Below are positions 1 through 64,000 of a stretch of DNA of 64,000 bases, piece by piece. The first letter of the stretch is position 1. The number at the start of each line of letters is the position of its first letter. Made by a program: the position numbers and the translations under genes. The stretch comes from Fimbriimonas ginsengisoli Gsoil 348 (GTDB lineage Bacteria > Armatimonadota > Fimbriimonadia > Fimbriimonadales > Fimbriimonadaceae): the NCBI GenBank assembly GCA_945881865.1, contig CAMCVK010000002.1, positions 186,001 through 250,000 on the forward strand. Direction: 5' to 3'. Below the pieces are notes generated by a model, which did no database searches, was not told where the DNA came from, and saw nothing but the letters and a program-made list of their open reading frames with translations.

Positions 1-411
1 AAAGATCCCGAAGGCTGGCGCAAACTGGCTGACGCCTGCCGCGAGCTCGCCGACGCCGATACGGAATCCCGCGCGATCACCCAAATTCTTGACCTTTCGC
101 CGGACCAGAACGACCCCACGTTGCTGCAACGCTTGGTCGCGCTGGGCAAGCTGGACACACTTTCCGTATATGAGCGGCTGAAGTTGGCCGACCGCTACCG
201 TGAGAGCCACCGCGATCTCGCCACAAGCCTGGCAAAGAGTGGCCTGCAGGATGCCACCGAAGCCCAGCGGCCGGATGCCCTGCTGACCCTCATCGGGCTT
301 GAGCGCGGCCGAAACGAAGCCAACGCGCAACTGCTACTACAAGAACTTTTCGCGCGCTATCCGTTGAGCACGGCAACGGATCTCGCCCACAAGAAAGGAT
401 GGGCAAACTAA
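1..411 (+). CDS. C-terminal part of a TPR-like helical protein (5' truncated by window edge)
   Basis: The frame is open from the first base and ends with TAA at 409-411. About 136 residues are visible. They are Leu/Ala-rich and amphipathic, with helix-loop-helix periodicity like tetratricopeptide repeats (for example LDLSPDQNDPTLLQRLVALG). No signal peptide or catalytic motif can be seen because the N-terminus lies outside the window. The 3' end overlaps the next gene by 13 bp, so the two are probably translated together. A scaffold or assembly role is only a guess; the TPR call rests on pattern, not on a profile match. Confidence 0.6.
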   Translation, partial: KDPEGWRKLADACRELADADTESRAITQILDLSPDQNDPTLLQRLVALGKLDTLSVYERLKLADRYRESHRDLATSLAKSGLQDATEAQRPDALLTLIGLERGRNEANAQLLLQELFARYPLSTATDLAHKKGWAN

Positions 412-1091
412 AAATGGTCGGACCAAAAGAGTGGATGTCGCGGATGAAGTACCGCTGGCGGGCGTTTCGCCCGAAAGTCGTGCCCGGAATTTTGTACTGG
501 GCGGTGCGCTTCATCGGCAGCACGATGCGCCTGCAGGTTCAGGGCCTGACCGAAATTCAGCCCAAAACCATCTATTGCGGCTGGCACGGTCGGTCTTTCA
601 TTTTTGCCAACTATGCGCGTGGCCGCAAGATTTGGCTTCTCGTTAGCCTTTCGAATGACGGCGAAATTCAGAATCGGCTGTTCACCCGGCTCGGTTACCA
701 AATCATTCGGGGCAGCACCGGCCGGGGCGGCGTTCGCGCGGCGGTTGAGAGCATCCGGGCGTTGCGAGCCGGCGGAACGATGGTCGTTTCTCCGGACGGT
801 CCGCGCGGGCCGTACCACGAGGTACAGGGCGGCGTCATGCTGATGGCGCAAAAGAGCGGGGCCGCGATCGTTCCGGTTGGCATGGCCGCCACCCCGGGGA
901 CGATCCTCAAGTCTTGGGACAAATATCTCCTTCCGTGGCCGTTCGGTAAGGGCCGCATTCTGGTCGGCCCGCCGATCTATGTGCCTACCGACGCGACCGA
1001 GGATGAGGTCGAGGCCCTTCGCTTGGAGTTGCAGAACGAGATGATTCGGCTGGAGGAAGAAGCCGAGCGCCAGCTTGGCATGCGGGCCTAA
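399..1091 (+). CDS. DUF374 family lysophospholipid acyltransferase-like protein
   Basis: This 230-residue protein has the layout of the DUF374 family, which is related to lysophospholipid/lipid A acyltransferases. A WHGRSF motif near residue 62 is followed by the RGSTGRGG block near residue 107, then SPDGPRGPYHEVQGG near 130-145, a SWDKYLLPWPF block and GPPIYVP. The order and spacing match the family across its full length. It probably acts at the inner membrane on an acyl chain of an envelope lipid, which fits the lpt genes further along. The ATG at 399 lies inside the upstream gene, so the two are coupled. Family membership is solid; the exact substrate is unknown. Confidence 0.85.
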   Translation: MGKLKMVGPKEWMSRMKYRWRAFRPKVVPGILYWAVRFIGSTMRLQVQGLTEIQPKTIYCGWHGRSFIFANYARGRKIWLLVSLSNDGEIQNRLFTRLGYQIIRGSTGRGGVRAAVESIRALRAGGTMVVSPDGPRGPYHEVQGGVMLMAQKSGAAIVPVGMAATPGTILKSWDKYLLPWPFGKGRILVGPPIYVPTDATEDEVEALRLELQNEMIRLEEEAERQLGMRA

Positions 1092-1105
1092 CCGCTAACC
1101 GGCGG

Positions 1106-1111
1106 TATTCT
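1106..1111 (+). promoter_or_regulatory. -10-like hexamer TATTCT just upstream of glyS
   Basis: TATTCT ends 8 nt before the ATG at 1120 and there is no Shine-Dalgarno in between. This fits a leaderless promoter, a pattern seen at about a dozen genes here. No convincing -35 is present. Confidence 0.4.
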
Positions 1112-1119
1112 CTCGCCCG

Positions 1120-3210
1120 ATGCCCGAGCTACTTCTCGAAGTGGGATGCGAAGAGTTACCCGCTTCCTTCGTGCGCAAATCCGTTGCCCAGCTTCAAACC
1201 CGCGTCCGCGAGCTTCTTGCCGAGGCCGGGCTACTGGGCGAGGCCAGCGGTGCCGAAGAAGTCGCGTTCGGAACTCCGCGCCGCATGATCGTCTCCTTCC
1301 CCGACGTGAAGGAGCGGCAGGCCGACGAAACCAAGGAGATGCGCGGCCCGGCCGTGAAGGGAGCCTTCGGGGCTGACGGCATGCCGACGAACGCATTGCT
1401 CGGCTTTTGCCGAGGGCAAGGTGTCGATCTGGCGAACATCCGCAACGACGGAGCCTACGTTTGGGTTTCTAAGCACATTGCTGGCCAACCCGCCGCCCAG
1501 CTGCTGGGCGAAATTCTTACCAAAGCGATTCGCGGCCTGACGTTCGATAAAGCGATGCGTTGGGGCAGCGGACGACAACGCTTCGCCCGCCCGATTCGAT
1601 GGATTTTGGCCTCGTTCGACGGCCAAGTGATCCCGTTCGAAGTCGAAGGCGTGGCCGCCGGGACGGAAAGTCGCGGACATCGATTCTATGCCCCGGCGCC
1701 ATTTACCGCCCTCACCGCGAAAGACCTGATTGCTGGCCTGCGCGATCGGTTTGTGGAACCCGATCCGGAAGTCCGCGAGTTCATGATTCGAGATGGAATC
1801 GCGAACGCGGCCGAAGGCGTGCCCATCGTCGAAGATGACCTCGTGGACGAGAACGTGTTCTTGACCGAGTGGCCGACCGCCATCGAAGGCACGTTCCCCG
1901 AGAGCCTGCTTAACCTTCCGGAGCCGGTGCTGATCATCGCCATGGCAAAGCACGAGCGCATGTTCCCGGTTCGATCCGAGGACGGCAAGCTCACCAACCG
2001 ATTTGTCTTCATTCGCAACAGCGGTGAGGACGAAACCGTCCGCCGCGGCAGCGAGTGGGTGCTCAACGCCCGCTTCAACGACGCCCGGTTCTTCTTCGCC
2101 CAGGATCAGAAGTTTGGGATGGAGGACTTCCTCGCCCAAACCGAGCGGATCGTTTTTCAGGAAAAGCTGGGAACCGTCCGCGCCCGCACCGACCGGTTGG
2201 TTCGGCTTGCAGGATGGGTCGCCGACGCCCCCGGAGCCTCCTCCGAAGAACGCGCCCTTGCCGAGACGGCGGCAAAGTTCGCGAAAGCCGACTTGGCAAC
2301 CGGTCTGGTGAGTGAACTGAGCAGCCTCCAGGGAGCCATCGGCGCGGAGTACGCCGCTCGCGAAGGATTCGCTCCCGGAGTGGTTTTGGCGCTGGCTACC
2401 CAGTACGACCTTTCGAAGATTCCCGCCGAAGACACGCCCGAGACGCGCACCGCGCTCCGGCTATCCATCGTTGACCAACTCGATAAGCTGGCCGGCTATC
2501 TCGGCAGCGGTCTGGAGCCGACCGGGTCCAGCGACCCGTTTGGGCTGCGCCGATGCGCGACTGTGCTCATCGAAGCCGCCTGGCGGTGGAACGGAGCCTT
2601 GCCGCCGTACGATGAAATGCTCGACGCCGCGCTCGGGATTTACCGAGACGCCGGTCTGACCCTCGACGCGGCCGGTGCCCAGGCCGCCTTCGCCGACGTG
2701 TTTCGCGCCCGCTACACTTCGCTTCTGCCGGACGTTCGCTTTGACATCCTTGAAGCCGCGAAGTTGCCGGACCACCCTTGGGAAGTGACGCTGCCGCAGG
2801 GCGTGCGCTTCCGCACCGAGGTCCTGGCGCAGCTTGCCGGGAACGCATTGCTCGTCCAGACCGCAACCCGACCGCTGAACCTCGTGGCCGCCGCCAAGAA
2901 GAAGGGGCTGGCTTACGCTTTCGAGGACCCGCTGCGACACGTGACCCCGGATGCGCTCGATTCGGATCTGGGCCACGCCTTGCTGGAACTCACCGCCCGG
3001 CAGGAAGACGCCGTTTTTCGCGCCGCCCGGGAGCGCGACGTGGCCGGGCTCGCTACGCTGATCGAAGGCTTGGTCGAACCGGTGAACGCGTTCCTTGAAG
3101 GGACGATGATCATGGTCGACGAAGAGGCGGTTCGCTTCGCGCGTCTAACCTTGCTGCATGCGGTTTCGCTGCAGTTTTTGGCCGCCGGAGACTTCACCCG
3201 GATCGAGTAG
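1120..3210 (+). CDS. glyS: Glycine--tRNA ligase beta subunit
   Basis: This 696-residue protein begins MPELLLEVGCEELPASF, the hallmark N-terminus of GlyRS beta, and keeps the family's usual length. Conserved blocks include a long central region (MRWGSGRQRFARPIRWI, IAMAKHERMFPV) and a C-terminal tRNA-binding part resembling the anticodon-binding domain of ArgRS. The beta subunit contributes tRNA recognition in the alpha2beta2 enzyme. The catalytic alpha subunit (glyQ) is not next to it in this window and must be elsewhere. A TATTCT hexamer 8 nt before the start suggests a leaderless message. Confidence 0.96.
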   Translation: MPELLLEVGCEELPASFVRKSVAQLQTRVRELLAEAGLLGEASGAEEVAFGTPRRMIVSFPDVKERQADETKEMRGPAVKGAFGADGMPTNALLGFCRGQGVDLANIRNDGAYVWVSKHIAGQPAAQLLGEILTKAIRGLTFDKAMRWGSGRQRFARPIRWILASFDGQVIPFEVEGVAAGTESRGHRFYAPAPFTALTAKDLIAGLRDRFVEPDPEVREFMIRDGIANAAEGVPIVEDDLVDENVFLTEWPTAIEGTFPESLLNLPEPVLIIAMAKHERMFPVRSEDGKLTNRFVFIRNSGEDETVRRGSEWVLNARFNDARFFFAQDQKFGMEDFLAQTERIVFQEKLGTVRARTDRLVRLAGWVADAPGASSEERALAETAAKFAKADLATGLVSELSSLQGAIGAEYAAREGFAPGVVLALATQYDLSKIPAEDTPETRTALRLSIVDQLDKLAGYLGSGLEPTGSSDPFGLRRCATVLIEAAWRWNGALPPYDEMLDAALGIYRDAGLTLDAAGAQAAFADVFRARYTSLLPDVRFDILEAAKLPDHPWEVTLPQGVRFRTEVLAQLAGNALLVQTATRPLNLVAAAKKKGLAYAFEDPLRHVTPDALDSDLGHALLELTARQEDAVFRAARERDVAGLATLIEGLVEPVNAFLEGTMIMVDEEAVRFARLTLLHAVSLQFLAAGDFTRIE

Positions 3211-3273
3211 TTTTCGTCGGTTTGCCCGAACAATTGGGAGTCGGCGCCGACGAACCGACGTACGCAACATCTG

Positions 3274-5643
3274 ATGCCGTTCAACCTGCTGATTCTCACC
3301 TTACTTGCCTCGGCACCGGACGTCTCGACGCCCCGAACGGCATTTTTGCCGCGAGAGGCGATCACGCTTTCGGTTCCTGCGTCCGGAACCGGCCCCGTAA
3401 CCGCCGTGATCGACGGTGAGAAGTTTCCTGCCGAACGCAGCGGAAAGCTCGCCGTTGTGCAGCTTCCCGCGTATCGACTCCGGCCCGGAAAGTACTCGGT
3501 GGCCCTGCAGGGGGCCGACGGCAAGCCGCTCGGATCACCGGCCGCTCTGACCATCGGCCCGTACGTGAAGCGGTCGAACTATCCGGTGGTTCGCCTAGCG
3601 CCGAGCGAACGCACCCCGATTGCGCCGCAAGTGGAGAACGGATTCAACGTGTTTTCGACCGCCGCTCTTCGAACCGCGATCGTGCCCGGCGACCGTTTCG
3701 ACAAGCTTTTCACCGCCAAGATGGACGAGGCACTGGCCGTCGGCGCGGACTTTAACTTCTACATCAACCCATTTTTGATGGGCTCCGAAGAGCAGTCGCC
3801 AAACGTGCCCGGCCTAACCGACACTGCGGTCGCCGCGGCAAAGTCGCTCGCGGACACGTTTGGCCGTCATCCCGCCTGGAAAAGCACCCTGCTGAACAGC
3901 GAAAACGAAGCCACCTTCGCCGCGACCGACGCCGTGAAGGCGGCGTTCCAGGCGAAGTTCGGCAAATCGCTGACGTCCGTTCTAGACGCAACTTGGATTG
4001 ACCCGGTTCGCTCAAGAGCGATTCCCGCCCGGGCCCCCGGCTCGATTCGGATGGACGATGCGATGGTTCCCGACAACTCGCCGCTTTTCCAGGCCATGCG
4101 CTGGTGGCAAACAGAAGGCAGCGGCCTGTATCCGGCCAATCAAAAAATGACGGACGCGATCCACGCCATCCGGCCCGACGTCGAGACTTGGACCGACCCG
4201 TACCGTTGGGGCGCAGTTCCGCCCGCCGGCTCGGACGCTATTTCAACATGGACGTACGGAACCCCGGACCCCCGGCGCGTACTCTACACTTCCGTGTTGG
4301 CCGCGGCAGCCCGCATCGGCGGGATGAAGAGTCGGCAGACGATCTCGCTCGCGATGTATCCGTACTTCACCGAGCCACAGATTCGGCGGGCAACCGACGA
4401 CCGCGCGGCCGGCACCAAGCTCAGCGTTTTGCCCCCGGATGTCGCGCGCTTCCAAGCAAGCCTTGCCTGGATGCAGCGGCCGGACGCGCTCCAGTACTAC
4501 AACTGGTCGCAATCAGTGGCCGATGAACTCGCCCCAACGTTGACCGCCGTCGGTGCCTTCCACCGCGAGGCGATAATTCCATTCGGCGACACGCTGTTGC
4601 AGACCCGACCGACTCCGGCCAAGGTCGCAGTGCTCTTTTCGCCCAGCACGCAATGGTTTGGCAAAGGCGCCGCGGAGTACGGCTATCCGAACGAATACAT
4701 CCTTCCGACGCTCTGCGCGCTCTCGCTCCGGCACATCCCGTTTGAAGTTATTTTTGACGCCGATCTCGCCAGCGCGGCGCGCTTCGACGCGGTGATCGTG
4801 CCCCGGCCGGTGGCCTTGCTCGAAAGCAGCATCCGGCAGTTAGAAAAGCTGGTCGCCTCGGGCAACCCAGTGATTCTCACCCAGAAGACTCCCGCGGTGG
4901 TCCGAGGAGCTAAGGTGCTCGATCTGGATTGGTCTTTCACCACGAAGGCGACCGGCATCGCCGCCGGCAAAGGCATCGGCATCTCGCTCGCAGACTACGA
5001 CGCCCGCCTTTCCGAGGTTGCCGATGCGCTCGTGGGTGCCCTGCCGAAAAATCTGTCCGACGCGCGGGTAGACAACGATGACATTTTACTGACCGGCCTT
5101 TCCAGCGGCTCGGTTCGCTATGTGATGGCCCTCAACGGCAAATTCGACTTCGGGCCGAAGTACGGCGCGGCCAAGCTGTTCCGCGAGACCGGGGTCGCCA
5201 CGTTCGGTCGGCTCACCTTGCCAGCCGGTTCCGTCTACGACGTATTGGAAAACAAAGCGGTTGCTGGCAAACCGGTCGGGCTGGACTTGCCCCCGGTCGG
5301 GCTGAAGATTTTTGCTCTGCTGCCCACTCCAGTGGGCGCGATCCGGCTATCTGACGGGGCCGAGACCCTCGGCGGAGGCACTACCGCAACGTTTACCGCG
5401 ACGGTGAACGACCGAAATGGGAAGCCGATCGTCGGTGCCGTTCCGGTGTGGGCATCCCTGACCGATCCCGTGGGCCGAACCGTTTGGGAGGCCCACCGGT
5501 CCACCGTGATCGCCGGCCAAACCGCCCGCGTTCGGCTGGACGTCACCCTCAGCAAAAATGAGCCATCCGGGAAATATCGGCTGCAGGTGAAGGAGCTTCT
5601 CTCCGGTACCACCGACACGGCTGAGTTCACGTTTCGTCCGTAG
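3274..5643 (+). CDS. Secreted glycoside-hydrolase-like protein of unknown substrate
   Basis: A 789-residue protein with a hydrophobic N-terminus (MPFNLLILTLLASAP) consistent with a signal peptide. An early beta-rich, Ig-like segment is followed by a large region (about 120-430) with Trp/Tyr-rich stretches such as WWQTEGSGLYPAN and MYPYFTEPQIRRA that look like a TIM-barrel glycosidase. A segment around 455-560 (PFEVIFDADL, RFDAVIVPRP) resembles the amidotransferase-like fold that follows the barrel in GH42 beta-galactosidases. The C-terminus is another beta-sandwich (about 690-789). I could not assign catalytic acids. It stands between glyS and hisC with no functional link to either. Confidence 0.6.
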   Translation: MPFNLLILTLLASAPDVSTPRTAFLPREAITLSVPASGTGPVTAVIDGEKFPAERSGKLAVVQLPAYRLRPGKYSVALQGADGKPLGSPAALTIGPYVKRSNYPVVRLAPSERTPIAPQVENGFNVFSTAALRTAIVPGDRFDKLFTAKMDEALAVGADFNFYINPFLMGSEEQSPNVPGLTDTAVAAAKSLADTFGRHPAWKSTLLNSENEATFAATDAVKAAFQAKFGKSLTSVLDATWIDPVRSRAIPARAPGSIRMDDAMVPDNSPLFQAMRWWQTEGSGLYPANQKMTDAIHAIRPDVETWTDPYRWGAVPPAGSDAISTWTYGTPDPRRVLYTSVLAAAARIGGMKSRQTISLAMYPYFTEPQIRRATDDRAAGTKLSVLPPDVARFQASLAWMQRPDALQYYNWSQSVADELAPTLTAVGAFHREAIIPFGDTLLQTRPTPAKVAVLFSPSTQWFGKGAAEYGYPNEYILPTLCALSLRHIPFEVIFDADLASAARFDAVIVPRPVALLESSIRQLEKLVASGNPVILTQKTPAVVRGAKVLDLDWSFTTKATGIAAGKGIGISLADYDARLSEVADALVGALPKNLSDARVDNDDILLTGLSSGSVRYVMALNGKFDFGPKYGAAKLFRETGVATFGRLTLPAGSVYDVLENKAVAGKPVGLDLPPVGLKIFALLPTPVGAIRLSDGAETLGGGTTATFTATVNDRNGKPIVGAVPVWASLTDPVGRTVWEAHRSTVIAGQTARVRLDVTLSKNEPSGKYRLQVKELLSGTTDTAEFTFRP

Positions 5644-5669
5644 CGGCCGGGCTAGGCCAAAATAGAGGC

Positions 5670-6791
5670 ATGGAAGCAAACGCCGGGCTCGGCATTCGCG
5701 CGAACGTCTTGGCAATGTCGCCGTACGTGCCGGGAAAACCCATCGAAGACGTTCGGCGTGAACTCGGTCTGGAGAGGGTCGTGAAGCTCGCGAGTAACGA
5801 AAACCCGTTTGGACCAAGCCCCCTCGCCGTCGCCGCCGTGCGCGAGGCCGCCGCTAACATGCACCTGTATCCGGACGGCTCGTCACGCGAACTGCGCGAA
5901 GCCATCTGCGCCAAGTTTGGCGTCGGCGAAGAGAACGTCATTTTGGGCAACGGGAGCGACGAGATCATCCACCTGCTGGGCGTGATGTTTTTGGACGGCG
6001 ACGACGACGAGCTGATGATGGGGGACCCCGGCTTCTCGCGCTACGATGCTTCGGCATTTCTCGCCGCGTCGAGGCTGAAGAAGGTCCCGCTGGACGCTGA
6101 GTATCGCCACGACCTCTCGCGGATGGCCGCCGAAGTGACGGAAGCTACGCGCCTGATCTTCGTCGCGAACCCAAACAATCCGACCGGCACGATCGTTCGG
6201 CGCACAGAGTTTGAGCGATTCCTGGACGCTTTGCCGCCGCACGTGTTGGTCGTGTTGGACGAAGCCTACGGCGAGTTTGCCGCGCACATCGAGGACTATC
6301 CGACCTCGCTCGACTACGTTCGCGAAGGGCGAAACGTGGTTGGGCTTCGCACCTTCTCGAAGGCGTACGGCCTCGCGGGACTTCGCATCGGCTTTGGCTT
6401 CGCGCCGCCGGCCGTCACGGACGCCTTCCATCGCGCCCGCGAGCCGTTTAACGTGAACTCGCTCGCGCAGGCGGCGGCGGTGGCCGCCCTGCAGGACGAC
6501 GCGCACGTGGCCAAGACGGCGGCGGCGAACCGCGAAGGCGTGGCTCGGCTGAACGCGATCTTCCGTTCCGTCGGCGCGGTGCCGGTCGAGAGCTTCGCGA
6601 ACTTTGCCTACGCGGATTTGGGCTACGACGCCGGTCCGGTGTTTCAGGCGTTGATGCAACGGGGCATCATCGTCCGCGCGGGTGCCCATGTCGGGCACCC
6701 GCATTGCCTGCGCGTGAGCGTGGGGACTCCGGAGGAAATCGACGCGTTCGAGGCGGCGTTCCGGGAAGTGGCGGCAGAAAAGCGAGGATAG
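5670..6791 (+). CDS. hisC: Histidinol-phosphate aminotransferase
   Basis: A 373-residue fold-type I PLP enzyme. The signature blocks are KLASNENPFGPS near 40, GNGSDEII near 93, ANPNNPTG near 166, VVLDEAYGEF near 195 and the Schiff-base lysine in TFSKAYGLAGLRIG (Lys231). It should convert imidazole-acetol phosphate and glutamate to histidinol phosphate in histidine synthesis. Some family members use aromatic amino acids instead, so the substrate is inferred. No other his gene is adjacent. The gene converges on mutL, and the space between them is filled by an unusual inverted repeat. Confidence 0.93.
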   Translation: MEANAGLGIRANVLAMSPYVPGKPIEDVRRELGLERVVKLASNENPFGPSPLAVAAVREAAANMHLYPDGSSRELREAICAKFGVGEENVILGNGSDEIIHLLGVMFLDGDDDELMMGDPGFSRYDASAFLAASRLKKVPLDAEYRHDLSRMAAEVTEATRLIFVANPNNPTGTIVRRTEFERFLDALPPHVLVVLDEAYGEFAAHIEDYPTSLDYVREGRNVVGLRTFSKAYGLAGLRIGFGFAPPAVTDAFHRAREPFNVNSLAQAAAVAALQDDAHVAKTAAANREGVARLNAIFRSVGAVPVESFANFAYADLGYDAGPVFQALMQRGIIVRAGAHVGHPHCLRVSVGTPEEIDAFEAAFREVAAEKRG

Positions 6792-6972
6792 ATGGAGGAA
6801 AGTTGAGGTTGAGTAGAGGGGAGGAGGTTAAGTAGAGGATCGTAGAGCTGAGCAGAGGCGAGGGGAAACGAGGTTCTCTTCCCTTCTCCTCCACTCAACC
6901 TCAACTTAACCTCAACTTAACCTCCCTTCTCCTCCACCTATCCTCCCCTCCTCAACTTTCCCTCGCTTCTCC
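6788..6972. repeat. Purine/pyrimidine mirror-like inverted repeat between hisC and mutL
   Basis: The plus strand is almost all purine to about 6876, with units such as GGAGGAAAGTTGAGGTTGAG and GGGGAGGAGGTTAAG. It then switches to almost all pyrimidine from about 6880 to 6972, with related units CCTCAACTTAACCTC and CTCCCCTCCTCAAC. The right half, read in reverse complement, resembles the left half, so RNA from either side could fold into a long hairpin. The unit CTCAACTTAAC is repeated in tandem. It lies between convergent genes and may act as a two-way terminator, but it lacks a classic stem plus U-tract. Confidence 0.65.
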
Positions 6973-6981
6973 CGGCACGCT

Positions 6982-9021
6982 TCAGCGCTTGAACAACCGG
7001 TGCAGCGCATCCCTCCCGAGGGTCACCGTGATCGGGCGGCCGTGCGGGCACAAGTACGGATTCTCCGTCTGCGCGAGGTCATAAACCAGCTTCTCCATCT
7101 CGGCTTGGCTGAGGTGGTCGCCCGCTTTGATCGACATCTTGCACGCACAGGTGATCCAGATCTGCTCGCGCGTGGGCACGAGTCGGCGCGAAACGCTGCT
7201 GTTGACGAGCTCGTCGATGAGGTCCTTCAAAAGGCCAATCGGATCTTTGCCGCGAAGCGCGGCCGGCACCGCCCGCACGACGAAGCTGGCCCCGCCGGTG
7301 GCGTCGCCCCCAAACGGCTCAATCTCGAACCCAACCGCCCGAATCTCATCCAGCTTTTCGGCTAACAACACCCCGCTACGGCGGTCGAGCTCCAAAGTCA
7401 GCGGGACCAGCAACCGCTGCTTCTCGATCGCGGATCGCCCGCGAACCCCGCACAAGTACTCAAACAAAATGCGCTCGTGCGCCACGTGTTGGTCGATCAA
7501 GATCATGCCGATGCGCGTCTCGGCGACGATGAACGTTTTCATCACCTGACCAACAATCCGAAGGCCATCGAGCAGATCGGAGAACGGCACCGCTCCGTCG
7601 GCCCCTAACTCGCGGCCGGGCGAGCCGAAAGACGAGGTTCCATCTTCCGCCGGAGGCGCGACGACGTCCGTGCCCGGCCCTAAACGACCAGAACCGTAAT
7701 CGGCGTATCCGCCCGCCGAGTTGCCATAGAGGCCAGGGGTTCCGGACGCAATGCCACCAAATGGGGAACCGGCCAGCTCTAGCCCCGGCATCCGCCGCTG
7801 GCCATCCAGAGGTGAAACACCGGCCGGAACCCCAAAAGGACCCGCCAACGACGCGTCAAACGGGGCCAGCGGCTCGGCAAGCCGCGCCCCTGCCCCCGCA
7901 TCCCCCAGCGCATACCGTCCGCCACCGCCACCCCTAAACCCAGCTCCAACTCCGGCAGAGCCATAGCCAGAACCGGCCCCGGATTCGGCCAAAGCGCGGT
8001 TCACCACGGCAATCTGCTCCGCGGAAGGCAACATGCCGTGCTCCATCAGGGCACCCTTGAGCGCGATCCGAATCGCGTCGAACGCCTGCCCCTCCTGCTG
8101 GAACCGAACCTCGCTCTTCGTCGGCGAGACGTTCACGTCAATCCGGTCCGCGTCGACCTCGACATTCAAAACCAGCAAAGGGAACCGGCGGTCCGGCGTC
8201 AGGTCACGAAAGGCAACGTCCACCGCCGTTGTCAACTGCCGGGAACGCACCGGCCGACCGTTCACAAACAAGTACTGGAACGATCGGTTGGCCTTCGTAA
8301 CGTGAGGCGGGCTGACGAAACCCGTCAACCGAAGCCCACCCACCGTCGTCCGGACCTCCGCCAGCGAACGCGCCACTTCGCGGCCCCAAACCGCCGCAAT
8401 CGCCCCGAGCGCGTCGCCGTCGCCTGCCGTCATCAGCGCCTCCTGGCCGTTGTGCCGCAGCCGAAACGCGACCGCCGGATAGGCCACTGCATAGCGCGAA
8501 ACGTGGTCCAGAATCTGCCCCAGCTCGGTGGTATCGCTCTTCAAGAACTTGAGGCGGGCGGGAACGTTGTAGAAAAGGTCCTCCACCAAAATCACTGTCC
8601 CGCGCGGGCCCGCATCGTGCGAAATCGGCTCGGCCTGGCCGCCCTCGACCCGCAAGAGCGTGCGGGCGCCGTCCGCCTCAGCGGTCGCCAAACTAAACCG
8701 CGAGACCGAGGCGATGCTGGGCAACGCTTCGCCCCGAAATCCGAGCGTCCCAACGTGCCAAAGATCGTCCGCCGACCGAATTTTCGACGTCGCGTGCCGG
8801 GAAAGCGAGCGCGCGGCGTCCTCTGGCGACATGCCGCACCCGTTGTCCTTCACCTCGATCCGCTCGCGACCGCAGGCGCGAAGCTCAATCTCGATGCGCG
8901 TGGCACCCGCGTCGAGCGCATTTTCGATCAGCTCCTTCACGACCGAAGCGGGGCGCTCGACCACTTCTCCGGCCGCAATTTGGTTCACGGTATGCGGGTC
9001 GAGCTGAAGAACTTGGGGCAT
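6982..9021 (-). CDS. mutL: DNA mismatch repair endonuclease MutL
   Basis: A 679-residue protein. The N-terminal GHKL ATPase starts HTVNQIAAGEVVERPASVV, with ENALDAGAT near 33 and DNGCGMSPED near 58. A Gly/Ala/Pro-rich linker covers about 340-470. The C-terminal domain carries the metal-binding endonuclease motif DQHVAHERILFE (510-521), ACKMSIKAGD and CPHGRPITV (from 658). This is therefore the nicking type of MutL used by bacteria without MutH, acting with MutS on mismatched DNA. No mutS lies in the window. The start at 9021 matches the family N-terminus. Confidence 0.97.
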   Translation of the reverse strand: MPQVLQLDPHTVNQIAAGEVVERPASVVKELIENALDAGATRIEIELRACGRERIEVKDNGCGMSPEDAARSLSRHATSKIRSADDLWHVGTLGFRGEALPSIASVSRFSLATAEADGARTLLRVEGGQAEPISHDAGPRGTVILVEDLFYNVPARLKFLKSDTTELGQILDHVSRYAVAYPAVAFRLRHNGQEALMTAGDGDALGAIAAVWGREVARSLAEVRTTVGGLRLTGFVSPPHVTKANRSFQYLFVNGRPVRSRQLTTAVDVAFRDLTPDRRFPLLVLNVEVDADRIDVNVSPTKSEVRFQQEGQAFDAIRIALKGALMEHGMLPSAEQIAVVNRALAESGAGSGYGSAGVGAGFRGGGGGRYALGDAGAGARLAEPLAPFDASLAGPFGVPAGVSPLDGQRRMPGLELAGSPFGGIASGTPGLYGNSAGGYADYGSGRLGPGTDVVAPPAEDGTSSFGSPGRELGADGAVPFSDLLDGLRIVGQVMKTFIVAETRIGMILIDQHVAHERILFEYLCGVRGRSAIEKQRLLVPLTLELDRRSGVLLAEKLDEIRAVGFEIEPFGGDATGGASFVVRAVPAALRGKDPIGLLKDLIDELVNSSVSRRLVPTREQIWITCACKMSIKAGDHLSQAEMEKLVYDLAQTENPYLCPHGRPITVTLGRDALHRLFKR

Positions 9022-9087
9022 GGGGATCGCTAGGTCTGCCGAAATCGAAAGGACCGGCCGAAAGAAATGCCGCGTCCCATCGAATGC

Positions 9088-10062
9088 CTACTCGATAGAG
9101 ACGGTTTGCCCGGTCCGAACGCTTCGGTACCCAGCCCGGGCCACCGCCGCCGCCCGGAGGCCGTCCTCGGCCGTCACCCGGGGGGCGCGCCGATCTTCAA
9201 TGGCCGACAAAAACTCGTCGATCATCGCGGCATCCAAGTTCGTCCCGTAGCCCGCTACCGAATGCCCGCCAACACCGTACCGATGTATCTCCTGTCCAAA
9301 CATATCGAGTTCTATCGTACCCGAATCTCCCGTCACCGTCATCGTCACGTCCCCCCAAGTTTTGTAGCTACCGGGGCGCGACCAAGAAGCGTCCAGCGTC
9401 GCAAACGTCCCGTCGGCGTATTCGAGCGTCAGCATCGCGGTGTCATCCCAGGCTTGGCCATAGACGTTGCTCCCCGTCTGCGCGTTCACCCGTACCACCG
9501 GCTGGCCCAGCAGGTCCCAAAGCAGGTCCGCGACGTGCACGGTGTGGTCGATCATCGCCCCGCCGCCGGACTGCACCGGATCCGTAAACCAACCGCCCGG
9601 GCAGGTGCCCCGGTTGGTCGCGCAGATCGCCCGAACCTTACCGATGGTGCCGGCCGCGACCCGTTCCTTAAGAGCCGCCCAGGCGGGCGAAAACCGACAC
9701 GGAAACGCCGTCATCACGACGCGGTCGGTTTGCCGCGCCGCTTCACCCACCGCTGCCGCATCGTCCTCGCTGATCACCAGCGGCTTCTCGCAAAGCACGT
9801 GGCACCCCGCCGCCAACGCGGCGAGAATATCTTCGCCGTGGCGTACGTTTTCGCTGCCGATAATGACCGCGTCGCACGCCTCCAGCAGGGCCGAACGGCT
9901 ATCAAATGGCGTCAAGCCGAACCGCTCGCAAAACGCCGCTCCGCGCGCAGCGTCGTGATCCCATAGTCCAACCGCGGTCGCCCGTAAACCGGCGGCTCTT
10001 AACCCGGAAACGAAGGCCGGCACGTGAACGTGCGCCGCGGTAACAAAGCCAACCTGAACCAT
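9088..10062 (-). CDS. Gfo/Idh/MocA family NAD(P)-dependent oxidoreductase
   Basis: A 324-residue protein with an N-terminal Rossmann fold (MVQVGFVTAAHVHVPAFVSG), the CEKPL motif near 92 (CHVLCEKPLVIS) and a C-terminal alpha/beta domain containing GGAMIDHTVHVADLLWDLLG. CEKPL with the downstream DHTVH region is the family signature for sugar or inositol dehydrogenases. The substrate cannot be read from sequence. The gene starts 6 nt after tsaE on the same strand, so they may share a transcript, but a CATAAT hexamer 5 nt before its ATG could also give a separate leaderless start. Confidence 0.9.
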   Translation of the reverse strand: MVQVGFVTAAHVHVPAFVSGLRAAGLRATAVGLWDHDAARGAAFCERFGLTPFDSRSALLEACDAVIIGSENVRHGEDILAALAAGCHVLCEKPLVISEDDAAAVGEAARQTDRVVMTAFPCRFSPAWAALKERVAAGTIGKVRAICATNRGTCPGGWFTDPVQSGGGAMIDHTVHVADLLWDLLGQPVVRVNAQTGSNVYGQAWDDTAMLTLEYADGTFATLDASWSRPGSYKTWGDVTMTVTGDSGTIELDMFGQEIHRYGVGGHSVAGYGTNLDAAMIDEFLSAIEDRRAPRVTAEDGLRAAAVARAGYRSVRTGQTVSIE

Positions 10063-10068
10063 ATGGGA

Positions 10069-10518
10069 TTATGGGCCGCTATCGGTGTCGGACGGGGGAC
10101 GGATTTCGATCTCGCGGGCGTCATTTCCGGCAAATCGAAACTCGACCCACCACGTCGCCCGCTCGCCTTTAAACAGCGCCGGCCGACGCTCCGGCCATTC
10201 GATAAACGCGACCGTGAGGTCGAGCTCATCCTCCAGGCCGAACTCGCCCCCGGTGACCGCCGATTCAAGCCGGTAAAGGTCGGCATGCAAAATCGGCGGA
10301 TCGCTCTCGTACCGGTGCATCAACTGAAACGTCGGCGAGCGCACCGTTCCCCGCTCGCCAGCCGCGCGAACCGCTCCGCGGACGAACGCCGTCTTCCCTG
10401 CCCCGAGCGGACCCGAGAGGGCTACGACGTCGCCGACACGGCATCGCAATAGGAACGCCGCGCCGAGCGCCTGGGTCTCGCTCTCGGATTCGGTGACGTA
10501 AACCTCGACGGGCATCAT
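10069..10518 (-). CDS. tsaE: tRNA threonylcarbamoyladenosine biosynthesis ATPase TsaE
   Basis: 149 residues with Walker A GPLGAGKT (36-43), the RSPTFQLMHRYE switch-like block, HADLYRLE and FIEWPERR, all in the order found in TsaE (YjeE). It works with TsaB, TsaC and TsaD to make t6A at position 37 of ANN-decoding tRNAs. TsaB/C/D genes are not in the window. It is the first gene of a two-gene minus-strand unit with the oxidoreductase, and diverges from the small membrane-protein gene at 10583. Confidence 0.95.
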   Translation of the reverse strand: MMPVEVYVTESESETQALGAAFLLRCRVGDVVALSGPLGAGKTAFVRGAVRAAGERGTVRSPTFQLMHRYESDPPILHADLYRLESAVTGGEFGLEDELDLTVAFIEWPERRPALFKGERATWWVEFRFAGNDAREIEIRPPSDTDSGP

Positions 10519-10582
10519 TTTCTTGTTGGCGGGGGGCCGTTTTTCTTCCGGTTGACCCCTGATTACGTATCATAGATTAGCC

Positions 10583-10789
10583 GTGAGCACAAATCAGGGA
10601 TTCATCGGACTGCAAAACAGTTTTGGCTTCTTCGCCATCCTCACCGGATTCCTGCTCGTAGGCGGCTTCATCATTTTCGGTGCCATCGTCTCGCACGCCA
10701 TCGGAAAAGAGGACATGCTGCGCCGCCGGGCGCAACGGGAAGCGCTTGAATCTGCGAACGCGCCCGCCGAAGGAAAGAGCCGACCATGA
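10583..10789 (+). CDS. Small single-pass membrane protein, unknown function
   Basis: 68 residues starting at GTG. One transmembrane segment covers about residues 15-40 (FGFFAILTGFLLVGGFIIFG) and is followed by a basic, then Ala/Glu-rich cytoplasmic tail. No family is recognised. Its stop overlaps the next start as ATGA (10786-10789), so it is translationally coupled to the six-hairpin-like gene and opens the carbohydrate cluster. A TTGACC at 10552 and TAGATT at 10573 lie upstream with a 15-nt spacer, a possible promoter. Confidence 0.7.
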   Translation: MSTNQGFIGLQNSFGFFAILTGFLLVGGFIIFGAIVSHAIGKEDMLRRRAQREALESANAPAEGKSRP

Positions 10790-11565
10790 ACCCCATCGCA
10801 CCCGAAGCCTTGCCCGCCTTGCAGGACCGCTTGTACGACGAAATCCTGTCCGGCATCGTGAATGGCGTCCCCTTGCCAAACGCCGACGTATACGACCGAC
10901 CGTGGCATCGCGACGCCGCGATGATGCTCCTCGCGTTAGAAACGCGCGGCGAAGCGCACCGCATTCGCGACTGGATCCTTGGCCTAAACGACCCGTTCGA
11001 CCGTAACAATGCGGGGATCGAGGAGCCGGACAACCTCGGCCAGACGCTCTATTTGCTCTCCGTGGCCGCCGACGCCGACCATCCGTTGGTGCCGAAGATT
11101 CTCGAGGCCGCCGCCCGGGTCGTCGAAACCGGTCCCGACGGCCCCCACCTCACCGGCCGCACCGACTTCGCGCCGCATCCGGTTTACCAAACCAAGTGGA
11201 TGAAGTTCGGCCTCGGCGCTCTAGGGCTTCCGGACACTTGGTCGGTGCCCAACGTGTTCGATTCCTACGGCTCCCTCTTCTGGATGAGCCGCACCCCGCA
11301 CGTCGAAGGCCCGCGATTTGATCCCATGGACGGCAACTATCCGTACCTTCAATGGGCCGAGGCGCACTTCTACCGAGAAGCCCCGCGGTGGGATCTGCTC
11401 AGCGAAGGACCGAACCTGACGTGGGAATCCGAAGCCTCGCACGCCAACTATCCCGACCCCGCCCACCGACGTTGCGAACCGCACACCTGGCACGCCGCCG
11501 AGGCATACCTCTACCTCCATCATCTTGGTTTAGAGTTCGATGGCCCAGAGTTCGACCGGCATTGA
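10786..11565 (+). CDS. Six-hairpin glycosidase-like protein
   Basis: A 259-residue protein without signal peptide. RPWHRDAAMMLLALETRGE near 40-58 resembles the W-x-RD block of (alpha/alpha)6-barrel glycosidases. Repeated helical segments and aromatic-rich stretches (WSVPNVFDSYGSLFWMSRTP) support this. The family length is usually larger, so this may be a short barrel or a partial one. The gene is coupled to its neighbours by a 4-bp ATGA overlap upstream and a 4-bp TTGA overlap downstream. The polysaccharide deacetylase and glycosyltransferase that follow suggest a role in making or trimming a surface glycan; catalytic residues are not identified. Confidence 0.6.
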   Translation: MNPIAPEALPALQDRLYDEILSGIVNGVPLPNADVYDRPWHRDAAMMLLALETRGEAHRIRDWILGLNDPFDRNNAGIEEPDNLGQTLYLLSVAADADHPLVPKILEAAARVVETGPDGPHLTGRTDFAPHPVYQTKWMKFGLGALGLPDTWSVPNVFDSYGSLFWMSRTPHVEGPRFDPMDGNYPYLQWAEAHFYREAPRWDLLSEGPNLTWESEASHANYPDPAHRRCEPHTWHAAEAYLYLHHLGLEFDGPEFDRH

Positions 11566-12254
11566 GCGGACTCTCGATCCTCATGTATCACAAGGTGGCG
11601 CGGCCGGGGCCGGACGCGAAGGTTCGCGGGCACTACGTCACCCCGGACCGCTTTTCCCGTCAACTCCGGCTGCTGGACCTGATGCGGATTCCCGCCGCGA
11701 GTATCGATGACCTGGACCGGCACACGAACGGACGGGGCGTGGCCATCACGTTCGACGACGGCTACGCAAACTTTGCGGCGGAAGCGTGGCCTCGCTTACA
11801 GGCGACTCATCGCCCGGCGACCGTCTTCGTCGTGACCGGGCTTCTCGGAAAAACGGACGAATGGGACGGTGGCCAGGAGCCGCTCCTCACTGCCGAATCC
11901 ATTGGAAAACTGGCAGAGGAAGGCGTGGCTTTTGGCTCCCACACGGTGAACCACGCCGACCTGACCGCCGTGCCCCAGGCCACCGCGGTGGTGGAACTTG
12001 AATCCTCCCGGCGACAGCTCGCCGACCTCATTGGCCGCGACGTGACCGGCTTTTGCTATCCTTATGGCCGTTACCACGAAGGCGTCCGTCAGGCGGTGAT
12101 CGCGGCAGGGTACGGTTGGGCGTGTAGCACTCGCAAAGGGGCGAACTCACCGCAGACCGATCGGTTTGCCCTGCGAAGAATCAACGTTCGGGCGGACACC
12201 AGCGCGATCGTTCTCGCGTTGAAGCTGCTGAGGGACCGCGTCCGCAACGACTAA
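11562..12254 (+). CDS. Polysaccharide deacetylase family protein (NodB homology, CE4-like)
   Basis: 230 residues from a TTG start that overlaps the upstream TGA as TTGA, giving MSGLSILMYHKVA. The frame is open further upstream, but the protein similarity begins here. It has LMYHKV, the metal/catalytic motif TFDDGY (ITFDDGYANF near 63), SHTVNHADL (zinc-binding H-x(3-4)-H) and CYPYGRYHEGV. These are the NodB-domain motifs of enzymes that remove N- or O-acetyl groups from sugars. The absence of a signal peptide suggests cytoplasmic action or an undetected anchor. It belongs to the carbohydrate cluster. Confidence 0.88.
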   Translation: MSGLSILMYHKVARPGPDAKVRGHYVTPDRFSRQLRLLDLMRIPAASIDDLDRHTNGRGVAITFDDGYANFAAEAWPRLQATHRPATVFVVTGLLGKTDEWDGGQEPLLTAESIGKLAEEGVAFGSHTVNHADLTAVPQATAVVELESSRRQLADLIGRDVTGFCYPYGRYHEGVRQAVIAAGYGWACSTRKGANSPQTDRFALRRINVRADTSAIVLALKLLRDRVRND

Positions 12255-12276
12255 GAAACTCAGACTCTGCCACGGT

Positions 12277-12282
12277 TAGATT
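12277..12282 (+). promoter_or_regulatory. -10-like TAGATT 6 nt upstream of the GT4 start
   Basis: TAGATT is followed by 6 nt and then ATG at 12289, with no Shine-Dalgarno. Possible leaderless promoter. The -35 region is weak. Confidence 0.4.
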
Positions 12283-12288
12283 CTTTTC

Positions 12289-13479
12289 ATGTCCTTCTCC
12301 CGATCCCGGTCGAACCCCGCATCCAGCTCCGGCGACGACAGCCGATACACCTCCGCGCGCCGAATTCTGCAAGTTTGCTCGGCCCGTGAGGCGGTGTACG
12401 GGGCGGTAGTTAGCCTGATGACCCTAGCCGAGCATCAACGCTTAGCCGGAAACGAGGTCGAATTTTGTACGTTCGAGGGAATGCCGTTTGGCGACCAAGT
12501 ACGCGAGCGCGGATTCCGCACCCACGAAGTGAGCCACCGGTACAAGGTCGACTTCCGCGCCGTCGGCAAGATGATGCGCATTATGCGACGAGGCACGTTC
12601 GACGTCGTTCACACGCACCTCTCGACGTCGAGCCTCAACGGCGGCCTCGCCGCCCGTCTGGTGCGCTTGCCCGTCGTGAGCACGGTGCACGGAATGAGCG
12701 GCAAGCTCTCGTTTATGTTTGCCGATCACCTGATCGGGGTTTCGCAACAAGTCAAGACCCACCTGATCCGCCAGGGCGTCGCGCCCGAAAAAGTGAGTGT
12801 GGTTTACAACGGCATCGACCTTGCCGCCTGGACGCTCGACGCCGACGCGGCCCGCGAGAAGCTCGGCCTGGCTGCCGCCGGTCCGGTCCTCGGAACCGTT
12901 TCGCGCATCACCGCCTCCAAGGGAATCGACGACGGCATCCGGGTGGTGGCCGCTCTGCTACCCGAGTTTCCGAGGCTCCGCTACCTGCTTGTGGGTGACG
13001 GCGACGCGGTCGAATCGTGCCGGGCATTGGCAAAAGACCTCGGAGTGCTCGACGCCATCCAATTTGCTGGTTACCAGGCCGACGTCCGGCCGTTTCTTGC
13101 CGCGATGGATCTCTTTCTTTTTCCTTCTCGGAAGGAGGCGATGGGGATCGCGCTCGTCGAGGCGATGTCCGCCGGGCTGGCGACCGTTGCCACACGCGTG
13201 GACGGCATTCCGGAGGTCATCTCCGCCGACGTTGGACTCCTCTGCGCAGAGCGGGACGTCACCGGATTTACGCAAGCTTGCCGGGACCTGCTGCACGATT
13301 CGACGCGCCGCGTCGCCTTCGGTGCCAACGCTCGCCTTCGGGCCGAGAACGTGTTTAGCGCGCGTGCCATGGAGCGCGCCACCGCCGACGTTTACCAAAA
13401 GCTCATCGAGGGTCGGCCACGCCGCAGCGGCGATCCTTCCGGCGAACGGGACTTTTCGCGGAAACGCAAAGTCTCTTAA
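12289..13479 (+). CDS. Glycosyltransferase family 4 protein
   Basis: 396 residues with the GT-B layout. The acceptor-side N-terminal domain contains VHTHLSTSSLNG and VSTVHGM. The C-terminal donor domain has VVYNGIDLAAW, GTVSRITASKGIDDGI, YLLVGDG and the E-x7-E motif region PSRKEAMGIALVEAMSAGL near 280. Family 4 enzymes move sugars from nucleotide donors onto lipid or glycan acceptors. The first 23 residues are Ser/Arg-rich and may be an extension; a later start is possible. It lies 34 nt after the deacetylase gene, has its own possible promoter, and probably works on the same surface polymer. Confidence 0.9.
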   Translation: MSFSRSRSNPASSSGDDSRYTSARRILQVCSAREAVYGAVVSLMTLAEHQRLAGNEVEFCTFEGMPFGDQVRERGFRTHEVSHRYKVDFRAVGKMMRIMRRGTFDVVHTHLSTSSLNGGLAARLVRLPVVSTVHGMSGKLSFMFADHLIGVSQQVKTHLIRQGVAPEKVSVVYNGIDLAAWTLDADAAREKLGLAAAGPVLGTVSRITASKGIDDGIRVVAALLPEFPRLRYLLVGDGDAVESCRALAKDLGVLDAIQFAGYQADVRPFLAAMDLFLFPSRKEAMGIALVEAMSAGLATVATRVDGIPEVISADVGLLCAERDVTGFTQACRDLLHDSTRRVAFGANARLRAENVFSARAMERATADVYQKLIEGRPRRSGDPSGERDFSRKRKVS

Positions 13480-13490
13480 CATTACCGAGT

Positions 13491-13496
13491 TACCTT
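13491..13496 (+). promoter_or_regulatory. -10-like TACCTT 6 nt upstream of GTG at 13503
   Basis: TACCTT-N6-GTG with no Shine-Dalgarno. Part of the leaderless-type pattern. Confidence 0.4.
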
Positions 13497-13502
13497 GTCC
13501 GC

Positions 13503-14186
13503 GTGAAAATCAGCCACGCATCTCTGATTCTTCTGGCAACGATGGTTGCCTTCGGTTGCGAACCCAAGGCTTTGCAGCTTAAGGCTGCCGCCGAGCCCCA
13601 ACTTCCGGCCGGATGGACCACGGCGAACGACGGCGAGTCCGGCGTTTCCATTGCTACCGCCCAGGGCTGGCGGGTCGGCGTTCCGCGCAGCGACGTCTCG
13701 ATCCCTGGAATGGACTCAATGGGTGGCGACGCGTCAGCCGGCAGCGGTATGTCGGACGTTTTAAAGGATTTCGCCCGGCAGGAAAACAAGCAGGAGCAAG
13801 AAGCCCTAGAGCGACTCCGCGAGAAGGGCATCGTGCTGAACCTCGTCGACGCCTCGCGGCCGCTACCCGGCGAGCTTTACACCCGGTACCAGGTTGAGGT
13901 CCGGGAATCCCCGCGCAACCTAACCCTGGACGAAGCCGTCGCGCACGAGCGCGGCAAGATGACCGGAGAGGACGCCGGTGCGGCGGTGGAGCTCGCCGTT
14001 GGGAAAGCCTGGCGTTTGATCGCCGACGGCAAGAACCGGATCGGCGACCAGAAAACGCACATCAGCTACGTGCTGGTGGACGGAAAGAAGCAATTCACGA
14101 TCCGATTCATCGCCACCAACAATCCGACGGCGGTCACGCAGATCGAGGCGGCGGTTGCCGACTCGTTCCGATACAAACCGAACTAG
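13503..14186 (+). CDS. Putative lipoprotein of unknown function
   Basis: 227 residues from GTG. The N-terminus MKISHASLILLATMVAFGC looks like a type II signal peptide with Cys19 as the lipidation site, though the box AFGC is not ideal. The mature part has charged coiled stretches (QENKQEQEALERLREKG near 97) followed by a beta-rich domain ending FIATNNPTAVTQIEAAVADSF, a style seen in PsbP/DUF1795-like proteins. The protein at 61859 has a similar style. No catalytic residues are seen. Its stop codon overlaps the convergent pspA stop (CTAG at 14183-14186). Confidence 0.7.
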   Translation: MKISHASLILLATMVAFGCEPKALQLKAAAEPQLPAGWTTANDGESGVSIATAQGWRVGVPRSDVSIPGMDSMGGDASAGSGMSDVLKDFARQENKQEQEALERLREKGIVLNLVDASRPLPGELYTRYQVEVRESPRNLTLDEAVAHERGKMTGEDAGAAVELAVGKAWRLIADGKNRIGDQKTHISYVLVDGKKQFTIRFIATNNPTAVTQIEAAVADSFRYKPN

Positions 14187-14986
14187 GCGCCCTTCAAACG
14201 GCGCTCAAGCTCTTCAAGCTCGCGCTCGGCTTCCGACTTCGCAACGGCTTCGTTGGCGGCGTCGAGGGACGGGGCGCCACCCACGCCAACCGAGACGGTG
14301 GATGCCGGAGCCGACGTCGTTTGCTGCCGCATCCCCAGCCGGGCTTCCAGCTTTTCGAGTTCCGTTTCGGCTTCCATGTCTCGCGCCTGGTCTTCCATCG
14401 CGAGCATCTTGCCCTGCAACGACGTGCCGAGCATTTCTTGCCGGGCGGCAGCTTCGCTCTGGGCTTCTCGAATCTTCTCCTGCGCGGCGCCAAAACCCTC
14501 GAACTGGTTCTCGAAAGTAAGGCCATCCAGCGCCTTCGAGATCGAATTTTGAATCTGAGCTTGCTTCCACTGCGCCTTCATCGCGAGGGCCTCGGCGGTC
14601 TTCTTTCGGACCTCCTCCTCTTGGCGCTTCATCGCGATCTTCACCTGCTCCACGGTCTGGACGGCGGCATCGTAGGATTCCTGCAGCGTCGTGACGCTGG
14701 CGTCGTGGTTCATTTTCTCGCGCATGAACTGCGTCGCGAGTTCGCGGTTGCCCGTTTTGAGAGCCGTTGCTGCCTGCGATTCTAGCTGGGCCGATTTCTT
14801 CTTCGCCTCTTCCAGCATGCCCTGAAGACGATTCTTCTGGGTGATCGCTTGAACGGCACGCTCGCGGTTAGCAACCAGCGAGACCTCCATGTCGCGCCGG
14901 GCCTGATCCAGCATCATTTCCGGATCCTCCAGACGGTCCATGGTTCGGTTGAACAAGCTGCGGATCCAGTTGAAAAATCGGTTCAT
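14183..14986 (-). CDS. PspA/IM30 (Vipp1) family membrane-remodelling protein
   Basis: 267 residues, almost wholly helical. It starts with the amphipathic helix MNRFFNWIRSLFNRTMD typical of PspA/IM30, followed by EDPEMMLDQARRDME and long heptad-rich coiled coils (LEEAKKKSAQLESQAATAL). The family forms ESCRT-III-like rods that protect the inner membrane under stress. A C-terminal extension (about 225-267) is Ala/Glu-rich. No psp regulators are nearby. A perfect TATAAT lies about 65 nt upstream, implying a leader of some 55 nt. Confidence 0.9.
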   Translation of the reverse strand: MNRFFNWIRSLFNRTMDRLEDPEMMLDQARRDMEVSLVANRERAVQAITQKNRLQGMLEEAKKKSAQLESQAATALKTGNRELATQFMREKMNHDASVTTLQESYDAAVQTVEQVKIAMKRQEEEVRKKTAEALAMKAQWKQAQIQNSISKALDGLTFENQFEGFGAAQEKIREAQSEAAARQEMLGTSLQGKMLAMEDQARDMEAETELEKLEARLGMRQQTTSAPASTVSVGVGGAPSLDAANEAVAKSEAERELEELERRLKGA

Positions 14987-15049
14987 GAGGCGAAGAAGAA
15001 TCTCCCGTTCTAAGGCTTTTAACGGTCATTCCCGTTCAAAGTTGCCCGC

Positions 15050-15055
15050 ATTATA
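15050..15055 (-). promoter_or_regulatory. TATAAT -10 element upstream of the PspA gene
   Basis: A perfect TATAAT on the minus strand 64 nt before the ATG at 14986. The hexamer 17 nt upstream is a poor -35. Confidence 0.4.
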
Positions 15056-15086
15056 CTATCGGCACCGGGCAGAAAGTCTTTAAGGA

Positions 15087-16577
15087 CTATCGGCCTTTTG
15101 GAATTGGCGCGGGTGATTTCTTCCCGCCGGACCCTTTTCCGCCTTTGCGACTTCCCCGTCCCCCAGGCGAAGTGCCGCGCGAGAGGTTGTCGGTGCCAAC
15201 TCTGTTGGTCCCTCCGGCCAGCGTAGGGTCGGCCCGGAAGTCGCGGCGGTGCACCATCTGGTCCAAAATCTCCGCCTCGTACCCGGCCAAGCCGTCGAGG
15301 GTCGAAACCTTCCGTGCGGCTGCCACCCGGTTCAGCACGGCCGTGAGCGGCTCGATGTTGCCGGTATGGACGCTTCGGTCCAGTAGGATCGCCAGGCCAA
15401 CCTCGCTGCGAATGACGTCTTGCACGGTCCCGGTAAGCGGCGGGCCATCCGCCAGCCGGACGGTAATCGGCCGCTTGCCGGGCCAGTAAATCTCCTGCGC
15501 CACCATGAGCTGCGCCATGCGGAACCCAGCGCACTTTTCTCCGGCGCGCTGAAATACGGCGATCAGTCGTTTGTCCTCGATGACTTCCGCGTTGGCCTTT
15601 GCTCCCGACAACTCAACCCCCGTACGCGGGCTCACGACGCGGAGCTTGCCTTCCGGCGAGACGTCCACGCCGTAGCGGCGAAAGGTTTCCTCAAAAACGT
15701 CTGGCTCGAGGGTTTTCAGCCGAAGCAATACGAGACCAAGGGATCCGCCACCTTCGGTTCGGGCGGCGAACTGGATGAACCCGACGCTGACGAAACCCGT
15801 ATCGTAGGTGTTCACCGAATCGAAGCCGCCCTCGAGCCCCGAGACCGCACGGAATACGCGCATCTCCTTCTCTTCCAGCCCGGCGGCGGTCCGCAGAACA
15901 TTGAGCTCGGCGTCGTCCAGCTTTTTCAGCGGGACGCCCGGAAAGACGACGCCGTTATCGGCCCGGAGCGACGGGTACCGGTGCCGGACGTTCACGCGGT
16001 CTTGGTACCGGTACGGCCCATCCTCGAACTGCACCACGTACTCGTTCGGGACGCAGACTTCCAGGAAACTAGGCGGCATCCCACAGCGCGCCAGAAGGTC
16101 CGCCGGAATCGGGTCCGACCGGCGGTCAACAACCGGCTTGCTCGTAACTGGCTCCGGGAGTCCGGGGGTCGAAGCCGGGTCTGCAACGGGTGGTTCGCCA
16201 ACCGGCGGAACGGATGCCACAGGGGCGCCACCGATAAGGAGAGCTTCTCCGGCGGCCCTGCACCTGGCAATGTCGCGCTCAATCCAGGCGTCCCAAACCG
16301 TTCGGGTGGCCTTGGGCACGTTCGGCAGGCGGTTATAGTCGAATAGCCAGCGCGAGGCGGCGGAGGTCGGCCGCACTGCCGGTTTGCCCGGCTGAACTGC
16401 GTAACGGTCGGTCTCTGCCCAAAAGGCCAAAATCTTCGCCGATTCATCCACCGAGAAGCTGGGCCCCGACTCCTGAACCGGAGTCCGGACTTTATCAACG
16501 ACGCCCAGCCCCTTTAAACCGGGGGACGTCGTCGCAAGGCTCATCGTGAGCGCGGCGACCGCGGAAAGATTCAGCAT
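15087..16577 (-). CDS. Secreted lysozyme-fold-like protein (putative)
   Basis: 496 residues with a probable signal peptide (MLNLSAVAALTMSLATTSP). A Pro-rich linker (about 115-150) precedes a C-terminal domain. In that domain Glu249 sits in VSGLEGGFDSVNTYDTGFVSVGFIQF-type sequence, which resembles the catalytic-Glu helix and G-F-x-Q region of lysozyme-fold enzymes (GH19/23/24/46). A peptidoglycan or chitosan-like substrate would fit, but the assignment is by pattern only. The C-terminus is a disordered Gly/Lys/Ser-rich basic tail (GGRGSRKGGKGSGGKKS). The start is supported by AAGGTGG and AGG upstream. Confidence 0.55.
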   Translation of the reverse strand: MLNLSAVAALTMSLATTSPGLKGLGVVDKVRTPVQESGPSFSVDESAKILAFWAETDRYAVQPGKPAVRPTSAASRWLFDYNRLPNVPKATRTVWDAWIERDIARCRAAGEALLIGGAPVASVPPVGEPPVADPASTPGLPEPVTSKPVVDRRSDPIPADLLARCGMPPSFLEVCVPNEYVVQFEDGPYRYQDRVNVRHRYPSLRADNGVVFPGVPLKKLDDAELNVLRTAAGLEEKEMRVFRAVSGLEGGFDSVNTYDTGFVSVGFIQFAARTEGGGSLGLVLLRLKTLEPDVFEETFRRYGVDVSPEGKLRVVSPRTGVELSGAKANAEVIEDKRLIAVFQRAGEKCAGFRMAQLMVAQEIYWPGKRPITVRLADGPPLTGTVQDVIRSEVGLAILLDRSVHTGNIEPLTAVLNRVAAARKVSTLDGLAGYEAEILDQMVHRRDFRADPTLAGGTNRVGTDNLSRGTSPGGRGSRKGGKGSGGKKSPAPIPKGR

Positions 16578-16595
16578 CCTGCTACTTCCACCTTT

Positions 16596-16601
16596 ATTAT
16601 A
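16596..16601 (-). promoter_or_regulatory. TATAAT -10 element upstream of the lysozyme-like gene
   Basis: TATAAT on the minus strand 18 nt before the ATG, followed by AAAGGTGG as a Shine-Dalgarno. It lies in the 44-nt gap after hslU, so this gene is probably transcribed separately from hslU. Confidence 0.5.
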
Positions 16602-16621
16602 GGCAGACGTTAGCGAATTCT

Positions 16622-18043
16622 TTACAAAACTTTCCGACTTGTTTCCAGGTCGCGCACAAACGGTTCCAACTTCTCGCGCACCATCTCGCGGTCGAACGTA
16701 ATTTCACCCTGAGCCGAATCTGGCGCTTCAAACAGAAGCTCCTGCAACAGTCGCTCCATTATCGTGTGCAACCGTCGTGCGCCGATGTTCTCCGTCTTTT
16801 CGTTCACCACGGCAGCGAGGTCGGCAATCTCCGAAAGCGCGCTGTCGGTAAACGAAACGTGAACGCCGTCGACCGCCAACAAGGCCGTGTACTGCTTGCT
16901 GAGGGCATTGCGCGGCTCGGAGAGAATGCGCTTGAAGTCAGACGCCACAAGGTCATCGAGCTGCACGCGGATGGGCAGGCGCCCTTGCAGCTCGGGGATG
17001 AGGTCGCTCGGCTTCGCCATGTGGAAGGCACCGGCGGCGATGAACAGGATATGGTCGGTTCGCACCGGTCCGAACTTCGTGGATACGGTCGAGCCTTCGA
17101 TGATTGGCAGGAGGTCGCGTTGCACGCCCTCGCGCGAAACGTCCGGACCCGAGCCCGACGACTTAATGGCGACCTTGTCGATTTCATCCAGAAAGATGAT
17201 TCCGGTCTGCTCGGCGCGGCGAATGGCCTCGCGCTGAATTGAGCTCCGATCGACCATCTTCTTGCTCTCTTCCTCGATCATCATCGGCAGGCCTTCGCGC
17301 AACGGTACTCGCCGCACGCTGCGGCGGGAGCCGAACGGTCCGCCCGGGGCGTTCGTATCGATGCCCATCTCTTCGATGCCCTGGTTCGAGAACACCTGCA
17401 CAAACGGGTTATTCGCTTCTTCGACTTCAATTTCGATCAGCTGATTGTCGAACTCGCCGGCCTGGATACTGACCCGAAGCTTCTCGTGCGCCGCCAAATA
17501 CTCTTCTTCCGTGATCGCCGGTGACGCTTCTTCTTCCGCGGGCTCGTCGTCCGGAAAAACCGGCAGGAACCGAAAGTCGCTGTACGGTGACGGGCCTTCA
17601 TAGAGCTGCTCCACCAGTCGATCCAAAGCGCGCTTCTCGGCTTCCGGCGTGATTTCGGCGTACATCTCGCGCTCGACCAACCGAACCGCGTTCGCCACCA
17701 GTTCGCGAATCATCGAGTCGACGTCTCGGCCCACATAGCCGACTTCGGTGAACTTCGTGGCTTCGACCTTCACGAACGGGGCTCGGGCTAACTGGGCCAG
17801 GCGGCGGGCGATTTCGGTTTTGCCCACGCCCGTGGGGCCGATCATGAGAATATTCTTCGGCATCACGTCTTCGCGATCTGCCTCGGGGAGCTGCTGCCGT
17901 CGGTATCGGTTTCGCAGGGCAACGGCAACCGCCTTTTTCGCGGCATTTTGGCCCACGATGTAAACGTCCAGGGCTTCCACGATTTCACGTGGGGTCAGGT
18001 CTTCGATCGGCAAGCTCACATCCTGCAAGGTACCTGCCTGCAC
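16622..18043 (-). CDS. hslU: HslU (ClpY) AAA+ unfoldase subunit
   Basis: 473 residues with LTPREIVEALDVYIVGQ, Walker A GPTGVGKT (69-76), the pore loop GYVG (102-105), a long I-domain (about 110-245), Walker B FLDEIDK (284-290) and GRLPIRVQLDDL (sensor region). It unfolds substrates for the HslV peptidase. The usual partner hslV is absent on both sides, and the C-terminal tail ETSRKVL is unlike the common DLSRFIL-type tail that docks into HslV. Start uncertain: GTG at 18043, or GTG at 18019 giving MSLPIEDLT, which matches typical HslU N-termini better. A terminator upstream means it needs its own promoter. Confidence 0.93.
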   Translation of the reverse strand: MQAGTLQDVSLPIEDLTPREIVEALDVYIVGQNAAKKAVAVALRNRYRRQQLPEADREDVMPKNILMIGPTGVGKTEIARRLAQLARAPFVKVEATKFTEVGYVGRDVDSMIRELVANAVRLVEREMYAEITPEAEKRALDRLVEQLYEGPSPYSDFRFLPVFPDDEPAEEEASPAITEEEYLAAHEKLRVSIQAGEFDNQLIEIEVEEANNPFVQVFSNQGIEEMGIDTNAPGGPFGSRRSVRRVPLREGLPMMIEEESKKMVDRSSIQREAIRRAEQTGIIFLDEIDKVAIKSSGSGPDVSREGVQRDLLPIIEGSTVSTKFGPVRTDHILFIAAGAFHMAKPSDLIPELQGRLPIRVQLDDLVASDFKRILSEPRNALSKQYTALLAVDGVHVSFTDSALSEIADLAAVVNEKTENIGARRLHTIMERLLQELLFEAPDSAQGEITFDREMVREKLEPFVRDLETSRKVL

Positions 18044-18090
18044 GAAAAATCACTGGATGGTGGGAGCATTTCGAGCCGTTTGGCAGGCAC

Positions 18091-18124
18091 AAAAAAGGGG
18101 CATCCGGCTTGCCAGATACCCCTT
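18091..18124 (-). terminator. Intrinsic terminator of the HAF-like gene
   Basis: On the minus strand a 14-bp stem (one G-T pair) starting AAGGGGTATC and ending GATGCCCCTT closes on a very short loop and runs into TTTTTT. It lies 15 nt after the HAF-like stop and separates that gene from hslU. Confidence 0.9.
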
Positions 18125-18138
18125 CGCGATCAGGAAAA

Positions 18139-19719
18139 TTACCGGACCGTGACGTTGACTGTGACCTTAGCCGCCTTGTAGGAGGAGGTCGCGGCGAAGT
18201 TCACTTCCACCTTGATGATGCTGCCTCGCTTCGCGCTGGCCGGAATCGAGACCGGCACCGTGTAGGTGCCGTTCGTTGCCGTCTTCACGACACCGTTACC
18301 GATGCCAATTTTGAGCCGAAGCGTTTGTCCAGCCAGAGGAAGGCCGCTGGCATCGTTGCGGAGGGTTCCGGTGACCGAAACTCGCGTTCCGGCCGCACCG
18401 GTTGCGCCGCGGGCCGTCAGGGTGACGGTGGCATGCTCGACATCTAGTGCCGACTTGGCGTAGCGGGTTCGGTTGTAGTTGCCCATCAGCTCCATCGATC
18501 CGCTCGGCATGGTGTCCGGAATCGTGAACGGAAGCTTGGCGTTGCCTCGCGAGTCCGTCTTTGCCGTTCCGACCAGCTTCGACTGGATCATGAACTTGAC
18601 TTCTTTGCCGGCGACCGCTCGGCCGTTCTCAAGCACCGAGGCCGTGAGGTTCACCTTCTGTCCGGGCTTGCCCTTGACTCGGGGAACGTTAAAGCCGCTG
18701 ACTCCCTCGCTCCAGACGCCGGCTACTGAGGCGCCGGTGTTCGGATCCGAAATGTAGCCGACAATCTTGCCGTCGTCGGTTGCCGCCGTCGGGATGCCGT
18801 AGCGGTACGGTGCGTCCATTTGGAGCGCCGTGGCAACGCCATTCTTCCAAACGGTCGGGATGATGCTGTTCTGGCCGACGTTCGAATCGAAGAATAAGCT
18901 GTAACCGATGACCGTGCCGCCCTCCGAGATGTTCATCGGGATCGTGGTGATCGAGTTCTCAAGCAGGCCGAGCTGCGTAATCGTGCCGTTCGGACTTGCC
19001 ACGAAGACGCCGCGGTTGTACTCCGGTTCCCGGTAGCCGAAGAAGAGCACCGAGCCATCGTTGCTGACCCTGCTCGCCTGGGTTTCGAGGAAACCGGTGA
19101 GGTTGAGCGGGTTCAACGTGCCGTTGGTCCAGCGAAGAACGGTCGAATCCGACCCGAACGCGACCTTGATGGTGCCTAGGATTTCGCCCGATTCGTTGAT
19201 GCTTCGGGCGGTGCCGTAGAGAATGTCTCCGACTTCGCCGAATGCAGGAGTATCCAGCACGGTCAGATTTCCGTTGATCCAGAGAGCGGGTCGGTTGTTC
19301 TCTCCGTCCTTCACGTCGCCAACGATCCACCCGTTTGCGTTGACGTCGGTGGCCTGACCGCCTTCGCCGAGCGTTGGAAGCTGGACCGGTTCGCCGTTAA
19401 CCCACACAATCGGGTTTCCGCCGACACCGAGGGTTCCGCCGACGATAATTCCGTTCGAGCTGATGGCTTGCGGGACGAGTGAATCGTAGATGCCCTCCGA
19501 GAGGCGAACGAGCGTTCCGTTCTCCCACTTCACGGGAAGGAGCCGGTAGGTGGCCGGTTCGACAACGGCGCCAATGATCGTGCCGCTGCTATTGATGTCG
19601 TTAGCGATGGCTCCGGCTCCGAGGTCCGGAAGCGGCTGGAACGCCGCCGATGCGATTGCCCCAACGGTCGCGAGAACCGCGAGGGCCGAGAGTTTAAGAA
19701 GGTGAAATGATGCTTTCAT
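18139..19719 (-). CDS. Secreted HAF-repeat-like beta-propeller protein with Ig-like C-terminus
   Basis: 526 residues with a clear signal peptide (LLKLSALAVLATVGAIASA). Repeats of about 45-50 residues follow, with motifs such as NDINSSGTIIGAV, AISSNGIIVGGT, DVNANGWIVGDV and SINESGEILG, each followed by W-x-NG. This is the HAF/extracellular-repeat pattern (about 30-345). The C-terminal 180 residues form Ig-like beta-sandwiches (KVNLTASVLENGRAVAGKEVKF, VSVTGTLRNDASGLPLAGQT). It is probably a surface or matrix protein with no enzymatic role. GGAAACC before the ATG is a weak Shine-Dalgarno. Confidence 0.78.
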   Translation of the reverse strand: MKASFHLLKLSALAVLATVGAIASAAFQPLPDLGAGAIANDINSSGTIIGAVVEPATYRLLPVKWENGTLVRLSEGIYDSLVPQAISSNGIIVGGTLGVGGNPIVWVNGEPVQLPTLGEGGQATDVNANGWIVGDVKDGENNRPALWINGNLTVLDTPAFGEVGDILYGTARSINESGEILGTIKVAFGSDSTVLRWTNGTLNPLNLTGFLETQASRVSNDGSVLFFGYREPEYNRGVFVASPNGTITQLGLLENSITTIPMNISEGGTVIGYSLFFDSNVGQNSIIPTVWKNGVATALQMDAPYRYGIPTAATDDGKIVGYISDPNTGASVAGVWSEGVSGFNVPRVKGKPGQKVNLTASVLENGRAVAGKEVKFMIQSKLVGTAKTDSRGNAKLPFTIPDTMPSGSMELMGNYNRTRYAKSALDVEHATVTLTARGATGAAGTRVSVTGTLRNDASGLPLAGQTLRLKIGIGNGVVKTATNGTYTVPVSIPASAKRGSIIKVEVNFAATSSYKAAKVTVNVTVR

Positions 19720-19736
19720 AACTGGTTTCCGATTTA

Positions 19737-19761
19737 AGCGCTTACGATAAGAGTAAACGCT
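19737..19761. promoter_or_regulatory. Operator-like imperfect inverted repeat upstream of the HAF-like gene
   Basis: AGCGCTTAC-N7-GTAAACGCT, 8 of 9 positions paired, centred about 30 nt upstream of the HAF-like start. Spacing and size fit a dimeric repressor site. The overlapping TAAGCGCTTA is itself a perfect palindrome. The regulator is unknown. Confidence 0.35.
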
Positions 19762-19801
19762 ACCGGGGACCCGTTAATCTCTAGCTCTCCGACGGGCAGC
19801 G

Positions 19802-19844
19802 GCCTAAGTTGGAACAAGAATGGGCTCGGAGTTCCAACTTAGGC
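19802..19844. repeat. Perfect 14-bp inverted repeat
   Basis: GCCTAAGTTGGAAC (19802-19815) and its exact reverse complement (19831-19844) are separated by 15 nt. It sits 7 bp past the end of the small minus-strand gene at 19852. It may be that gene's terminator hairpin, but no T-run follows on either strand. Confidence 0.7.
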
Positions 19845-19851
19845 GAGGTCT

Positions 19852-20112
19852 CTATCGCGCCCGCAAGTGGAAGTTTCCGAACATGTGGGTCGTCGCCACG
19901 CCGGGTGACGGATCGATCGCGATGGAGCGGATGGACGACGTGGGAAACAGGTGCAACACGCCGTCGATTTCGAACGGCAGCAACGTCGAGTTCATCATCT
20001 CGGAGGCCTTTGATGCGCCCACCAGTTGCTGAGTCGTATCAAGGCTGGTGGTCAGCTCTAGCTTTTCACCGCTGACAAAAGTGATCGTTACGTTAAGGAA
20101 TTCGGTCTGCAT
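19852..20112 (-). CDS. Small hypothetical protein
   Basis: 86 residues from the ATG at 20112, which has AGGA 9 nt upstream; a longer reading would overlap the divergent SUFU gene. The sequence alternates hydrophobic and polar residues (MQTEFLNVTITFVSGEKLEL) and looks like a small beta-barrel, with LPFEIDGVLHLFPTSSIRSIAI in the middle. No family is recognised. It is divergent from the tandem SUFU genes and followed by the perfect inverted repeat at 19802-19844. Confidence 0.55.
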   Translation of the reverse strand: MQTEFLNVTITFVSGEKLELTTSLDTTQQLVGASKASEMMNSTLLPFEIDGVLHLFPTSSIRSIAIDPSPGVATTHMFGNFHLRAR

Positions 20113-20192
20113 TTCAAGCGTTCCTACTCCCAAATTGCGGAAAATTTCCACTTCTATGAATCCAAATAGGATCAGAACGCATCTAAATACTG

Positions 20193-20900
20193 ATGGCAGA
20201 AGAGACCAGCTTCCCATTCGACGATGAAGGCGATGGGCTTCGAGAACCGCAATTCCCGGGTATCCACCTGGAAGCGATCAGCGAACATCTGGATGAGTTC
20301 CTAGATGGCGAGAAAGTCGACTATCACGAAATCATCTCCGACATTGTCCATGTCGACATCCTTCACGTGAAGCCGTCCGAGCGGTTTCCTTTCCACACCC
20401 TGGTGACGAGCGGGATGAGCGAGCTACCGATGAACGCGCCGGAATCGGCCCAATCTTTCCGCCGCGCCGAGCTGGTCATGCACCTTCCGTCCGAGTGGCC
20501 GTTTTCAACGGAGGCCTTTGAAGACCCGAACCACTATTGGCCGATACGATGGCTGAAGACCCTCGCCCGCTATCCACACGAAAACGAAACGTTCCTCGCC
20601 GGTGGCCACACCATTGCGAGCGGAAGCCCCGGCGAAACTCTGGAGAACACGCCGTTCAACGGCTTTATCCTGTGGCCGCCGAACTATTTGCCGGAGGACT
20701 TTTTCGCACTGGAGCTTGAAGACGACAGCCTGATTGCGTTTTGGCAGGTGATCCCGATCTACCAAGATGAGATGGAACTCGTCCGAAAGAAGCGAGGGGA
20801 CGCCCTGATGGACCAGCTTGTCCTGGCGGGCGGTGCCGGTCCGGTGAACATTCACCGCCCGAGTTGCCTCGCAAAGCGCAAGCGATTCGGCTTCTTCTAA
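20193..20900 (+). CDS. Suppressor of fused (SUFU) domain protein, copy 1
   Basis: 235 residues matching the bacterial SUFU domain: HVDILHVKPSERFPFHTLVTSGMSELPMN (about 50-80), RRAELVMHLPSEW, WPIRWLKTLARYPHE, GHTI, NTPFNGFILWPP and the FWQVIPIYQDEMELVRKKRGD block near the C-terminus. Family knowledge: bacterial SUFU proteins often act as immunity proteins to polymorphic toxins. Here no toxin gene is adjacent. It is followed 34 nt later by a second copy, and the two share the C-terminal ending KRKRFG-F. The N-terminus is acidic and probably flexible. Confidence 0.88.
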   Translation: MAEETSFPFDDEGDGLREPQFPGIHLEAISEHLDEFLDGEKVDYHEIISDIVHVDILHVKPSERFPFHTLVTSGMSELPMNAPESAQSFRRAELVMHLPSEWPFSTEAFEDPNHYWPIRWLKTLARYPHENETFLAGGHTIASGSPGETLENTPFNGFILWPPNYLPEDFFALELEDDSLIAFWQVIPIYQDEMELVRKKRGDALMDQLVLAGGAGPVNIHRPSCLAKRKRFGFF

Positions 20901-20934
20901 GAGATCTGCCTACGTTCGTAGTGGAACCAAGCCT

Positions 20935-21639
20935 ATGCCGAATGACTTTCCTTTTCCACCGGATGATGAAGAAGTAGAGCTAAGGGAGCCGGTGAATCCG
21001 GCGATTCATTTGGAGGCGATTTCGGCCCATCTGGATCGCTATCTCGGCGGGGAGCGACTCGACTTCCACGAGCGGCAATCCGACCTGGTGCATCTAGACG
21101 TGTTGCATGTGGCCTCCACGCCGCAGGTCCCGTTCCAAACTCTTGCGACTAGCGGCATGAGCGAAATGCCCATGAACGTGCCCGAAGGCTTCGAGCCATT
21201 TCGGCTGGCCGAACTGGTCATGATCCTGCCTTCCGAATGGCCGGTCTCTTACGAGGCGTTTCACGACCCTAAGCTCCGCTGGCCTTTGGAATGGCTCGCG
21301 ATTCTCGCGCGGATTCCTCACGAGAAAGAATCCTACTTTTTCGAGGGCCACACGATCCATAGCTTCGACAGGCAGCCGATCGAAAACACGCCATTTACCG
21401 GATTTATCATCGCCTTGCCGCTCGACCACCCGGAGGGATTTCCCGTGCTGCGACTAGCCGATGGCCGGCCGATCAACTTCTGGCAAGTCGTGCCGGTCTT
21501 GCCGGACGAGATGGCCTACAAGCTAAAGCATGGATCGGACGAGTTGCTCGACATGCTGGGCGACTCCGGGGCTTGCGGCCCGATCGACATTCACCGCAAG
21601 AGTTGCCTCCCGAAGCGCAAGCGCTTCGGGATTTTCTGA
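20935..21639 (+). CDS. Suppressor of fused (SUFU) domain protein, copy 2
   Basis: 234 residues, clearly paralogous to the preceding gene over its full length (VHLDVLHVASTPQVPFQTLATSGMSEMPMN, AELVMILPSEWPVS, WPLEWLAILARIPHE, ENTPFTGFI, FWQVVPVLPDEM). Copies differ at about half of their positions by eye, so the duplication is old. The same reasoning about immunity applies. The gap to copy 1 is 34 nt, so they are probably one transcript. It converges on the pseudopilin gene at 21650. Confidence 0.88.
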   Translation: MPNDFPFPPDDEEVELREPVNPAIHLEAISAHLDRYLGGERLDFHERQSDLVHLDVLHVASTPQVPFQTLATSGMSEMPMNVPEGFEPFRLAELVMILPSEWPVSYEAFHDPKLRWPLEWLAILARIPHEKESYFFEGHTIHSFDRQPIENTPFTGFIIALPLDHPEGFPVLRLADGRPINFWQVVPVLPDEMAYKLKHGSDELLDMLGDSGACGPIDIHRKSCLPKRKRFGIF

Positions 21640-21649
21640 TCCACTCCGC

Positions 21650-22543
21650 TTACTTCGGCGGGTTGGCGAGCGGGTACCGAACCACGTGGTCCGGGTACTG
21701 GTCCAGCCGCGCGCGGCCCCAGCTTGCGAACTTCGCGTGAGTGTCGGCATAGACATAGTTCGCGCCGTTGCCGTGCCGGTCGTACTTGATCCAGCCTTCG
21801 TTCGGTCGGCTGCCGGAGCCCCATCGAACCAACGCGGCCTCGCCCGACCACGTGTCGTAGTCGTCCTGCGGAATGTAGTGGAAGTCGCTTTCTTTATCCA
21901 GAAAGCCCTCGGAGTTGCGCGGCGAGAACATGATGATGTTCGGGTCCGGCAGGCTCGTCAAAACGCTCTCGGTCGCGAAACCAGAAAGGACGCCCTCAAC
22001 GGCGTAGCGGCACGACTTGTGGGTAAAAATCGAGTTGAGCAAGTAGCTCCACATGTTCCAGCCGTTCTGCTCGGCAAGGCACTGCTCGCTTCTAGAATTC
22101 GCCTCACACTCGGTGCCGATCTCCTCGATCCCGCCGTTGTAGTCGTTAATGTTCGTCGAAAGGAACTGCGAACGCGGGGCCGTGTCGGACGGCGAGAACA
22201 GGATTTCGCGCGACTTGAGATACGGCTGGAAGAAGATGGCCCAGGGCTTCTCGGCCTGGCTGTTGCCAAATCCGCCGCCAACGCACTCCGCTTCCGTCGC
22301 CGGAAGGTTCAACGTGAGGGAGCCGTCGTCCAGCACCCAGTCTTCGTGGTGACGGTAGAGGGCACCGTCGTTGTCGTTCAGGTAAAGACCCGTAGAAACG
22401 CCGAGCTGCTTCATGTTGCTCAGGTCGGCCGTCTTTTTCGCGGCGGCCTTTGCTTGAGCGAACATGGGGAAAAGGATCGCCGCCAGAATGGCAATGATCG
22501 CGATAACAACGAGGAGCTCGATAAGGGTAAATGCTCGTTTCAT
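21650..22543 (-). CDS. Prepilin-type N-terminal cleavage/methylation protein (type II pseudopilin-like)
   Basis: 297 residues beginning [20 protein letters not shown]. The short basic leader, the Phe after the cleavage site and Glu at +5 define a prepilin-peptidase substrate. After the hydrophobic helix it continues AAAKKTADLSNMKQLG, then a beta-rich globular domain. This DUF1559-like type is highly expanded in Armatimonadota and Planctomycetota. Function is unknown; a surface or secretion-linked role is assumed. GAGAG upstream is the Shine-Dalgarno. It lies 18 nt after the NTF2-like gene, so it may be the last gene of the CbiMQO operon. Confidence 0.92.
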   Translation of the reverse strand: MKRAFTLIELLVVIAIIAILAAILFPMFAQAKAAAKKTADLSNMKQLGVSTGLYLNDNDGALYRHHEDWVLDDGSLTLNLPATEAECVGGGFGNSQAEKPWAIFFQPYLKSREILFSPSDTAPRSQFLSTNINDYNGGIEEIGTECEANSRSEQCLAEQNGWNMWSYLLNSIFTHKSCRYAVEGVLSGFATESVLTSLPDPNIIMFSPRNSEGFLDKESDFHYIPQDDYDTWSGEAALVRWGSGSRPNEGWIKYDRHGNGANYVYADTHAKFASWGRARLDQYPDHVVRYPLANPPK

Positions 22544-22561
22544 AGGATTGCTCTCTTTTGT

Positions 22562-23023
22562 TTAAGCTTTTTCGGTTCTTGTGATCTCTTTCTGGGTGAC
22601 CGTGGATCGAAGCCTCCACTTGCCGCCCATCAAAACCCAGGTGTCGAGATAGCGGTGGATGTGTACGATGCTCACCCGCGATTTGGTGATGGGATCGACG
22701 GTCGCTTTCCGCGACGTCTCGTCGGAGGTCACCCGGGCCGTCTTTCCGCTCACGGTCAGGTTCAAGATCTTCGTCTCGTAGGCGTCGACCGGCTTGTTCT
22801 CCTTCTTCCGCTTTCGCAGGCTGGCTCCGTACGCCTTTAAGGGGATGACGGCACCGCTGTACGGCTTCAAGGTGTAGTCGGGGGTCAGAATCGCGAGAAT
22901 CGTCTCGACGTCGTTGGTCTTGGCGGCTTTGCCCCAACGGTTGTACTGCCGCTGGATTTGGGCCCGAACCGTTTCGGCCGGCTGCAAAACGACGATGGCG
23001 GAAATGAGGGTAGCCAGGATCAT
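22562..23023 (-). CDS. Secreted NTF2/SnoaL-like protein
   Basis: 153 residues with a hydrophobic N-terminus (MILATLISAIVVLQPA). An NTF2-like fold follows: helix QIQRQYNRWGKAAKTNDVETILAIL and TPDYTLKPYSG, then strands ending SIVHIHRYLDTWVLMGGKWRL. These proteins often bind small ligands in a cone-shaped pocket. It overlaps cbiO by 4 bp (23020-23023), so it is coupled to the metal transporter, but a link to metal is not evident from residues. Confidence 0.75.
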   Translation of the reverse strand: MILATLISAIVVLQPAETVRAQIQRQYNRWGKAAKTNDVETILAILTPDYTLKPYSGAVIPLKAYGASLRKRKKENKPVDAYETKILNLTVSGKTARVTSDETSRKATVDPITKSRVSIVHIHRYLDTWVLMGGKWRLRSTVTQKEITRTEKA

Positions 23024-23772
23024 ACGGTTGCCTCTTCAAGCGCGGTCAAGTTCGCCCGGCGCAGGCGGCCCAAGTCTCGGAGTACGTCGACCGAGGCGGC
23101 GTCGGCGATCAGATGATGGGTCTCGTCGAGCACCCACGTGCGGTCTGATACCTGCGGAACGAGATCCAGCGTGTGGGTGGCGAGAATCGTTGTCTTTCCG
23201 GATGCACTCAGAATCTGAAGCGTCTTCAGAAGCCAGCTCTGTGAGCGGGGATCGAGACCCAAGAACGGTTCGTCCATTAGAATCACGTCCGGATTCATGC
23301 TGAGAACCGACGCCATGGCCACCTTTCGCTTCTCGCCGCCGCTGAGGCGGAAAGGTGGTCGTTCGGCAAGATGCTGGATTCCCAGCATCCGCATGATGTC
23401 CGTCGTGCGCTCGCGGACCTCGGGTTCGCGCAGACCCATTTGGCGCGGGCCGAATTCGATCTCCTCTTGCACCGTCGCGTTGAATAGCTGGGCATCCGCG
23501 TTCTGAAAGACGAAACCAACCCGCGTGCGGAAGTCCGTTCGTAAGGATGCATCGCGAAGTGACTTTTCGGATAGGTCGGTCCCATCCCAGCGAATGCTGC
23601 CACCGGTCGGAAATTCGAGCCCGGCCAGAATCCGGAGCAGGGTGGATTTGCCGCTGCCGTTCGCCCCTAGGATCACTAGCCGGTCGCCGGCGGCGATGCT
23701 GGCGTCGATGCCGTTCAGAGCCGGGGTTCCGTCCTCGTAGTGGAAGGCGACGTCGCGCAGCTCAAAAAGCAT
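23020..23772 (-). CDS. cbiO: Energy-coupling factor ABC transporter ATPase (Co/Ni type)
   Basis: 250 residues with Walker A GANGSGKST (36-44), Q-loop FQNADAQLF, signature LSGGEKRKVAMA, Walker B VILMDEPFLGLDP and the switch His in LATHTLD. FQNADAQLF with GPRQMGL is the CbiO/EcfA pattern. It powers uptake with the EcfT-type protein encoded upstream and the CbiM-type component. Overlap with cbiQ is 11 bp. Only one ATPase gene is present, as in dedicated Co/Ni ECF systems. Confidence 0.95.
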   Translation of the reverse strand: MLFELRDVAFHYEDGTPALNGIDASIAAGDRLVILGANGSGKSTLLRILAGLEFPTGGSIRWDGTDLSEKSLRDASLRTDFRTRVGFVFQNADAQLFNATVQEEIEFGPRQMGLREPEVRERTTDIMRMLGIQHLAERPPFRLSGGEKRKVAMASVLSMNPDVILMDEPFLGLDPRSQSWLLKTLQILSASGKTTILATHTLDLVPQVSDRTWVLDETHHLIADAASVDVLRDLGRLRRANLTALEEATV

Positions 23773-24688
23773 GGGTCACCCCGCTAGCAATGGAGAGCAC
23801 CAAAAACGTTAAGCAGACCGCCAAAACCACGAAATCGGTCTTCGACCAGCCGGGATTACGGAGGAGCACGGACTTCGCCATGCCGCCCCGGGCTTCAATC
23901 GCCATCTGGACTTCGTGCGCGGTGGTCGCGCTTTTTGCAAAAAGAATCGCCGACCCCGCGCCGGCATAGGCACGACTTCCCTGTGCACGATAGCCAGAAA
24001 TCTGACGGGCTTCGCGGGCTTGGGTCATATCGCCAAGAGTTTCGAGCAGGATAAAGAGGAATCGGTACGTCATTTGCGCCATCGTGATAAAGATTTCGGG
24101 AACGCCAAGCCGCGCCAGCGAACCCAAAATGTCGTTCCAGCGGGTGGTGGATTGCCAAACCGAGGCGATGAGGATCGCGGTTGCGAGCCGAGCCAGAAGA
24201 CAGCCACCTCGCTCCAATCCCGGCCAGGTGACCGCAATCTCGCCAAGTCGCGCAGCTTCAATGCCCGGCGTCACCCAGGCCGTCGCAACCGGGATCGCCA
24301 AAACAAGGCCAAAGAATGCGGCGCTGCCCACAACCCGGCTCAAAAGGCTGATCAGTGGCATTCGGGCGGAGAGAGCCGAGACCAAGCCCAGCCCCGCGAC
24401 GGCGGCCAAGACTTCCGGTGACCGAACAACACTGGCCGCCACCAGAAGACTAAGAAAAGAGATCGCTTTGGCGACCGGGTTCATTTGCGATACGCCGTGT
24501 CTCGCCCGGGCGACGGATTCAAACGCGATGGTTCTTGCGTAGGTCCGTCGAATCTTTGCCACGGTCTGGTTAAGCCAGCGTGAAGGAGCTCGGCCGGAGG
24601 CGACGACTGGATTCGGAGTTCTCATCCAATCGGGAACGGCAAGGCTTGGCGCCAAAGGCATTTGGCTCTGCCTCGCAGGCGACTTCAC
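23762..24688 (-). CDS. cbiQ: Energy-coupling factor transporter transmembrane protein (CbiQ/EcfT)
   Basis: 308 residues with several membrane segments. The two short Ala-Arg-Gly-type coupling motifs that contact the ATPases appear as REARQISGYRAQG and IEARGGMAKS. The first 60 residues are an unusual hydrophilic, Arg-rich extension, so the real start may be downstream near MNPVAKAISFLSLL. The annotated GTG start lies 63 nt after the cbiM stop. It should transmit ATP hydrolysis to the substrate-binding CbiM-type protein. Confidence 0.9.
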   Translation of the reverse strand: MKSPARQSQMPLAPSLAVPDWMRTPNPVVASGRAPSRWLNQTVAKIRRTYARTIAFESVARARHGVSQMNPVAKAISFLSLLVAASVVRSPEVLAAVAGLGLVSALSARMPLISLLSRVVGSAAFFGLVLAIPVATAWVTPGIEAARLGEIAVTWPGLERGGCLLARLATAILIASVWQSTTRWNDILGSLARLGVPEIFITMAQMTYRFLFILLETLGDMTQAREARQISGYRAQGSRAYAGAGSAILFAKSATTAHEVQMAIEARGGMAKSVLLRNPGWSKTDFVVLAVCLTFLVLSIASGVTHAF

Positions 24689-24751
24689 TTGCCGGAGCGC
24701 AACTCGGAGCGCCGAGCCGACGATGGTCGCCCCGACCGCCGCACTAAAAAT

Positions 24752-25663
24752 TTAGCCAAGGATGGCGAGGAAGTTGCCGTCGGCCCCGTGGAACGCATAG
24801 TCCGGCATGGCGGGCCGCGCGAGTTCGGTCGCGTTTGCAATGCCCGCCGGGGCGTACCCAACCATCTGCTTCAGCGTGTCGAGCTCCCACTCGCCCCAGG
24901 CACTTCCGGTCGCCATCAGGCCGAGCGGGGTGTGAACGAAGCAAGCGGTGAGCACGGTCGAGAGTCGGAATCTTGTGCCGATCCGCTCCGCGCCGCCCTT
25001 GAAGTACTCGGGGAAATTCCGGGCCAGGAATGCAACCGCAAAGAGGGTGACAACGGCTTCGGCCGGCCCGGCAACCGCGAGGTGCGAAATCAGCATCGCC
25101 GGAACGGCAACCGAATAGCCAAACGGAAAATAAAGCGCGTGCCCAATGGCATCCGAGGCGAGTAGCGGCTGCGAACCAAGAATCAGCGCGGCCGATAGAG
25201 AGCCCAAGATCGAACCGGCAAATGCTCCGATCGCCACCGCAACCAAGTGGCGAGGTGACCCTGGAGTCGCCGTTCCGGCGACGGCGCGAATGATCGCATG
25301 GGCACTAAAGCTCACGACCAACGCCATGTTCAAGCAGTTGATGCCAAGCGCCAGAATGCCGCCATCACCAAACAGAATCGCCTGCACGGCGAGGGTGAGG
25401 GTCATCCCCAGCAGAGCTGCCCACGGCCCCACCAGAACGGTGAGAAGGGCAATGCCAAGAGCATGAGCCGTCGTTCCCCCGGGGGCAGGCAGGTTGAACA
25501 TCTGCACCACGAAGCAAAACCCCGCGCCCATCGCAAGCAACGGAATCTGCTTTTTGGTGAGTTCGCGGCTCGCTTTGCGGATGGCAGTCGCCCAGAACGG
25601 GGCCATGACCGCAAATCCCGCCGCCTGCGTCACCGGACTTAAGTAGGCGTCGGGAATATGCAT
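24752..25663 (-). CDS. cbiM: CbiM/NikM-type substrate-binding permease of a Ni/Co ECF transporter
   Basis: 303 residues starting MHIPDAYLSP. In this family the amino group of Met1, His2 and a later His ligate the metal, and MHIPD-starts are typical of NikM-type proteins while MHIMEG is typical of CbiM. This hints at nickel, but does not prove it. Membrane segments follow, with FNLPAPGGTTAHALG near 55 holding a further His. The C-terminus is extended, perhaps replacing NikN/CbiN. It is coupled to the upstream His-rich TPR gene by TAATG. Confidence 0.92.
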   Translation of the reverse strand: MHIPDAYLSPVTQAAGFAVMAPFWATAIRKASRELTKKQIPLLAMGAGFCFVVQMFNLPAPGGTTAHALGIALLTVLVGPWAALLGMTLTLAVQAILFGDGGILALGINCLNMALVVSFSAHAIIRAVAGTATPGSPRHLVAVAIGAFAGSILGSLSAALILGSQPLLASDAIGHALYFPFGYSVAVPAMLISHLAVAGPAEAVVTLFAVAFLARNFPEYFKGGAERIGTRFRLSTVLTACFVHTPLGLMATGSAWGEWELDTLKQMVGYAPAGIANATELARPAMPDYAFHGADGNFLAILG

Positions 25664-27060
25664 TAGGGCTGACCAACCTCCAGCCTGGCAAGCAGTCCTT
25701 GCGCGCGGGGCGCATGCACGGCATCAAACTTGTCGTCGATCCTTAGCGCACGGCGAAGGAAGTCGGCCGCATTTGGCTTCTTTCCCGCGGCGGCATAGAT
25801 CTCGCCCGCGTGATAGAGCAGCTTGGGATCTTGCGTGCCCAAGGCCAGCGCACGGTCGATGGCGACGATGGCTTCCTTGATCCGTTTCTGTTTGAAATAC
25901 ACCCACGCCAACGTGTCGTAGGCGTAGATATCCGGCCGCTCCTCGAAATCTCGGACCGCTGCCGCGTACGCACCGTCGAGATCCTGATTCCGGTCGGCAC
26001 AGAACATGGCGTACTGCCGGTCAAGAGAGTGACCGTGCGGCTCTTCCGAGGCATGGGAGTGAGCTCCGTCCTTGCCATGGGAATGAGCGCTTTCGTGCAT
26101 CCCGCCGGCGCTTTCGTGCGAACCGGTCAGTGAAACCACCCGTGCGAGCAGTTGTTTCTCCTTTTCGGGCTCACCAAGGCGTTTGTGGGCTTCCGCCATC
26201 AAGGTTACGATTTCGGGGAGCGTCGCTATGGCATCGGCCCGGGCTGCCCAATCGAGCGCGCCTTGCCAGTTACCATCGCCCGCCGCGAGTCTCGCCATGC
26301 CGAAAAGTGCCTTGTATCCCCTTGGATAGAGCTCGATCGACCGTAGGAATGTTTTCCGTGCGTCGGCTCGGCGGCCCATGTTCAGTTGCTGCTGACCAAG
26401 GCGAGTGTGGAACCAGGCGAGATCGTTGCTTTCGATATCATATCGGGCTTCCGAATCCCGTACGATCTTTTCGTAGAGTGCCAGCGCTTGTTCCGTTTTC
26501 CCTTCGAGGTCAAGCATTCTGGCCTGAATCGCACTGCCGGGAGTGTTGGAAAAAGCGTTAGGGTTCTTCTGAAAAATGGACTGCGCATCGGCGTAGCGGC
26601 CAAGTTCGATCATGATCTCGGCCCTAAGCCGGATTGTCTCGTCGGTTGAAACCTTCGCTTTCTGGATGGCCTCGGTTTCGCGAAGCGAATCCCGAAACCG
26701 ATGCTGGGCAAGGAGGGCCCGCACGACCTTGTTCCAGGCGGTGCCGTTTCCAGCGGTTCGAATCTTTATGCTTCGGCGGGCGGCGGCCTCGGCCTTCACC
26801 GCAGCGTCGTTGTCATCAGATTCACGTGCTTTCGCAAGGTAGGCCGTGGCAAGAAGGGAGTATCCGATCGCTCCGCCGGGATCGCGAAGGACCGCTTGTT
26901 CCTGGTCGGTGATGCGGGCCGGAATGAATGAGGAGTCGTAGGGGGCGCGGGAAAATGTCTTGGCGGCGACCGGGGCGGGGGCGCGGTAGGAACTCGCGAC
27001 AAGAAGCCAGCCGCTAATGATGACGATCGCGGCAAGACCGATGGAAAGGATGAGCTTCAT
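25663..27060 (-). CDS. Membrane-anchored TPR protein with a His-rich loop, part of the metal operon
   Basis: 465 residues from the ATG at 27060, which follows GGGAG; an upstream in-frame start would add 10 residues. One N-terminal membrane segment (LILSIGLAAIVIISGWLLVA) anchors an extracytoplasmic TPR array. At about 314-344 a loop has eight His in roughly 30 residues (GSHESAGGMHESAHSHG, then AHSHASEEPHGHS), then TPRs resume. Such loops bind Ni, Co or Zn. The gene is directly coupled to cbiM, so a metal-delivery or storage role at the transporter is the best inference. No described family with this exact layout is known to me. Confidence 0.82.
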   Translation of the reverse strand: MKLILSIGLAAIVIISGWLLVASSYRAPAPVAAKTFSRAPYDSSFIPARITDQEQAVLRDPGGAIGYSLLATAYLAKARESDDNDAAVKAEAAARRSIKIRTAGNGTAWNKVVRALLAQHRFRDSLRETEAIQKAKVSTDETIRLRAEIMIELGRYADAQSIFQKNPNAFSNTPGSAIQARMLDLEGKTEQALALYEKIVRDSEARYDIESNDLAWFHTRLGQQQLNMGRRADARKTFLRSIELYPRGYKALFGMARLAAGDGNWQGALDWAARADAIATLPEIVTLMAEAHKRLGEPEKEKQLLARVVSLTGSHESAGGMHESAHSHGKDGAHSHASEEPHGHSLDRQYAMFCADRNQDLDGAYAAAVRDFEERPDIYAYDTLAWVYFKQKRIKEAIVAIDRALALGTQDPKLLYHAGEIYAAAGKKPNAADFLRRALRIDDKFDAVHAPRAQGLLARLEVGQP

Positions 27061-27113
27061 TGGCAACTCCCGAAGGAAGGGGTCCGGCACCGAAGTGCCG
27101 GACGGTTATGGCG

Positions 27114-28328
27114 TCAGTACGGGTTGCCCAAGTACGGGAATACCGTCTTGAAATGCTTGCCGCTTGAGGTCACGTTATCGCTGGTCAACGTCGGGATGTC
27201 GTTGCCATCGGCCGGAGCGAGGCCCAGGTCCGAGATCGTCGTGCCGAACACGACGCCGAGCGAAAGGTCCACCACGTCATCCGTGAGGGCTCGTCCGCCG
27301 AAGAGTCCGCCGGTTGCACCGCCGGTCTCAACGCCAAGGTAAGTTGCGTTACCCTGCTTGCTGAGGTCTGCCTTCAGGACGTCCGGCACCAGAACCGCCT
27401 TAATGACGTTTCGGATGGCGGCAGATCGACCCGCCGGCGAGACCATGAAGCTCTCGATGTCCTTCTTGATCTGGCTTGCGTCGTCGATCGGGCTGATCTC
27501 GTTGTTGATCTTGTGTCGGTTGTTGGCAACCGTCGCAAAAACTTCATTGATGACCGGGCGGGCCAAGCGATCCATCTGGACGAACTGGTCGCCATCTTGA
27601 ACGCTGGTCGTCGCCCAAACGCCGATCACACCGAGCGGCATATCGCCGAAGATCTCTCGCTTCGGCAGTTCGATGACGATCGAAAGGACGCTGAATCGGT
27701 TAACCGACAGGAAGTCCTTTGCAACGCCCGGAGACCGCCAGGTGGTGGACTGCGGAGCGTTCGGATTTGAGACCGGAATGCCGTTGATCGGCGTTGCGCG
27801 GTCCGGGAAGATCGTGAAGAACTGCTCGAGGTCAAAGAAGAACGAGTCTTCTCGGGCTCCAGCAAACACGCTGTAGCCTGCTCGCGGGGTGAAGCTCTTG
27901 TTGATCGGTCGTTCGACCGGCGAGAACATGCCGAGCTTGCTGGCAGCACCCAAAAGTGCCGGGGTCTGCGGGAAGCCAACCGAGACGGTCTGTGCCGTTC
28001 CGGTGCCGTTGAACTTGACCTGGAGAACCTTGTCCTCCACGTTGTCGCCGTTGGTGTCGATCTTGAACTGGTACAAGACGCCCGGGTCGAACGACTTGCT
28101 GAGCGAAGTTCCCTTCGCGATGAGCGGGTTTACGTTCATCACCAAAACCACGTCGTCGTTCGGACGGCGGGTGCTGGGGAAGATGTAAACATCGGTGAGG
28201 TCGGTCCCCGGGTTAGCCGCGATTTCGGGCGTGTCCGCGTGGTCCGAGGCTTGAGACTGGCCGATGAAGGCCGCCGGAGCGGCCATCGCGGCAAAAGCAA
28301 CAGAGAATAGGATCTTTACTGGATGCAT
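27114..28328 (-). CDS. DUF4331 domain secreted protein
   Basis: 404 residues from the ATG at 28328, supported by AAGGA 8 nt upstream; a longer reading is possible but lacks support. Signal peptide about 1-27 (AAMAAPAAFIGQSQASDHADTPEIA). Family motifs follow: SDHADTPEI, DLTDVYIFPSTRRPNDDVVLVMNVNP and ALTDDVVDLSLGV. DUF4331 proteins are secreted and of unknown biochemical role. This gene starts the operon that continues with the His-rich TPR protein 53 nt later. The mature N-terminus exposes SDHAD, which could coordinate metal, but that is speculation. Arg is often CGA here. Confidence 0.88.
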   Translation of the reverse strand: MHPVKILFSVAFAAMAAPAAFIGQSQASDHADTPEIAANPGTDLTDVYIFPSTRRPNDDVVLVMNVNPLIAKGTSLSKSFDPGVLYQFKIDTNGDNVEDKVLQVKFNGTGTAQTVSVGFPQTPALLGAASKLGMFSPVERPINKSFTPRAGYSVFAGAREDSFFFDLEQFFTIFPDRATPINGIPVSNPNAPQSTTWRSPGVAKDFLSVNRFSVLSIVIELPKREIFGDMPLGVIGVWATTSVQDGDQFVQMDRLARPVINEVFATVANNRHKINNEISPIDDASQIKKDIESFMVSPAGRSAAIRNVIKAVLVPDVLKADLSKQGNATYLGVETGGATGGLFGGRALTDDVVDLSLGVVFGTTISDLGLAPADGNDIPTLTSDNVTSSGKHFKTVFPYLGNPY

Positions 28329-28525
28329 CGGTGAATTCCTTAGGGAGGGTTCCCTTACCACCCCGCTTCGTCGATCCAAATCGCGCCACTGGCTAGGGCC
28401 GGTGGGCGGAATTTCTAGCGACTCACCGAAGTGCTTGCATCCATTCTAACAGCCGCCAGCGCAAAAGGTGCCAATTCTTGCGCATTTTTTAACACTTTTT
28501 ATGAAATCTTCCGGCGAACGATCTT
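28329..28525 (-). promoter_or_regulatory. Leader/promoter region of the DUF4331 metal operon
   Basis: The 197-bp gap after the AAA ATPase gene holds the promoter and 5' leader of the operon. A TAGAAT hexamer on the minus strand lies near 28446, and a TTGGCA further upstream has a 20-nt spacer, which is long. Downstream the leader can form a GCTAG/CTAGC hairpin and a GGGT/ACCC hairpin before the Shine-Dalgarno. I cannot match it to the cobalamin or NiCo riboswitch. Confidence 0.35.
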
Positions 28526-30013
28526 CTAGTCCCCGTCGTTCTTGCTCGCCGGTCGCGTGCGGGTGCTCGCCCATTCACGCAGATTAGAGATCTCCTCACC
28601 CATCATGACGCTAAGGGGAACAACCGCTTTTGCTTCGCCAATGAGGTCTTTTTGCGCCAATTCTCGTTCCTCGTGGAATGCCGTAAACAGGGCTCCGATG
28701 ACTACCTGCTCGATCTCGGCACCACTGAACCCGGACGTCGCCTCAGAGAGCGCCTTCAGCTTGAACTTCTTGGGATCTCGCTTTCGCTTGGCGAGATGGA
28801 TGCGAAAAATCTCCTGTCGCTCGGGGCCATCGGGCAGGTCGACGAAGAAGATTTCGTCGAAACGACCCTTCCGCAGCATTTCCGGCGGCAGCGCCGAGAC
28901 GTCGTTCGCGGTCGCGATGAGGAAGACCGGCGAGGTCTTCTCACTCATCCATGTGAGGAAGGTGGCAAAGACGCGGGCGGTTGTTCCGCTATCGCTTACC
29001 GAACCCCCGCTGACGCCGGCAAAGCCTTTCTCAAGCTCATCTGCCCAAAGAATGCAGGGAGCGACCGATTCGGCCGTGCTGATTGCCTTGCGGATGTTCT
29101 CTTCGCTCTGGCCTACAAGCGAGCCGAAAATACGGCCCACGTCTAGCTTTAGAAGCGGCAAGTTCCACTGCGCCGCCACGGCTTTCGCGGTGAGGGACTT
29201 TCCGCAACCCTGAACGCCGAGGAGCAAAATTCCTTTAGGCGAAGGGATTCCGAACTCCCTCGCGCGGTCGGTGAAGCTGCTGGTGCGGCGGTCGAGCCAC
29301 TCCTTCAAAAGGTCCAATCCACCCACGTCGCGGAGGGCGGCGTCCGGCGCGTAGTACTCCAAAATTCCCGTCTTGCGGATGATCTGCTTCTTTTCGTTGA
29401 GCACGACGTCCACGTCAAACTTTTTGCGCTCGACGAGGGAGCGAGCAAACGTCGACTCGATCTCGTCCTTCGTGAGGCCCTGCGCCGACTTCACGAGTAG
29501 CTCGCGCTCCAGCGGTTCGAGTGCGGTCGATATGCCTTCTTTCGTACCAACGAACCGGATGAGGCTGTCGAGAATGCCCTCGATCTCTTCCACGTTCGGC
29601 AGCGGAAAGTCGATGACGGTGATGTCTTTTTCCAGTTCGGCGGGAAGCGTTAGGACCGGTCCGCTGAGGATGAGCGTTTTGCTGGAGGCGCGCAGGCGGG
29701 CCGCGACGTCCCGCAGAAGCCGCACGACGCGGTAGTCCTTCAGGTAAGGATGGAAGTCCCGCAGTAAGAAAACGGTGTTATCGTCGGCTTCCAAGACCCG
29801 GGCGAGGGCTTCGATTTCCGGCGAGAGCTTGCTTCCGGCGTTTTCCAGCGGCGGCCGGAAGCCCTGGGTGACGGTCCAAGTCCGCAGAGTTCGCGACAGC
29901 GTTTTGCACACCGAAGCGACGGCCTCTTCGACGCGCCGTTCTTCCCACGAAACGAGGTAGATGATCGGATACTTCGCCCGAATCAGGACTTCGATTTCAC
30001 GGCTCGCAGGCAT
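28526..30013 (-). CDS. Ycf46-like AAA+ ATPase
   Basis: 495 residues from the ATG at 30013; the longer frame adds an unlikely Arg-rich segment. The N-terminal half (1-215) has a degenerate P-loop-like fold with no Walker A. The C-terminal AAA domain has Walker A GVQGCGKS (266-273), Walker B ILWADELEK (321-329), sensor FLIATANDVSALPPEMLRKGRFDE and EQVVIGALFTAFHEERE. This is the Ycf46 layout. In cyanobacteria Ycf46 is implicated in CO2 and photosynthesis regulation; here the function is unknown. No partner gene adjoins. Confidence 0.87.
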   Translation of the reverse strand: MPASREIEVLIRAKYPIIYLVSWEERRVEEAVASVCKTLSRTLRTWTVTQGFRPPLENAGSKLSPEIEALARVLEADDNTVFLLRDFHPYLKDYRVVRLLRDVAARLRASSKTLILSGPVLTLPAELEKDITVIDFPLPNVEEIEGILDSLIRFVGTKEGISTALEPLERELLVKSAQGLTKDEIESTFARSLVERKKFDVDVVLNEKKQIIRKTGILEYYAPDAALRDVGGLDLLKEWLDRRTSSFTDRAREFGIPSPKGILLLGVQGCGKSLTAKAVAAQWNLPLLKLDVGRIFGSLVGQSEENIRKAISTAESVAPCILWADELEKGFAGVSGGSVSDSGTTARVFATFLTWMSEKTSPVFLIATANDVSALPPEMLRKGRFDEIFFVDLPDGPERQEIFRIHLAKRKRDPKKFKLKALSEATSGFSGAEIEQVVIGALFTAFHEERELAQKDLIGEAKAVVPLSVMMGEEISNLREWASTRTRPASKNDGD

Positions 30014-30102
30014 GGGCCTAGGGTACCGGAGACCCCTATCCTTCGCAGGGGAATTCGTGGTGCGGTGGCACAGCCACCGCACCGTGAGTCACACCGAATA
30101 GA

Positions 30103-30960
30103 TCAGGTGTTAGCTTTGCCGCCGGGGACGCCGCTGAGGTCGCACGGAAGCGTATAGGTCTGGCAATCGTTGCGATCCGGGTAGAAATCGCAGTCCGAGG
30201 TGGAGCGACCCGGAAGCGAGCCGTTTCCGCGAATCCACTTTGCGTGGCCGTCGCCGAAGTTCACCGTGATGCCGTCGTTGCCCTTGAAGTTGCCGTGGAA
30301 ATTCATCCACTCAAATGCGCCGGCACGAGCGCGGTTGTACATCTGGTTGCAGTACGTTCCCGTCTGGTAGAACTCCGTTTTCGGCGGGGTGGCCGGAGCG
30401 GTGAAGTCGTAATACTTCGAGTGGAAGAAAACCGTGGTGCCAGCAATGTCCTGCATGTCGCCCTGGTTGAAAACGCCGTCGCAAAGCGAACCGACGCCCG
30501 GGTCCTGGAAGACCGCGAAGTTGGGGCCGAAGCTTGAGTACCGGTAGGCACCGGTCGACCGAACCGAGAGACCGAGTGGTCCAAGCCGAGCGAGCATCGC
30601 ATTCCAGTCTTCGCCGGGCGCGTCGACTTTGCTCTGAAGGATCTCAACGTTCTTCATGTACGGCACAAGCGCATCGTAAAGGGTGAAGATCGGCTGATTG
30701 GCCATGCTGCCGAGAACGTAAACCTGGCAGCTCGGGCTGGCCAAGATTCCGGCGGTTGCATAAAGGCTCTGCGGATAGTTGTCGTCGCTGTCGCCGAGGT
30801 ACAGCATGGTTGCCGTGCCGAGCTGGCGGGTGTTGCTAAGGTCAACGGCTTTCTTGCCGGCAAGCTTCGCCTGGGCGAAAACCGGGAACAAGATGGCCGC
30901 GAGAATGGCGATGATCGCAATGACCACCAAGAGTTCGATAAGCGTAAAAGCGCGTTTCAT
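30103..30960 (-). CDS. Prepilin-type N-terminal cleavage/methylation protein (pseudopilin-like)
   Basis: 285 residues from the ATG at 30960, supported by GGGAG 5 nt upstream; an ORF start 18 nt earlier is not supported. It starts [20 protein letters not shown], then VFAQAKLAGKKAVDLSNTRQLG and a Cys-containing beta-rich domain ending with GDGHAKWIRGNG, a block typical of DUF1559-like pseudopilins. Similar in design to the proteins at 21650 and 63847. Function is unknown. It stands alone between the AAA ATPase and the antiporter genes. Confidence 0.92.
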   Translation of the reverse strand: MKRAFTLIELLVVIAIIAILAAILFPVFAQAKLAGKKAVDLSNTRQLGTATMLYLGDSDDNYPQSLYATAGILASPSCQVYVLGSMANQPIFTLYDALVPYMKNVEILQSKVDAPGEDWNAMLARLGPLGLSVRSTGAYRYSSFGPNFAVFQDPGVGSLCDGVFNQGDMQDIAGTTVFFHSKYYDFTAPATPPKTEFYQTGTYCNQMYNRARAGAFEWMNFHGNFKGNDGITVNFGDGHAKWIRGNGSLPGRSTSDCDFYPDRNDCQTYTLPCDLSGVPGGKANT

Positions 30961-31123
30961 TGTTTCTCCCAAGGACATCGCAGTCTATAGAGCACAAGGT
31001 TAAGAGATCATTAACGCTTTGTTAAGATTTTGCGAATGCTTGCGGATTTCGGCGTGCGGTAGCTCTGCCACCGATCGCCCGCGCCGACTCACCGCTTTCC
31101 GGATCACTCGAGACGATTGAGAC

Positions 31124-31152
31124 TTACAACCAGGGTCGATCTCGTTTATGCT
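31124..31152 (+). promoter_or_regulatory. Probable promoter of the antiporter gene
   Basis: TTACAA (31124-31129), 17 nt, TATGCT (31147-31152), then 7 nt to the ATG at 31160. This spacing predicts a transcript starting at or next to the start codon. Confidence 0.5.
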
Positions 31153-31159
31153 AGATCGC

Positions 31160-32467
31160 ATGACCGACCTTGAACTTATGATCCGATTCCTCCTGCAGGC
31201 ATTCATCCTGCTCGGGGCGTGCAAGATCGTCGGTTGGATCGGTGTGAAGTTTCTCGGCCAAACCCAGGTCGTCATGGAAATGGTGACCGGCGTCCTGCTA
31301 GGCCCTTCTCTGTTCGGCTGGCTCGCCCCGCAGATTCAGAACGAGCTCTTCCCAAAGACGATCCAGTACGTGATTGACGGCCAAGTAACCACGGCCAAAC
31401 ACCCGTCGATGTTCATCCTGTATGTCGTCGCGCAGATTGGCCTCGTGTTCTATATGTTCCTTGTCGGGCTGGAATTCGACATGAAGCTCATTTCGGACCG
31501 GATCGGCGGCGCGGTCAGCGTGTCCTTGGCGGGAATCGTCGCGCCGTTCATCCTGGGTGGAATCATCGCCGCGACCGTCATGCAGGGCCACAACGATTTC
31601 TTCGGACCGAACATCACGCTTCCAAACCAGGTGCTCTACCTTGGTGCGGCCATGTGCATTACCGCCTTTCCGATGCTTGCCCGCATTATCTATGAGCGCG
31701 GGATCTCCGGAACGGCCCTCGGCACCCTCTCGCTGGGCGCAGGGGCCGTGGACGACGCCGTGGCTTGGTCGCTTCTAGCGGTTGTTCTCGCCTCCTCAAA
31801 GGGGGACCCGAACATCGCCATCCTTGCGATCGGCGGCGGAACGCTTTTCGCCATCCTGGTACTCACGGTGGGCAAAAGGCTCATGGCCCGATTCAGCGAG
31901 TCGGTGGAAGCCACCGGCAAGGTCTCGAACGCCCTGTTCACCGCAGTCCTTTTGAGCGTGGTCGCCGGTGCCTACATCACGGACGCCATCGGCATCTACG
32001 CCGTGTTCGGAGCCTTTCTCACCGGTGCCGCCATGCCCCGTGGCAAGTTCGCTGAGATCATCCGCGAGAAGCTAGAGTTTTTCACCGTCGGATTCTTTCT
32101 GCCGTTCTTCTTCGTTTACAGTGGCCTGAACACCCAGCTGGGCCTCATCAATTCGGCGTATCTCTGGGAGATCGCGCTTCTGGTTTTGGCAGCGGCAATC
32201 GTCGGGAAAGGAGTGGCTTGCACACTCGCGGCCAGATTCAGCGGCGAGCCCTGGGCCGACAGTTGGGCGATCGGCACGCTGATGAACTCGCGAGGACTCA
32301 TGGAGCTAATCATCCTCAACATCGCCTTGCAGCAGAAGATTATCACGCCGACGCTCTTCTCGATTATGGTGATCATGGCCATCGTCACCACGCTCATGGC
32401 GTCGCCAATCTTTGCGCTGATCTACCCGAAGACGCAGGCCTTCCGGCTAGCCCGGAAGAACGGCTAG
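31160..32467 (+). CDS. Kef-type (CPA2) cation:proton antiporter
   Basis: 435 residues with about 12 membrane segments. Characteristic blocks are VTGVLLGPSLFGW, LVFYMFLVGLEFDMKLI, AMCITAFPMLARII (the TAFP region with the ion-site helix), GAVDDAVAWSLLA (DD motif) and MNSRGLMELIILNIAL (the NSRG motif). These are the ion-exchange features of the family. It should exchange Na+ or K+ for H+ in pH or salt homeostasis. An ATG at 31148 is also in frame, but promoter spacing favours 31160. Its stop overlaps the convergent response regulator by 4 bp. Confidence 0.92.
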   Translation: MTDLELMIRFLLQAFILLGACKIVGWIGVKFLGQTQVVMEMVTGVLLGPSLFGWLAPQIQNELFPKTIQYVIDGQVTTAKHPSMFILYVVAQIGLVFYMFLVGLEFDMKLISDRIGGAVSVSLAGIVAPFILGGIIAATVMQGHNDFFGPNITLPNQVLYLGAAMCITAFPMLARIIYERGISGTALGTLSLGAGAVDDAVAWSLLAVVLASSKGDPNIAILAIGGGTLFAILVLTVGKRLMARFSESVEATGKVSNALFTAVLLSVVAGAYITDAIGIYAVFGAFLTGAAMPRGKFAEIIREKLEFFTVGFFLPFFFVYSGLNTQLGLINSAYLWEIALLVLAAAIVGKGVACTLAARFSGEPWADSWAIGTLMNSRGLMELIILNIALQQKIITPTLFSIMVIMAIVTTLMASPIFALIYPKTQAFRLARKNG

Positions 32468-33135
32468 CCCGTGAACTTGTAGCCCACGCCCCGCACGGTT
32501 TGCAGCCGGATGGGGGCTTGGGCATCGAGTTCGATGCGGGTCCGAAGCCAGCGGATATGCACGTCGACGGTTCTTGCCGAGACGAACGCGTCGCGACCCC
32601 AAACTCGGTCAAGAAGCGTTTCGCGGGAGAAAACCTGGCCGATGTTGCGGGCAAGGAAGTAAAGCAGCGCGAATTCCTTCGGAGAAAGCTCCAGCGGGTC
32701 ACCGTTCATCCAGGCTTCGTGGCTGCGTGGGTCGACGCGCAGATTGCCGCGCTCGATGACCTCGCGGATCGGCTCGCCGGTCGATCGCCGCAGAATCGCT
32801 TTGACGCGGGCAGCAAGCTCGCCCAAGTTAAACGGCTTAACTACATAATCGTCGGCACCAAGTTCCAGACCACGCACCCGGTCGGACTCATCGGCGCGGG
32901 CCGAGACAAAGATGATCGGCGTTCCGCTGTCTTTGCGGATGGCTTTGCAGAAATCAAAGCCGGACCGCTGCGGAAGCATGATGTCGAGGATCACGAGGTC
33001 GGGCTTCACCCGCCGGAAGAGGCGCATCCCTTCCTCCGCCGAATCGGCGGTAAAGGTCGTGAAACCTTCCTTACGCATCTTAGTCTCGACAGTCTCTACG
33101 ATCGACGGCTCGTCATCCACGATGAGCAGCTTCAT
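32464..33135 (-). CDS. OmpR-type response regulator
   Basis: 223 residues from the ATG at 33135, with AAGGGGGC upstream; a longer frame upstream is not needed. Receiver: acidic pair D7-D8, phospho-acceptor D51 in VILDIMLP, S78 and K100 in YVVKPF. The winged-helix domain contains LSPKEFALLYFLARN, RETLLDRVWGRDAFVSARTVDVHI and GVGYKFTG. It binds DNA as a dimer once phosphorylated. No sensor kinase is adjacent, so it is an orphan and its signal is unknown. A GATACAAT lies about 20 nt upstream of the Shine-Dalgarno. Confidence 0.94.
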   Translation of the reverse strand: MKLLIVDDEPSIVETVETKMRKEGFTTFTADSAEEGMRLFRRVKPDLVILDIMLPQRSGFDFCKAIRKDSGTPIIFVSARADESDRVRGLELGADDYVVKPFNLGELAARVKAILRRSTGEPIREVIERGNLRVDPRSHEAWMNGDPLELSPKEFALLYFLARNIGQVFSRETLLDRVWGRDAFVSARTVDVHIRWLRTRIELDAQAPIRLQTVRGVGYKFTG

Positions 33136-33260
33136 GAAGTTGCCCCCTTGCTCGACTTGAATTGTATCCGCCTCTACCATCTTTCCGTGACGCCGGGCAT
33201 TTTGTTGCCCGCTTCCCAGCAAGATTAAGGTCTATCCAGGTTAAGAGAGTGTAAAGGAAC

Positions 33261-34385
33261 CTATGCCGAGGCCGTAATTTCTACGTTCGCGCGGGGCACC
33301 GTGACCTCGCGGCCGTCGGCGAGCTTCGCCGTAAGTACGCGCACTTCCGTGCCGCTTTCCAGCACTTGAAGGGTGGAAGGCAGACCGGTCACCGTACCGA
33401 GGGCTCCAAAATACGGCTCTCGGATGACTCGAATGGCCGCGCCGGGCTTCAGTTCAAAGATGTCTTGCGCGCGCGATTCGCTCACCGTGTCGGCGGCGAT
33501 GGGAGCGAGAATCTCGGGACGAATAACGCCCGCGCGAATCTGGGTCGCTCCGTTTAGGCTGCATTCTCGGCCCTCTAGCGACTTGAGAAGCGCGAAGGTT
33601 CGGTCGGCCATCCCGAGATATCCAAAACCCTCGGTTACCAAAAGGGTGATGCCGATCTGCTCGGAACCGGTGATGGCGACCCCGATGTCGTAGCCGAGGA
33701 ATGCGATGAGGTCCTCATCTCGGATGCCTCCGGCGATGATGCCGGCAGCTCCCACTTCGACGGCGCGGCGAATGGCTCCGGCACTCATCCCGGACCCGCC
33801 TACCAAAACTTTTCCGGCGTCGGTGGCCAAAATGTCGGACGGCTCCAAAACCTGGTTGGCGTCTTTAACCGCAAGCCGAATCACGCCGGTGCGCTCTCCG
33901 CCCACGCCAAAAATTCCTTGAATCATGGCGCAACGCGTTTCGATGATCGCGCCTTCGTTCGGCATGGTCTCGACGACGTGACCCTGAACGTAGGCAGTGA
34001 TTCCGATGGGAATTCCCGGTTCGCGGATGTACATGCTGCCCGAGACTTCGTTGATCGAGTCGACCGTTCCGGAAAAATCGGACGTAACCGAACTCTTGAA
34101 CATGCCGAAGAGCCCTTTCGTCTCGGCGATCATCTGGCCCTTCTCGATCTTCTCGCCCGGCTTCAGCTTCGACATTGCCGTAACGTCGCGCGGCTCCACG
34201 CCCAGCTTTTCGGAGAGCTTAATCGTTTGCAGCACTCCCGGAAGCACCGCCTCGGCGATGGTTTGGTCTGGACCTACGGCGTCGCCGACCTTCACCAGGA
34301 CGTCACCTTCGATGGGTAGGCGTCGGGTGCGACGAACGACGATGTCGCCGCTAACGGTTAAGCCGGGGGTGTATGCGCTTGCCAA
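33261..34385 (-). CDS. Conserved hypothetical protein with lipoyl-like and KOW-like parts
   Basis: 374 residues from a TTG start with AAAGGA 7 nt upstream. The N-terminus (VRRTRRLPIEGDVLVKVGDAVGPDQTIAEA) reads like a barrel-sandwich/biotinyl-type fold without the lysine signature. Residues about 200-280 (AAGIIAGGIRDEDLIAFLGYDIGVAITGSEQIGITLLVTEGFG) are conserved-looking with many Gly. The C-terminus (PYFGALGTVTGLPSTLQVLESGTEVRVLTAKLADGREVTVPRANVEI) looks KOW-like. No signal peptide. I do not recognise the family. It lies between the response regulator and the FNR-type reductase on one strand. Confidence 0.65.
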   Translation of the reverse strand: MASAYTPGLTVSGDIVVRRTRRLPIEGDVLVKVGDAVGPDQTIAEAVLPGVLQTIKLSEKLGVEPRDVTAMSKLKPGEKIEKGQMIAETKGLFGMFKSSVTSDFSGTVDSINEVSGSMYIREPGIPIGITAYVQGHVVETMPNEGAIIETRCAMIQGIFGVGGERTGVIRLAVKDANQVLEPSDILATDAGKVLVGGSGMSAGAIRRAVEVGAAGIIAGGIRDEDLIAFLGYDIGVAITGSEQIGITLLVTEGFGYLGMADRTFALLKSLEGRECSLNGATQIRAGVIRPEILAPIAADTVSESRAQDIFELKPGAAIRVIREPYFGALGTVTGLPSTLQVLESGTEVRVLTAKLADGREVTVPRANVEITASA

Positions 34386-34430
34386 TGTTGAATCCTTTGA
34401 AGCTAAATTTTAACACTTCTCGGGACGGCT

Positions 34431-35411
34431 TCACTTGTCGCGATCGGAAGAATGCCCAGGATAAAGCTTGGCGGTAGGGTCGAGCCGTGTTTTCGCGAAG
34501 CAAACGGCAGTCGCAGCCTCGCCAACGCCCGTCGCGATGAGCTTCAGCTTCTCCTGGAAGTTGCAGACATCGCCCACGGCAAAGATGCCAGGCAGGTTCG
34601 TTTCGTACTTCGAATCGACTTGGATCTGGTTCTTGCTGATGTCCAGCCCCCAGTCCATCAGCGGGCCGAGCGACGACTTGAAGCCAATGTTCACGACAAC
34701 CGCATCGGTAGGATGATAGTGCGTCTCCTTTGTGGTGGTGTGCTCCAGGGTGATGCCTTCTAGCTTTTCCCAGCCGTGCAGTTCCTTCACCGTGTAGAAG
34801 AGCTTGAAGTCGACGCGGCTTCCGCGCACCTTTTCAACCGAGTCCTCGTGCGCTTTGAAGACGTCCCGGCGGTGGACCAGTGTCATCGGCCCGGCAACGT
34901 CTTCCAGGTTTAGCGCCCAGTCGAACGCGCTGTCCCCGCCGCCGACGATGGTCACGGCTTTGCCGGCGAACTCAGCCTTGCTCTTGACACCGTAGAAAAT
35001 GCCCTTGCCGACAAGATCCTCTTCACGCGCGACGCCGATTCGGGTCGGGGTGAAGGCGCCAATTCCCGCGGAGATGATGATCGTCTTGGTCGGAAGTTCC
35101 CTTCCGCTCGCCGTGATGATCACGTAGCCGTCTTCCGTTTTGACGAGGGTTTCGGCGGTTTCTTCCAGGATGACTTCCGGGTTGAACTGGAGCGCCTGCT
35201 CGGCGAGGTTGTTAGCGAGGTCCTTGGCCAGCACCTTCGGGAAACCGGGCATGTCGTAGACGTATTTTTCGGGATAAAGCGCCATGAGCTGGCCACCGAG
35301 CTCGGGCAGCGAGTCGATCAGCCGGACCGACATCCCGCGCAAGCCGGCATAGAACACCGCGAAAAGGCCACACGGCCCGCCGCCAATCACCGTCACGTCA
35401 ACTTGATTCAT
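34431..35411 (-). CDS. Thioredoxin-reductase-type ferredoxin/flavodoxin--NADP+ reductase
   Basis: 326 residues with two dinucleotide folds: FAD site VIGGGPCGLF (8-17) and NADPH site VTIVGGGDSAFDWAL (near 155), and the C-terminal FAD block GIFAVGDVCNF. LGGQLMALYPEKYVYDMPGF is typical of the TrxR-like FNR family. There is no CxxC active site, which separates it from thioredoxin reductase. It should pass electrons between NADPH and ferredoxin or flavodoxin in the cytoplasm. The acidic/charged C-terminus (GHSSDRDK) is a short tail. It diverges from the GAF-domain gene at 35511. Confidence 0.9.
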   Translation of the reverse strand: MNQVDVTVIGGGPCGLFAVFYAGLRGMSVRLIDSLPELGGQLMALYPEKYVYDMPGFPKVLAKDLANNLAEQALQFNPEVILEETAETLVKTEDGYVIITASGRELPTKTIIISAGIGAFTPTRIGVAREEDLVGKGIFYGVKSKAEFAGKAVTIVGGGDSAFDWALNLEDVAGPMTLVHRRDVFKAHEDSVEKVRGSRVDFKLFYTVKELHGWEKLEGITLEHTTTKETHYHPTDAVVVNIGFKSSLGPLMDWGLDISKNQIQVDSKYETNLPGIFAVGDVCNFQEKLKLIATGVGEAATAVCFAKTRLDPTAKLYPGHSSDRDK

Positions 35412-35498
35412 TGCTTCGTTCTACGTTTCGGCATCGTTGCCCGGCGTGTAGCCCATCGTTTGGTCTGGGCCGCGCCGCCTCAGATCGGACATGCATTG

Positions 35499-35504
35499 TA
35501 TCCT
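35499..35504 (+). promoter_or_regulatory. -10-like TATCCT 6 nt upstream of the GAF gene
   Basis: TATCCT-N6-ATG at 35511 without a Shine-Dalgarno. A leaderless-type arrangement. The -35 is not evident. Confidence 0.4.
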
Positions 35505-35510
35505 CTCCGC

Positions 35511-35963
35511 ATGATCTCCCCATCCGTTGCCGACTCGATCTTGGAGCGCCTCTCGGTATCTTCCCTTAGCGGATTTGCCTTTCGGGAGGCCGCGATGGCC
35601 GAACTGGCTGCGCTGCCGGGCTACAACTGGAGCGGAATCTATCGCCTGGAGGGCTCCGTTTTGCACCTCGACGCGTTCGTGGGTGAGCCGACGGAGCACA
35701 CCGAGATTCCGGTTGGACGGGGCGTCTGCGGCACCGCGGTCGCGGAGCGAGCGAACCAGGTGATCTCAGATGTCCGCGAGATTTCGAACTATCTGGCGTG
35801 TTCGACGACAACGCGCAGCGAAATCGTCGTGCTGATTTTTGATGCGGCTGGTGATATCTGGGGCCAGATCGACATCGACGGCCATACGGTTGGCGCTTTC
35901 GACGAGTCCGATGAGCGTTCCTTGGCCGAGGTTGCGAGGCTGATTGCGACTCGGTTGGAGTAG
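35511..35963 (+). CDS. GAF domain protein, free methionine-(R)-sulfoxide reductase-like
   Basis: 150 residues from the ATG at 35511; the open frame begins about 100 nt earlier but the fold begins here. Motifs YNWSGIYRLEG, VGRGVCGTAV (Cys73) and YLACSTTTRSEIVVLIFD (Cys97) match fRMsr (MsrC/YebR). The family normally has three conserved Cys; the first, before IPVGRGVCG, is replaced here (EHTEIPVGRG). It may still reduce free Met-R-sulfoxide or may be a sensor. Divergent to the NADPH-using reductase at 34431, a plausible electron source. Confidence 0.82.
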   Translation: MISPSVADSILERLSVSSLSGFAFREAAMAELAALPGYNWSGIYRLEGSVLHLDAFVGEPTEHTEIPVGRGVCGTAVAERANQVISDVREISNYLACSTTTRSEIVVLIFDAAGDIWGQIDIDGHTVGAFDESDERSLAEVARLIATRLE

Positions 35964-35990
35964 CAGACTAGAAACGCTCTCCACCCCCAG

Positions 35991-36022
35991 CCCCTCCTCT
36001 CATTGAGAAATGAAAGGAGGGG
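35991..36022. terminator. Bidirectional terminator-like hairpin between GAF gene and typA
   Basis: CCCCTCCT (35991-35998) pairs with AGGAGGGG (36015-36022); inside, TCATT pairs with AATGA around a GAGA loop with one mismatch. It lies between convergent genes and is built like the C-rich/G-rich palindromes near 49.7, 50.5, 50.7 and 58.5 kb. Confidence 0.7.
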
Positions 36023-36032
36023 AGTGATGCGG

Positions 36033-37865
36033 TCAGACGAAGACTTCGCTCTTTCGCTCGGAGACGCGGCGCTCGCTGTGGTCTAGGACCTTCTTGCGGA
36101 AGCGCAACTGCTTCGGCGTTACCTCGAGCAGCTCGTCGTCTCGGAGCCAGGAGAGCGCCTGCTCCAGCGAGAACTCTTTGTGGGAGTCCAAAACGCTGGT
36201 GGCTTCGCTGTTCGCGCTCCGGATGTTGTTCGCTGCCTTCTCTTTCGTGGCGTTAACGATCATGTCTTCGTCTCGGCTACAAGCACCAACGATCATGCCG
36301 CCGTAGAGCTCCGTTCCGATGGGATAGAACAACGTGCCGCGCTCCTGAACGTCTTCGTAGGCGTAGCGCGTCAGCTTGCCCGGATCCTTCGAGATGAGCG
36401 AGCCCTGAGTTCGGCTTTCGATTTCGCCGCCGTACGGACGGTAGCCATCGAACAGCGAGCCCATGATGCCAAGGCCGCGCGTCAGAGTGAGGTAGCTCGA
36501 CCGGAAACCGATCAAACCACGCGTTGGGATCATGTACTGCAGCGTCGTCGTGCCCGAGTCGTTCTTGCGCATGTCGACCAACTCGCCCTTTCGTCGTGCG
36601 AGGTCTTCCATAACGCCACCGACCGACTCTTCCGGCAGCTCAAGCGTTGCGAGCTCGAACGGCTCTTCAATCTGGTTCTTTTCGCCGCGCTGGTAGATAA
36701 CCTGCGGACGCGCGATCTGCATTTCGTAGCCTTCGCGTCGCATGGTTTCGATGAGGATGGCAAGCTGGAGTTCGCCGCGCGCCTGCACCTTCACGGTGTC
36801 GGCCGGTGCCTCGGGGTCAACCTTAACCGAAACGCTAACCGCCTGCTCTTTCTCAACGCGCTCGCGGATCTTGTGGATGGTGAGGAACTTTCCGCCGTCT
36901 CGACCGGCAAGCGGCGAGTTGTTGGCAAAGAAGCTCATGGACAGCGTGCTGGGCTCGACCTTAATAGCCGGGAGTGCCTCGCTGGTGTCCACGTGGCAAA
37001 TCGTGTCCGAGATGAGAACGTTGTCCAAGCCGGCAAGCATGGCGATCTCACCTGCGGAAACCGCTTCAACTTCCTTCAGCTGGATGCCTTCGTAGGTCCA
37101 GAGCTTGGTGACGTTGAACGCTGCCTTCTTGACGACATCCTCGCGGAGCATCTCAACGCGGTCGCCGACCCTCACCGTTCCGCGAAGAACCTTTCCGCCA
37201 AACATGCGGCCGAGGTACTCGGAATAATCCAAGTTGTTGACCTGCAGTCGGAACGAGCCGTCGACCTCGACCTTCGGCGAAGGAACGGAGTTCACGATGG
37301 TCTCGAGCAGGAGACGCATGTCCATCTCGGTGCCTTCCGGCGTTAATCGGGCAAAACCGCTGGCTCCGCTCGTGTAAAGGTGGGGGAAGAACAGGTCCTC
37401 TTCGCTGGCGCCAAGGTCGATGAAAAGGTCGATCGTCTTGTCGTAGGCGTGGTGCGGCTGAGCGTTCTCGCGGTCGATTTTGTTGATGCAGACAACCGGC
37501 TTAAGGCCGTTCTCGAAGGCCTTCTTCAGCACGAAGCGCGTCTGCGGCATCGGGCCCTCGTTCGCGTCCACGATGAGAAGAACGCCGTCAACCATGCTGA
37601 GCACGCGCTCCACCTCTCCGCCAAAGTCAGCGTGACCCGGGGTGTCGACGATGTTGATTTTGTAATCCTTAAAGCGGATGCTGGCGACCTTAGAAAGAAT
37701 CGTGATGCCCTTCTCGCGCTCCAGATCGTTGGAGTCCATGACGCGGTCCCCCATGTGCTGGTTCTCGCGGAAGGTGCCGGCTTGCTTAAAGATCGCGTCC
37801 ACGAGGGTGGTCTTTCCGTGGTCAACGTGCGCAATAATGCCGACGTTTCGAATTTTCAAAGGCAT
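36033..37865 (-). CDS. typA: Translational GTPase TypA (BipA)
   Basis: 610 residues of full family length. G1 [12 protein letters not shown] (13-24), G2 KGITI, G3 [15 protein letters not shown]4 INKIDR, then EF-G-like domains and the TypA-specific C-terminus ([45 protein letters not shown]). TypA acts on the ribosome, especially in large-subunit assembly and under stress. TAAACT on the minus strand 6 nt before the ATG suggests a leaderless start. The gene converges on the GAF gene. Confidence 0.97.
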
Positions 37866-37871
37866 TCAGTC

Positions 37872-37877
37872 AGTTTA
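37872..37877 (-). promoter_or_regulatory. -10-like TAAACT 6 nt upstream of typA
   Basis: TAAACT on the minus strand, 6 nt before the ATG at 37865, with no Shine-Dalgarno. The -35 is weak. Same arrangement as rlmN. Confidence 0.4.
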
Positions 37878-37967
37878 CCGGCTTGAGGGGGACAGTTCGT
37901 TACGCCTTTTGGGTGATTCGTGTCAAGGGGTTGTTAAGAAAATTCCGACGGAAAGTGCGAGAAGGGT

Positions 37968-38381
37968 CTAACCGCCTAGCAAAACGCGCTCGGCCAGGAT
38001 GTAGGCCACGTAGTCATCCACCGGCACCGGCGGTACCTGCAACGTCGCCGGCAGAAATCGTCGCCAGCCCTTTCGCGGGTTGAACTCCCAGTAGCGTTCG
38101 CGGGCCTGCAGCGAGGTGTCCTGCTCATCCACGACCAAAATTCCAAGCGAAGGCATTGCCTCACGAACCGTGTGCACCACCGGGCCGGAGTTTGTGCCGC
38201 CGCCAATGATGATGGTTTCGAAGGGCTGAATCGCGAAGGTCTCAAACAGCGTGTACACGAGCTCGTCAGGCGAAACGATGTCGTGCCAAAGGAGTTTCAG
38301 CCCAGACTCTTGCGAACGAAAAACAAGCGCGACGCCGCATTTCACGCGTCCTGGGTCGATTGCTAGTACCGTTTTGTCCAT
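37968..38381 (-). CDS. RuvC-fold (YqgF/Holliday-junction resolvase-like) protein
   Basis: 137 residues from the ATG at 38381 (MDKTVLAIDPGRVKCGVALV); an in-frame ATG 15 nt upstream is less likely. AIDPGRVKCGVALV is the first strand-loop of the RNase H/RuvC fold, and later motifs IIGGGTNSGP, VVDEQDTSLQARERYWEFNP and VPVDDYVAYILAER supply further acidic residues. Related proteins (YqgF/RuvX) process pre-16S rRNA or resolve junctions. Which of these applies cannot be told. It lies between typA and the DUF3084 gene. Confidence 0.75.
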   Translation of the reverse strand: MDKTVLAIDPGRVKCGVALVFRSQESGLKLLWHDIVSPDELVYTLFETFAIQPFETIIIGGGTNSGPVVHTVREAMPSLGILVVDEQDTSLQARERYWEFNPRKGWRRFLPATLQVPPVPVDDYVAYILAERVLLGG

Positions 38382-38417
38382 GCCCGCTCGCCGCATGATT
38401 CTACTGTCCTAACGCCG

Positions 38418-39983
38418 TTAGCGCACATCCAATCGGATGCGAAGCGGACCTACCGCGCGCGTGTCCTTCACTACGATTGCGCGAACGAATGCCTTTCGGT
38501 TCAGGCGGCGCGCCTTGATTACCGCTTCCAGAATCTCGTCGGTGGAAACAGACCCGAAGGGCCCTTCTTCGCCTACTTTTGGAATGAGCTTGTCGGATCG
38601 CACCTTTTCGCTCAGCTTTGTCGCCAGGAACTCGGAGATCTGCCGGTAGACCACCGAAGCTTCTCGTTGACCCTCGACCATCGTTTGGCTCAGAATTTCG
38701 CCGTCTCGGTAAATCACGGGGTTCGGAAACAGGCCAAGTTCCAGGCTGACCGGCTCTCCGGCAAACGCATTCAGCGTGCTGTATCCCACCAAGGCGAGGT
38801 CGGTCTTGCTGTCGGTTAGCTGCCGAACCGCGGCCACACGGATCTGCGCCGGCGTGACTTCGGTCGAGAGCACCCCGCCGGTCTTGCCCATGATGTCGGC
38901 GGCCATGAACGGCCCGTTCGGTTTTGCCCCGCGCGCGGAAGCGGCTACACGGCAGGTGGCCAGGAATCGGTCGAACGCTTCCGCAGCTTCGGCTTCCTTA
39001 GCTCCGGCAGGAATTTCCAACCGACCCACTTCATCGCCCCGCCGAAAGATCATCGGGTTCAGCCGGGTCTTTTCGAAGGTGGAACTGATTGTCTGCGAGA
39101 ACGCCTGGCTGAGCTGAAAGTCGTTTTGAACTTTGCTCAATTCGGCCGTAAGCTTGTCCAGTTCGTATTGAACGGCGTTGATCTTTTTCTCAGATTCGGC
39201 CAGTTCCTTGGCCGCCGCTTCTTTCTGCTTCACGAGGGTTTCGGTATCGGTGTTCAGGGTGGCAAGCGTCTTGTTCAGCCCGGCAATGCGTCGCTCCAAC
39301 GCGCTGTTATCCGACTCCAGCTTGATGTTCTTTAAGTTGACTTCGTTGGCGTCCTTAACCGCCACGTTCCGCGTTTCGTTCGCCTTGCGCGTTTCGGCCT
39401 GAACCCGGCTCAGCTGCCCCTTTGCCAGATTCAGTTGCTGCTGAGCCGCCTGAAGCTGTGACTGGTTCTTTTGCAACTCGGCCGCGTTCCTCTTCAATTG
39501 CGCGTCGAGTTGATCGATTCGGCGCTGCGACGACGCGACCGATGCCTGAAGCCGCCCGACTTCCTGCTTTCGCTTTACGATCTCCGCCTTTTGCGCGTCC
39601 AGTAGTTTCTGCTGCTCTTTCGCCTTCTGCTCCCGCTCCTTGTTGGTTATCGTTAGCAGTTTGTTTTGGAGCTCCAAGTTGCTCGACTGCGCCTTCAATT
39701 CGCCGAGTTGGACAGTGACAACGCTCAGCTCTTGAATCGCGCGTCGGCCGTAAAGTAGCCAGCGACGAACGTCGGCACTGAAAACTCCCACCAAGCCGAT
39801 GGTGAGCATCGACACGATCACCCCAGAAAGAAACACGCCCAGGTTTGCCACGTGGCGCGGCCGCATTCGGCCAATGCTCAGCCGCTTCTTGCCCAGCTTT
39901 CGGCCCAAATTGTCGGCGAAAACGGCGATGCCGCCGCTAACGAGGACAATGAGAAGCAGAAAACCAGTGGTGAGAAAGTCCAA
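38418..39983 (-). CDS. DUF3084 domain coiled-coil membrane protein
   Basis: 521 residues. Two N-terminal membrane segments (FLTTGFLLLIVLVSGGIAVF and GVFLSGVIVSMLTIGLVGVF) precede a very long coiled coil (about 90-290; KEREQKAKEQQKLLDAQKAEI, AAELQKNQSQLQAAQQQLN). A C-terminal globular part includes RLEIPAGAKEAEAAEAFDRFL and RIRLDVR. This layout is the DUF3084 family, of unknown function, common in cyanobacteria and Armatimonadota. Its start abuts the lptF/G stop, so it is the distal gene of the lpt operon. Confidence 0.85.
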   Translation of the reverse strand: MDFLTTGFLLLIVLVSGGIAVFADNLGRKLGKKRLSIGRMRPRHVANLGVFLSGVIVSMLTIGLVGVFSADVRRWLLYGRRAIQELSVVTVQLGELKAQSSNLELQNKLLTITNKEREQKAKEQQKLLDAQKAEIVKRKQEVGRLQASVASSQRRIDQLDAQLKRNAAELQKNQSQLQAAQQQLNLAKGQLSRVQAETRKANETRNVAVKDANEVNLKNIKLESDNSALERRIAGLNKTLATLNTDTETLVKQKEAAAKELAESEKKINAVQYELDKLTAELSKVQNDFQLSQAFSQTISSTFEKTRLNPMIFRRGDEVGRLEIPAGAKEAEAAEAFDRFLATCRVAASARGAKPNGPFMAADIMGKTGGVLSTEVTPAQIRVAAVRQLTDSKTDLALVGYSTLNAFAGEPVSLELGLFPNPVIYRDGEILSQTMVEGQREASVVYRQISEFLATKLSEKVRSDKLIPKVGEEGPFGSVSTDEILEAVIKARRLNRKAFVRAIVVKDTRAVGPLRIRLDVR

Positions 39984-41093
39984 TTACTGGTTCCTTTGGT
40001 GCACCAAAAAGCCGGCGCAAACGGCCCCGATGACGATCGGGCCGAAGGCCGCTGCCCACGGCGGAATCGCACCGTTTTGAGACCAAACCGCCATGAAGTT
40101 TGCCAGCATGTAGTATCCAAAAATGATCGCGACCGCCAAGGCGAACCCAGCGGCGGTGCCGGTGCGATGGTTCCGAATGCCAAGAACGGCCCCTAAAACG
40201 CCGAACACGACGGCGGCCAGAGGAATGGAAAGTTTATTCCAATAACCGTACTCATAGTTCGCAATTTGGGCGGAAGTTCGCGTTCCGTTTACGCGGTGGT
40301 TCCGAATTACGGTCGCAAGCTCGGACATCGACATCGAGTCGAAGTCGTCGTCGCGCTCTTTCAGCAGGTCGGTGAAGCTCCCGCGCGGCTGCGCGATTCC
40401 TTCCGGCCAAACATCACCGTCCAGCGTCGTCCGAAACCGAAAGTCCGGCGTGAACAACACCGCGCCGCCGCGCACCCGCCAGTTATCCAGGCTTGTAAAC
40501 GTTACGGTTTTCGCAAGCATGATCAGGCTTTCCTTTCCGGCATCATCGTACTGAACGACAGTCACACCTTCTAGACTCCCGTCGGCCGCGTTTGCGTTCT
40601 TGGCCAAGATGCCAAGCCGGAGCTTTCCGTTCTCGATCTGCGTTTTCGATACCGGCATGGCGGCGGTGACTTTTTTCGCCTGCACGATGCGGACGCCAAG
40701 CGCCAGTGACGCCCGGGCCGACGACGGAACGATCGTCTCGTTGAAAACAAAAGTGAGAAGCGCAACCGCGATGGCAAACAGTCCAGCGGGGGCAACAATC
40801 CGGTAGACGCTCGCTCCACCGGCCTTCATCGCGACAATCTCGCTGTCCGAACTGAGGCGACCAAAGCTCAGCAGCGCCGCCAGCAACACCGCCATCGAGA
40901 ACGTTTTGGTCAGCATGCTGGGCAGCAAAAGCATGAAAAGCTCCGCGATTTGACCGAACGGAACGCCGTCCACCACATAGCCGGTGAGTCGGCCAAGGAA
41001 GGTGGCCGCCATGAGAAGGGCGGTGAACATGCCCACACCAAAGGTCCACGGGCCGACGATCTCCTTAAAGATCAGCCGATCAGTCTGCCGCAT
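39984..41093 (-). CDS. LptF/LptG (YjgP/YjgQ) family permease
   Basis: 369 residues with the LptF/G topology: three N-terminal membrane segments (WTFGVGMFTALLMAATFL, LLLPSMLTKTFSMAVLLAAL), a periplasmic beta-jellyroll (about 130-270, e.g. VTAAMPVSKTQIENGKLRLG) and three C-terminal segments (KLSIPLAAVVFGVLGAVLG). The SDSEIVAMKAGGASVYRI coupling helix is typical. With LptB it moves lipopolysaccharide-like molecules out of the inner membrane. Only one such permease is present, so it may be a homodimer, or the second one is elsewhere. It overlaps lptB by 14 bp. Confidence 0.9.
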   Translation of the reverse strand: MRQTDRLIFKEIVGPWTFGVGMFTALLMAATFLGRLTGYVVDGVPFGQIAELFMLLLPSMLTKTFSMAVLLAALLSFGRLSSDSEIVAMKAGGASVYRIVAPAGLFAIAVALLTFVFNETIVPSSARASLALGVRIVQAKKVTAAMPVSKTQIENGKLRLGILAKNANAADGSLEGVTVVQYDDAGKESLIMLAKTVTFTSLDNWRVRGGAVLFTPDFRFRTTLDGDVWPEGIAQPRGSFTDLLKERDDDFDSMSMSELATVIRNHRVNGTRTSAQIANYEYGYWNKLSIPLAAVVFGVLGAVLGIRNHRTGTAAGFALAVAIIFGYYMLANFMAVWSQNGAIPPWAAAFGPIVIGAVCAGFLVHQRNQ

Positions 41094-41844
41094 TCTCTTC
41101 CCTCAGCCGGATAGCTTCAAACGGGTCCGTATTGAACTGCTCGCCTAGGTAGAACTTCCGCACCATCGGGTCGGCGGCGATGTCCGCGCCTTTGCCTTCC
41201 GCGATGATTTTGCCGTCGATGAGGATGTAGTTTCGATCGGTGATTCGAAGCGTGGCCGCCACGTTATGGTCCGTGATGAGGATGCCGATGCCCCGGGCCT
41301 TCAATCGGAAAATAATGGCCTGAATCTCTTCGATGGTCACCGGGTCGATTCCCGTGAACGGCTCGTCCAGGAGGATGAACTTCGGATCGGTGGCAAGGGC
41401 GCGGGCAATCTCGACGCGGCGGCGCTCGCCGCCGGAGAGCACGTTTCCTTGGCTCTGCAGAATTCGACCAATGTGCAATTCCTCTGCCAATTCTTCGACC
41501 TTGGCGCGGATCTCCTTTCGGCTCTTTTTGGCCAGTTCCATCACGAGGCGCAGGTTGTCCTCCACCGTCAGCTTTCGAAAAACGCTGGCCTCTTGCGGCA
41601 AGTAGCCGACGCCGGCGCGCGCGCGGCGGTGCATGGGCCAGCGCGTCACGACTTCGGCATCGAACTTCACCCGACCGCCGTTTGGCTTCACCAAGCCAAC
41701 CGTCATGTAAAAGGTCGTCGTCTTACCGGCTCCGTTCGGCCCGAGAAGGCCCACGATTTCGCCCTGCGAGATTTCATAGGAAACCCCGTTGACTACCTTA
41801 CGCCCGCGGTACGACTTCTGCAGGTCCTCGGCCCGAATCGTCAA
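41080..41844 (-). CDS. lptB: LPS-export ABC transporter ATP-binding protein LptB
   Basis: 254 residues with Walker A GPNGAGKT (35-42), signature LSGGERRRVEIARAL, Walker B FILLDEPFTGIDPVTIEEI and switch His in ILITDHNV. These features, and the YLPQEASVFRKLTVEDNL block, are diagnostic of LptB (YhbG). It powers the LptF/G permease. Its overlaps with both neighbours (4 bp with lptA-like, 14 bp with lptF/G) mean a tight operon. Confidence 0.95.
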   Translation of the reverse strand: MTIRAEDLQKSYRGRKVVNGVSYEISQGEIVGLLGPNGAGKTTTFYMTVGLVKPNGGRVKFDAEVVTRWPMHRRARAGVGYLPQEASVFRKLTVEDNLRLVMELAKKSRKEIRAKVEELAEELHIGRILQSQGNVLSGGERRRVEIARALATDPKFILLDEPFTGIDPVTIEEIQAIIFRLKARGIGILITDHNVAATLRITDRNYILIDGKIIAEGKGADIAADPMVRKFYLGEQFNTDPFEAIRLREENAAD

Positions 41845-42725
41845 AGCTTCGCGGTACCGCCTTTCTTCTTTTTCGGCACCAGTTTGAGAGTCGTGCTGAC
41901 GGGTTCGCCGCTGGCCGCGATCGACACCGCCTCCTGCTTTTCGTTAATCTGGATGACCACGCGGGTGATGCCGGTGGTCTCGCCCTGGTCCGCCTCGGCA
42001 GTCCCGGTGAGTTTGATGGTTCCGGTGAGCACGGCTTCGGCGCCGGTTCCTTTCAGTCGGTACTCCAGGCGGTCTCCCGTCGCGGTGTAGGTCTCGGTTC
42101 CGTCTGGCTTACCCGGCGGCCGCTTCTGGTTAACCTTGAGCGAAACCTTGCCTTCCAGAATCGCGGTTCGAACCGGGTCCTTTTCCTTCTCGGCGGTCGA
42201 AACGGTCAGCCGAAGCGAATCTCCCGTGGCCACGCTGGCCTGCTTCCCGTCGGCGGTTGCGTTCTTCAGGGTCACGGCCCCGGCCATGACGACGTCGCCG
42301 GTCTCGCCCTTGTCGGTGTACGTCGTCTTCTGGCCAGTCGCCTCGACGCGTCCTTTCAGGTCTTCCTTCGCGAAGAAGGTAGCCCCGGTCGCGGTTGCGA
42401 CTTGAACCTTTTGCTTCTTCGGGTTCTCTTTTCGCGGGACCAACGTCGTGTCGATCTGGCGGGTTGCGGTAAGTCGGAAGCCCTCGACGCTCGCGGTGAT
42501 GCTGGCCGGCTTAGCCGCGACTCCATCAAACCGAAGCCGGGTGCTTTCGTTGACCACCTGGGTGAACAGGACGTTAAAGCCTTCCAGCACCAGCGTCCCC
42601 TCGTTTCGAACGGCCTTGAACGGTCGGTCAGTCTGAGCCGGAGCGCGCGCTTCACCCGTCAGAACCAGTGCCATTGGCACCAACAAAGCGAGCGGCAGGG
42701 CGGCAAGGCGAAGGTCAAGTTTCAT
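41841..42725 (-). CDS. LptA/OstA-like periplasmic LPS-transport protein
   Basis: 294 residues with a signal peptide (LRLAALPLALLVPMALVLTGEARAPA). The rest is a repeated beta-strand pattern (VEATGQKTTYTDKGETGDVVMAGAVTLKN, EGKVSLKVNQKRP, VLTGTIKLTGTAEA) as in the OstA/LptA beta-jellyroll that bridges the periplasm. The length is longer than E. coli LptA, with extra repeats. Position between lptC-like and lptB supports the role. Sequence similarity to classical LptA is low. Confidence 0.82.
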   Translation of the reverse strand: MKLDLRLAALPLALLVPMALVLTGEARAPAQTDRPFKAVRNEGTLVLEGFNVLFTQVVNESTRLRFDGVAAKPASITASVEGFRLTATRQIDTTLVPRKENPKKQKVQVATATGATFFAKEDLKGRVEATGQKTTYTDKGETGDVVMAGAVTLKNATADGKQASVATGDSLRLTVSTAEKEKDPVRTAILEGKVSLKVNQKRPPGKPDGTETYTATGDRLEYRLKGTGAEAVLTGTIKLTGTAEADQGETTGITRVVIQINEKQEAVSIAASGEPVSTTLKLVPKKKKGGTAKL

Positions 42726-42741
42726 AACAGATCGACAAAAG

Positions 42742-43275
42742 CTATTTTGGCCGGAAGAAGGTCTCCGGAGTTCCGATGCGGGTTAGGTCTGGCGTCGCCA
42801 CTATCTCTTCGCCCAATTCGATTCGCCCGTCGGGAAAGGTGACGACCACGTTTCCAACCGCCCGAAGCTCCTTTTTCACCCCGTCGTACGTTGCCGAACG
42901 GCAAGTCAGAACCGCTTTGAACGGGATCGCCGTGACCGAGACGTTTCCCGAGAGATACAGTTTCGACGCCTCTTGCTCGGCCCGCCCAGAATCCGCTTTG
43001 TAGGTCCCTTGGACCGCGTCGCCCCGGAAAAACTCGCCGTTCACGACTTCAAGATCGGTGACGGACTTCTTCGTCTCTACTCCCCGTATTTCGGCTCGTT
43101 CCCAACGAACGTTCCACATGCGCTCTTTTTTGTCCGGGGCGAACGCCACCGTCTCACCCGAGTTTGATTTCAGGATCGTGGTTGGCTTTTCTACCGGCTT
43201 CGGCTTCGCGGGCTTGGCGGCAGGCGGAGCGGCGCAGCCGGCAAGCACCACCAGGAATACGAGCAGGTACCGCAT
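42742..43275 (-). CDS. LptC-like lipoprotein
   Basis: 177 residues starting MRYLLVFLVVLAGCAAPP, a classic lipobox with Cys14. A Pro/Lys-rich linker is followed by a beta-rich domain (SVTAIPFKAVLTCRSATYDGVKKELRAVGNVVVTFPDGRIELGEEIVATP) resembling the LptC/OstA fold. LptC normally is a single-span inner-membrane protein, so the lipid anchor is a variation. It lies 11 nt before rlmN and is the first lpt gene of the operon. Confidence 0.8.
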   Translation of the reverse strand: MRYLLVFLVVLAGCAAPPAAKPAKPKPVEKPTTILKSNSGETVAFAPDKKERMWNVRWERAEIRGVETKKSVTDLEVVNGEFFRGDAVQGTYKADSGRAEQEASKLYLSGNVSVTAIPFKAVLTCRSATYDGVKKELRAVGNVVVTFPDGRIELGEEIVATPDLTRIGTPETFFRPK

Positions 43276-43286
43276 CGGACAAAGGT

Positions 43287-44378
43287 TTAACGTGCCACCG
43301 GCAGGTCGGCAACGGACGCCCGGTTCATGATCCGCCCGGTGTGTTGCCCGGCAAGCTGGCCACAGGCCGCAGCAATGTCGTGGCCGCGCTCCATGCGCTC
43401 CGAGACGTTAACGCCCGCCTGCTCCAGAATTTGCCGGAATTGGCGGACGGCCTGCCGGGTCGGCCGGGCAAAGCCTTGCTCCGTATCCACGTAGTTGAAC
43501 GGGATCAAATTGACGACGTTGGGAACACCTCGAATGAGCTTGGCCAAAGCTTTGGCTTGGTCCGGCGTGTCCGTAACGTCGCGGATCAGCAAGTACTCCA
43601 GCGTGATCTTCCGGCCGGTCGCTTGTTGATACTCGCGCATCGCGTTGAAGACCTCCTGCACCGGCCACCGGTGATTGACCGGCATCAGGCGATCGCGAAC
43701 TTCGTCCAGCGGCGAGTGGAGCGAAAGTGCCAGGTGGATCGGAAGCTTTTCCTCCGCGAGTTTTTCGATTTGGGGAACGATGCCGACGGTAGAGACCGTG
43801 ATGTGCCGGTAGCTGAGGCCGACCTCGTCATGCAGAATCCGCATCGCCTTGATCAGGTTCGGAAGGTTGAGAAGCGGTTCGCCCATCCCCATGAACACGA
43901 CATGCGAGATGCGCCTCTCGCTGAGTTGCTGAAGCATGAGGTACTGGCCCACGATCTCCGAAACGTCCAGGTTTCGCTGGAAGCCGCCCAGGCCGGTCGC
44001 GCAGAACTTACAGCCCATCGGGCAACCGACTTGGCTACTCAAACAACACGAAACTCGGTCTTCATACGGAAGCAACACACACTCGAAAACCTGATTGTCG
44101 CCGCGATGGACGAGTAATTTGTCCACGCCGTCGGTCGACTGCTTGCGAACGGCGGTCTCCAATGGGTGGGTTCGGAAGCACAGTTCCAGTTCGTCGCGAA
44201 GAGCTTGCGGAAGGTCGCCCATTGCCTGCAGGTTCGTCTCGTGCCGGCGGTAGAGGTGCCAGGCAAGCTGTTTCGACCTCATGCTGGCGTCGCTTCGCTC
44301 GCCAAGAACCGCCTGAATTTCCTTCTGACTAAGCCCGATTAGACAGGGAAGTTTCTCTTGGTTTTCCCCAATCTTCAT
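43287..44378 (-). CDS. rlmN: Dual-specificity 23S rRNA/tRNA adenine-C2 methyltransferase RlmN
   Basis: 363 residues, full family length. Radical-SAM CxxxCxxC is GCPMGCKFC (Cys119, 123, 126). The Cys in CLSSQVGC just before it (Cys112) and the methyl-carrying Cys339 in HDIAAACGQLAG are both present, so the enzyme should be active. It methylates A2503 of 23S rRNA and A37 of some tRNAs. TAAACT 7 nt before its ATG suggests leaderless transcription. It leads the lpt genes with a gap of 11 nt. Confidence 0.97.
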   Translation of the reverse strand: MKIGENQEKLPCLIGLSQKEIQAVLGERSDASMRSKQLAWHLYRRHETNLQAMGDLPQALRDELELCFRTHPLETAVRKQSTDGVDKLLVHRGDNQVFECVLLPYEDRVSCCLSSQVGCPMGCKFCATGLGGFQRNLDVSEIVGQYLMLQQLSERRISHVVFMGMGEPLLNLPNLIKAMRILHDEVGLSYRHITVSTVGIVPQIEKLAEEKLPIHLALSLHSPLDEVRDRLMPVNHRWPVQEVFNAMREYQQATGRKITLEYLLIRDVTDTPDQAKALAKLIRGVPNVVNLIPFNYVDTEQGFARPTRQAVRQFRQILEQAGVNVSERMERGHDIAAACGQLAGQHTGRIMNRASVADLPVAR

Positions 44379-44385
44379 TGGCTAG

Positions 44386-44391
44386 AGTTTA
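44386..44391 (-). promoter_or_regulatory. -10-like TAAACT 7 nt upstream of rlmN
   Basis: TAAACT on the minus strand, 7 nt from the ATG at 44378. No Shine-Dalgarno. It would drive rlmN and probably the lpt operon. Confidence 0.4.
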
Positions 44392-44552
44392 CCGGGACGG
44401 GGGAGGCGGGCCCCGCCATCGACCTCTCGGGCCAAGTTTTTGACCGAGTTTTGTTAGCATTTCTTAACGGAAAAGGGGGTCCCAGGTTCAAGCTTCGGGA
44501 ACCCAGCAAAAAGACGTGTTGTTCTGCCCGTCGCTGGCATGCTAGACATGCA

Positions 44553-47500
44553 ATGATGCTTGCGTTAACTGCGGCTATGATGATGGTTGTCGGCACCCCG
44601 ACCCCCTTGTCAAATGCTAATTCGATTCCTGATCTAAACGCCTTTGTGGAAAACAAAGGCCAGTGGGATCCGCAGGCGCGATTTCTTGCTAAGACCGGTG
44701 GCCTAAACTTTTGGGTTACCGAGACTGGCTTCACGCTCGACCTCAAAAAGGCCGTTGCGGGAGAAAGTGGATCGCGTCATATCGGACACGTAGTGAAAGT
44801 CCAGGTTGTCGGCTCTAGGGGTGCGGCCGATACGTCTGGAGTTCGACAGGTTCAAGGAAATCTCAACTTTCTGAAAGGAGAAGCTTCTGGGTGGGTGACG
44901 GATGTGCCGCGCTTCCAAGAAGCAAAAGCCCAAAACCTCATTTCGGGCGTCGACGCTCGATACTATTCGGAGAACGGCCGACCGCGATACGACTTGATCG
45001 TCCGCGCCGGAACGGACCCGAGCACGGTGAAGCTGAATTACGACGGCGCTGAGAACCTCCGAATCGGAGCCAACGGCGTGTTGAAGTTCGACACGACCGT
45101 CGGAACGGTCGAAGAGAAGGGTCTCTTCGTCTACCAGAACATCAACGGAACCGTTAAGCCGGTTGCCGCTGGCCACGTTATCAACCCGGACGGCACCGTG
45201 TCGTTCAAGCTCGGCAGCTACGACAAGTCGAAGCCGGTTGTCATCGACCCGATCATCTGGTCCGCTTTCAGTGGCGGCACGGCAGATGAGGCGTTCAACA
45301 AGGTAACCCAGAACGCAGCCGGTCAGGTCTTCGCTGTCGGAACTTCGTTCTCGACCGACCTTCCGACCACGGCTGGAGCCTACGACGAGTCGGCAAACGG
45401 CGGAACGGACGTTTATGTTGCCGGAATCGCCGCAGACGGCATGTCGCTCCTGTTCGGCACCTACCTTGGTGGTAGCTCGGCCGATATGGGTAACGACATC
45501 GCGTTCACCTCGGCCGGATCCCTTGCCATCACCGGTGCAACGACCTCGGTCAACTACACCGCCGTCGGCGCAAAGCTTCCGCGAGACCTCGGAACCACGA
45601 CGATCTCTCAAGACGCGTTCGTCACCAGCCTTTCCGCGAACGGAGCCAGCGTGCTCTGGTCGTCGCGAATCGGTGGTGCTTCCACGGACTTCGCAACCGG
45701 CCTTTCGGCCATCGGTTCGCAGGTCTACGTCGTTGGCGGCACCACGTCGTCCAACTTCCCCGCGATCGCCAACCCGGCGTTCAGCGAGCGACCGTTCCAG
45801 TTCCGAAAGGGCGCTGGACAGGATGCATGGCTGGCCCGAGTCAACGTGACCGGCGCCATCGTCTTCTCGACGTTCCTTGGCGGAGCGGGCGACGAAGTTG
45901 CAACCGACGTTGCAACGCAGGTATTCGACCCGGTAGTCACCGGTTGGACGACGTCTTCGGACTTCGCTAGCACGACGGCTTACCCGACGGCATTCGACAC
46001 GACCTACAACGGCGGCCGAGACGGCTTCGTCATCGGTATCACCGGCGGCGGAAACGCGCTTCGCTACAAGAGCTACCTCGGTGGCGCAGGATTCGACGAC
46101 GCAAGAACGATTGCGGTCAAGCCGAACGGAGACTTCACGGTTGCTGGAAACACGCAATCGACCGATTTCCCGCTCCTGAAGCCATTCCAGCTCACGACCA
46201 CCGCGCCGAACGCGTTCGTGACGCAGTTCGTGGCCAATGCCACGGCCATCAACTTCAGCAGCTACCACGGTAGCCGACAGGCTGCTGCCGGCGACGGCGG
46301 CACGACGGCCAGCGATATCACCCACGACCGCTTCGGCGGCCCGGTTCTCGTTGGTTCCACCAGCGCTACCCGAATTGCCCTCCGCGGTAAGGGTGCCCAG
46401 CAGACGCTCGTCGGCCAGAGCGATGGATACATCGTTCGACTGAGCCCGACCGGCGGCTACGTCTACGGTTCGTTCATCGGCGGCGTCGCAAACGACAACG
46501 CCAACGGACTTGCCTTCTCGACCACCGGTATCGCTACCGTGGTTGGCCAGGCAAACGCCGGCTTCCCGACCACGGTTGGTTCGGTTGACGAAACCAACAA
46601 TGGCCTCGCCGATGGCTTCGCGCTGAAGATGGACCTTCCGGTCTCGCTTCGCTCGACCTACCACCGCGGCCTCATGTACCCTTACCAGCTTCCGGTTTAC
46701 GTTCAGCTGGACGGTATTCCGTTCAGCGACGTAACGGTTTCGGTTATGTCCGACAACCCGATTGTCACCATCCCGTCGACCATGACGGTTCCTGCCGGTC
46801 TCAGCTACGCATTCGCGAAGTCGCCGGTTAGCCCGCTCTGGATGGACGAAATGGGAACCATCACCGCAATGTGGGATGGCACGACCCGGACAGCTCCGTT
46901 CATGCTCGCAGCGCCGATGATCTCTTCGATCACCACGGCAAGCAACATGGTTGCCGGCGGCCGAACTCTCGGTGGCACGGTTAACCTCGACTCGCGATTC
47001 CTTCTCACGCCGCTTGCGCTGACTTTGGTTGATGCAACGACGGGAGACGCGATCTCCAGCGATGTCGCAACGATCGCTCCGGCAACGGCTCGGGTCGATT
47101 CGACCACGGCTGCCTTCACCATCTCCACCAGGTCCGTTCCGATGGACATGATGGTTAAGGTTAAGGGCGCCAAGAACGTGATGAGCGATGCCTTCACGAT
47201 CAAGGCTCCGGTTCCGACGACCTTGCAGCTCAGCAGAAGCAGCGTCCTCGGCGGCCTCGGTACTTCGATGACCGGCACGGTCTACCTCGACGTTAACGCT
47301 CCGGTTGGCGGACTCACGGTTGCCGTGAACTCCACCGACAGCGCCATCATGGTTCCCGCAACCATGACGGTTCCCGCCGGTACGAAGATCGGCACGTTCA
47401 CGTTCATGGCCGGATCGGTCATGGCGAACACCGTCGGTGCGGTTGAAGTCAACGCAAACGGCGTCGCCGTTTCGAAGGCGTTCACCGTTTTCGCTCCGCA

Positions 47501-47789
47501 GCCGGTCTCGGTTACGGTTTCCCCGACCAGCGTCGTTCGCGGCAACTCGGTCTCGGGTACGGCTACGATCAGCGCTCCGGCACCGATCGGCGGCCTGAAC
47601 CTCGTTCTGGAGCTCACGAGCCCGCTCACCGGAATCACGGTTCCGGCGTTCGCATTCGTGCCAGAGGGCGCAACCACGTCGAATCCGTTCATGATCGACA
47701 CCACCGCGTCGGCTCCGGTCGGCGCCGTTCTGTTCAAGGTCATCTACAACGGTAAGACCATCAACGGAACCTTCCGCGTCCGAGCCTAA
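44553..47789 (+). CDS. Large secreted SBBP-repeat protein with Ig-like C-terminal domains
   Basis: 1078 residues from the ATG at 44553 (the frame is open earlier but the upstream part lies over rlmN and the leader). Signal region about 1-23. The N-terminal domain begins NAFVENKGQWDPQARFLAKTGG, the domain that precedes SBBP repeats. SBBP beta-propeller repeats follow (about 230-700; LFGTYLGGSSADMGNDIAF, IVFSTFLGGAGDEVATDVA). At about 760-1078 there are Ig-like modules (STMTVPAGLSYAF, ATMTVPAGTKIGTFTF). A surface-adhesion or matrix role is likely. Arg is mostly CGA. A strong terminator follows. Confidence 0.88.
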   Translation: MMLALTAAMMMVVGTPTPLSNANSIPDLNAFVENKGQWDPQARFLAKTGGLNFWVTETGFTLDLKKAVAGESGSRHIGHVVKVQVVGSRGAADTSGVRQVQGNLNFLKGEASGWVTDVPRFQEAKAQNLISGVDARYYSENGRPRYDLIVRAGTDPSTVKLNYDGAENLRIGANGVLKFDTTVGTVEEKGLFVYQNINGTVKPVAAGHVINPDGTVSFKLGSYDKSKPVVIDPIIWSAFSGGTADEAFNKVTQNAAGQVFAVGTSFSTDLPTTAGAYDESANGGTDVYVAGIAADGMSLLFGTYLGGSSADMGNDIAFTSAGSLAITGATTSVNYTAVGAKLPRDLGTTTISQDAFVTSLSANGASVLWSSRIGGASTDFATGLSAIGSQVYVVGGTTSSNFPAIANPAFSERPFQFRKGAGQDAWLARVNVTGAIVFSTFLGGAGDEVATDVATQVFDPVVTGWTTSSDFASTTAYPTAFDTTYNGGRDGFVIGITGGGNALRYKSYLGGAGFDDARTIAVKPNGDFTVAGNTQSTDFPLLKPFQLTTTAPNAFVTQFVANATAINFSSYHGSRQAAAGDGGTTASDITHDRFGGPVLVGSTSATRIALRGKGAQQTLVGQSDGYIVRLSPTGGYVYGSFIGGVANDNANGLAFSTTGIATVVGQANAGFPTTVGSVDETNNGLADGFALKMDLPVSLRSTYHRGLMYPYQLPVYVQLDGIPFSDVTVSVMSDNPIVTIPSTMTVPAGLSYAFAKSPVSPLWMDEMGTITAMWDGTTRTAPFMLAAPMISSITTASNMVAGGRTLGGTVNLDSRFLLTPLALTLVDATTGDAISSDVATIAPATARVDSTTAAFTISTRSVPMDMMVKVKGAKNVMSDAFTIKAPVPTTLQLSRSSVLGGLGTSMTGTVYLDVNAPVGGLTVAVNSTDSAIMVPATMTVPAGTKIGTFTFMAGSVMANTVGAVEVNANGVAVSKAFTVFAPQPVSVTVSPTSVVRGNSVSGTATISAPAPIGGLNLVLELTSPLTGITVPAFAFVPEGATTSNPFMIDTTASAPVGAVLFKVIYNGKTINGTFRVRA

Positions 47790-47805
47790 CGGCTCATCGC
47801 AATCG

Positions 47806-47839
47806 AAGGCCGGAAGTCGAAAGACTTCCGGCCTTTTTT
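47806..47839 (+). terminator. Intrinsic terminator of the SBBP gene
   Basis: A perfect 13-bp stem AAGGCCGGAAGTC / GACTTCCGGCCTT closes on a GAAA tetraloop and is followed by TTTT, 16 nt after the stop. Confidence 0.95.
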
Positions 47840-47875
47840 GTGCCTCTTTTGGCCTACCGGCGCCGTGGGATGCGA

Positions 47876-47881
47876 TAAATT
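47876..47881 (+). promoter_or_regulatory. -10-like TAAATT 8 nt upstream of the htrA-like gene
   Basis: TAAATT-N8-ATG at 47890, with no Shine-Dalgarno. It is 37 nt after the SBBP terminator, so the gene needs its own promoter. Confidence 0.4.
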
Positions 47882-47889
47882 AGAGTTTC

Positions 47890-49050
47890 ATGGCCAAAAA
47901 CGGTGTTGCGATGCTTTTCGGTTTGGTGGTGGCCGCCGGAGCGGGTGCGTTCGGCGCATTTCAGGTTTCCAAGTTCCTGGACCAAAGCCGTCCGGCAGCG
48001 GACAATCGAGCTGCCGAACAGTTGTTACAGCCCGTCCGCTATGAGCCCAGCGCGCCGCTACCCGCCGGGAGCGTGGACTTTCGCTCCGCCGCCCGGCGCG
48101 TCACCCCGTCGGTCGTCAGCGTCGACCGCTACGAGCGGCAGATGAACTTTTTCGGCGAGCCAGGGGCCGAAGCCGAGACCGGAACGGGATCCGGCGTCGT
48201 CATCTCGGCGGATGGAATCATCGTCACCAACAACCACGTGGTAGCCGATGCCGACCGCGTGAGGGTCCGCTTTGGCGACGGAAAGATGGTCGACGCGAAG
48301 GTCGTCGGAACCGATCCGACTTCCGATCTTGCGGTCCTGCGGGTCGAGTCTAAGAATCTCTCGCCGATCCAGTTTGCGGCCTCAAAGGATGTCGAGATCG
48401 GGCAGTGGGTCATGGCAGTCGGCAACCCGCTTGGCTTCGATAACACGGTCAGCGTGGGCGTCGTTAGCTCGCTTAAGCGCAGCCTGCCCACCGACCGGCA
48501 GGGCAACGGGCTGGTCGATGCGATTCAGACCGACGCGGCGATCAATCCGGGCAATTCGGGCGGTGCCCTATGTGACGCGGAGGGACGGCTCATCGGGATC
48601 AATTCGGCTATCGCCAGCAGCACCGGCCAAAGCATTGGCATCGGCTTCGCGGTGCCGGTAGACCGCGTGCGGTCGGTCGCCAGCGACATCCTGAAGTTTG
48701 GCTATGCGCGGTACGCAAGCCTGGGAATCCTCACCCGACGCCGCCTCGACGGTGCCCTTGCCTATACGAACGTGCGCCGCGAGTTGGCCGGCCTGGCCCA
48801 GCAGGAGGACGCGAGCAAGGTGCCGATGCGCGGCATCATCGTCATGGACGCCTCGCCCGAAACCAAGCGGGCCGGCATCGACCGATGGGACATCATTACC
48901 GCGATTGACGGCGTTGCGACCGACGGAACGTTCGATCTGAATCGTGCCTTGGTCCCCAAAAAACCGGGAGACCAGGTGGAGGTTTCGGTTTGGTCGCGCG
49001 GCCAGGCGAAGAAGGTCCGGTTTAAGCTGCAAGAAGCCCGGCGTCGGTAG
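47890..49050 (+). CDS. HtrA/DegP-type serine protease with PDZ domain
   Basis: 386 residues. One N-terminal membrane segment (MLFGLVVAAGAGAFGAF) anchors a trypsin-like domain with catalytic His116 (VTNNHVV), Asp146 (TSDLAVL) and Ser223 (INPGNSGGAL). A single PDZ domain (about 290-380; DASPETKRAGIDRWDIITAIDG) follows. The triad is complete, so it should cleave or refold misfolded envelope proteins. The family usually has one or two PDZ domains. A weak hairpin GGGTCACG/CGTGACCC at 49063-49084 lies after the stop. Confidence 0.94.
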   Translation: MAKNGVAMLFGLVVAAGAGAFGAFQVSKFLDQSRPAADNRAAEQLLQPVRYEPSAPLPAGSVDFRSAARRVTPSVVSVDRYERQMNFFGEPGAEAETGTGSGVVISADGIIVTNNHVVADADRVRVRFGDGKMVDAKVVGTDPTSDLAVLRVESKNLSPIQFAASKDVEIGQWVMAVGNPLGFDNTVSVGVVSSLKRSLPTDRQGNGLVDAIQTDAAINPGNSGGALCDAEGRLIGINSAIASSTGQSIGIGFAVPVDRVRSVASDILKFGYARYASLGILTRRRLDGALAYTNVRRELAGLAQQEDASKVPMRGIIVMDASPETKRAGIDRWDIITAIDGVATDGTFDLNRALVPKKPGDQVEVSVWSRGQAKKVRFKLQEARRR

Positions 49051-49062
49051 TACGCGGGTGTT

Positions 49063-49084
49063 GGGTCACGCTTTTTCGTGACCC
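49063..49084 (+). terminator. Possible terminator after the HtrA-like gene
   Basis: GGGTCACG and CGTGACCC flank a CTTTTT loop, 12 nt past the stop. There is no T-run beyond the stem, so this is uncertain. Confidence 0.45.
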
Positions 49085-49208
49085 GTAGGTGCGTGATCGA
49101 AAGAGTATTCTCCTAATGCGGTGTACGTCAGAGTGTGAGGCGAAGGGGTAGCCGCGACGTCATCTCAACCGGCATTACCTCACCCGGTTACCGATCCTGC
49201 GATAATTC

Positions 49209-49760
49209 ATGAAAAACCACCTTCTTGTCATCTCGGTGGCGTCCGCGATCGGGTTTTCCGCCACCGGCCACGCCGCGCTAATTCACCTTGAACACACCGA
49301 GTTCATCGTGAAGTACGACCCGGCGTATTCGCTAGTTTCCTGGTCCGTCCCAATCGCTGGATCAGTTACGCTTGACCATGAAACGGACATCGCCATACCG
49401 TCCGCTTACGAGTTAGTCGGCGAAGAACCCCAACCGTGGGATCTTGACAGAGGAATCCTCTACTTTAACGCTGCGAACCGTCCCAACTTTATCGGTGAGG
49501 GCACGCACAAGTTTTATCGATGGAATGGGACGACCAGACTTGAATTCAATTCCCTATCGCAACCATTGGCAGGCGATATACGACAGTACCGACTTTATGC
49601 GGGTGTGAACCCGCCACTAGATGAGGGAAATCCGGCCGACTATCTGCAGAGTCCCTATGTGGACATCACGCTGCACTTCGTGCCCGTGCCGGAGCCGGCG
49701 AGCATGGCCGTCCTCGGCCTCGGCGCCCTTGCGCTTCTGCGAAGAAAGAAGAAAGCCTGA
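49209..49760 (+). CDS. PEP-CTERM sorting domain protein, copy 1
   Basis: 183 residues. The N-terminal signal peptide (LLVISVASAIGFSATGHAA) and the C-terminal VPEPASMAVLGLGALALLRRKKK, with VPEP, a hydrophobic helix and a basic tail, mark it for exosortase processing at the surface. The middle is a beta-rich unknown domain starting LIHLEHTEFIV. The exosortase is not in the window. It is paralogous to the next gene and shares GATCCTGCGATAA just upstream of the start and an identical 50-bp palindromic repeat downstream. Confidence 0.9.
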   Translation: MKNHLLVISVASAIGFSATGHAALIHLEHTEFIVKYDPAYSLVSWSVPIAGSVTLDHETDIAIPSAYELVGEEPQPWDLDRGILYFNAANRPNFIGEGTHKFYRWNGTTRLEFNSLSQPLAGDIRQYRLYAGVNPPLDEGNPADYLQSPYVDITLHFVPVPEPASMAVLGLGALALLRRKKKA

Positions 49761-49765
49761 ATCAG

Positions 49766-49815
49766 CTCTGAACCCCTCTCCAATCTGTTGGAGAGGGGCA
49801 GGGGTGAGGCAAAAG
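49766..49815. repeat. 50-bp palindromic repeat, copy A
   Basis: Identical over 50 bp to 50531-50580. The core is an 11-bp stem CCCCTCTCCAA / TTGGAGAGGGG around TCTG (49773-49798), then CAGGGGTGAGGC and AAAAG. It begins 5 bp after a PEP-CTERM stop codon and could serve as its terminator. Confidence 0.9.
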
Positions 49816-49958
49816 AAGCAATGCTGTCTAAAGAAACCATTGACCCGTTGATTTCCGACGGCGTGGACGCTCGCATAGTGGACGTACCAACGGGCACGAG
49901 CCTCGATCTCATCTCCACAACTACTACATCTCCCGATTCTTGGATCCTGCGATAACTC

Positions 49959-50525
49959 ATGAACACCTCCTTAACGATTTTCTCGATCGCCGCCCTCGGC
50001 TGCATGGCTGCCAGTAGCCAGGCAGCTATGATCCATCTCGACCAGACGAACTTCAACGTCTACTTGAATAGACCCTCTGCAGTCCTCGATTGGTCAGCAC
50101 CCGCCAGCGGCCGCCTTACTTTAGAGGCGGGCGAAATTGGCGCTAGGCCGATCGCGTTCGAACTTGACGGGCGTGGAAATCTTCTCCCTCACGACTACGA
50201 CAGGGGAATGTACTTCCTCGCTGGAACTGAGTCCTTGTTTGAGGGCGAGGGGGAGCACTCATTCGGCCAAGGCGGACAAGAAGTCCGACACGTGTTTCAA
50301 GCCACAGTGTTTCCAAGTGCTGGAGAAACACGGACCTACCGCCTATATGCTGGGACCAATGTTTTTGAAGATTCGGACGATCCCTACGACTATGCCAACG
50401 ATGTGTTTGTAGACATTACATTCCAATTTAGCGACGGAGTTGCACCACCCGTACCGGAACCGGCGAGCATGGCCGTCCTCGGCCTCGGCGCCCTCGCCCT
50501 CTTGCGACGAAAGAAGAAAGCCTGA
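49959..50525 (+). CDS. PEP-CTERM sorting domain protein, copy 2
   Basis: 188 residues with signal peptide (TIFSIAALGCMAASSQAA), a domain starting MIHLDQTNFNVYL, and the C-terminal VPEPASMAVLGLGALALLRRKKKA, identical in its last residues to copy 1. Mid-parts are only loosely similar (e.g. TRTYRLYAGTNVF vs IRQYRLYAGVNPP), so the pair arose by an old duplication with the sorting tail conserved. Exosortase substrates are often exported to the surface or matrix. A short frame ends 3 nt before the ATG, but I do not consider it a gene. Confidence 0.88.
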   Translation: MNTSLTIFSIAALGCMAASSQAAMIHLDQTNFNVYLNRPSAVLDWSAPASGRLTLEAGEIGARPIAFELDGRGNLLPHDYDRGMYFLAGTESLFEGEGEHSFGQGGQEVRHVFQATVFPSAGETRTYRLYAGTNVFEDSDDPYDYANDVFVDITFQFSDGVAPPVPEPASMAVLGLGALALLRRKKKA

Positions 50526-50530
50526 AGCGC

Positions 50531-50580
50531 CTCTGAACCCCTCTCCAATCTGTTGGAGAGGGGCAGGGGTGAGGCAAAAG
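50531..50580. repeat. 50-bp palindromic repeat, copy B
   Basis: Exact copy of 49766-49815, again 5 bp after a PEP-CTERM stop codon. The identity is far above that of the two genes' bodies, which suggests recent conversion or a mobile repeat. Confidence 0.9.
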
Positions 50581-50901
50581 GTTGGGCCTCCCTACCACAG
50601 AGTTTGGCGGGAAACCGTTTACGTTGAGTTGCAATTATAATGACTCTATAATTTTATTATTTAAGCCTCATCCCTTCCCTTCTCCCCAGGGAGAAGGGTT
50701 CAGACAGCCTTCGCGTTCGATCCCGGTTAGCCCGAAGGGCTGTAGCCGACGGCTCCGTGCCGTCGCTAAAGCGATTGCCCTGGGCCGGAAGGCCTCCGGC
50801 ACTCGCAAGAAAAAACCGTAAACTCCGGCAAGCCTTCCAGCGTCGCCAGCCCGTATTATAAGTAACGGTTCTGCGGGACACTCAACGAACCGAAAAACCT
50901 C
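50581..50901. other. Gene-free stretch with AT-rich block and hairpins
   Basis: No gene is seen. An AT-rich part (about 50630-50665) contains two TATAAT hexamers (50635 and 50647), unusual in this GC-rich DNA. Further hairpins follow: CCCTTCTCCC/GGGAGAAGGG (50677-50698), and CGACGGC/GCCGTCG and GGCCGGAAGGCC-type palindromes around 50745-50805. This may hold promoters for the ATPase gene at 50902 or decayed repeat copies. Confidence 0.5.
50677..50698. repeat. C-rich/G-rich palindrome
   Basis: CCCTTCTCCC (50677-50686), CA, GGGAGAAGGG (50689-50698), a 10-bp perfect stem, preceded by GCCTCATCCC as in the reverse complement of the 50-bp repeats. Confidence 0.7.
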
Positions 50902-52560
<1,659 letters not shown>

Positions 52561-52586
52561 GGTCCTAGGGCCTATTGGGGCGTCGG

Positions 52587-52592
52587 TACACT
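52587..52592 (+). promoter_or_regulatory. -10-like TACACT 6 nt upstream of GTG 52599
   Basis: TACACT-N6-GTG with no Shine-Dalgarno, same layout as the other leaderless-type starts. It supports GTG 52599 as the start. Confidence 0.45.
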
Positions 52593-52598
52593 TCGATT

Positions 52599-54863
52599 GT
52601 GCCGACGCTCTTTCTCCTTTTGGCCGTGCTTCCTTCCGGGGCCATCCCCATGCGGCAAGCCGAGCCGAGCGTCATCGAAATCTCCCGCGGCGCGCGCGGC
52701 GATTTTGAGGTTGCCGACACCACGCTCTCATCGAGCGAGCCGGACCGAAGCTTTGGCGGAGACCAGACCTTGGCCGCTGGGCCCCAGAAGGCGATTCTGA
52801 TTCGGTTTGGGGCCCTGCGACGGGCGGTAGCGGCGAATCAACCCATCTTGGAAGCTTCGCTTCGGCTTACTTTGGCGGGCGGCGGTCCGGCGAAATTGGC
52901 GTCGGTTTCGGTGGTTAAGGTGCCGTGGGGCGAGGGCCCGGCCAATAGCCTTCGAAGCTCGCTTGTCGGATTAGACAAAACGGGCAAAGCGGCGGCACCT
53001 TTGCTCGCCGCGACTTGGCGAGAGCGACGCGGCCAGCGTGCGCCATGGCAACGCGCGGGAGCCAGCGGAGCCGCCGACGCGGTCGTTGTTCCGAACGTGA
53101 AGTTCCAGGCCGACGCCGACACCTTGACGCTGACCGGGCTGGAAAAAGCCGTCACCGAAATGCGAGATCGGCCGGAAGAGAACTACGGTTTTCTGCTTAA
53201 TTTTGAGACTGCCGTCGAGTTCTCCAGCAGTGAAGCCTCGCGGGGCCGACCGGTGCTCGCGGTGAAAGTCGGCGGATCGGTCGCGTCGGCGGGAGCCGAC
53301 CTCGCGGTTGAGTCGATCGTCCGAACTGCCCCCGACACCATTACGGCGACGATCGTAAACATCGGCGATGCGCCAAGCTCGGCCTTTTCGACCGTCTGGT
53401 CGGTGGATGAGCGCGTGGGCTCGATACGCGACGGCGGCAAGTCTCTGCCGGCCGGCGGCTCGACCACGGTGACGTTGCAAGATTCGGGCACCACGCAGCC
53501 CGACGGTCGCCTGCATCCAATCACGCTTACGGTGACTCCGGAAGCGCCGGAAGCCAACCCAACCAACAACGCCGCGACCTATCAGGCCAGCGGGCAGACG
53601 TTGCCGGTCGCCCTTTCGCCCGAGTTTGCGGCGGCGGTCGCGGTTCGCCCGGCGAGTTGGCTCTCGAATCTGGCGAACGAGCTGAACGATTCCATCTTCC
53701 CCTACAGCCGTTTCTCGTTTTCGCCGGAAGGCACGATTGCGCGGGTGAACCTGGTCCCGGCGATCGGCGAAACCGGCCTTACCCTGGGTTTGCGGCCCGG
53801 TTTATCGCCGCGCGAGGCGGCGATCCGGCAGATTCTCACTGCAATGGGAGCTCCCGATTTCGCCGCCCAAAACATCGAGTTGAAGACGCCGGACGGGCGC
53901 ATCTTGCCAACCGACGTCTTCTCGGGCCTCAGCGGATACGGGGATACGCGAAACGAATCGAACCTACCGGGATCGCTCGCCTTGCCGTACGCGCCGTTTT
54001 CGTCGCCGATCTTCGACGTGAACCCGCTGGTGCCAAGCGGCTTGCTGTCATCTTCTGACGTCGCCGCGCTTAACGCAAAGCTTGCCGGAACAACGCCGAC
54101 CGTACCCAAAACCAGCTTACTGCGAGTTCAAGATTTGGCCGGTCGGCCAATCGCCGCGCAGGAGCTTGGCTTCTATCCCGTGGTCGATGGCAAAGTGGCC
54201 GAGGAAGCCGCCTTCAAGGTTTCTTCCGGAACGACCGGTACCGTACTTCTACCCGGGCAGGACGCCACCGGACCGCTCTGGGCCGACGGTCGGCCGACGA
54301 CTTACGCGATTCGAGCCGTTCGGTTTGGGGTTACCGACTGGACGGCGCTGAAAAAATGGCAACTGCTCGACGCCGCCCGACGAGGCACGGGAGCGGCTTT
54401 CTTCGAGTTGCGCTTTAACCTCCCGGGCTCGGCCCTGGATAGCGCCGTTAACCTAGCCTCCGGCAAACTGGCGAATGACATGGTCGGCAGCCTGCCGGTG
54501 GAGCTGCTGAAGGCAACGGACGGTAACCCGGCAACGGCGCTCAAACTCGGCGGTGAGAAGGGCTGGGTCGAACTTGATTTGGGCAAAGACCGCACCCTCG
54601 GCGAAATCCGAATTGCGGCGGGCACAAGCTTCTGGGACAAGTTCGACATCATTGGATATGGCACCGGTCAAACCGCTGCCGACGGCACGCTGCTGGCCCG
54701 CGAGATCGACTGGAATTGGACAAGTCGGCTCCGCAACGAAGGCGGGGCGGTTCCGTATCGCGGCTTCACCGCGCGGGTGCGCTATATTCGGTTGGTCAAC
54801 CGAGGCTCAAAAACGGGCGAACTTGCCGAAATCGTCGCGACACCGGCCCTTCTTAACAACTAG
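52599..54863 (+). CDS. Secreted DNRLRE/CARDB/discoidin-like multidomain protein
   Basis: 754 residues from GTG 52599 (MPTLFLLLAVLPSGAIP, a signal peptide); an earlier TTG in frame is less likely because of the -10 at 52587. An N-terminal DNRLRE-like beta-sandwich (about 30-205; DTTLSSSEPDRSFGGDQTLA) is followed by a CARDB-like domain (about 215-320; DLAVESIVRTAPDTITATIVNIGDAPSSAF). An unknown middle part comes next, then a discoidin/F5-8-type C-terminus (about 610-745; KATDGNPATALKL, GWVELDLGKDRTLGEIRIA). These modules bind glycans or proteins. No enzymatic domain is visible. Confidence 0.78.
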   Translation: MPTLFLLLAVLPSGAIPMRQAEPSVIEISRGARGDFEVADTTLSSSEPDRSFGGDQTLAAGPQKAILIRFGALRRAVAANQPILEASLRLTLAGGGPAKLASVSVVKVPWGEGPANSLRSSLVGLDKTGKAAAPLLAATWRERRGQRAPWQRAGASGAADAVVVPNVKFQADADTLTLTGLEKAVTEMRDRPEENYGFLLNFETAVEFSSSEASRGRPVLAVKVGGSVASAGADLAVESIVRTAPDTITATIVNIGDAPSSAFSTVWSVDERVGSIRDGGKSLPAGGSTTVTLQDSGTTQPDGRLHPITLTVTPEAPEANPTNNAATYQASGQTLPVALSPEFAAAVAVRPASWLSNLANELNDSIFPYSRFSFSPEGTIARVNLVPAIGETGLTLGLRPGLSPREAAIRQILTAMGAPDFAAQNIELKTPDGRILPTDVFSGLSGYGDTRNESNLPGSLALPYAPFSSPIFDVNPLVPSGLLSSSDVAALNAKLAGTTPTVPKTSLLRVQDLAGRPIAAQELGFYPVVDGKVAEEAAFKVSSGTTGTVLLPGQDATGPLWADGRPTTYAIRAVRFGVTDWTALKKWQLLDAARRGTGAAFFELRFNLPGSALDSAVNLASGKLANDMVGSLPVELLKATDGNPATALKLGGEKGWVELDLGKDRTLGEIRIAAGTSFWDKFDIIGYGTGQTAADGTLLAREIDWNWTSRLRNEGGAVPYRGFTARVRYIRLVNRGSKTGELAEIVATPALLNN

Positions 54864-54908
54864 CAAAAATTGGCCCGTTTCACTTCCATTTCTGGGGGAG
54901 AAGGGGCG

Positions 54909-54914
54909 TAACCT
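54909..54914 (+). promoter_or_regulatory. -10-like TAACCT 6 nt upstream of the nucleotidyltransferase start
   Basis: TAACCT-N6-ATG at 54921. An alternative GTG at 54918 would leave only 3 nt. Leaderless-type arrangement. Confidence 0.45.
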
Positions 54915-54920
54915 AGAGTG

Positions 54921-57392
54921 ATGAAAGCGGTGGTGATGGCGGGGGGTGAAGGGTCGCGTCTGCGTCCCGTAACGTCCAACATTCCCAAGCCGATGGCCCC
55001 CATCTGCAACAAACCGCTGATGGAGCACATCCTGACGCTGCTCCGGCGGCACGGAATTCAGGACGTGCTGGCCACCGTTTGCTACCTGGCCGACGAGATC
55101 ACGGGCTATTTTGACGACGGCTCAGACTTCGACGTACGTCTTAGCTATAGCGTCGAGAGCAATCCGCTTGGAACCGCTGGCGCGGTGAAAAAGGCCGAGG
55201 GGCAGCTACGCGAGGATACTTTCCTCATCATCTCCGGCGATGCTCTGACCGATTGCAACCTGACGGAGGCGGTGCGGTTCCACCGCGAGAAAGGTAGCGT
55301 TGCGACGTTGGTGCTTTGCCGCGTACCGAATCCGCTGGAGTTCGGCGTCGTGATTACGGATGAAGAGGGCCGCATCGAGCGATTCCTTGAAAAGCCGGCG
55401 TGGAGCGAGGTCTTCTCCGACACCGTGAACACTGGAATTTACATCCTGGAGCCGGAAGTTTTCGATACGATGCAACCGGGGCAGGTGTATGACTGGAGCA
55501 GCGATATCTTCCCAAAGCTCCTGGCCGACGGCCGCCCGATCTATGGCTATGTGATGGATGGCTATTGGGCCGACGTGGGCTCGTTGGAGCAATACCGGGA
55601 AGCCCACCACGATCTGCTGGCGCGCAAGATTGACCTGCCGGTGCCAGAAATTGGGGCGAACTGCACGATTGACGCCGGGGCCGAAATCATTGCCCCGGTG
55701 ACGATGGGCCGCAACGTCCGGGTGAAGCGCGGCGCGCGGGTAGGGCCGTTCACTAGCATCGGCGATAACTGCGTCATCGAAGAAAACGCGGTCGTCGGTA
55801 GATCGGTCGTATGGGACTCGACCTACATTGGCCCCAGCGTGGGCGTGCACTCCGCCATCGTGTGCAACCGTGTGACGCTGAAAAAAGATTCCGTCATCAA
55901 CGAGGATGCGGTCGTAGGCGATCGCTGCCTTGTGGACGTCGGCGCGACCGTGCGGCCCCGGGTGAAAATTTGGCCGGACAAGATCGTCGAGCGCGGCTCC
56001 ACGGTGACGATGTCGCTGGTTTGGGGCAACAAGTGGCGCGGAAACCTCTTCCGCGAGCTTGGCGTGGCCGGGCTGTCGAACATCGAAATCACGCCGGACT
56101 TCGCCTGCCGGTTGGGCTCGGCGTTTGGTTCGTGCTTCTCGCCGGGCGTTCGTATCGTCACGAGCCGGGACAGCACGCGAAGCTCGCGAATGATCAAGCG
56201 GGCCCTGATTTCGTCGTTGCTCAGCGTTGGCTGCGACGTTTTGGATCTTCGGAGTTCGGCCCTGCCGATCACCCGGCACTTCATCAAGGCGAGTGGGGCC
56301 GCGGGAGCGATGAACGTTCGCAAGTTGCCGGGCAACACGCGCGTCACGCTCATCGAGATGTTCGACGAGCGCGGGGCCTACCTTGCGCGGAAACTTGAGC
56401 GTAAAATCGAGTCGGCCTTTTTCCGGGAGGACTTCAAGCGGACCGATCCGGATGATCTCGGCCAGATTCAGTTTGCCAGCCGAGCCATCGAGGCGTACCA
56501 GGAGGACTACTTCCGCGAGCTGGGCGAGGTCGACCGAACCCGTCGAATGCGCATCGTCTGCGACTACGGTTACTCGTCGCTAGCGTCCATTTTTCCCGCG
56601 ATGCTGGAGCACCTTGGCGTGGAATCGATCGCGCTTAACAGCTTTAACGATGCCAAACTCGCGCCCCGAACCCAGTTAGAAGTTCAGCGGCACGTCGATA
56701 ACCTGAAGCACATTGTTGGAACGCTGGGCTACGACATGGGCGTGCTTTTCACTCAAGAGGGCGAGCGCCTAACCGTGATCGACGGCAGCGGGAACGAGCT
56801 CGAGGGCCACACGCTCTTGGCTGTGCTCGGGACCTTGCTGGCAGAAACCCGACCGGAGAGCAAAATCGCTCTCAGCGTGACCGCGCCGACCGCCCTTGAG
56901 GAGTTTTTGGTCCGTCACCGCGCCCAGGTGATTCGGACGAAGTCGGACGTGCGTTCGCTGATGTCGGCGTCGCTGGATCACGATATCGCATTGGCGGGCG
57001 ACGAGATGGGCGGCTTCATTTTCCCCGCCATGCACCCCGGCTTCGATGCGCTGTTTTCGTTTGGCATGCTGGTGACGATGTTGCAGCGCACCGCGATTGA
57101 CTTGGCGGATCTGACGGCCGAGTTGCCGGTATTTCGCGTGGCCCACGCGAACGTTCGGGTTCCGTTCGATCAGAAGGGAACCATCATGCGCCGCGTCGCG
57201 GAGGAAGCGAAGTCGAGTCGCCATGTGGAAATGCTGGATGGCATCAAGATCTTTGAGGACGGTGAGTGGGTGCTCATTCTGCCGGACGCCGTCGAGCCGC
57301 AGTTCCACCTTTACGCCGAATCGAACGACCCCAACGGCGCGCAGGCGGCGGTCGACCGATTCAGCCGCCGGATCGAAGCGATGGTGACGTGA
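54921..57392 (+). CDS. Sugar nucleotidyltransferase fused to a degenerate phosphohexomutase
   Basis: 823 residues. N-terminal nucleotidyltransferase (1-235) with AGGEGSRLRPVTSNIPKPM (7-25) and the GDALTDCN and EKPAWSEVFS blocks; left-handed beta-helix hexapeptide repeats (about 245-360); then a phosphohexomutase-like region (about 371-823). In the mutase half the catalytic TASHNP is missing (SGAAGAMNVRKLPGN at 458-472), the metal motif DGDGDR reads TQEGER (611-616), and the R-x-SGTEP loop reads LPDAVEP (787-793). Only the GDEMGG (693-698) region survives. So it is probably an active NDP- or GDP-sugar synthase with an allosteric or structural mutase domain. Overlaps the HEPN gene by 4 bp. Confidence 0.88.
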   Translation: MKAVVMAGGEGSRLRPVTSNIPKPMAPICNKPLMEHILTLLRRHGIQDVLATVCYLADEITGYFDDGSDFDVRLSYSVESNPLGTAGAVKKAEGQLREDTFLIISGDALTDCNLTEAVRFHREKGSVATLVLCRVPNPLEFGVVITDEEGRIERFLEKPAWSEVFSDTVNTGIYILEPEVFDTMQPGQVYDWSSDIFPKLLADGRPIYGYVMDGYWADVGSLEQYREAHHDLLARKIDLPVPEIGANCTIDAGAEIIAPVTMGRNVRVKRGARVGPFTSIGDNCVIEENAVVGRSVVWDSTYIGPSVGVHSAIVCNRVTLKKDSVINEDAVVGDRCLVDVGATVRPRVKIWPDKIVERGSTVTMSLVWGNKWRGNLFRELGVAGLSNIEITPDFACRLGSAFGSCFSPGVRIVTSRDSTRSSRMIKRALISSLLSVGCDVLDLRSSALPITRHFIKASGAAGAMNVRKLPGNTRVTLIEMFDERGAYLARKLERKIESAFFREDFKRTDPDDLGQIQFASRAIEAYQEDYFRELGEVDRTRRMRIVCDYGYSSLASIFPAMLEHLGVESIALNSFNDAKLAPRTQLEVQRHVDNLKHIVGTLGYDMGVLFTQEGERLTVIDGSGNELEGHTLLAVLGTLLAETRPESKIALSVTAPTALEEFLVRHRAQVIRTKSDVRSLMSASLDHDIALAGDEMGGFIFPAMHPGFDALFSFGMLVTMLQRTAIDLADLTAELPVFRVAHANVRVPFDQKGTIMRRVAEEAKSSRHVEMLDGIKIFEDGEWVLILPDAVEPQFHLYAESNDPNGAQAAVDRFSRRIEAMVT

Positions 57393-57820
57393 GCGAGGTG
57401 ACGGACTTCACGAAGATGGGCCTGGCGATCGGGCATCTGGGGCGGCAACTCGAAAACCTGCGGGTTGCTGGAAACCGCGTTGAGCTATCGGATCTTGATC
57501 GGGAGGCGATTCGGGAGTCCGTAATCCAACGGTTCGAAACAGCCTACGACGTGACCTGGAAGACGCTCCGTCGGGTGCTCAACGAGCAGTACGGCGTCCC
57601 TGAGCTGCCCAATAGTCCGAAGCCGATCCTGCGGATTGCGGGTGAGAACGGACTTCTGCCGGGATCGGTTGCCGAGTGGATTGCGTTGGCCGACGCCAGA
57701 ACCGCGACGGCACACGACTATGACCTTGCCAAGGCCGAACAGACGGTTCTCGCCGCCCACGAGTTCCATCGCCTCGCCGAGCCTCTGATTGCGAAGTTGA
57801 TCGGAGGGCCACAATCGTAG
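57389..57820 (+). CDS. HEPN-type protein (HI0074-like nucleotidyltransferase substrate-binding), probable toxin of a HEPN/MNT pair
   Basis: 143 residues from a GTG that overlaps the upstream TGA. It is helical with DFTKMGLAIGHLGRQL, ESVIQRFETAYDVTWKTLRRVL and the HEPN R-x4-H signature R104-TATA-H109 (DARTATAHDY). In HEPN/MNT pairs the HEPN protein is often an RNase toxin and the MNT partner inactivates it, commonly by adenylylation. It overlaps the MNT gene by 7 bp, which fits a paired operon. Whether it is toxic here is untested. Confidence 0.85.
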   Translation: MSEVTDFTKMGLAIGHLGRQLENLRVAGNRVELSDLDREAIRESVIQRFETAYDVTWKTLRRVLNEQYGVPELPNSPKPILRIAGENGLLPGSVAEWIALADARTATAHDYDLAKAEQTVLAAHEFHRLAEPLIAKLIGGPQS

Positions 57821-58155
57821 CGGTTTCCGACCGCGAGCGGCGCGAAATTGAAGAGATCCTGGCTCGACTCGCGCCCGGCACAACCACTTGGGCGTACGGC
57901 TCTCGGGTCACCGGCCGCGCACGACCGACTTCGGACTTGGATCTGGTTGTAGAAGGAGCATCTCCGGCCGTTATCGGTGCGCTTCGCGAGGCGTTCGAGG
58001 AAAGCAGCCTACCGTTCCGGGTCGACGTTTTCGCGTGGGAGTCTCTACCGCCAGATCATAAAAGCGTTATCCGGGTCTCGCGTTGCCTGCTTTTTGGTGC
58101 TGTACAAGCCGGCGATGATGACGGAAGCGGCCCAGACGAAGCTCCCGCCGTGTAG
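57814..58155 (+). CDS. MNT-type nucleotidyltransferase, probable antitoxin; unusual ATC start
   Basis: 113 residues if translation begins at ATC 57814. GGAGGG (57803-57808) lies 5 nt before it, and the predicted N-terminus (M/I)VAVSDRERREIEEILARL matches family starts. No ATG, GTG or TTG occurs in frame before the TTG at 57937, which lies inside the active site. The motif is complete: GSRVTGRARPTSDLD, with G29-S30 and D41-x-D43. The last about 25 residues (CLLFGAVQAGDDDGSG) overlap the convergent membrane-protein gene and do not look like the family's usual end, so a 3' truncation is possible. Confidence 0.75.
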   Translation: MVAVSDRERREIEEILARLAPGTTTWAYGSRVTGRARPTSDLDLVVEGASPAVIGALREAFEESSLPFRVDVFAWESLPPDHKSVIRVSRCLLFGAVQAGDDDGSGPDEAPAV

Positions 58156-58509
58156 CGGGTTTGACGAATTTGGGAGGTAGATCAAAGTGCCAACGGCGAG
58201 CACACCGGGCAGCCATCGGAAGATGTTCCGAACCGGGACCTGCCGAAATCCGCAAATCCAGAGGTAAACGACCAGCGGATTGGGAACCCACATGAGAACC
58301 GGCAGCCCACCGACGATCAGCATGGGGCCGACGATGAGGCAGAGGTATCCCGGTGCGATCATCACATCCGGCCCGACAAATGTGTAGCTAATCGCGGGGA
58401 GCACGCACGCCGCCGCATAGAGAGCGACAGAAGCGAGCATTCCCCAAGTCCGGGGCGTTGGCATGGAGAACACGACACTGCTAGGGTAAGACATTCGGGA
58501 CGCTTTCAC
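58045..58509 (-). CDS. Small multi-pass membrane protein, copy 1
   Basis: 154 residues with about four membrane segments (WGMLASVALYAAACVLPAISY, GYLCLIVGPMLIVGGLPVLM, PNPLVVYLWICGF, LPGVLAVGTLIYL, FVWAASVIIAGLYS). No family is recognised. It is paralogous to the gene at 58664 (shared LIVGP/LILGL, WIAGFCAVGAV and FVWAAS/LWVAS blocks). Several ATG codons at the start (58509, 58494, 58464) leave the start open. Its 3' end overlaps the MNT gene by 111 bp on the other strand. Confidence 0.68.
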   Translation of the reverse strand: MKASRMSYPSSVVFSMPTPRTWGMLASVALYAAACVLPAISYTFVGPDVMIAPGYLCLIVGPMLIVGGLPVLMWVPNPLVVYLWICGFRQVPVRNIFRWLPGVLAVGTLIYLPNSSNPLHGGSFVWAASVIIAGLYSTKKQATRDPDNAFMIWR

Positions 58510-58550
58510 TAGGCATTTTGGACGACCTCATATTTTCATAACAGCAAAAG

Positions 58551-58580
58551 CCTCTCCCTTTCGCTTGCGAGAGGGAGAGG
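58551..58580. repeat. C-rich/G-rich palindrome between two membrane-protein genes
   Basis: A 14-bp stem from CCTCTCCC to GGGAGAGG with one wobble pair and a TT loop. It is similar in design to the palindromes at 35991, 49766, 50531 and 50677. It may terminate the gene at 58664. Confidence 0.75.
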
Positions 58581-58663
58581 TTGCGGACAGTCCACAAAGG
58601 AGACTTTCCACCCATGCCCCCCTACCGAAAATCGAAAGGCGGCGACCTCCGCCGTCTTTCCCG

Positions 58664-59113
58664 TCACTCACGTCCATTTGGATACCGAAAGTGCCGCAGA
58701 AAATCTCTCCGCCCGGGTGAAGGTTCCTTCGGGGTGCAACTCATTCCTGCGAGGGCGATTGACGCCACCCATAGATAGGCGCCGGGAAGCGGCCTCGCCA
58801 CAGGCAGCATGATGAGCACCGCCCCGACCGCGCAAAAACCGGCGATCCACCGAATGTTCCGGTTAGTGGGTAATCGCCCGAAGCGGAAAATCCACAAAGT
58901 CAACACGAATGGGTTCATCAGCCAGGCGACAAACGGCGCCCCTCCGACCAGGATTCCGTACAACCCGAGGATAAGGCACTCGTAGCCTAATATGCCTCTT
59001 GCCTCCGGCTGATACGGCTCCATTCCCACCGCCGGAATGGCGCATGCCACGCCGGACAGTGCCAACGAGCCGAGAACCCCCAACCGTCGTAGCAACTCCG
59101 GCGACATTTTCAC
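58664..59113 (-). CDS. Small multi-pass membrane protein, copy 2
   Basis: 149 residues with four to five membrane segments (LGVLGSLALSGVACAIPAVG, GYECLILGLYGILVGGAPFVAWL, MNPFVLTLWIFRFGRLP, IRWIAGFCAVGAVLIMLPVA, YLWVASIALAGMSC). Paralogue of the gene at 58045. A basic tail (RRDFLRHFRYPNGRE) ends it. The function is unknown; it and its paralogue flank the palindrome at 58551-58580. Confidence 0.7.
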   Translation of the reverse strand: MKMSPELLRRLGVLGSLALSGVACAIPAVGMEPYQPEARGILGYECLILGLYGILVGGAPFVAWLMNPFVLTLWIFRFGRLPTNRNIRWIAGFCAVGAVLIMLPVARPLPGAYLWVASIALAGMSCTPKEPSPGRRDFLRHFRYPNGRE

Positions 59114-59133
59114 CCGTTCAGGCTACTTTCTTT

Positions 59134-61818
59134 TCAGCGACCCAGTCTCCGTGTCAGGCGCACAAGCCGCCCGTTGGCGTTAAGCAGCAAGTCTCCCTGA
59201 GCGTTGATGGCTGTGCCATAAACATTCCGAAGCAAGAGCTTGTCGCCGGTGGTTCCACTACCGTCCCCGCGGCCAGCAACCGTCTTCACCGAGCCATTCA
59301 AGATTCGCCGAACCACGGTGCCGTCGCCGATGTAGACGGCACCCGACGCATCCGTAGCAATAGAATTTATATTGTTGAAAGTAGCGTCAAGGGCATTCGT
59401 GCTGTCCGCGCCGCCGAAAGCTCCGCTTCCTGCCAGGGTCGACACCACGTTCGTCAGCGTGTCCAGCACCCGAACGCGGTTGTTGCTTCGGTCGGCAATA
59501 TACACCTTTCCGGAGGGCGAGTACGCTGCGCCAACGCAGTTGCCAAACCGTGCGCTGAAGGGTGACCCATCCGCGTAACCGCCGACGCCGGTTCCCGCGA
59601 CCGTGTCTACCGACCAGGAGGTCGATAGCTCCCGCGGCCCGCCAATGTACCGAAGGAAACGAATACGGGCACCGGTGAACTCGGTCATGTATAGGTTGTC
59701 GTTACTTGGCCCGCAAAGTGCAACCGGCCCGCGGAAGCGCGCAATATCGCCGGTGCCGTTAACGTCGCCTGGGCCACTGGCCGTACCGGCAATCGTCGTC
59801 ACGTTCCAGTTCCCTGGTTCCTTTGCATTGGCGCCTTCGTAATAGAGCCCCAACCGGCGAACCGTGTGGTTCGACTCATCGGCCACGATGATCTCTGTTC
59901 CGGCAGGATTCACGGAGATCGCATTTGGGTAGCCAAACCTCGCGCTGATTCCACTACCGTCAGTCGATCCAGCAAATCCGACCTTGCCCGCAATGAGAGT
60001 CACCGTCCCGTCCGGGTCGATGCGTCGGATTACGCGGGCCACGCCGTCCGAAGCGTAGATCACGCCCTGCTTGTCAAACGCGAAGTACGTCGTTGTGGAG
60101 TCGAAAGCTACGGTCTCGAGCCGACCGGTATAGGCGGAGGTTGAGGTGGCACGGGAGAGGAACTGCCCGACCACGTTCGGTGATCCGGGACCAGCCGAAG
60201 CATTCAGGACCGCTTCCAGAGGCGCATAGACGCTCGTGGGTGCCTCGACGGTTACGGTGAATCGAAACGCCGGAACCTCGGAGGGAATCGTGAACTGCCA
60301 CTCGCCGATCTCGGCGGTTGCGCCGGGCTCAATCCGCTGGGCGACGTCAATGTAGGGCCGTTGCAAACCGTTCAGGTCGGCAAAGCCGGTTGGGTTCACC
60401 AAGGTGGCCTCGCCGGTTCCGCTTCCGTCGGGCGTTCCAAAGTCAAACGAGCCTTCGCTCACCACGCGCCGGATGCCGTTGGCACCGCCGTCTGCCAAGA
60501 GAATTCGGTTCGTTCGGTCGGTGGCGAGAGCGCGAATATCGCCAAAGAATGCAGTGGCACCATTGCCGTCTACCCATCCGCTATTACCTTGGCCGGCAAG
60601 TACGGCGACCGTCCAGTTAACGCTTTGCGCGGGCGCCGAGTTGTTCTTGAGCGAGATGCGCTTCAGCTGGTTGTTGCCACTATCGCCAACGATGAAGACG
60701 TCACCGACGGCAGCAATCGAAGTAGGCAGGTTGAAGCGCGCGACGTCGCCGTCGCCAACCACATTGCCGGAAACGCCGCCGAACACTGCGGAGCGGGATG
60801 TACCGGCATTAAAGATTCGAACGCGATGCAAGGACCGCTCAACCACGCCGATGCTCTTATTCGACGAAATGGCGAGGGCCTGGCCATCAACGACCCCGGT
60901 GACCCGGGTAGTTACATTTCCGGCGACCATGTTGCCGGCCGAGAAAGTGTAGGCAATCGACTTCACCAAGTTGTTTCCGGTGTCGGTCACCCAAATAAGG
61001 CCGGCGCTCGTATCGGCGAATGAGCCGCTCGGGTTGAGGAACCGGGCCGCCGCCGCCGCTCCAAGCACGTTTCCACTGGTGTTATCCAGCCCGGCCCAGG
61101 TGTTCACCTGGCCACTGTCGATGGCGATCAGCTTGATGCTGTGAAGGCTGGAGCAGGGCGCGATCAGGTACTCCTTGCCGCTCGCCGGGTCCCGCGCGTA
61201 GGCGAGGCTCGTCGCGGGAACTGCCGTCGCGACGGTGGAAACATTCCCGTCCAAGAGTCGACGAATGCGATTGTCGGTTCCGTTGAAGTAGATCGAACCA
61301 TCGTTACCGCTGGCGACCGCAGAAGGCACCGATAGCATCGCGGAACCCACCGGCCCGTCTGCGTAGCCGCCTGGGCCACCATCGCGAATCGGGCTGGTTA
61401 CCGTTGCCAACGCGCGCAGATCCGAAGAGTAGCCGAGCGATGGCCCCATGACCCCGAACTGAACGCGGATCGGGCGGGCTCCGCCGATGGCTTCCGTCAA
61501 ATTGTTTTTCAGCTGAACCTTGAGGGACCGCCGACCGACCTCGCCGCCTTCGCTGAGCAGCGTCGAGGTCGTGAAGGTGACCGATCCGCCACCAAGGACG
61601 GCACGACCGGCGGCCGGCTCAAGCGAAGCCACCGTAACCTTTCCGGTTTTGACGTCAACTTCGAACGCCGCCGTGCCTTGCTCCACCGGACCGACGACGG
61701 TTACCGGAACTGCCGGGCTACTACCACCACCCGAGCCGCCGCATCCAAAAAGGCCGACCGAGACGGCCGCGAAGACGGGGAGCAACGACCTGCCGAGCGG
61801 GCGGCGGAGAGAAAGCAT
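59134..61818 (-). CDS. NHL-repeat lipoprotein
   Basis: 894 residues. N-terminus LLPVFAAVSVGLFGCGGSGGG: lipobox LFGC with Cys26 and a Gly/Ser-rich linker. Two NHL beta-propellers follow, about 160-475 and 590-890, with recurring DGNVSTVA, GYADGSPFSARFGNC, STDGSGISARFGYPNAISVNPAGTEIIVADESNHTVRRL and YIADRSNNRVRVLD. A beta-sandwich (EIGEWQFTIPSEVPAFRFTVTVEAP) sits between. Such proteins bind partners or display at the surface. TTGCTT-17-TATAAT ends 5 nt before the ATG, an excellent leaderless promoter. Confidence 0.87.
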   Translation of the reverse strand: MLSLRRPLGRSLLPVFAAVSVGLFGCGGSGGGSSPAVPVTVVGPVEQGTAAFEVDVKTGKVTVASLEPAAGRAVLGGGSVTFTTSTLLSEGGEVGRRSLKVQLKNNLTEAIGGARPIRVQFGVMGPSLGYSSDLRALATVTSPIRDGGPGGYADGPVGSAMLSVPSAVASGNDGSIYFNGTDNRIRRLLDGNVSTVATAVPATSLAYARDPASGKEYLIAPCSSLHSIKLIAIDSGQVNTWAGLDNTSGNVLGAAAAARFLNPSGSFADTSAGLIWVTDTGNNLVKSIAYTFSAGNMVAGNVTTRVTGVVDGQALAISSNKSIGVVERSLHRVRIFNAGTSRSAVFGGVSGNVVGDGDVARFNLPTSIAAVGDVFIVGDSGNNQLKRISLKNNSAPAQSVNWTVAVLAGQGNSGWVDGNGATAFFGDIRALATDRTNRILLADGGANGIRRVVSEGSFDFGTPDGSGTGEATLVNPTGFADLNGLQRPYIDVAQRIEPGATAEIGEWQFTIPSEVPAFRFTVTVEAPTSVYAPLEAVLNASAGPGSPNVVGQFLSRATSTSAYTGRLETVAFDSTTTYFAFDKQGVIYASDGVARVIRRIDPDGTVTLIAGKVGFAGSTDGSGISARFGYPNAISVNPAGTEIIVADESNHTVRRLGLYYEGANAKEPGNWNVTTIAGTASGPGDVNGTGDIARFRGPVALCGPSNDNLYMTEFTGARIRFLRYIGGPRELSTSWSVDTVAGTGVGGYADGSPFSARFGNCVGAAYSPSGKVYIADRSNNRVRVLDTLTNVVSTLAGSGAFGGADSTNALDATFNNINSIATDASGAVYIGDGTVVRRILNGSVKTVAGRGDGSGTTGDKLLLRNVYGTAINAQGDLLLNANGRLVRLTRRLGR

Positions 61819-61823
61819 GCCCT

Positions 61824-61852
61824 ATTATAGGGTCCGCCACCCCAAAAAGCAA
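61824..61852 (-). promoter_or_regulatory. Promoter of the NHL lipoprotein gene
   Basis: On the minus strand TTGCTT (61847-61852), 17 nt, TATAAT (61824-61829), then 5 nt to the ATG at 61818. The best sigma-70 promoter in the window, with transcription predicted at the start codon. Confidence 0.7.
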
Positions 61853-61858
61853 AGCGGT

Positions 61859-62359
61859 TTACAGAAGTCGCGCCGTCTTCACCAAGCGGTCGAACTTGGC
61901 CAGCAAGTCCTTCTCGTTCTTTGCATCCGGAATCTTCACCGAAAGGGCGAGAATCGAGTCCTTTTCATCCTTCAAGATGACGTAGCGCGAGATGGCAAAG
62001 CCCTTCTCATCGAGGACATTAAAGCTTGCGGCCTGGTAGCCCTGCTTCGTCTTGCTCAGCTTGTACGGAGTTGCCTTGCTTCCGACCGGGCTGCTTCGCA
62101 TGATGAAAAAGAGCGAAGTTTGGTACAAGCGGTCCCAGCCTTGCTTGCCGCCGCCGGGCGCCGTCATGGCGGTCATTTCGCCTTTCTTCGCGACAGGAGC
62201 CTTCATCTCGCGCTGACCGAACGACGTCTCCTCGCCGATCTCCCATCCCTTCGGCACTTCCAAGGAATAGGATGCGGTTTCGACCCGGACGAAGCCGTCC
62301 TTCAGGTCGGTGACTTTGGCGTCTTGAAACATGATAACGGCGGCGAGAAAGGTCAACAT
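61859..62359 (-). CDS. Small secreted hypothetical protein
   Basis: 166 residues with a short hydrophobic N-terminus (MLTFLAAVIMFQ). The rest is a beta-rich domain (YSLEVPKGWEIGEETSFGQREM, SFNVLDEKGFAISRYVILKDEKDSILALSVKIP) typical of PsbP/DUF1795-like proteins. It resembles in style the lipoprotein at 13503. No catalytic residues are seen. It lies 28 nt after the C45-like gene and may be in the same unit. Confidence 0.65.
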   Translation of the reverse strand: MLTFLAAVIMFQDAKVTDLKDGFVRVETASYSLEVPKGWEIGEETSFGQREMKAPVAKKGEMTAMTAPGGGKQGWDRLYQTSLFFIMRSSPVGSKATPYKLSKTKQGYQAASFNVLDEKGFAISRYVILKDEKDSILALSVKIPDAKNEKDLLAKFDRLVKTARLL

Positions 62360-62387
62360 AGCCGTGACTACGCAGCCAACGCGAGAA

Positions 62388-63680
62388 TCATTTCTCCGGT
62401 CGGAAGAAAACCCACGGTTGCGAAGGAATATCTCTCAGCATCGCCGGGCGGTTCGCGCCGAACTTGCGCTCGCTGCCGTCCGAGACGCCCATTCTTGCCC
62501 AAAAGCTCATCTTCCCGGCCAGATCGGCGGTGACCACTTTTGAATTGATCGCCCCGCTGAGCGGGCCCTTTCCGCACAGAACGCCCCCGCTCGCTACGTT
62601 CTTTTTCAGCACCTCGTCGTAGGTATCTGCCAAGAAGGCTTTCGCCTTCTCGTCGGTAACCTGGCCGTCGTTCTCCCTCAGAAGGGTCTTCCAACGGGCG
62701 CGACGCCGCTCGCATCCGTTCGCCAAATCGCCCGAATCCCAGCCGCCGGGAATCTCCTCTGCGATCAGCTTTGGGTTCTCGGGGAAGTTCGAACCCACAA
62801 ATGAACCATCGGTGGCGGTGGCGAAGATCACATTCTTGAGGCCAAGCTCCAGCTTTCCGATTTCGTTGGTCTTAGTGTCGGCGAGCAACCAAGTGTTGGC
62901 GTAGCCGCCGTTGTTGCCCTTCTTCATGATGGCGGCGAACTCATCCAGCGAGTTTGCATATTGCGTCGCCTTCCGCATCCGCATGAACTCCGGAATCCCT
63001 TTCGTATCGAATCCGGCAAAGCCCGAAATGGTCGTTTCCGTGATCAAGATGCCGGCGGAGTTGATGGCAAAATCGCTGCCGCTGTGGATGAACCCGGCCA
63101 GCGCGTCCATCACAAACCGGTTCCCCTTGGCCGGCGTAACGTCGAGGATGAAATTGAACCGCTGGCCCATCCGGTAATCCCACCACAGGTTGTGGCCCAT
63201 CACGACTTTGCCGTCTTTGGTGGCACTGCCGGTAGAGACGAACGCGCTACAGGCTTCCTTGTTGCTCGGCTTATTCTGAAGCGAAGGAATATAGTAGCCC
63301 TCGGTTTCGATGTAGCTGTTGAAGGCGAGAACGTCCCAGGTGTCGGCCTTGAACCCGGCCTGGGTCAGCCCTTCCGCCTGACCGGCAAGCTCTTCTTGAT
63401 ACTCTTTGTCGATCTTGTCCCAGTAGATTGCCTTGGAGGTATCGCGGAACCAGCTCCAGTCCTTGCCGGTGTTCTCCTTCAGCGAGAGTTTCAGCGCGGC
63501 ATGGGCGTCTTGGATTTCGACCTTTGCAAGGCGACCGTATTCCTTACCAATGTGGCGCGGACTTCCCGCGAGTTTGAGGTAGACCCAACCGGCTTCCTCC
63601 CGCCGCGTACCGGGCAAGTCGGCAACCGTCGCCGCCTGGGCAACGGCAAGGCAGAAGAGAGGGGCAAAGATTCCGGCCAC
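62388..63680 (-). CDS. C45-family (acyltransferase/phospholipase B-like) Ntn hydrolase, secreted
   Basis: 430 residues from GTG with signal peptide ([20 protein letters not shown]). After a helical prosegment, Cys144 in [12 protein letters not shown] is the expected nucleophile and the cleavage site; the [12 protein letters not shown] block, [15 protein letters not shown] and [17 protein letters not shown] follow as in the C45/PLBL families. These enzymes mature by self-cleavage before Cys and hydrolyse amide or ester bonds. Substrate unknown. A TAAGAT 5 nt before the GTG suggests a leaderless start. Confidence 0.85.
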
Positions 63681-63685
63681 GTTGA

Positions 63686-63691
63686 ATCTTA
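63686..63691 (-). promoter_or_regulatory. -10-like TAAGAT 5 nt upstream of the C45-like gene
   Basis: TAAGAT-N5-GTG at 63680, no Shine-Dalgarno. Part of the leaderless-type pattern. Confidence 0.4.
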
Positions 63692-63769
63692 TCCCGGATC
63701 TGACGAAAGTAGATTCTTCCTTAACGGCCCTGCGTCGCCCAACGATCGGAAACCTTCATCGCGTCTGCC

Positions 63770-63798
63770 TTGCCAAAACGCAAGGGGAGTTGTATAGT
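63770..63798 (+). promoter_or_regulatory. Promoter of the pseudopilin at the right edge
   Basis: TTGCCA (63770-63775), 17 nt, TATAGT (63793-63798). It is 48 nt upstream of the ATG, leaving a leader of about 40 nt that contains a small GATGCG-TT-CGCATC hairpin. A conventional, leadered promoter. Confidence 0.6.
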
Positions 63799-63846
63799 TC
63801 GGATAAGTCGTGTGATGCGTTCGCATCGCGAAGGCTGGTTTACAAA

Positions 63847-64000
63847 ATGATTAGAGTCCACCGCATCCGAAAGGCCTTTACGCTCATCGAGCTTCTGGTC
63901 GTCATCGCAATCATCGCCATTTTGGCCGCGATCCTCTTCCCAGTTTTTGCGCAGGCGAAGGAAGCCGCGAAGAAAACTCAAGACCTCAGCAACAACAAGC
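63847..64000 (+). CDS. Prepilin-type N-terminal cleavage/methylation protein (3' end outside window)
   Basis: Fifty-one residues are visible, starting [20 protein letters not shown] and continuing [19 protein letters not shown], the same N-terminal design as the proteins at 21650 and 30103. The leader is slightly longer and has more basic residues. Cleavage is expected before Phe. The rest is cut by the window edge. Its promoter at 63770 has a consensus-like spacing and a leader of about 40 nt, unlike the leaderless genes nearby. Confidence 0.9.

Follow-up and report, generated by a model that had tools for sequence, protein, structure and literature searches.

The window analysed here comprises 64,000 nucleotides of Fimbriimonas ginsengisoli Gsoil 348. 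On its minus strand, positions 22562-28328 are occupied by six tightly coupled genes which code, in the order of reading, for a DUF4331 protein, a TPR protein, CbiM, CbiQ, CbiO and an NTF2-like protein (Table 1). A preliminary description of this run was borne out with respect to its genes, their coordinates and their tight junctions. As read from the sequence, the TPR/CbiM junction is a TAATG, CbiQ and CbiO overlap by 11 nt and CbiO and the NTF2-like gene by 4 nt, while DUF4331 and TPR are separated by a gap of 53 nt. Every terminator-like site on the minus strand is intragenic; in total, 13 terminator-like sites compare with 8.1 in shuffled sequences (sd 2.7), which is a modest excess. The leader is no more structured than its shuffled versions (z 0.08). 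An Rfam search for a B12 riboswitch or any other known RNA gave no match in this leader or in 24 related loci, and the sole riboswitch match of the genome is on a different contig. By this search, the operon lacks the upstream element of cobalamin-riboswitch-controlled cobalt transporters, and a B12 riboswitch was rejected.

Table 1 Features of the DUF4331-CbiMQO operon and its leader.
Feature	Position	Strand	Evidence or remark
Operon leader	28329..28525	-	without Rfam match or significant RNA structure; relatives have 11-bp TTCA repeats, absent here
DUF4331 protein, 404 aa, secreted	27114..28328	-	PF14224, 172.3 bits (cut-off 27)
Predicted DUF4331 signal peptide	28248..28328	-	sequence, -3/-1 rule
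Ser-Asp-His codons, predicted mature N-terminus (...QSQA/SDH), ATCUN-like X-X-His	28239..28247	-	sequence
Membrane-anchored TPR protein (N-terminal anchor), 465 aa	25663..27060	-	TPR family matches
His-rich loop of TPR protein (30 residues, 315-344, with 8 His)	26029..26118	-	not conserved
CbiM/NikM-like ECF S component, MHIPD start, truncated PDGLE (NikN-like) domain	24752..25663	-	PF01891, 172 bits
In-frame TAA breaking the CbiM-PDGLE-CbiQ fusion	24752..24754	-	three congeners have TAT/TAC here and an intact fusion
CbiQ ECF T component, in frame with CbiM, called from a GTG start	23762..24688	-	PF02361, 94 bits
CbiO ECF ATPase	23020..23772	-	PF00005, 115 bits
Secreted NTF2-like (DUF4440) protein	22562..23023	-	PF14534, 29.6 bits

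The complete order DUF4331-TPR-CbiMQ-CbiO-NTF2 is kept in two congeners. The NTF2-like gene, previously a suspected member of the operon, keeps its last position in both of them; it is missing next to CbiMQ-CbiO of G200. A pseudopilin gene (21650-22543), a possible further member, begins 18 nt after the NTF2-like gene. It does not occur in the two syntenic congener operons. Similar pilins are found within some other DUF4331 modules (L093, L156, L161) and also at unrelated sites, and are common in these genomes.

Cbi/NikMNQO systems are energy-coupling-factor importers for nickel and cobalt (PMC2667541). The window operon resembles them in coding for an S component with a Met-His N-terminus (CbiM) and a PDGLE domain, the T component CbiQ and the ATPase CbiO. 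It differs by its additional DUF4331, TPR and NTF2-like genes, and no NikK or NikL was seen in it. CbiQ scores above the cut-off of TIGR02454 (120.8 versus 111.8 bits), while CbiO carries the motifs GANGSGKST, LSGGE and LMDEP and has its best NCBIfam matches, TIGR04521 and TIGR01166, below cut-off. There is no intact N component (CbiN or PDGLE/NikN), as PDGLE is truncated by an in-frame TAA; it reaches only 23.9 bits (cut-off 27), whereas the intact domains of congeners reach 42 and 30.6 bits. In sequence comparison, CbiM and CbiQ belong to a single reading frame that is interrupted by this TAA alone, and are not an ordinary gene pair. In three congeners, a tyrosine codon is found at this position within one fused ORF, and fused ORFs are common among the CbiM genes of Armatimonadota; the M-N-Q fusion of relatives is thus split by a stop codon in the window. 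The CbiM, CbiQ and CbiO trio of the preliminary description stands as to the MHIPD start and the families, but not as to separate CbiM and CbiQ genes. Reading the two halves separately can mask a broken or re-initiated transporter. That a stop codon lies in the transporter gene of the window itself speaks against the model of capture and import given below.

DUF4331, alone or together with TPR, is found beside Ni/Co permeases in Cyanobacteria, Armatimonadota, Actinomycetota, Pseudomonadota and one archaeon. Apart from CbiMQO, the partners belong to NicO/NiCoT and HupE, and the permease families were confirmed by Pfam. A Ni/Co permease on the same strand and within three genes occurs in all 25 evaluable cyanobacterial modules, where the partner is NicO, and in about 16 of the 28 loci from Armatimonadota (NicO, NiCoT, HupE or CbiMQO; L165 is doubtful). 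This proximity of permeases to DUF4331-TPR modules is more than chance: distant ORFs of the same loci, which served as control, include no Ni/Co permease (0 of 167). The gene order is DUF4331-TPR-'nickel transporter' in Actinomycetota and DUF4331-Ig-TPR-HupE in Pseudoalteromonas, and in Rhizobium DUF4331 is near HupE and also near HoxN/NixA. RcnA-like NicO transporters (PF03824) accompany the modules in Cyanobacteria, Armatimonadota and Actinomycetota, but are replaced by CbiMQO in the window operon. The preliminary description would have been contradicted by the absence of a conserved neighbourhood in other Armatimonadota. As the DUF4331-TPR pair recurs with non-homologous Ni/Co permeases there and in further phyla, this objection fails, and the proposal that the pair may be a periplasmic module serving a Ni/Co transporter gains support. 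There are also DUF4331 loci which lack an adjacent Ni/Co permease (12 of 28 in Armatimonadota and about 12 of 22 others, including four in the genus of the window), an observation which counts against a role in metal capture.

The TPR protein is kept alongside DUF4331 across phyla and is modelled by AF2 as a helical solenoid (pLDDT 88.9). Its eight histidines within about 30 residues, to which metal capture had been attributed, are indeed present in the window protein. However, at least 8 His per 30 residues occur in only 3 of the 53 TPR proteins compared, and the loop is disordered in the AF2 model. Judged from this comparison, the loop is a local add-on and not a trait of the TPR family. We have thus abandoned it as a conserved capture element.

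A better conserved candidate for capture is the N-terminus of DUF4331 itself. The genome of the window has a single DUF4331 gene, and its product is one fused protein, while most relatives are split into a secreted N-terminal half and a lipoprotein C-terminal half. With signal peptides and cleavage sites predicted by the -3/-1 rule, 89 of 91 distinct DUF4331 N-termini would start with X-X-His once processed. In 82 of these, which are distinct contexts, the tripeptide follows A, G or S at position -1, and in 7 it directly follows the initiator Met. A histidine upstream of the first conserved block is present in all 94 DUF4331 proteins which have that block. Proteins starting with Met-X-X-His and devoid of a signal peptide (one archaeal, several actinobacterial and proteobacterial) would work in the cytosol, contrary to extracytoplasmic capture. 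The ATCUN motif binds Ni(II) or Cu(II) through the terminal amine, two amides and the histidine, and Cu(II) is favoured. It is a NH2-X-X-His chelate, with serum albumin as an example (PMC7701195). DUF4331 shares this N-terminal sequence by prediction, but would differ from such proteins in being an operon-linked periplasmic capture protein. For DUF4331, no known fold or solved relative was found by sequence. Its AF2 model is a beta-sandwich (pLDDT 78.5) that resembles widespread Ig-like folds only weakly, VIA at Z 6.1 being the top match, which is uninformative. A literature search by identifiers, with subscription journals outside its coverage, returned no paper naming the family.

The 'anglerase' domains (Ang-1, Ang-2) of HupE/UreJ-2 permeases have an N-terminal His and have been shown to bind Cu and Ni, Ang-1 more tightly Cu than Ni (PMC12537917). 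The proposed role of DUF4331 is similar, namely that of an extracytoplasmic capture part with an N-terminal metal-binding residue which feeds a Ni permease. In addition, most NicO and HupE partners of DUF4331-TPR have His1 after a predicted signal peptide, among them HupE_UreJ_2 proteins (e.g. L121, L093, L062). DUF4331 is, however, a separate protein from another Pfam family, with His as residue 3 and without fusion to a permease in the window, and its partners are a TPR protein and permeases of several families. DUF4198 and DUF6702 are periplasmic metal binders with an N-terminal His, and DUF4198 is found near Ni genes (PMC12537917). They resemble DUF4331 as secreted binders with a terminal chelate exposed by signal cleavage, which is a prediction for DUF4331, and differ by family and by having His1 rather than X-X-His3. 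The Cu(II) preference of ATCUN and that of Ang-1 for Cu over Ni count against the model given below.

The X-X-His start and the recurrence beside unrelated Ni/Co transporters in at least five bacterial phyla suggest that the DUF4331-TPR pair probably assists metal capture in general. We give a probability of roughly 55% to a model in which DUF4331 captures metal, TPR tethers or docks DUF4331, and interchangeable permeases import the metal. The locus would then specify an ECF-type importer of the nickel/cobalt family (CbiM-PDGLE, CbiQ, CbiO) plus an extracytoplasmic capture module. Upon export of DUF4331, signal peptidase would expose the N-terminal Ser-Asp-His, which as an ATCUN-type chelate could bind Ni(II), with Cu(II) and perhaps Co(II) as alternatives. 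Beside the permease, DUF4331 would be held or docked by the TPR solenoid with its membrane anchor. The permease would receive the metal at its N-terminus, at Met-His in CbiM and at His1 in NicO and HupE partners elsewhere, and import it. In this model, we infer cleavage site, metal binding, hand-over, direction and metal identity alike. As to users of the metal, the genome of the window has LarA, from an enzyme family with a Ni-pincer cofactor, which is in favour of the model; urease, NiFe hydrogenase and CbiC were not found in it, which is against the model. More tentatively, DUF4331 might be a widespread ATCUN-type metal-capture family, with the tip that arises from signal-peptidase cleavage or from loss of Met as its conserved functional site; together with its TPR docking protein it might form a plug-in module for non-homologous Ni/Co (or Cu) permeases which receive the metal at His1 or Met-His. 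This would assign a function to a DUF present from archaea to streptomycetes, and Ni/Co import, for which most descriptions include a permease alone, would gain a general capture step outside the cytoplasm. The ATCUN reading makes the simple prediction that a single exposed tripeptide binds metal.

It could be argued that the window copy is decaying, the TAA truncating PDGLE and severing CbiQ so that the importer is non-functional here, or that the stop is an assembly error. The lone TAA in place of a tyrosine codon and the low PDGLE score agree with this, as does the lower identity to the two syntenic relatives after the TAA (37-41%, versus 56-58% before it), for which faster evolution of CbiQ may also be the cause. 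However, about 330 codons beyond the TAA are without a second stop or frameshift, the CbiM and CbiQ halves each remain above their Pfam cut-offs, the CbiO and NTF2-like genes are intact and coupled, and CbiQ could arise by re-initiation at the GTG at 24688, so that we regard decay or an assembly error as unlikely.

Somewhat less probable still is a function in export or tolerance, with DUF4331 and TPR binding excess periplasmic Ni, Co or Cu, an RcnA-like NicO exporting it, and the CbiMQO pairing being a minor exception. RcnA-type NicO proteins can be exporters, NicO is the commonest partner of DUF4331 modules, and the cyanobacterial partner is annotated as sulfite exporter TauE/SafE; yet HupE, NiCoT and the ECF-type CbiMQO are importer families, and import is the sole role which fits all partners. 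We are equally sceptical that the pair has another envelope role, e.g. in nutrient stress under a PhoB/OmpR-type regulator, with Ni/Co permeases as merely co-regulated neighbours. Many DUF4331 genes are solitary, and TTCA direct repeats with an 11-bp period, similar to PhoP/PhoB boxes, precede DUF4331 in several family members. These repeats are absent upstream of the window operon, though, and were not found in cyanobacteria, and co-regulation alone hardly accounts for the finding that non-homologous Ni/Co permeases accompany the pair again and again in many phyla. Such PhoB-like repeats in relatives, which are not a recognised metal-responsive element, count against metal capture as well. 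That an ordinary Cbi/NikMNQO importer lies by coincidence near unrelated secreted genes is very improbable. Most CbiM genes of Armatimonadota do not adjoin DUF4331, but the gene order is identical in two congeners and the module is kept with other permeases; judged by this synteny, a coincidental neighbourhood is largely refuted.

The positions proposed for the genes of the minus-strand operon at 22562-28328 in the preliminary description were confirmed in the sequence, and their families are backed by Pfam and NCBIfam matches. The operon is real, and the core idea of a metal-capturing module coupled to a CbiMQO importer holds. The TPR and CbiM genes meet in TAATG, there are overlaps of 11 nt between CbiQ and CbiO and of 4 nt between CbiO and the NTF2-like gene, and all terminator-like matches on the minus strand lie within genes. 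Upstream is an AAA ATPase gene (28526-30082), with 197 nt between its end and DUF4331. A tandem pair of SUFU-domain genes (PF05076; 20193-20900 and 20935-21639, plus strand) adjoins the operon, which is followed by a pilin gene (21650-22543); pilin-like genes (N_methyl) are also found inside the DUF4331-TPR modules of three compared loci (L093, L156, L161).

Genes of the operon in order of transcription
Gene	Positions	Strand	Remarks
DUF4331	27114-28328	-	404 aa, ATG at 28328
TPR protein	25663-27060	-	465 aa, ATG at 27060
CbiM	24752-25663	-	
CbiQ	23762-24688	-	
CbiO	23020-23772	-	
NTF2/DUF4440-like	22562-23023	-	

The DUF4331 gene of the window is the single one found in its genome. Among 201 Armatimonadota genomes, DUF4331 occurs in 31 and CbiM in 75, and the two were found adjacent only in the window genome and in genomes G123 and G211, all of one genus. 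Conservation of the neighbourhood in other Armatimonadota is borne out by G123 and G211, which keep the whole order DUF4331-TPR-CbiMQ-CbiO-NTF2; genome G200 has CbiMQ-CbiO without an NTF2 gene beside it and is devoid of DUF4331. The counts of partner permeases come from phylogenetically clumped loci and are not independent trials: NicO follows the DUF4331-TPR pair in all 25 cyanobacterial loci that could be evaluated (25 of 25); among the 28 Armatimonadota loci, 16 have NicO, NicO plus NiCoT, HupE or CbiMQO after the pair (L165 being doubtful), and a Ni/Co permease lies beside it in 9 of 22 loci outside these two groups. The count among distant ORFs from these loci was 0 of 207 overall and 0 of 167 for the cyanobacterial and Armatimonadota loci. 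The diversity of partner families (NicO, PF03824; HupE_UreJ_2, PF13795; HupE_UreJ, PF04955, by Pfam matches) is a stronger argument than the locus counts. RefSeq annotation agrees independently with the pairing: DUF4331, a hypothetical protein (TPR by homology) and TauE/SafE on a Nostoc plasmid; DUF4331, TPR and a nickel transporter in Streptomyces; DUF4331 with HupE/UreJ, and also with HoxN/NixA, in Rhizobium; DUF4331, Ig-like, TPR and HupE/UreJ in Pseudoalteromonas. In a Gemmatimonadota genome TPR-HupE adjoins a DUF4331 stretch, split by ORF labelling. The module is conserved and swaps its permeases; as a system, these are Ni/Co transporters extended by a proposed capture module.

In Pseudoalteromonas, the DUF4331-TPR-HupE cluster is directly preceded by genes for an ECF sigma factor and an anti-sigma factor (L121:3577-4781). 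DUF4331 is fused in the window; most Armatimonadota members of this subfamily (L036, L060, L063, L068 and others) have it as two neighbouring genes, one for a secreted N-terminal half and one for a lipoprotein C-terminal half (LxGC).

When N-termini were read across loci, the predicted DUF4331 signal peptide usually ended right before Ser-Asp-His, Ser-Ser-His, Ala-Ser-His or Ala-Asp-His. The 91 distinct contexts fall into 82 with A, G or S at -1 and an acceptable -3 residue, two with Thr at -1, and seven that start right behind Met; in these seven the second residue is Ser or Ala, so that removal of the initiator Met would be expected. These Met-start proteins include archaeal M-ADH (L071) and actinobacterial and proteobacterial M-SNH and M-SHH; the Thaumarchaeota gene (L071:7998-8969), which lacks a signal peptide, is two genes away from a NicO-like permease. 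As the search pattern required His, this residue was checked separately: each of the 94 distinct ORFs that contain the first conserved block carries a His 7-34 residues before it, and D and H are invariant in the 30 rows of a 38-row alignment that reach the position. An ATCUN site is NH2-X-X-His with square-planar Ni(II)/Cu(II) (PMC7701195). Both signal cleavage and Met removal would leave His at residue 3, as such a site requires, and the X-X-His start of DUF4331 is a candidate ATCUN site.

Almost every NicO or HupE partner carries A-x-A↓H-P-[LM]-G or A↓H where its signal peptide ends. N-terminal-His domains of this kind in HupE/UreJ-2 proteins were recently found to bind Cu (Kd 74 nM for Ang-1) and Ni (220 nM), and a role in supplying metal to the permease was put forward for them (PMC12537917). 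Judged by family, the permeases speak for Ni/Co. Because the partners bear an N-terminal His and CbiM starts with Met-His, the known ECF Ni/Co site, a relay is plausible in which metal would pass from the terminal chelate of DUF4331 to that of the permease. No urease, NiFe hydrogenase or CbiC was found in the window genome; it encodes a full-length homologue of LarA (213.7 bits, with LarA_C), whose family relies on a nickel-pincer cofactor, and two proteins with a B12-binding domain. Nickel is our best guess for this genome, copper or cobalt being possible metals of the module. Since ECF, NiCoT and HupE are importer families, the direction is probably import.

The His-rich loop of the TPR protein, previously proposed for capture, did not hold up, and the capture element is probably a different one. 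At least eight His in 30 residues occur only in the window protein and two relatives of the 53 proteins compared (L067 and L068, from another genus), and the TPR proteins of the syntenic congeners have four in the corresponding count. Judged from these sequences, the loop is a local feature of the window protein and few relatives. The AF2 model is a helical solenoid (pLDDT 88.9) with low confidence at residues 315-343.

No riboswitch was found at the window leader or at related loci. The main unexplained observation is that DUF4331 leaders of several relatives in the family (G123, G169, G206, G207, G214, G221, G224 and others) carry two to three TTCA units with 11-bp spacing, a repeat that is rare elsewhere (371 kb scanned) and absent from the window leader. 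Its likeness to PhoB/PhoP/OmpR-type operators, which have 7-bp repeats with 4-bp spacers (PMC4832192), leaves room for a non-metal role of the DUF4331 module beside metal capture. In several Fimbriimonadaceae, such sites lie upstream of DUF4331 at L091:8060, L095:5410, L149:5783, L153:6549 and L159:7377.

CbiM and CbiQ had been taken for an ordinary gene pair. Both genes are where they were placed, but they share one frame, and read-through translation gives one protein with a single in-frame TAA (24752-24754). Intact CbiM-PDGLE-CbiQ fusions of 619-661 aa exist in three congeners, G123 (L091) and G211 (L151, the same locus as L060), both syntenic with the window operon, and G200 (L162); all three have TAT or TAC (Tyr) in place of the TAA, and CbiM genes in Armatimonadota often lie in open frames of about 640 aa. 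Recoding is unlikely because TAA is an ordinary stop here, ending the TPR gene. The TAA may be a recent nonsense mutation or a consensus error, or the gene may be split, with CbiQ re-initiated at GTG at 24688. Beyond the TAA the frame stays open for about 330 residues, but the part past the stop is 37-41% identical to the two syntenic relatives and the part ahead of it 56-58%; the PDGLE domain scores 23.9 bits in the window, below the Pfam cut-off of 27, and 42.0 and 30.6 bits in these relatives.

Elsewhere in the window (49209-50913), two neighbouring genes for PEP-CTERM-like secreted proteins have near-identical 3′ ends and downstream sequence.
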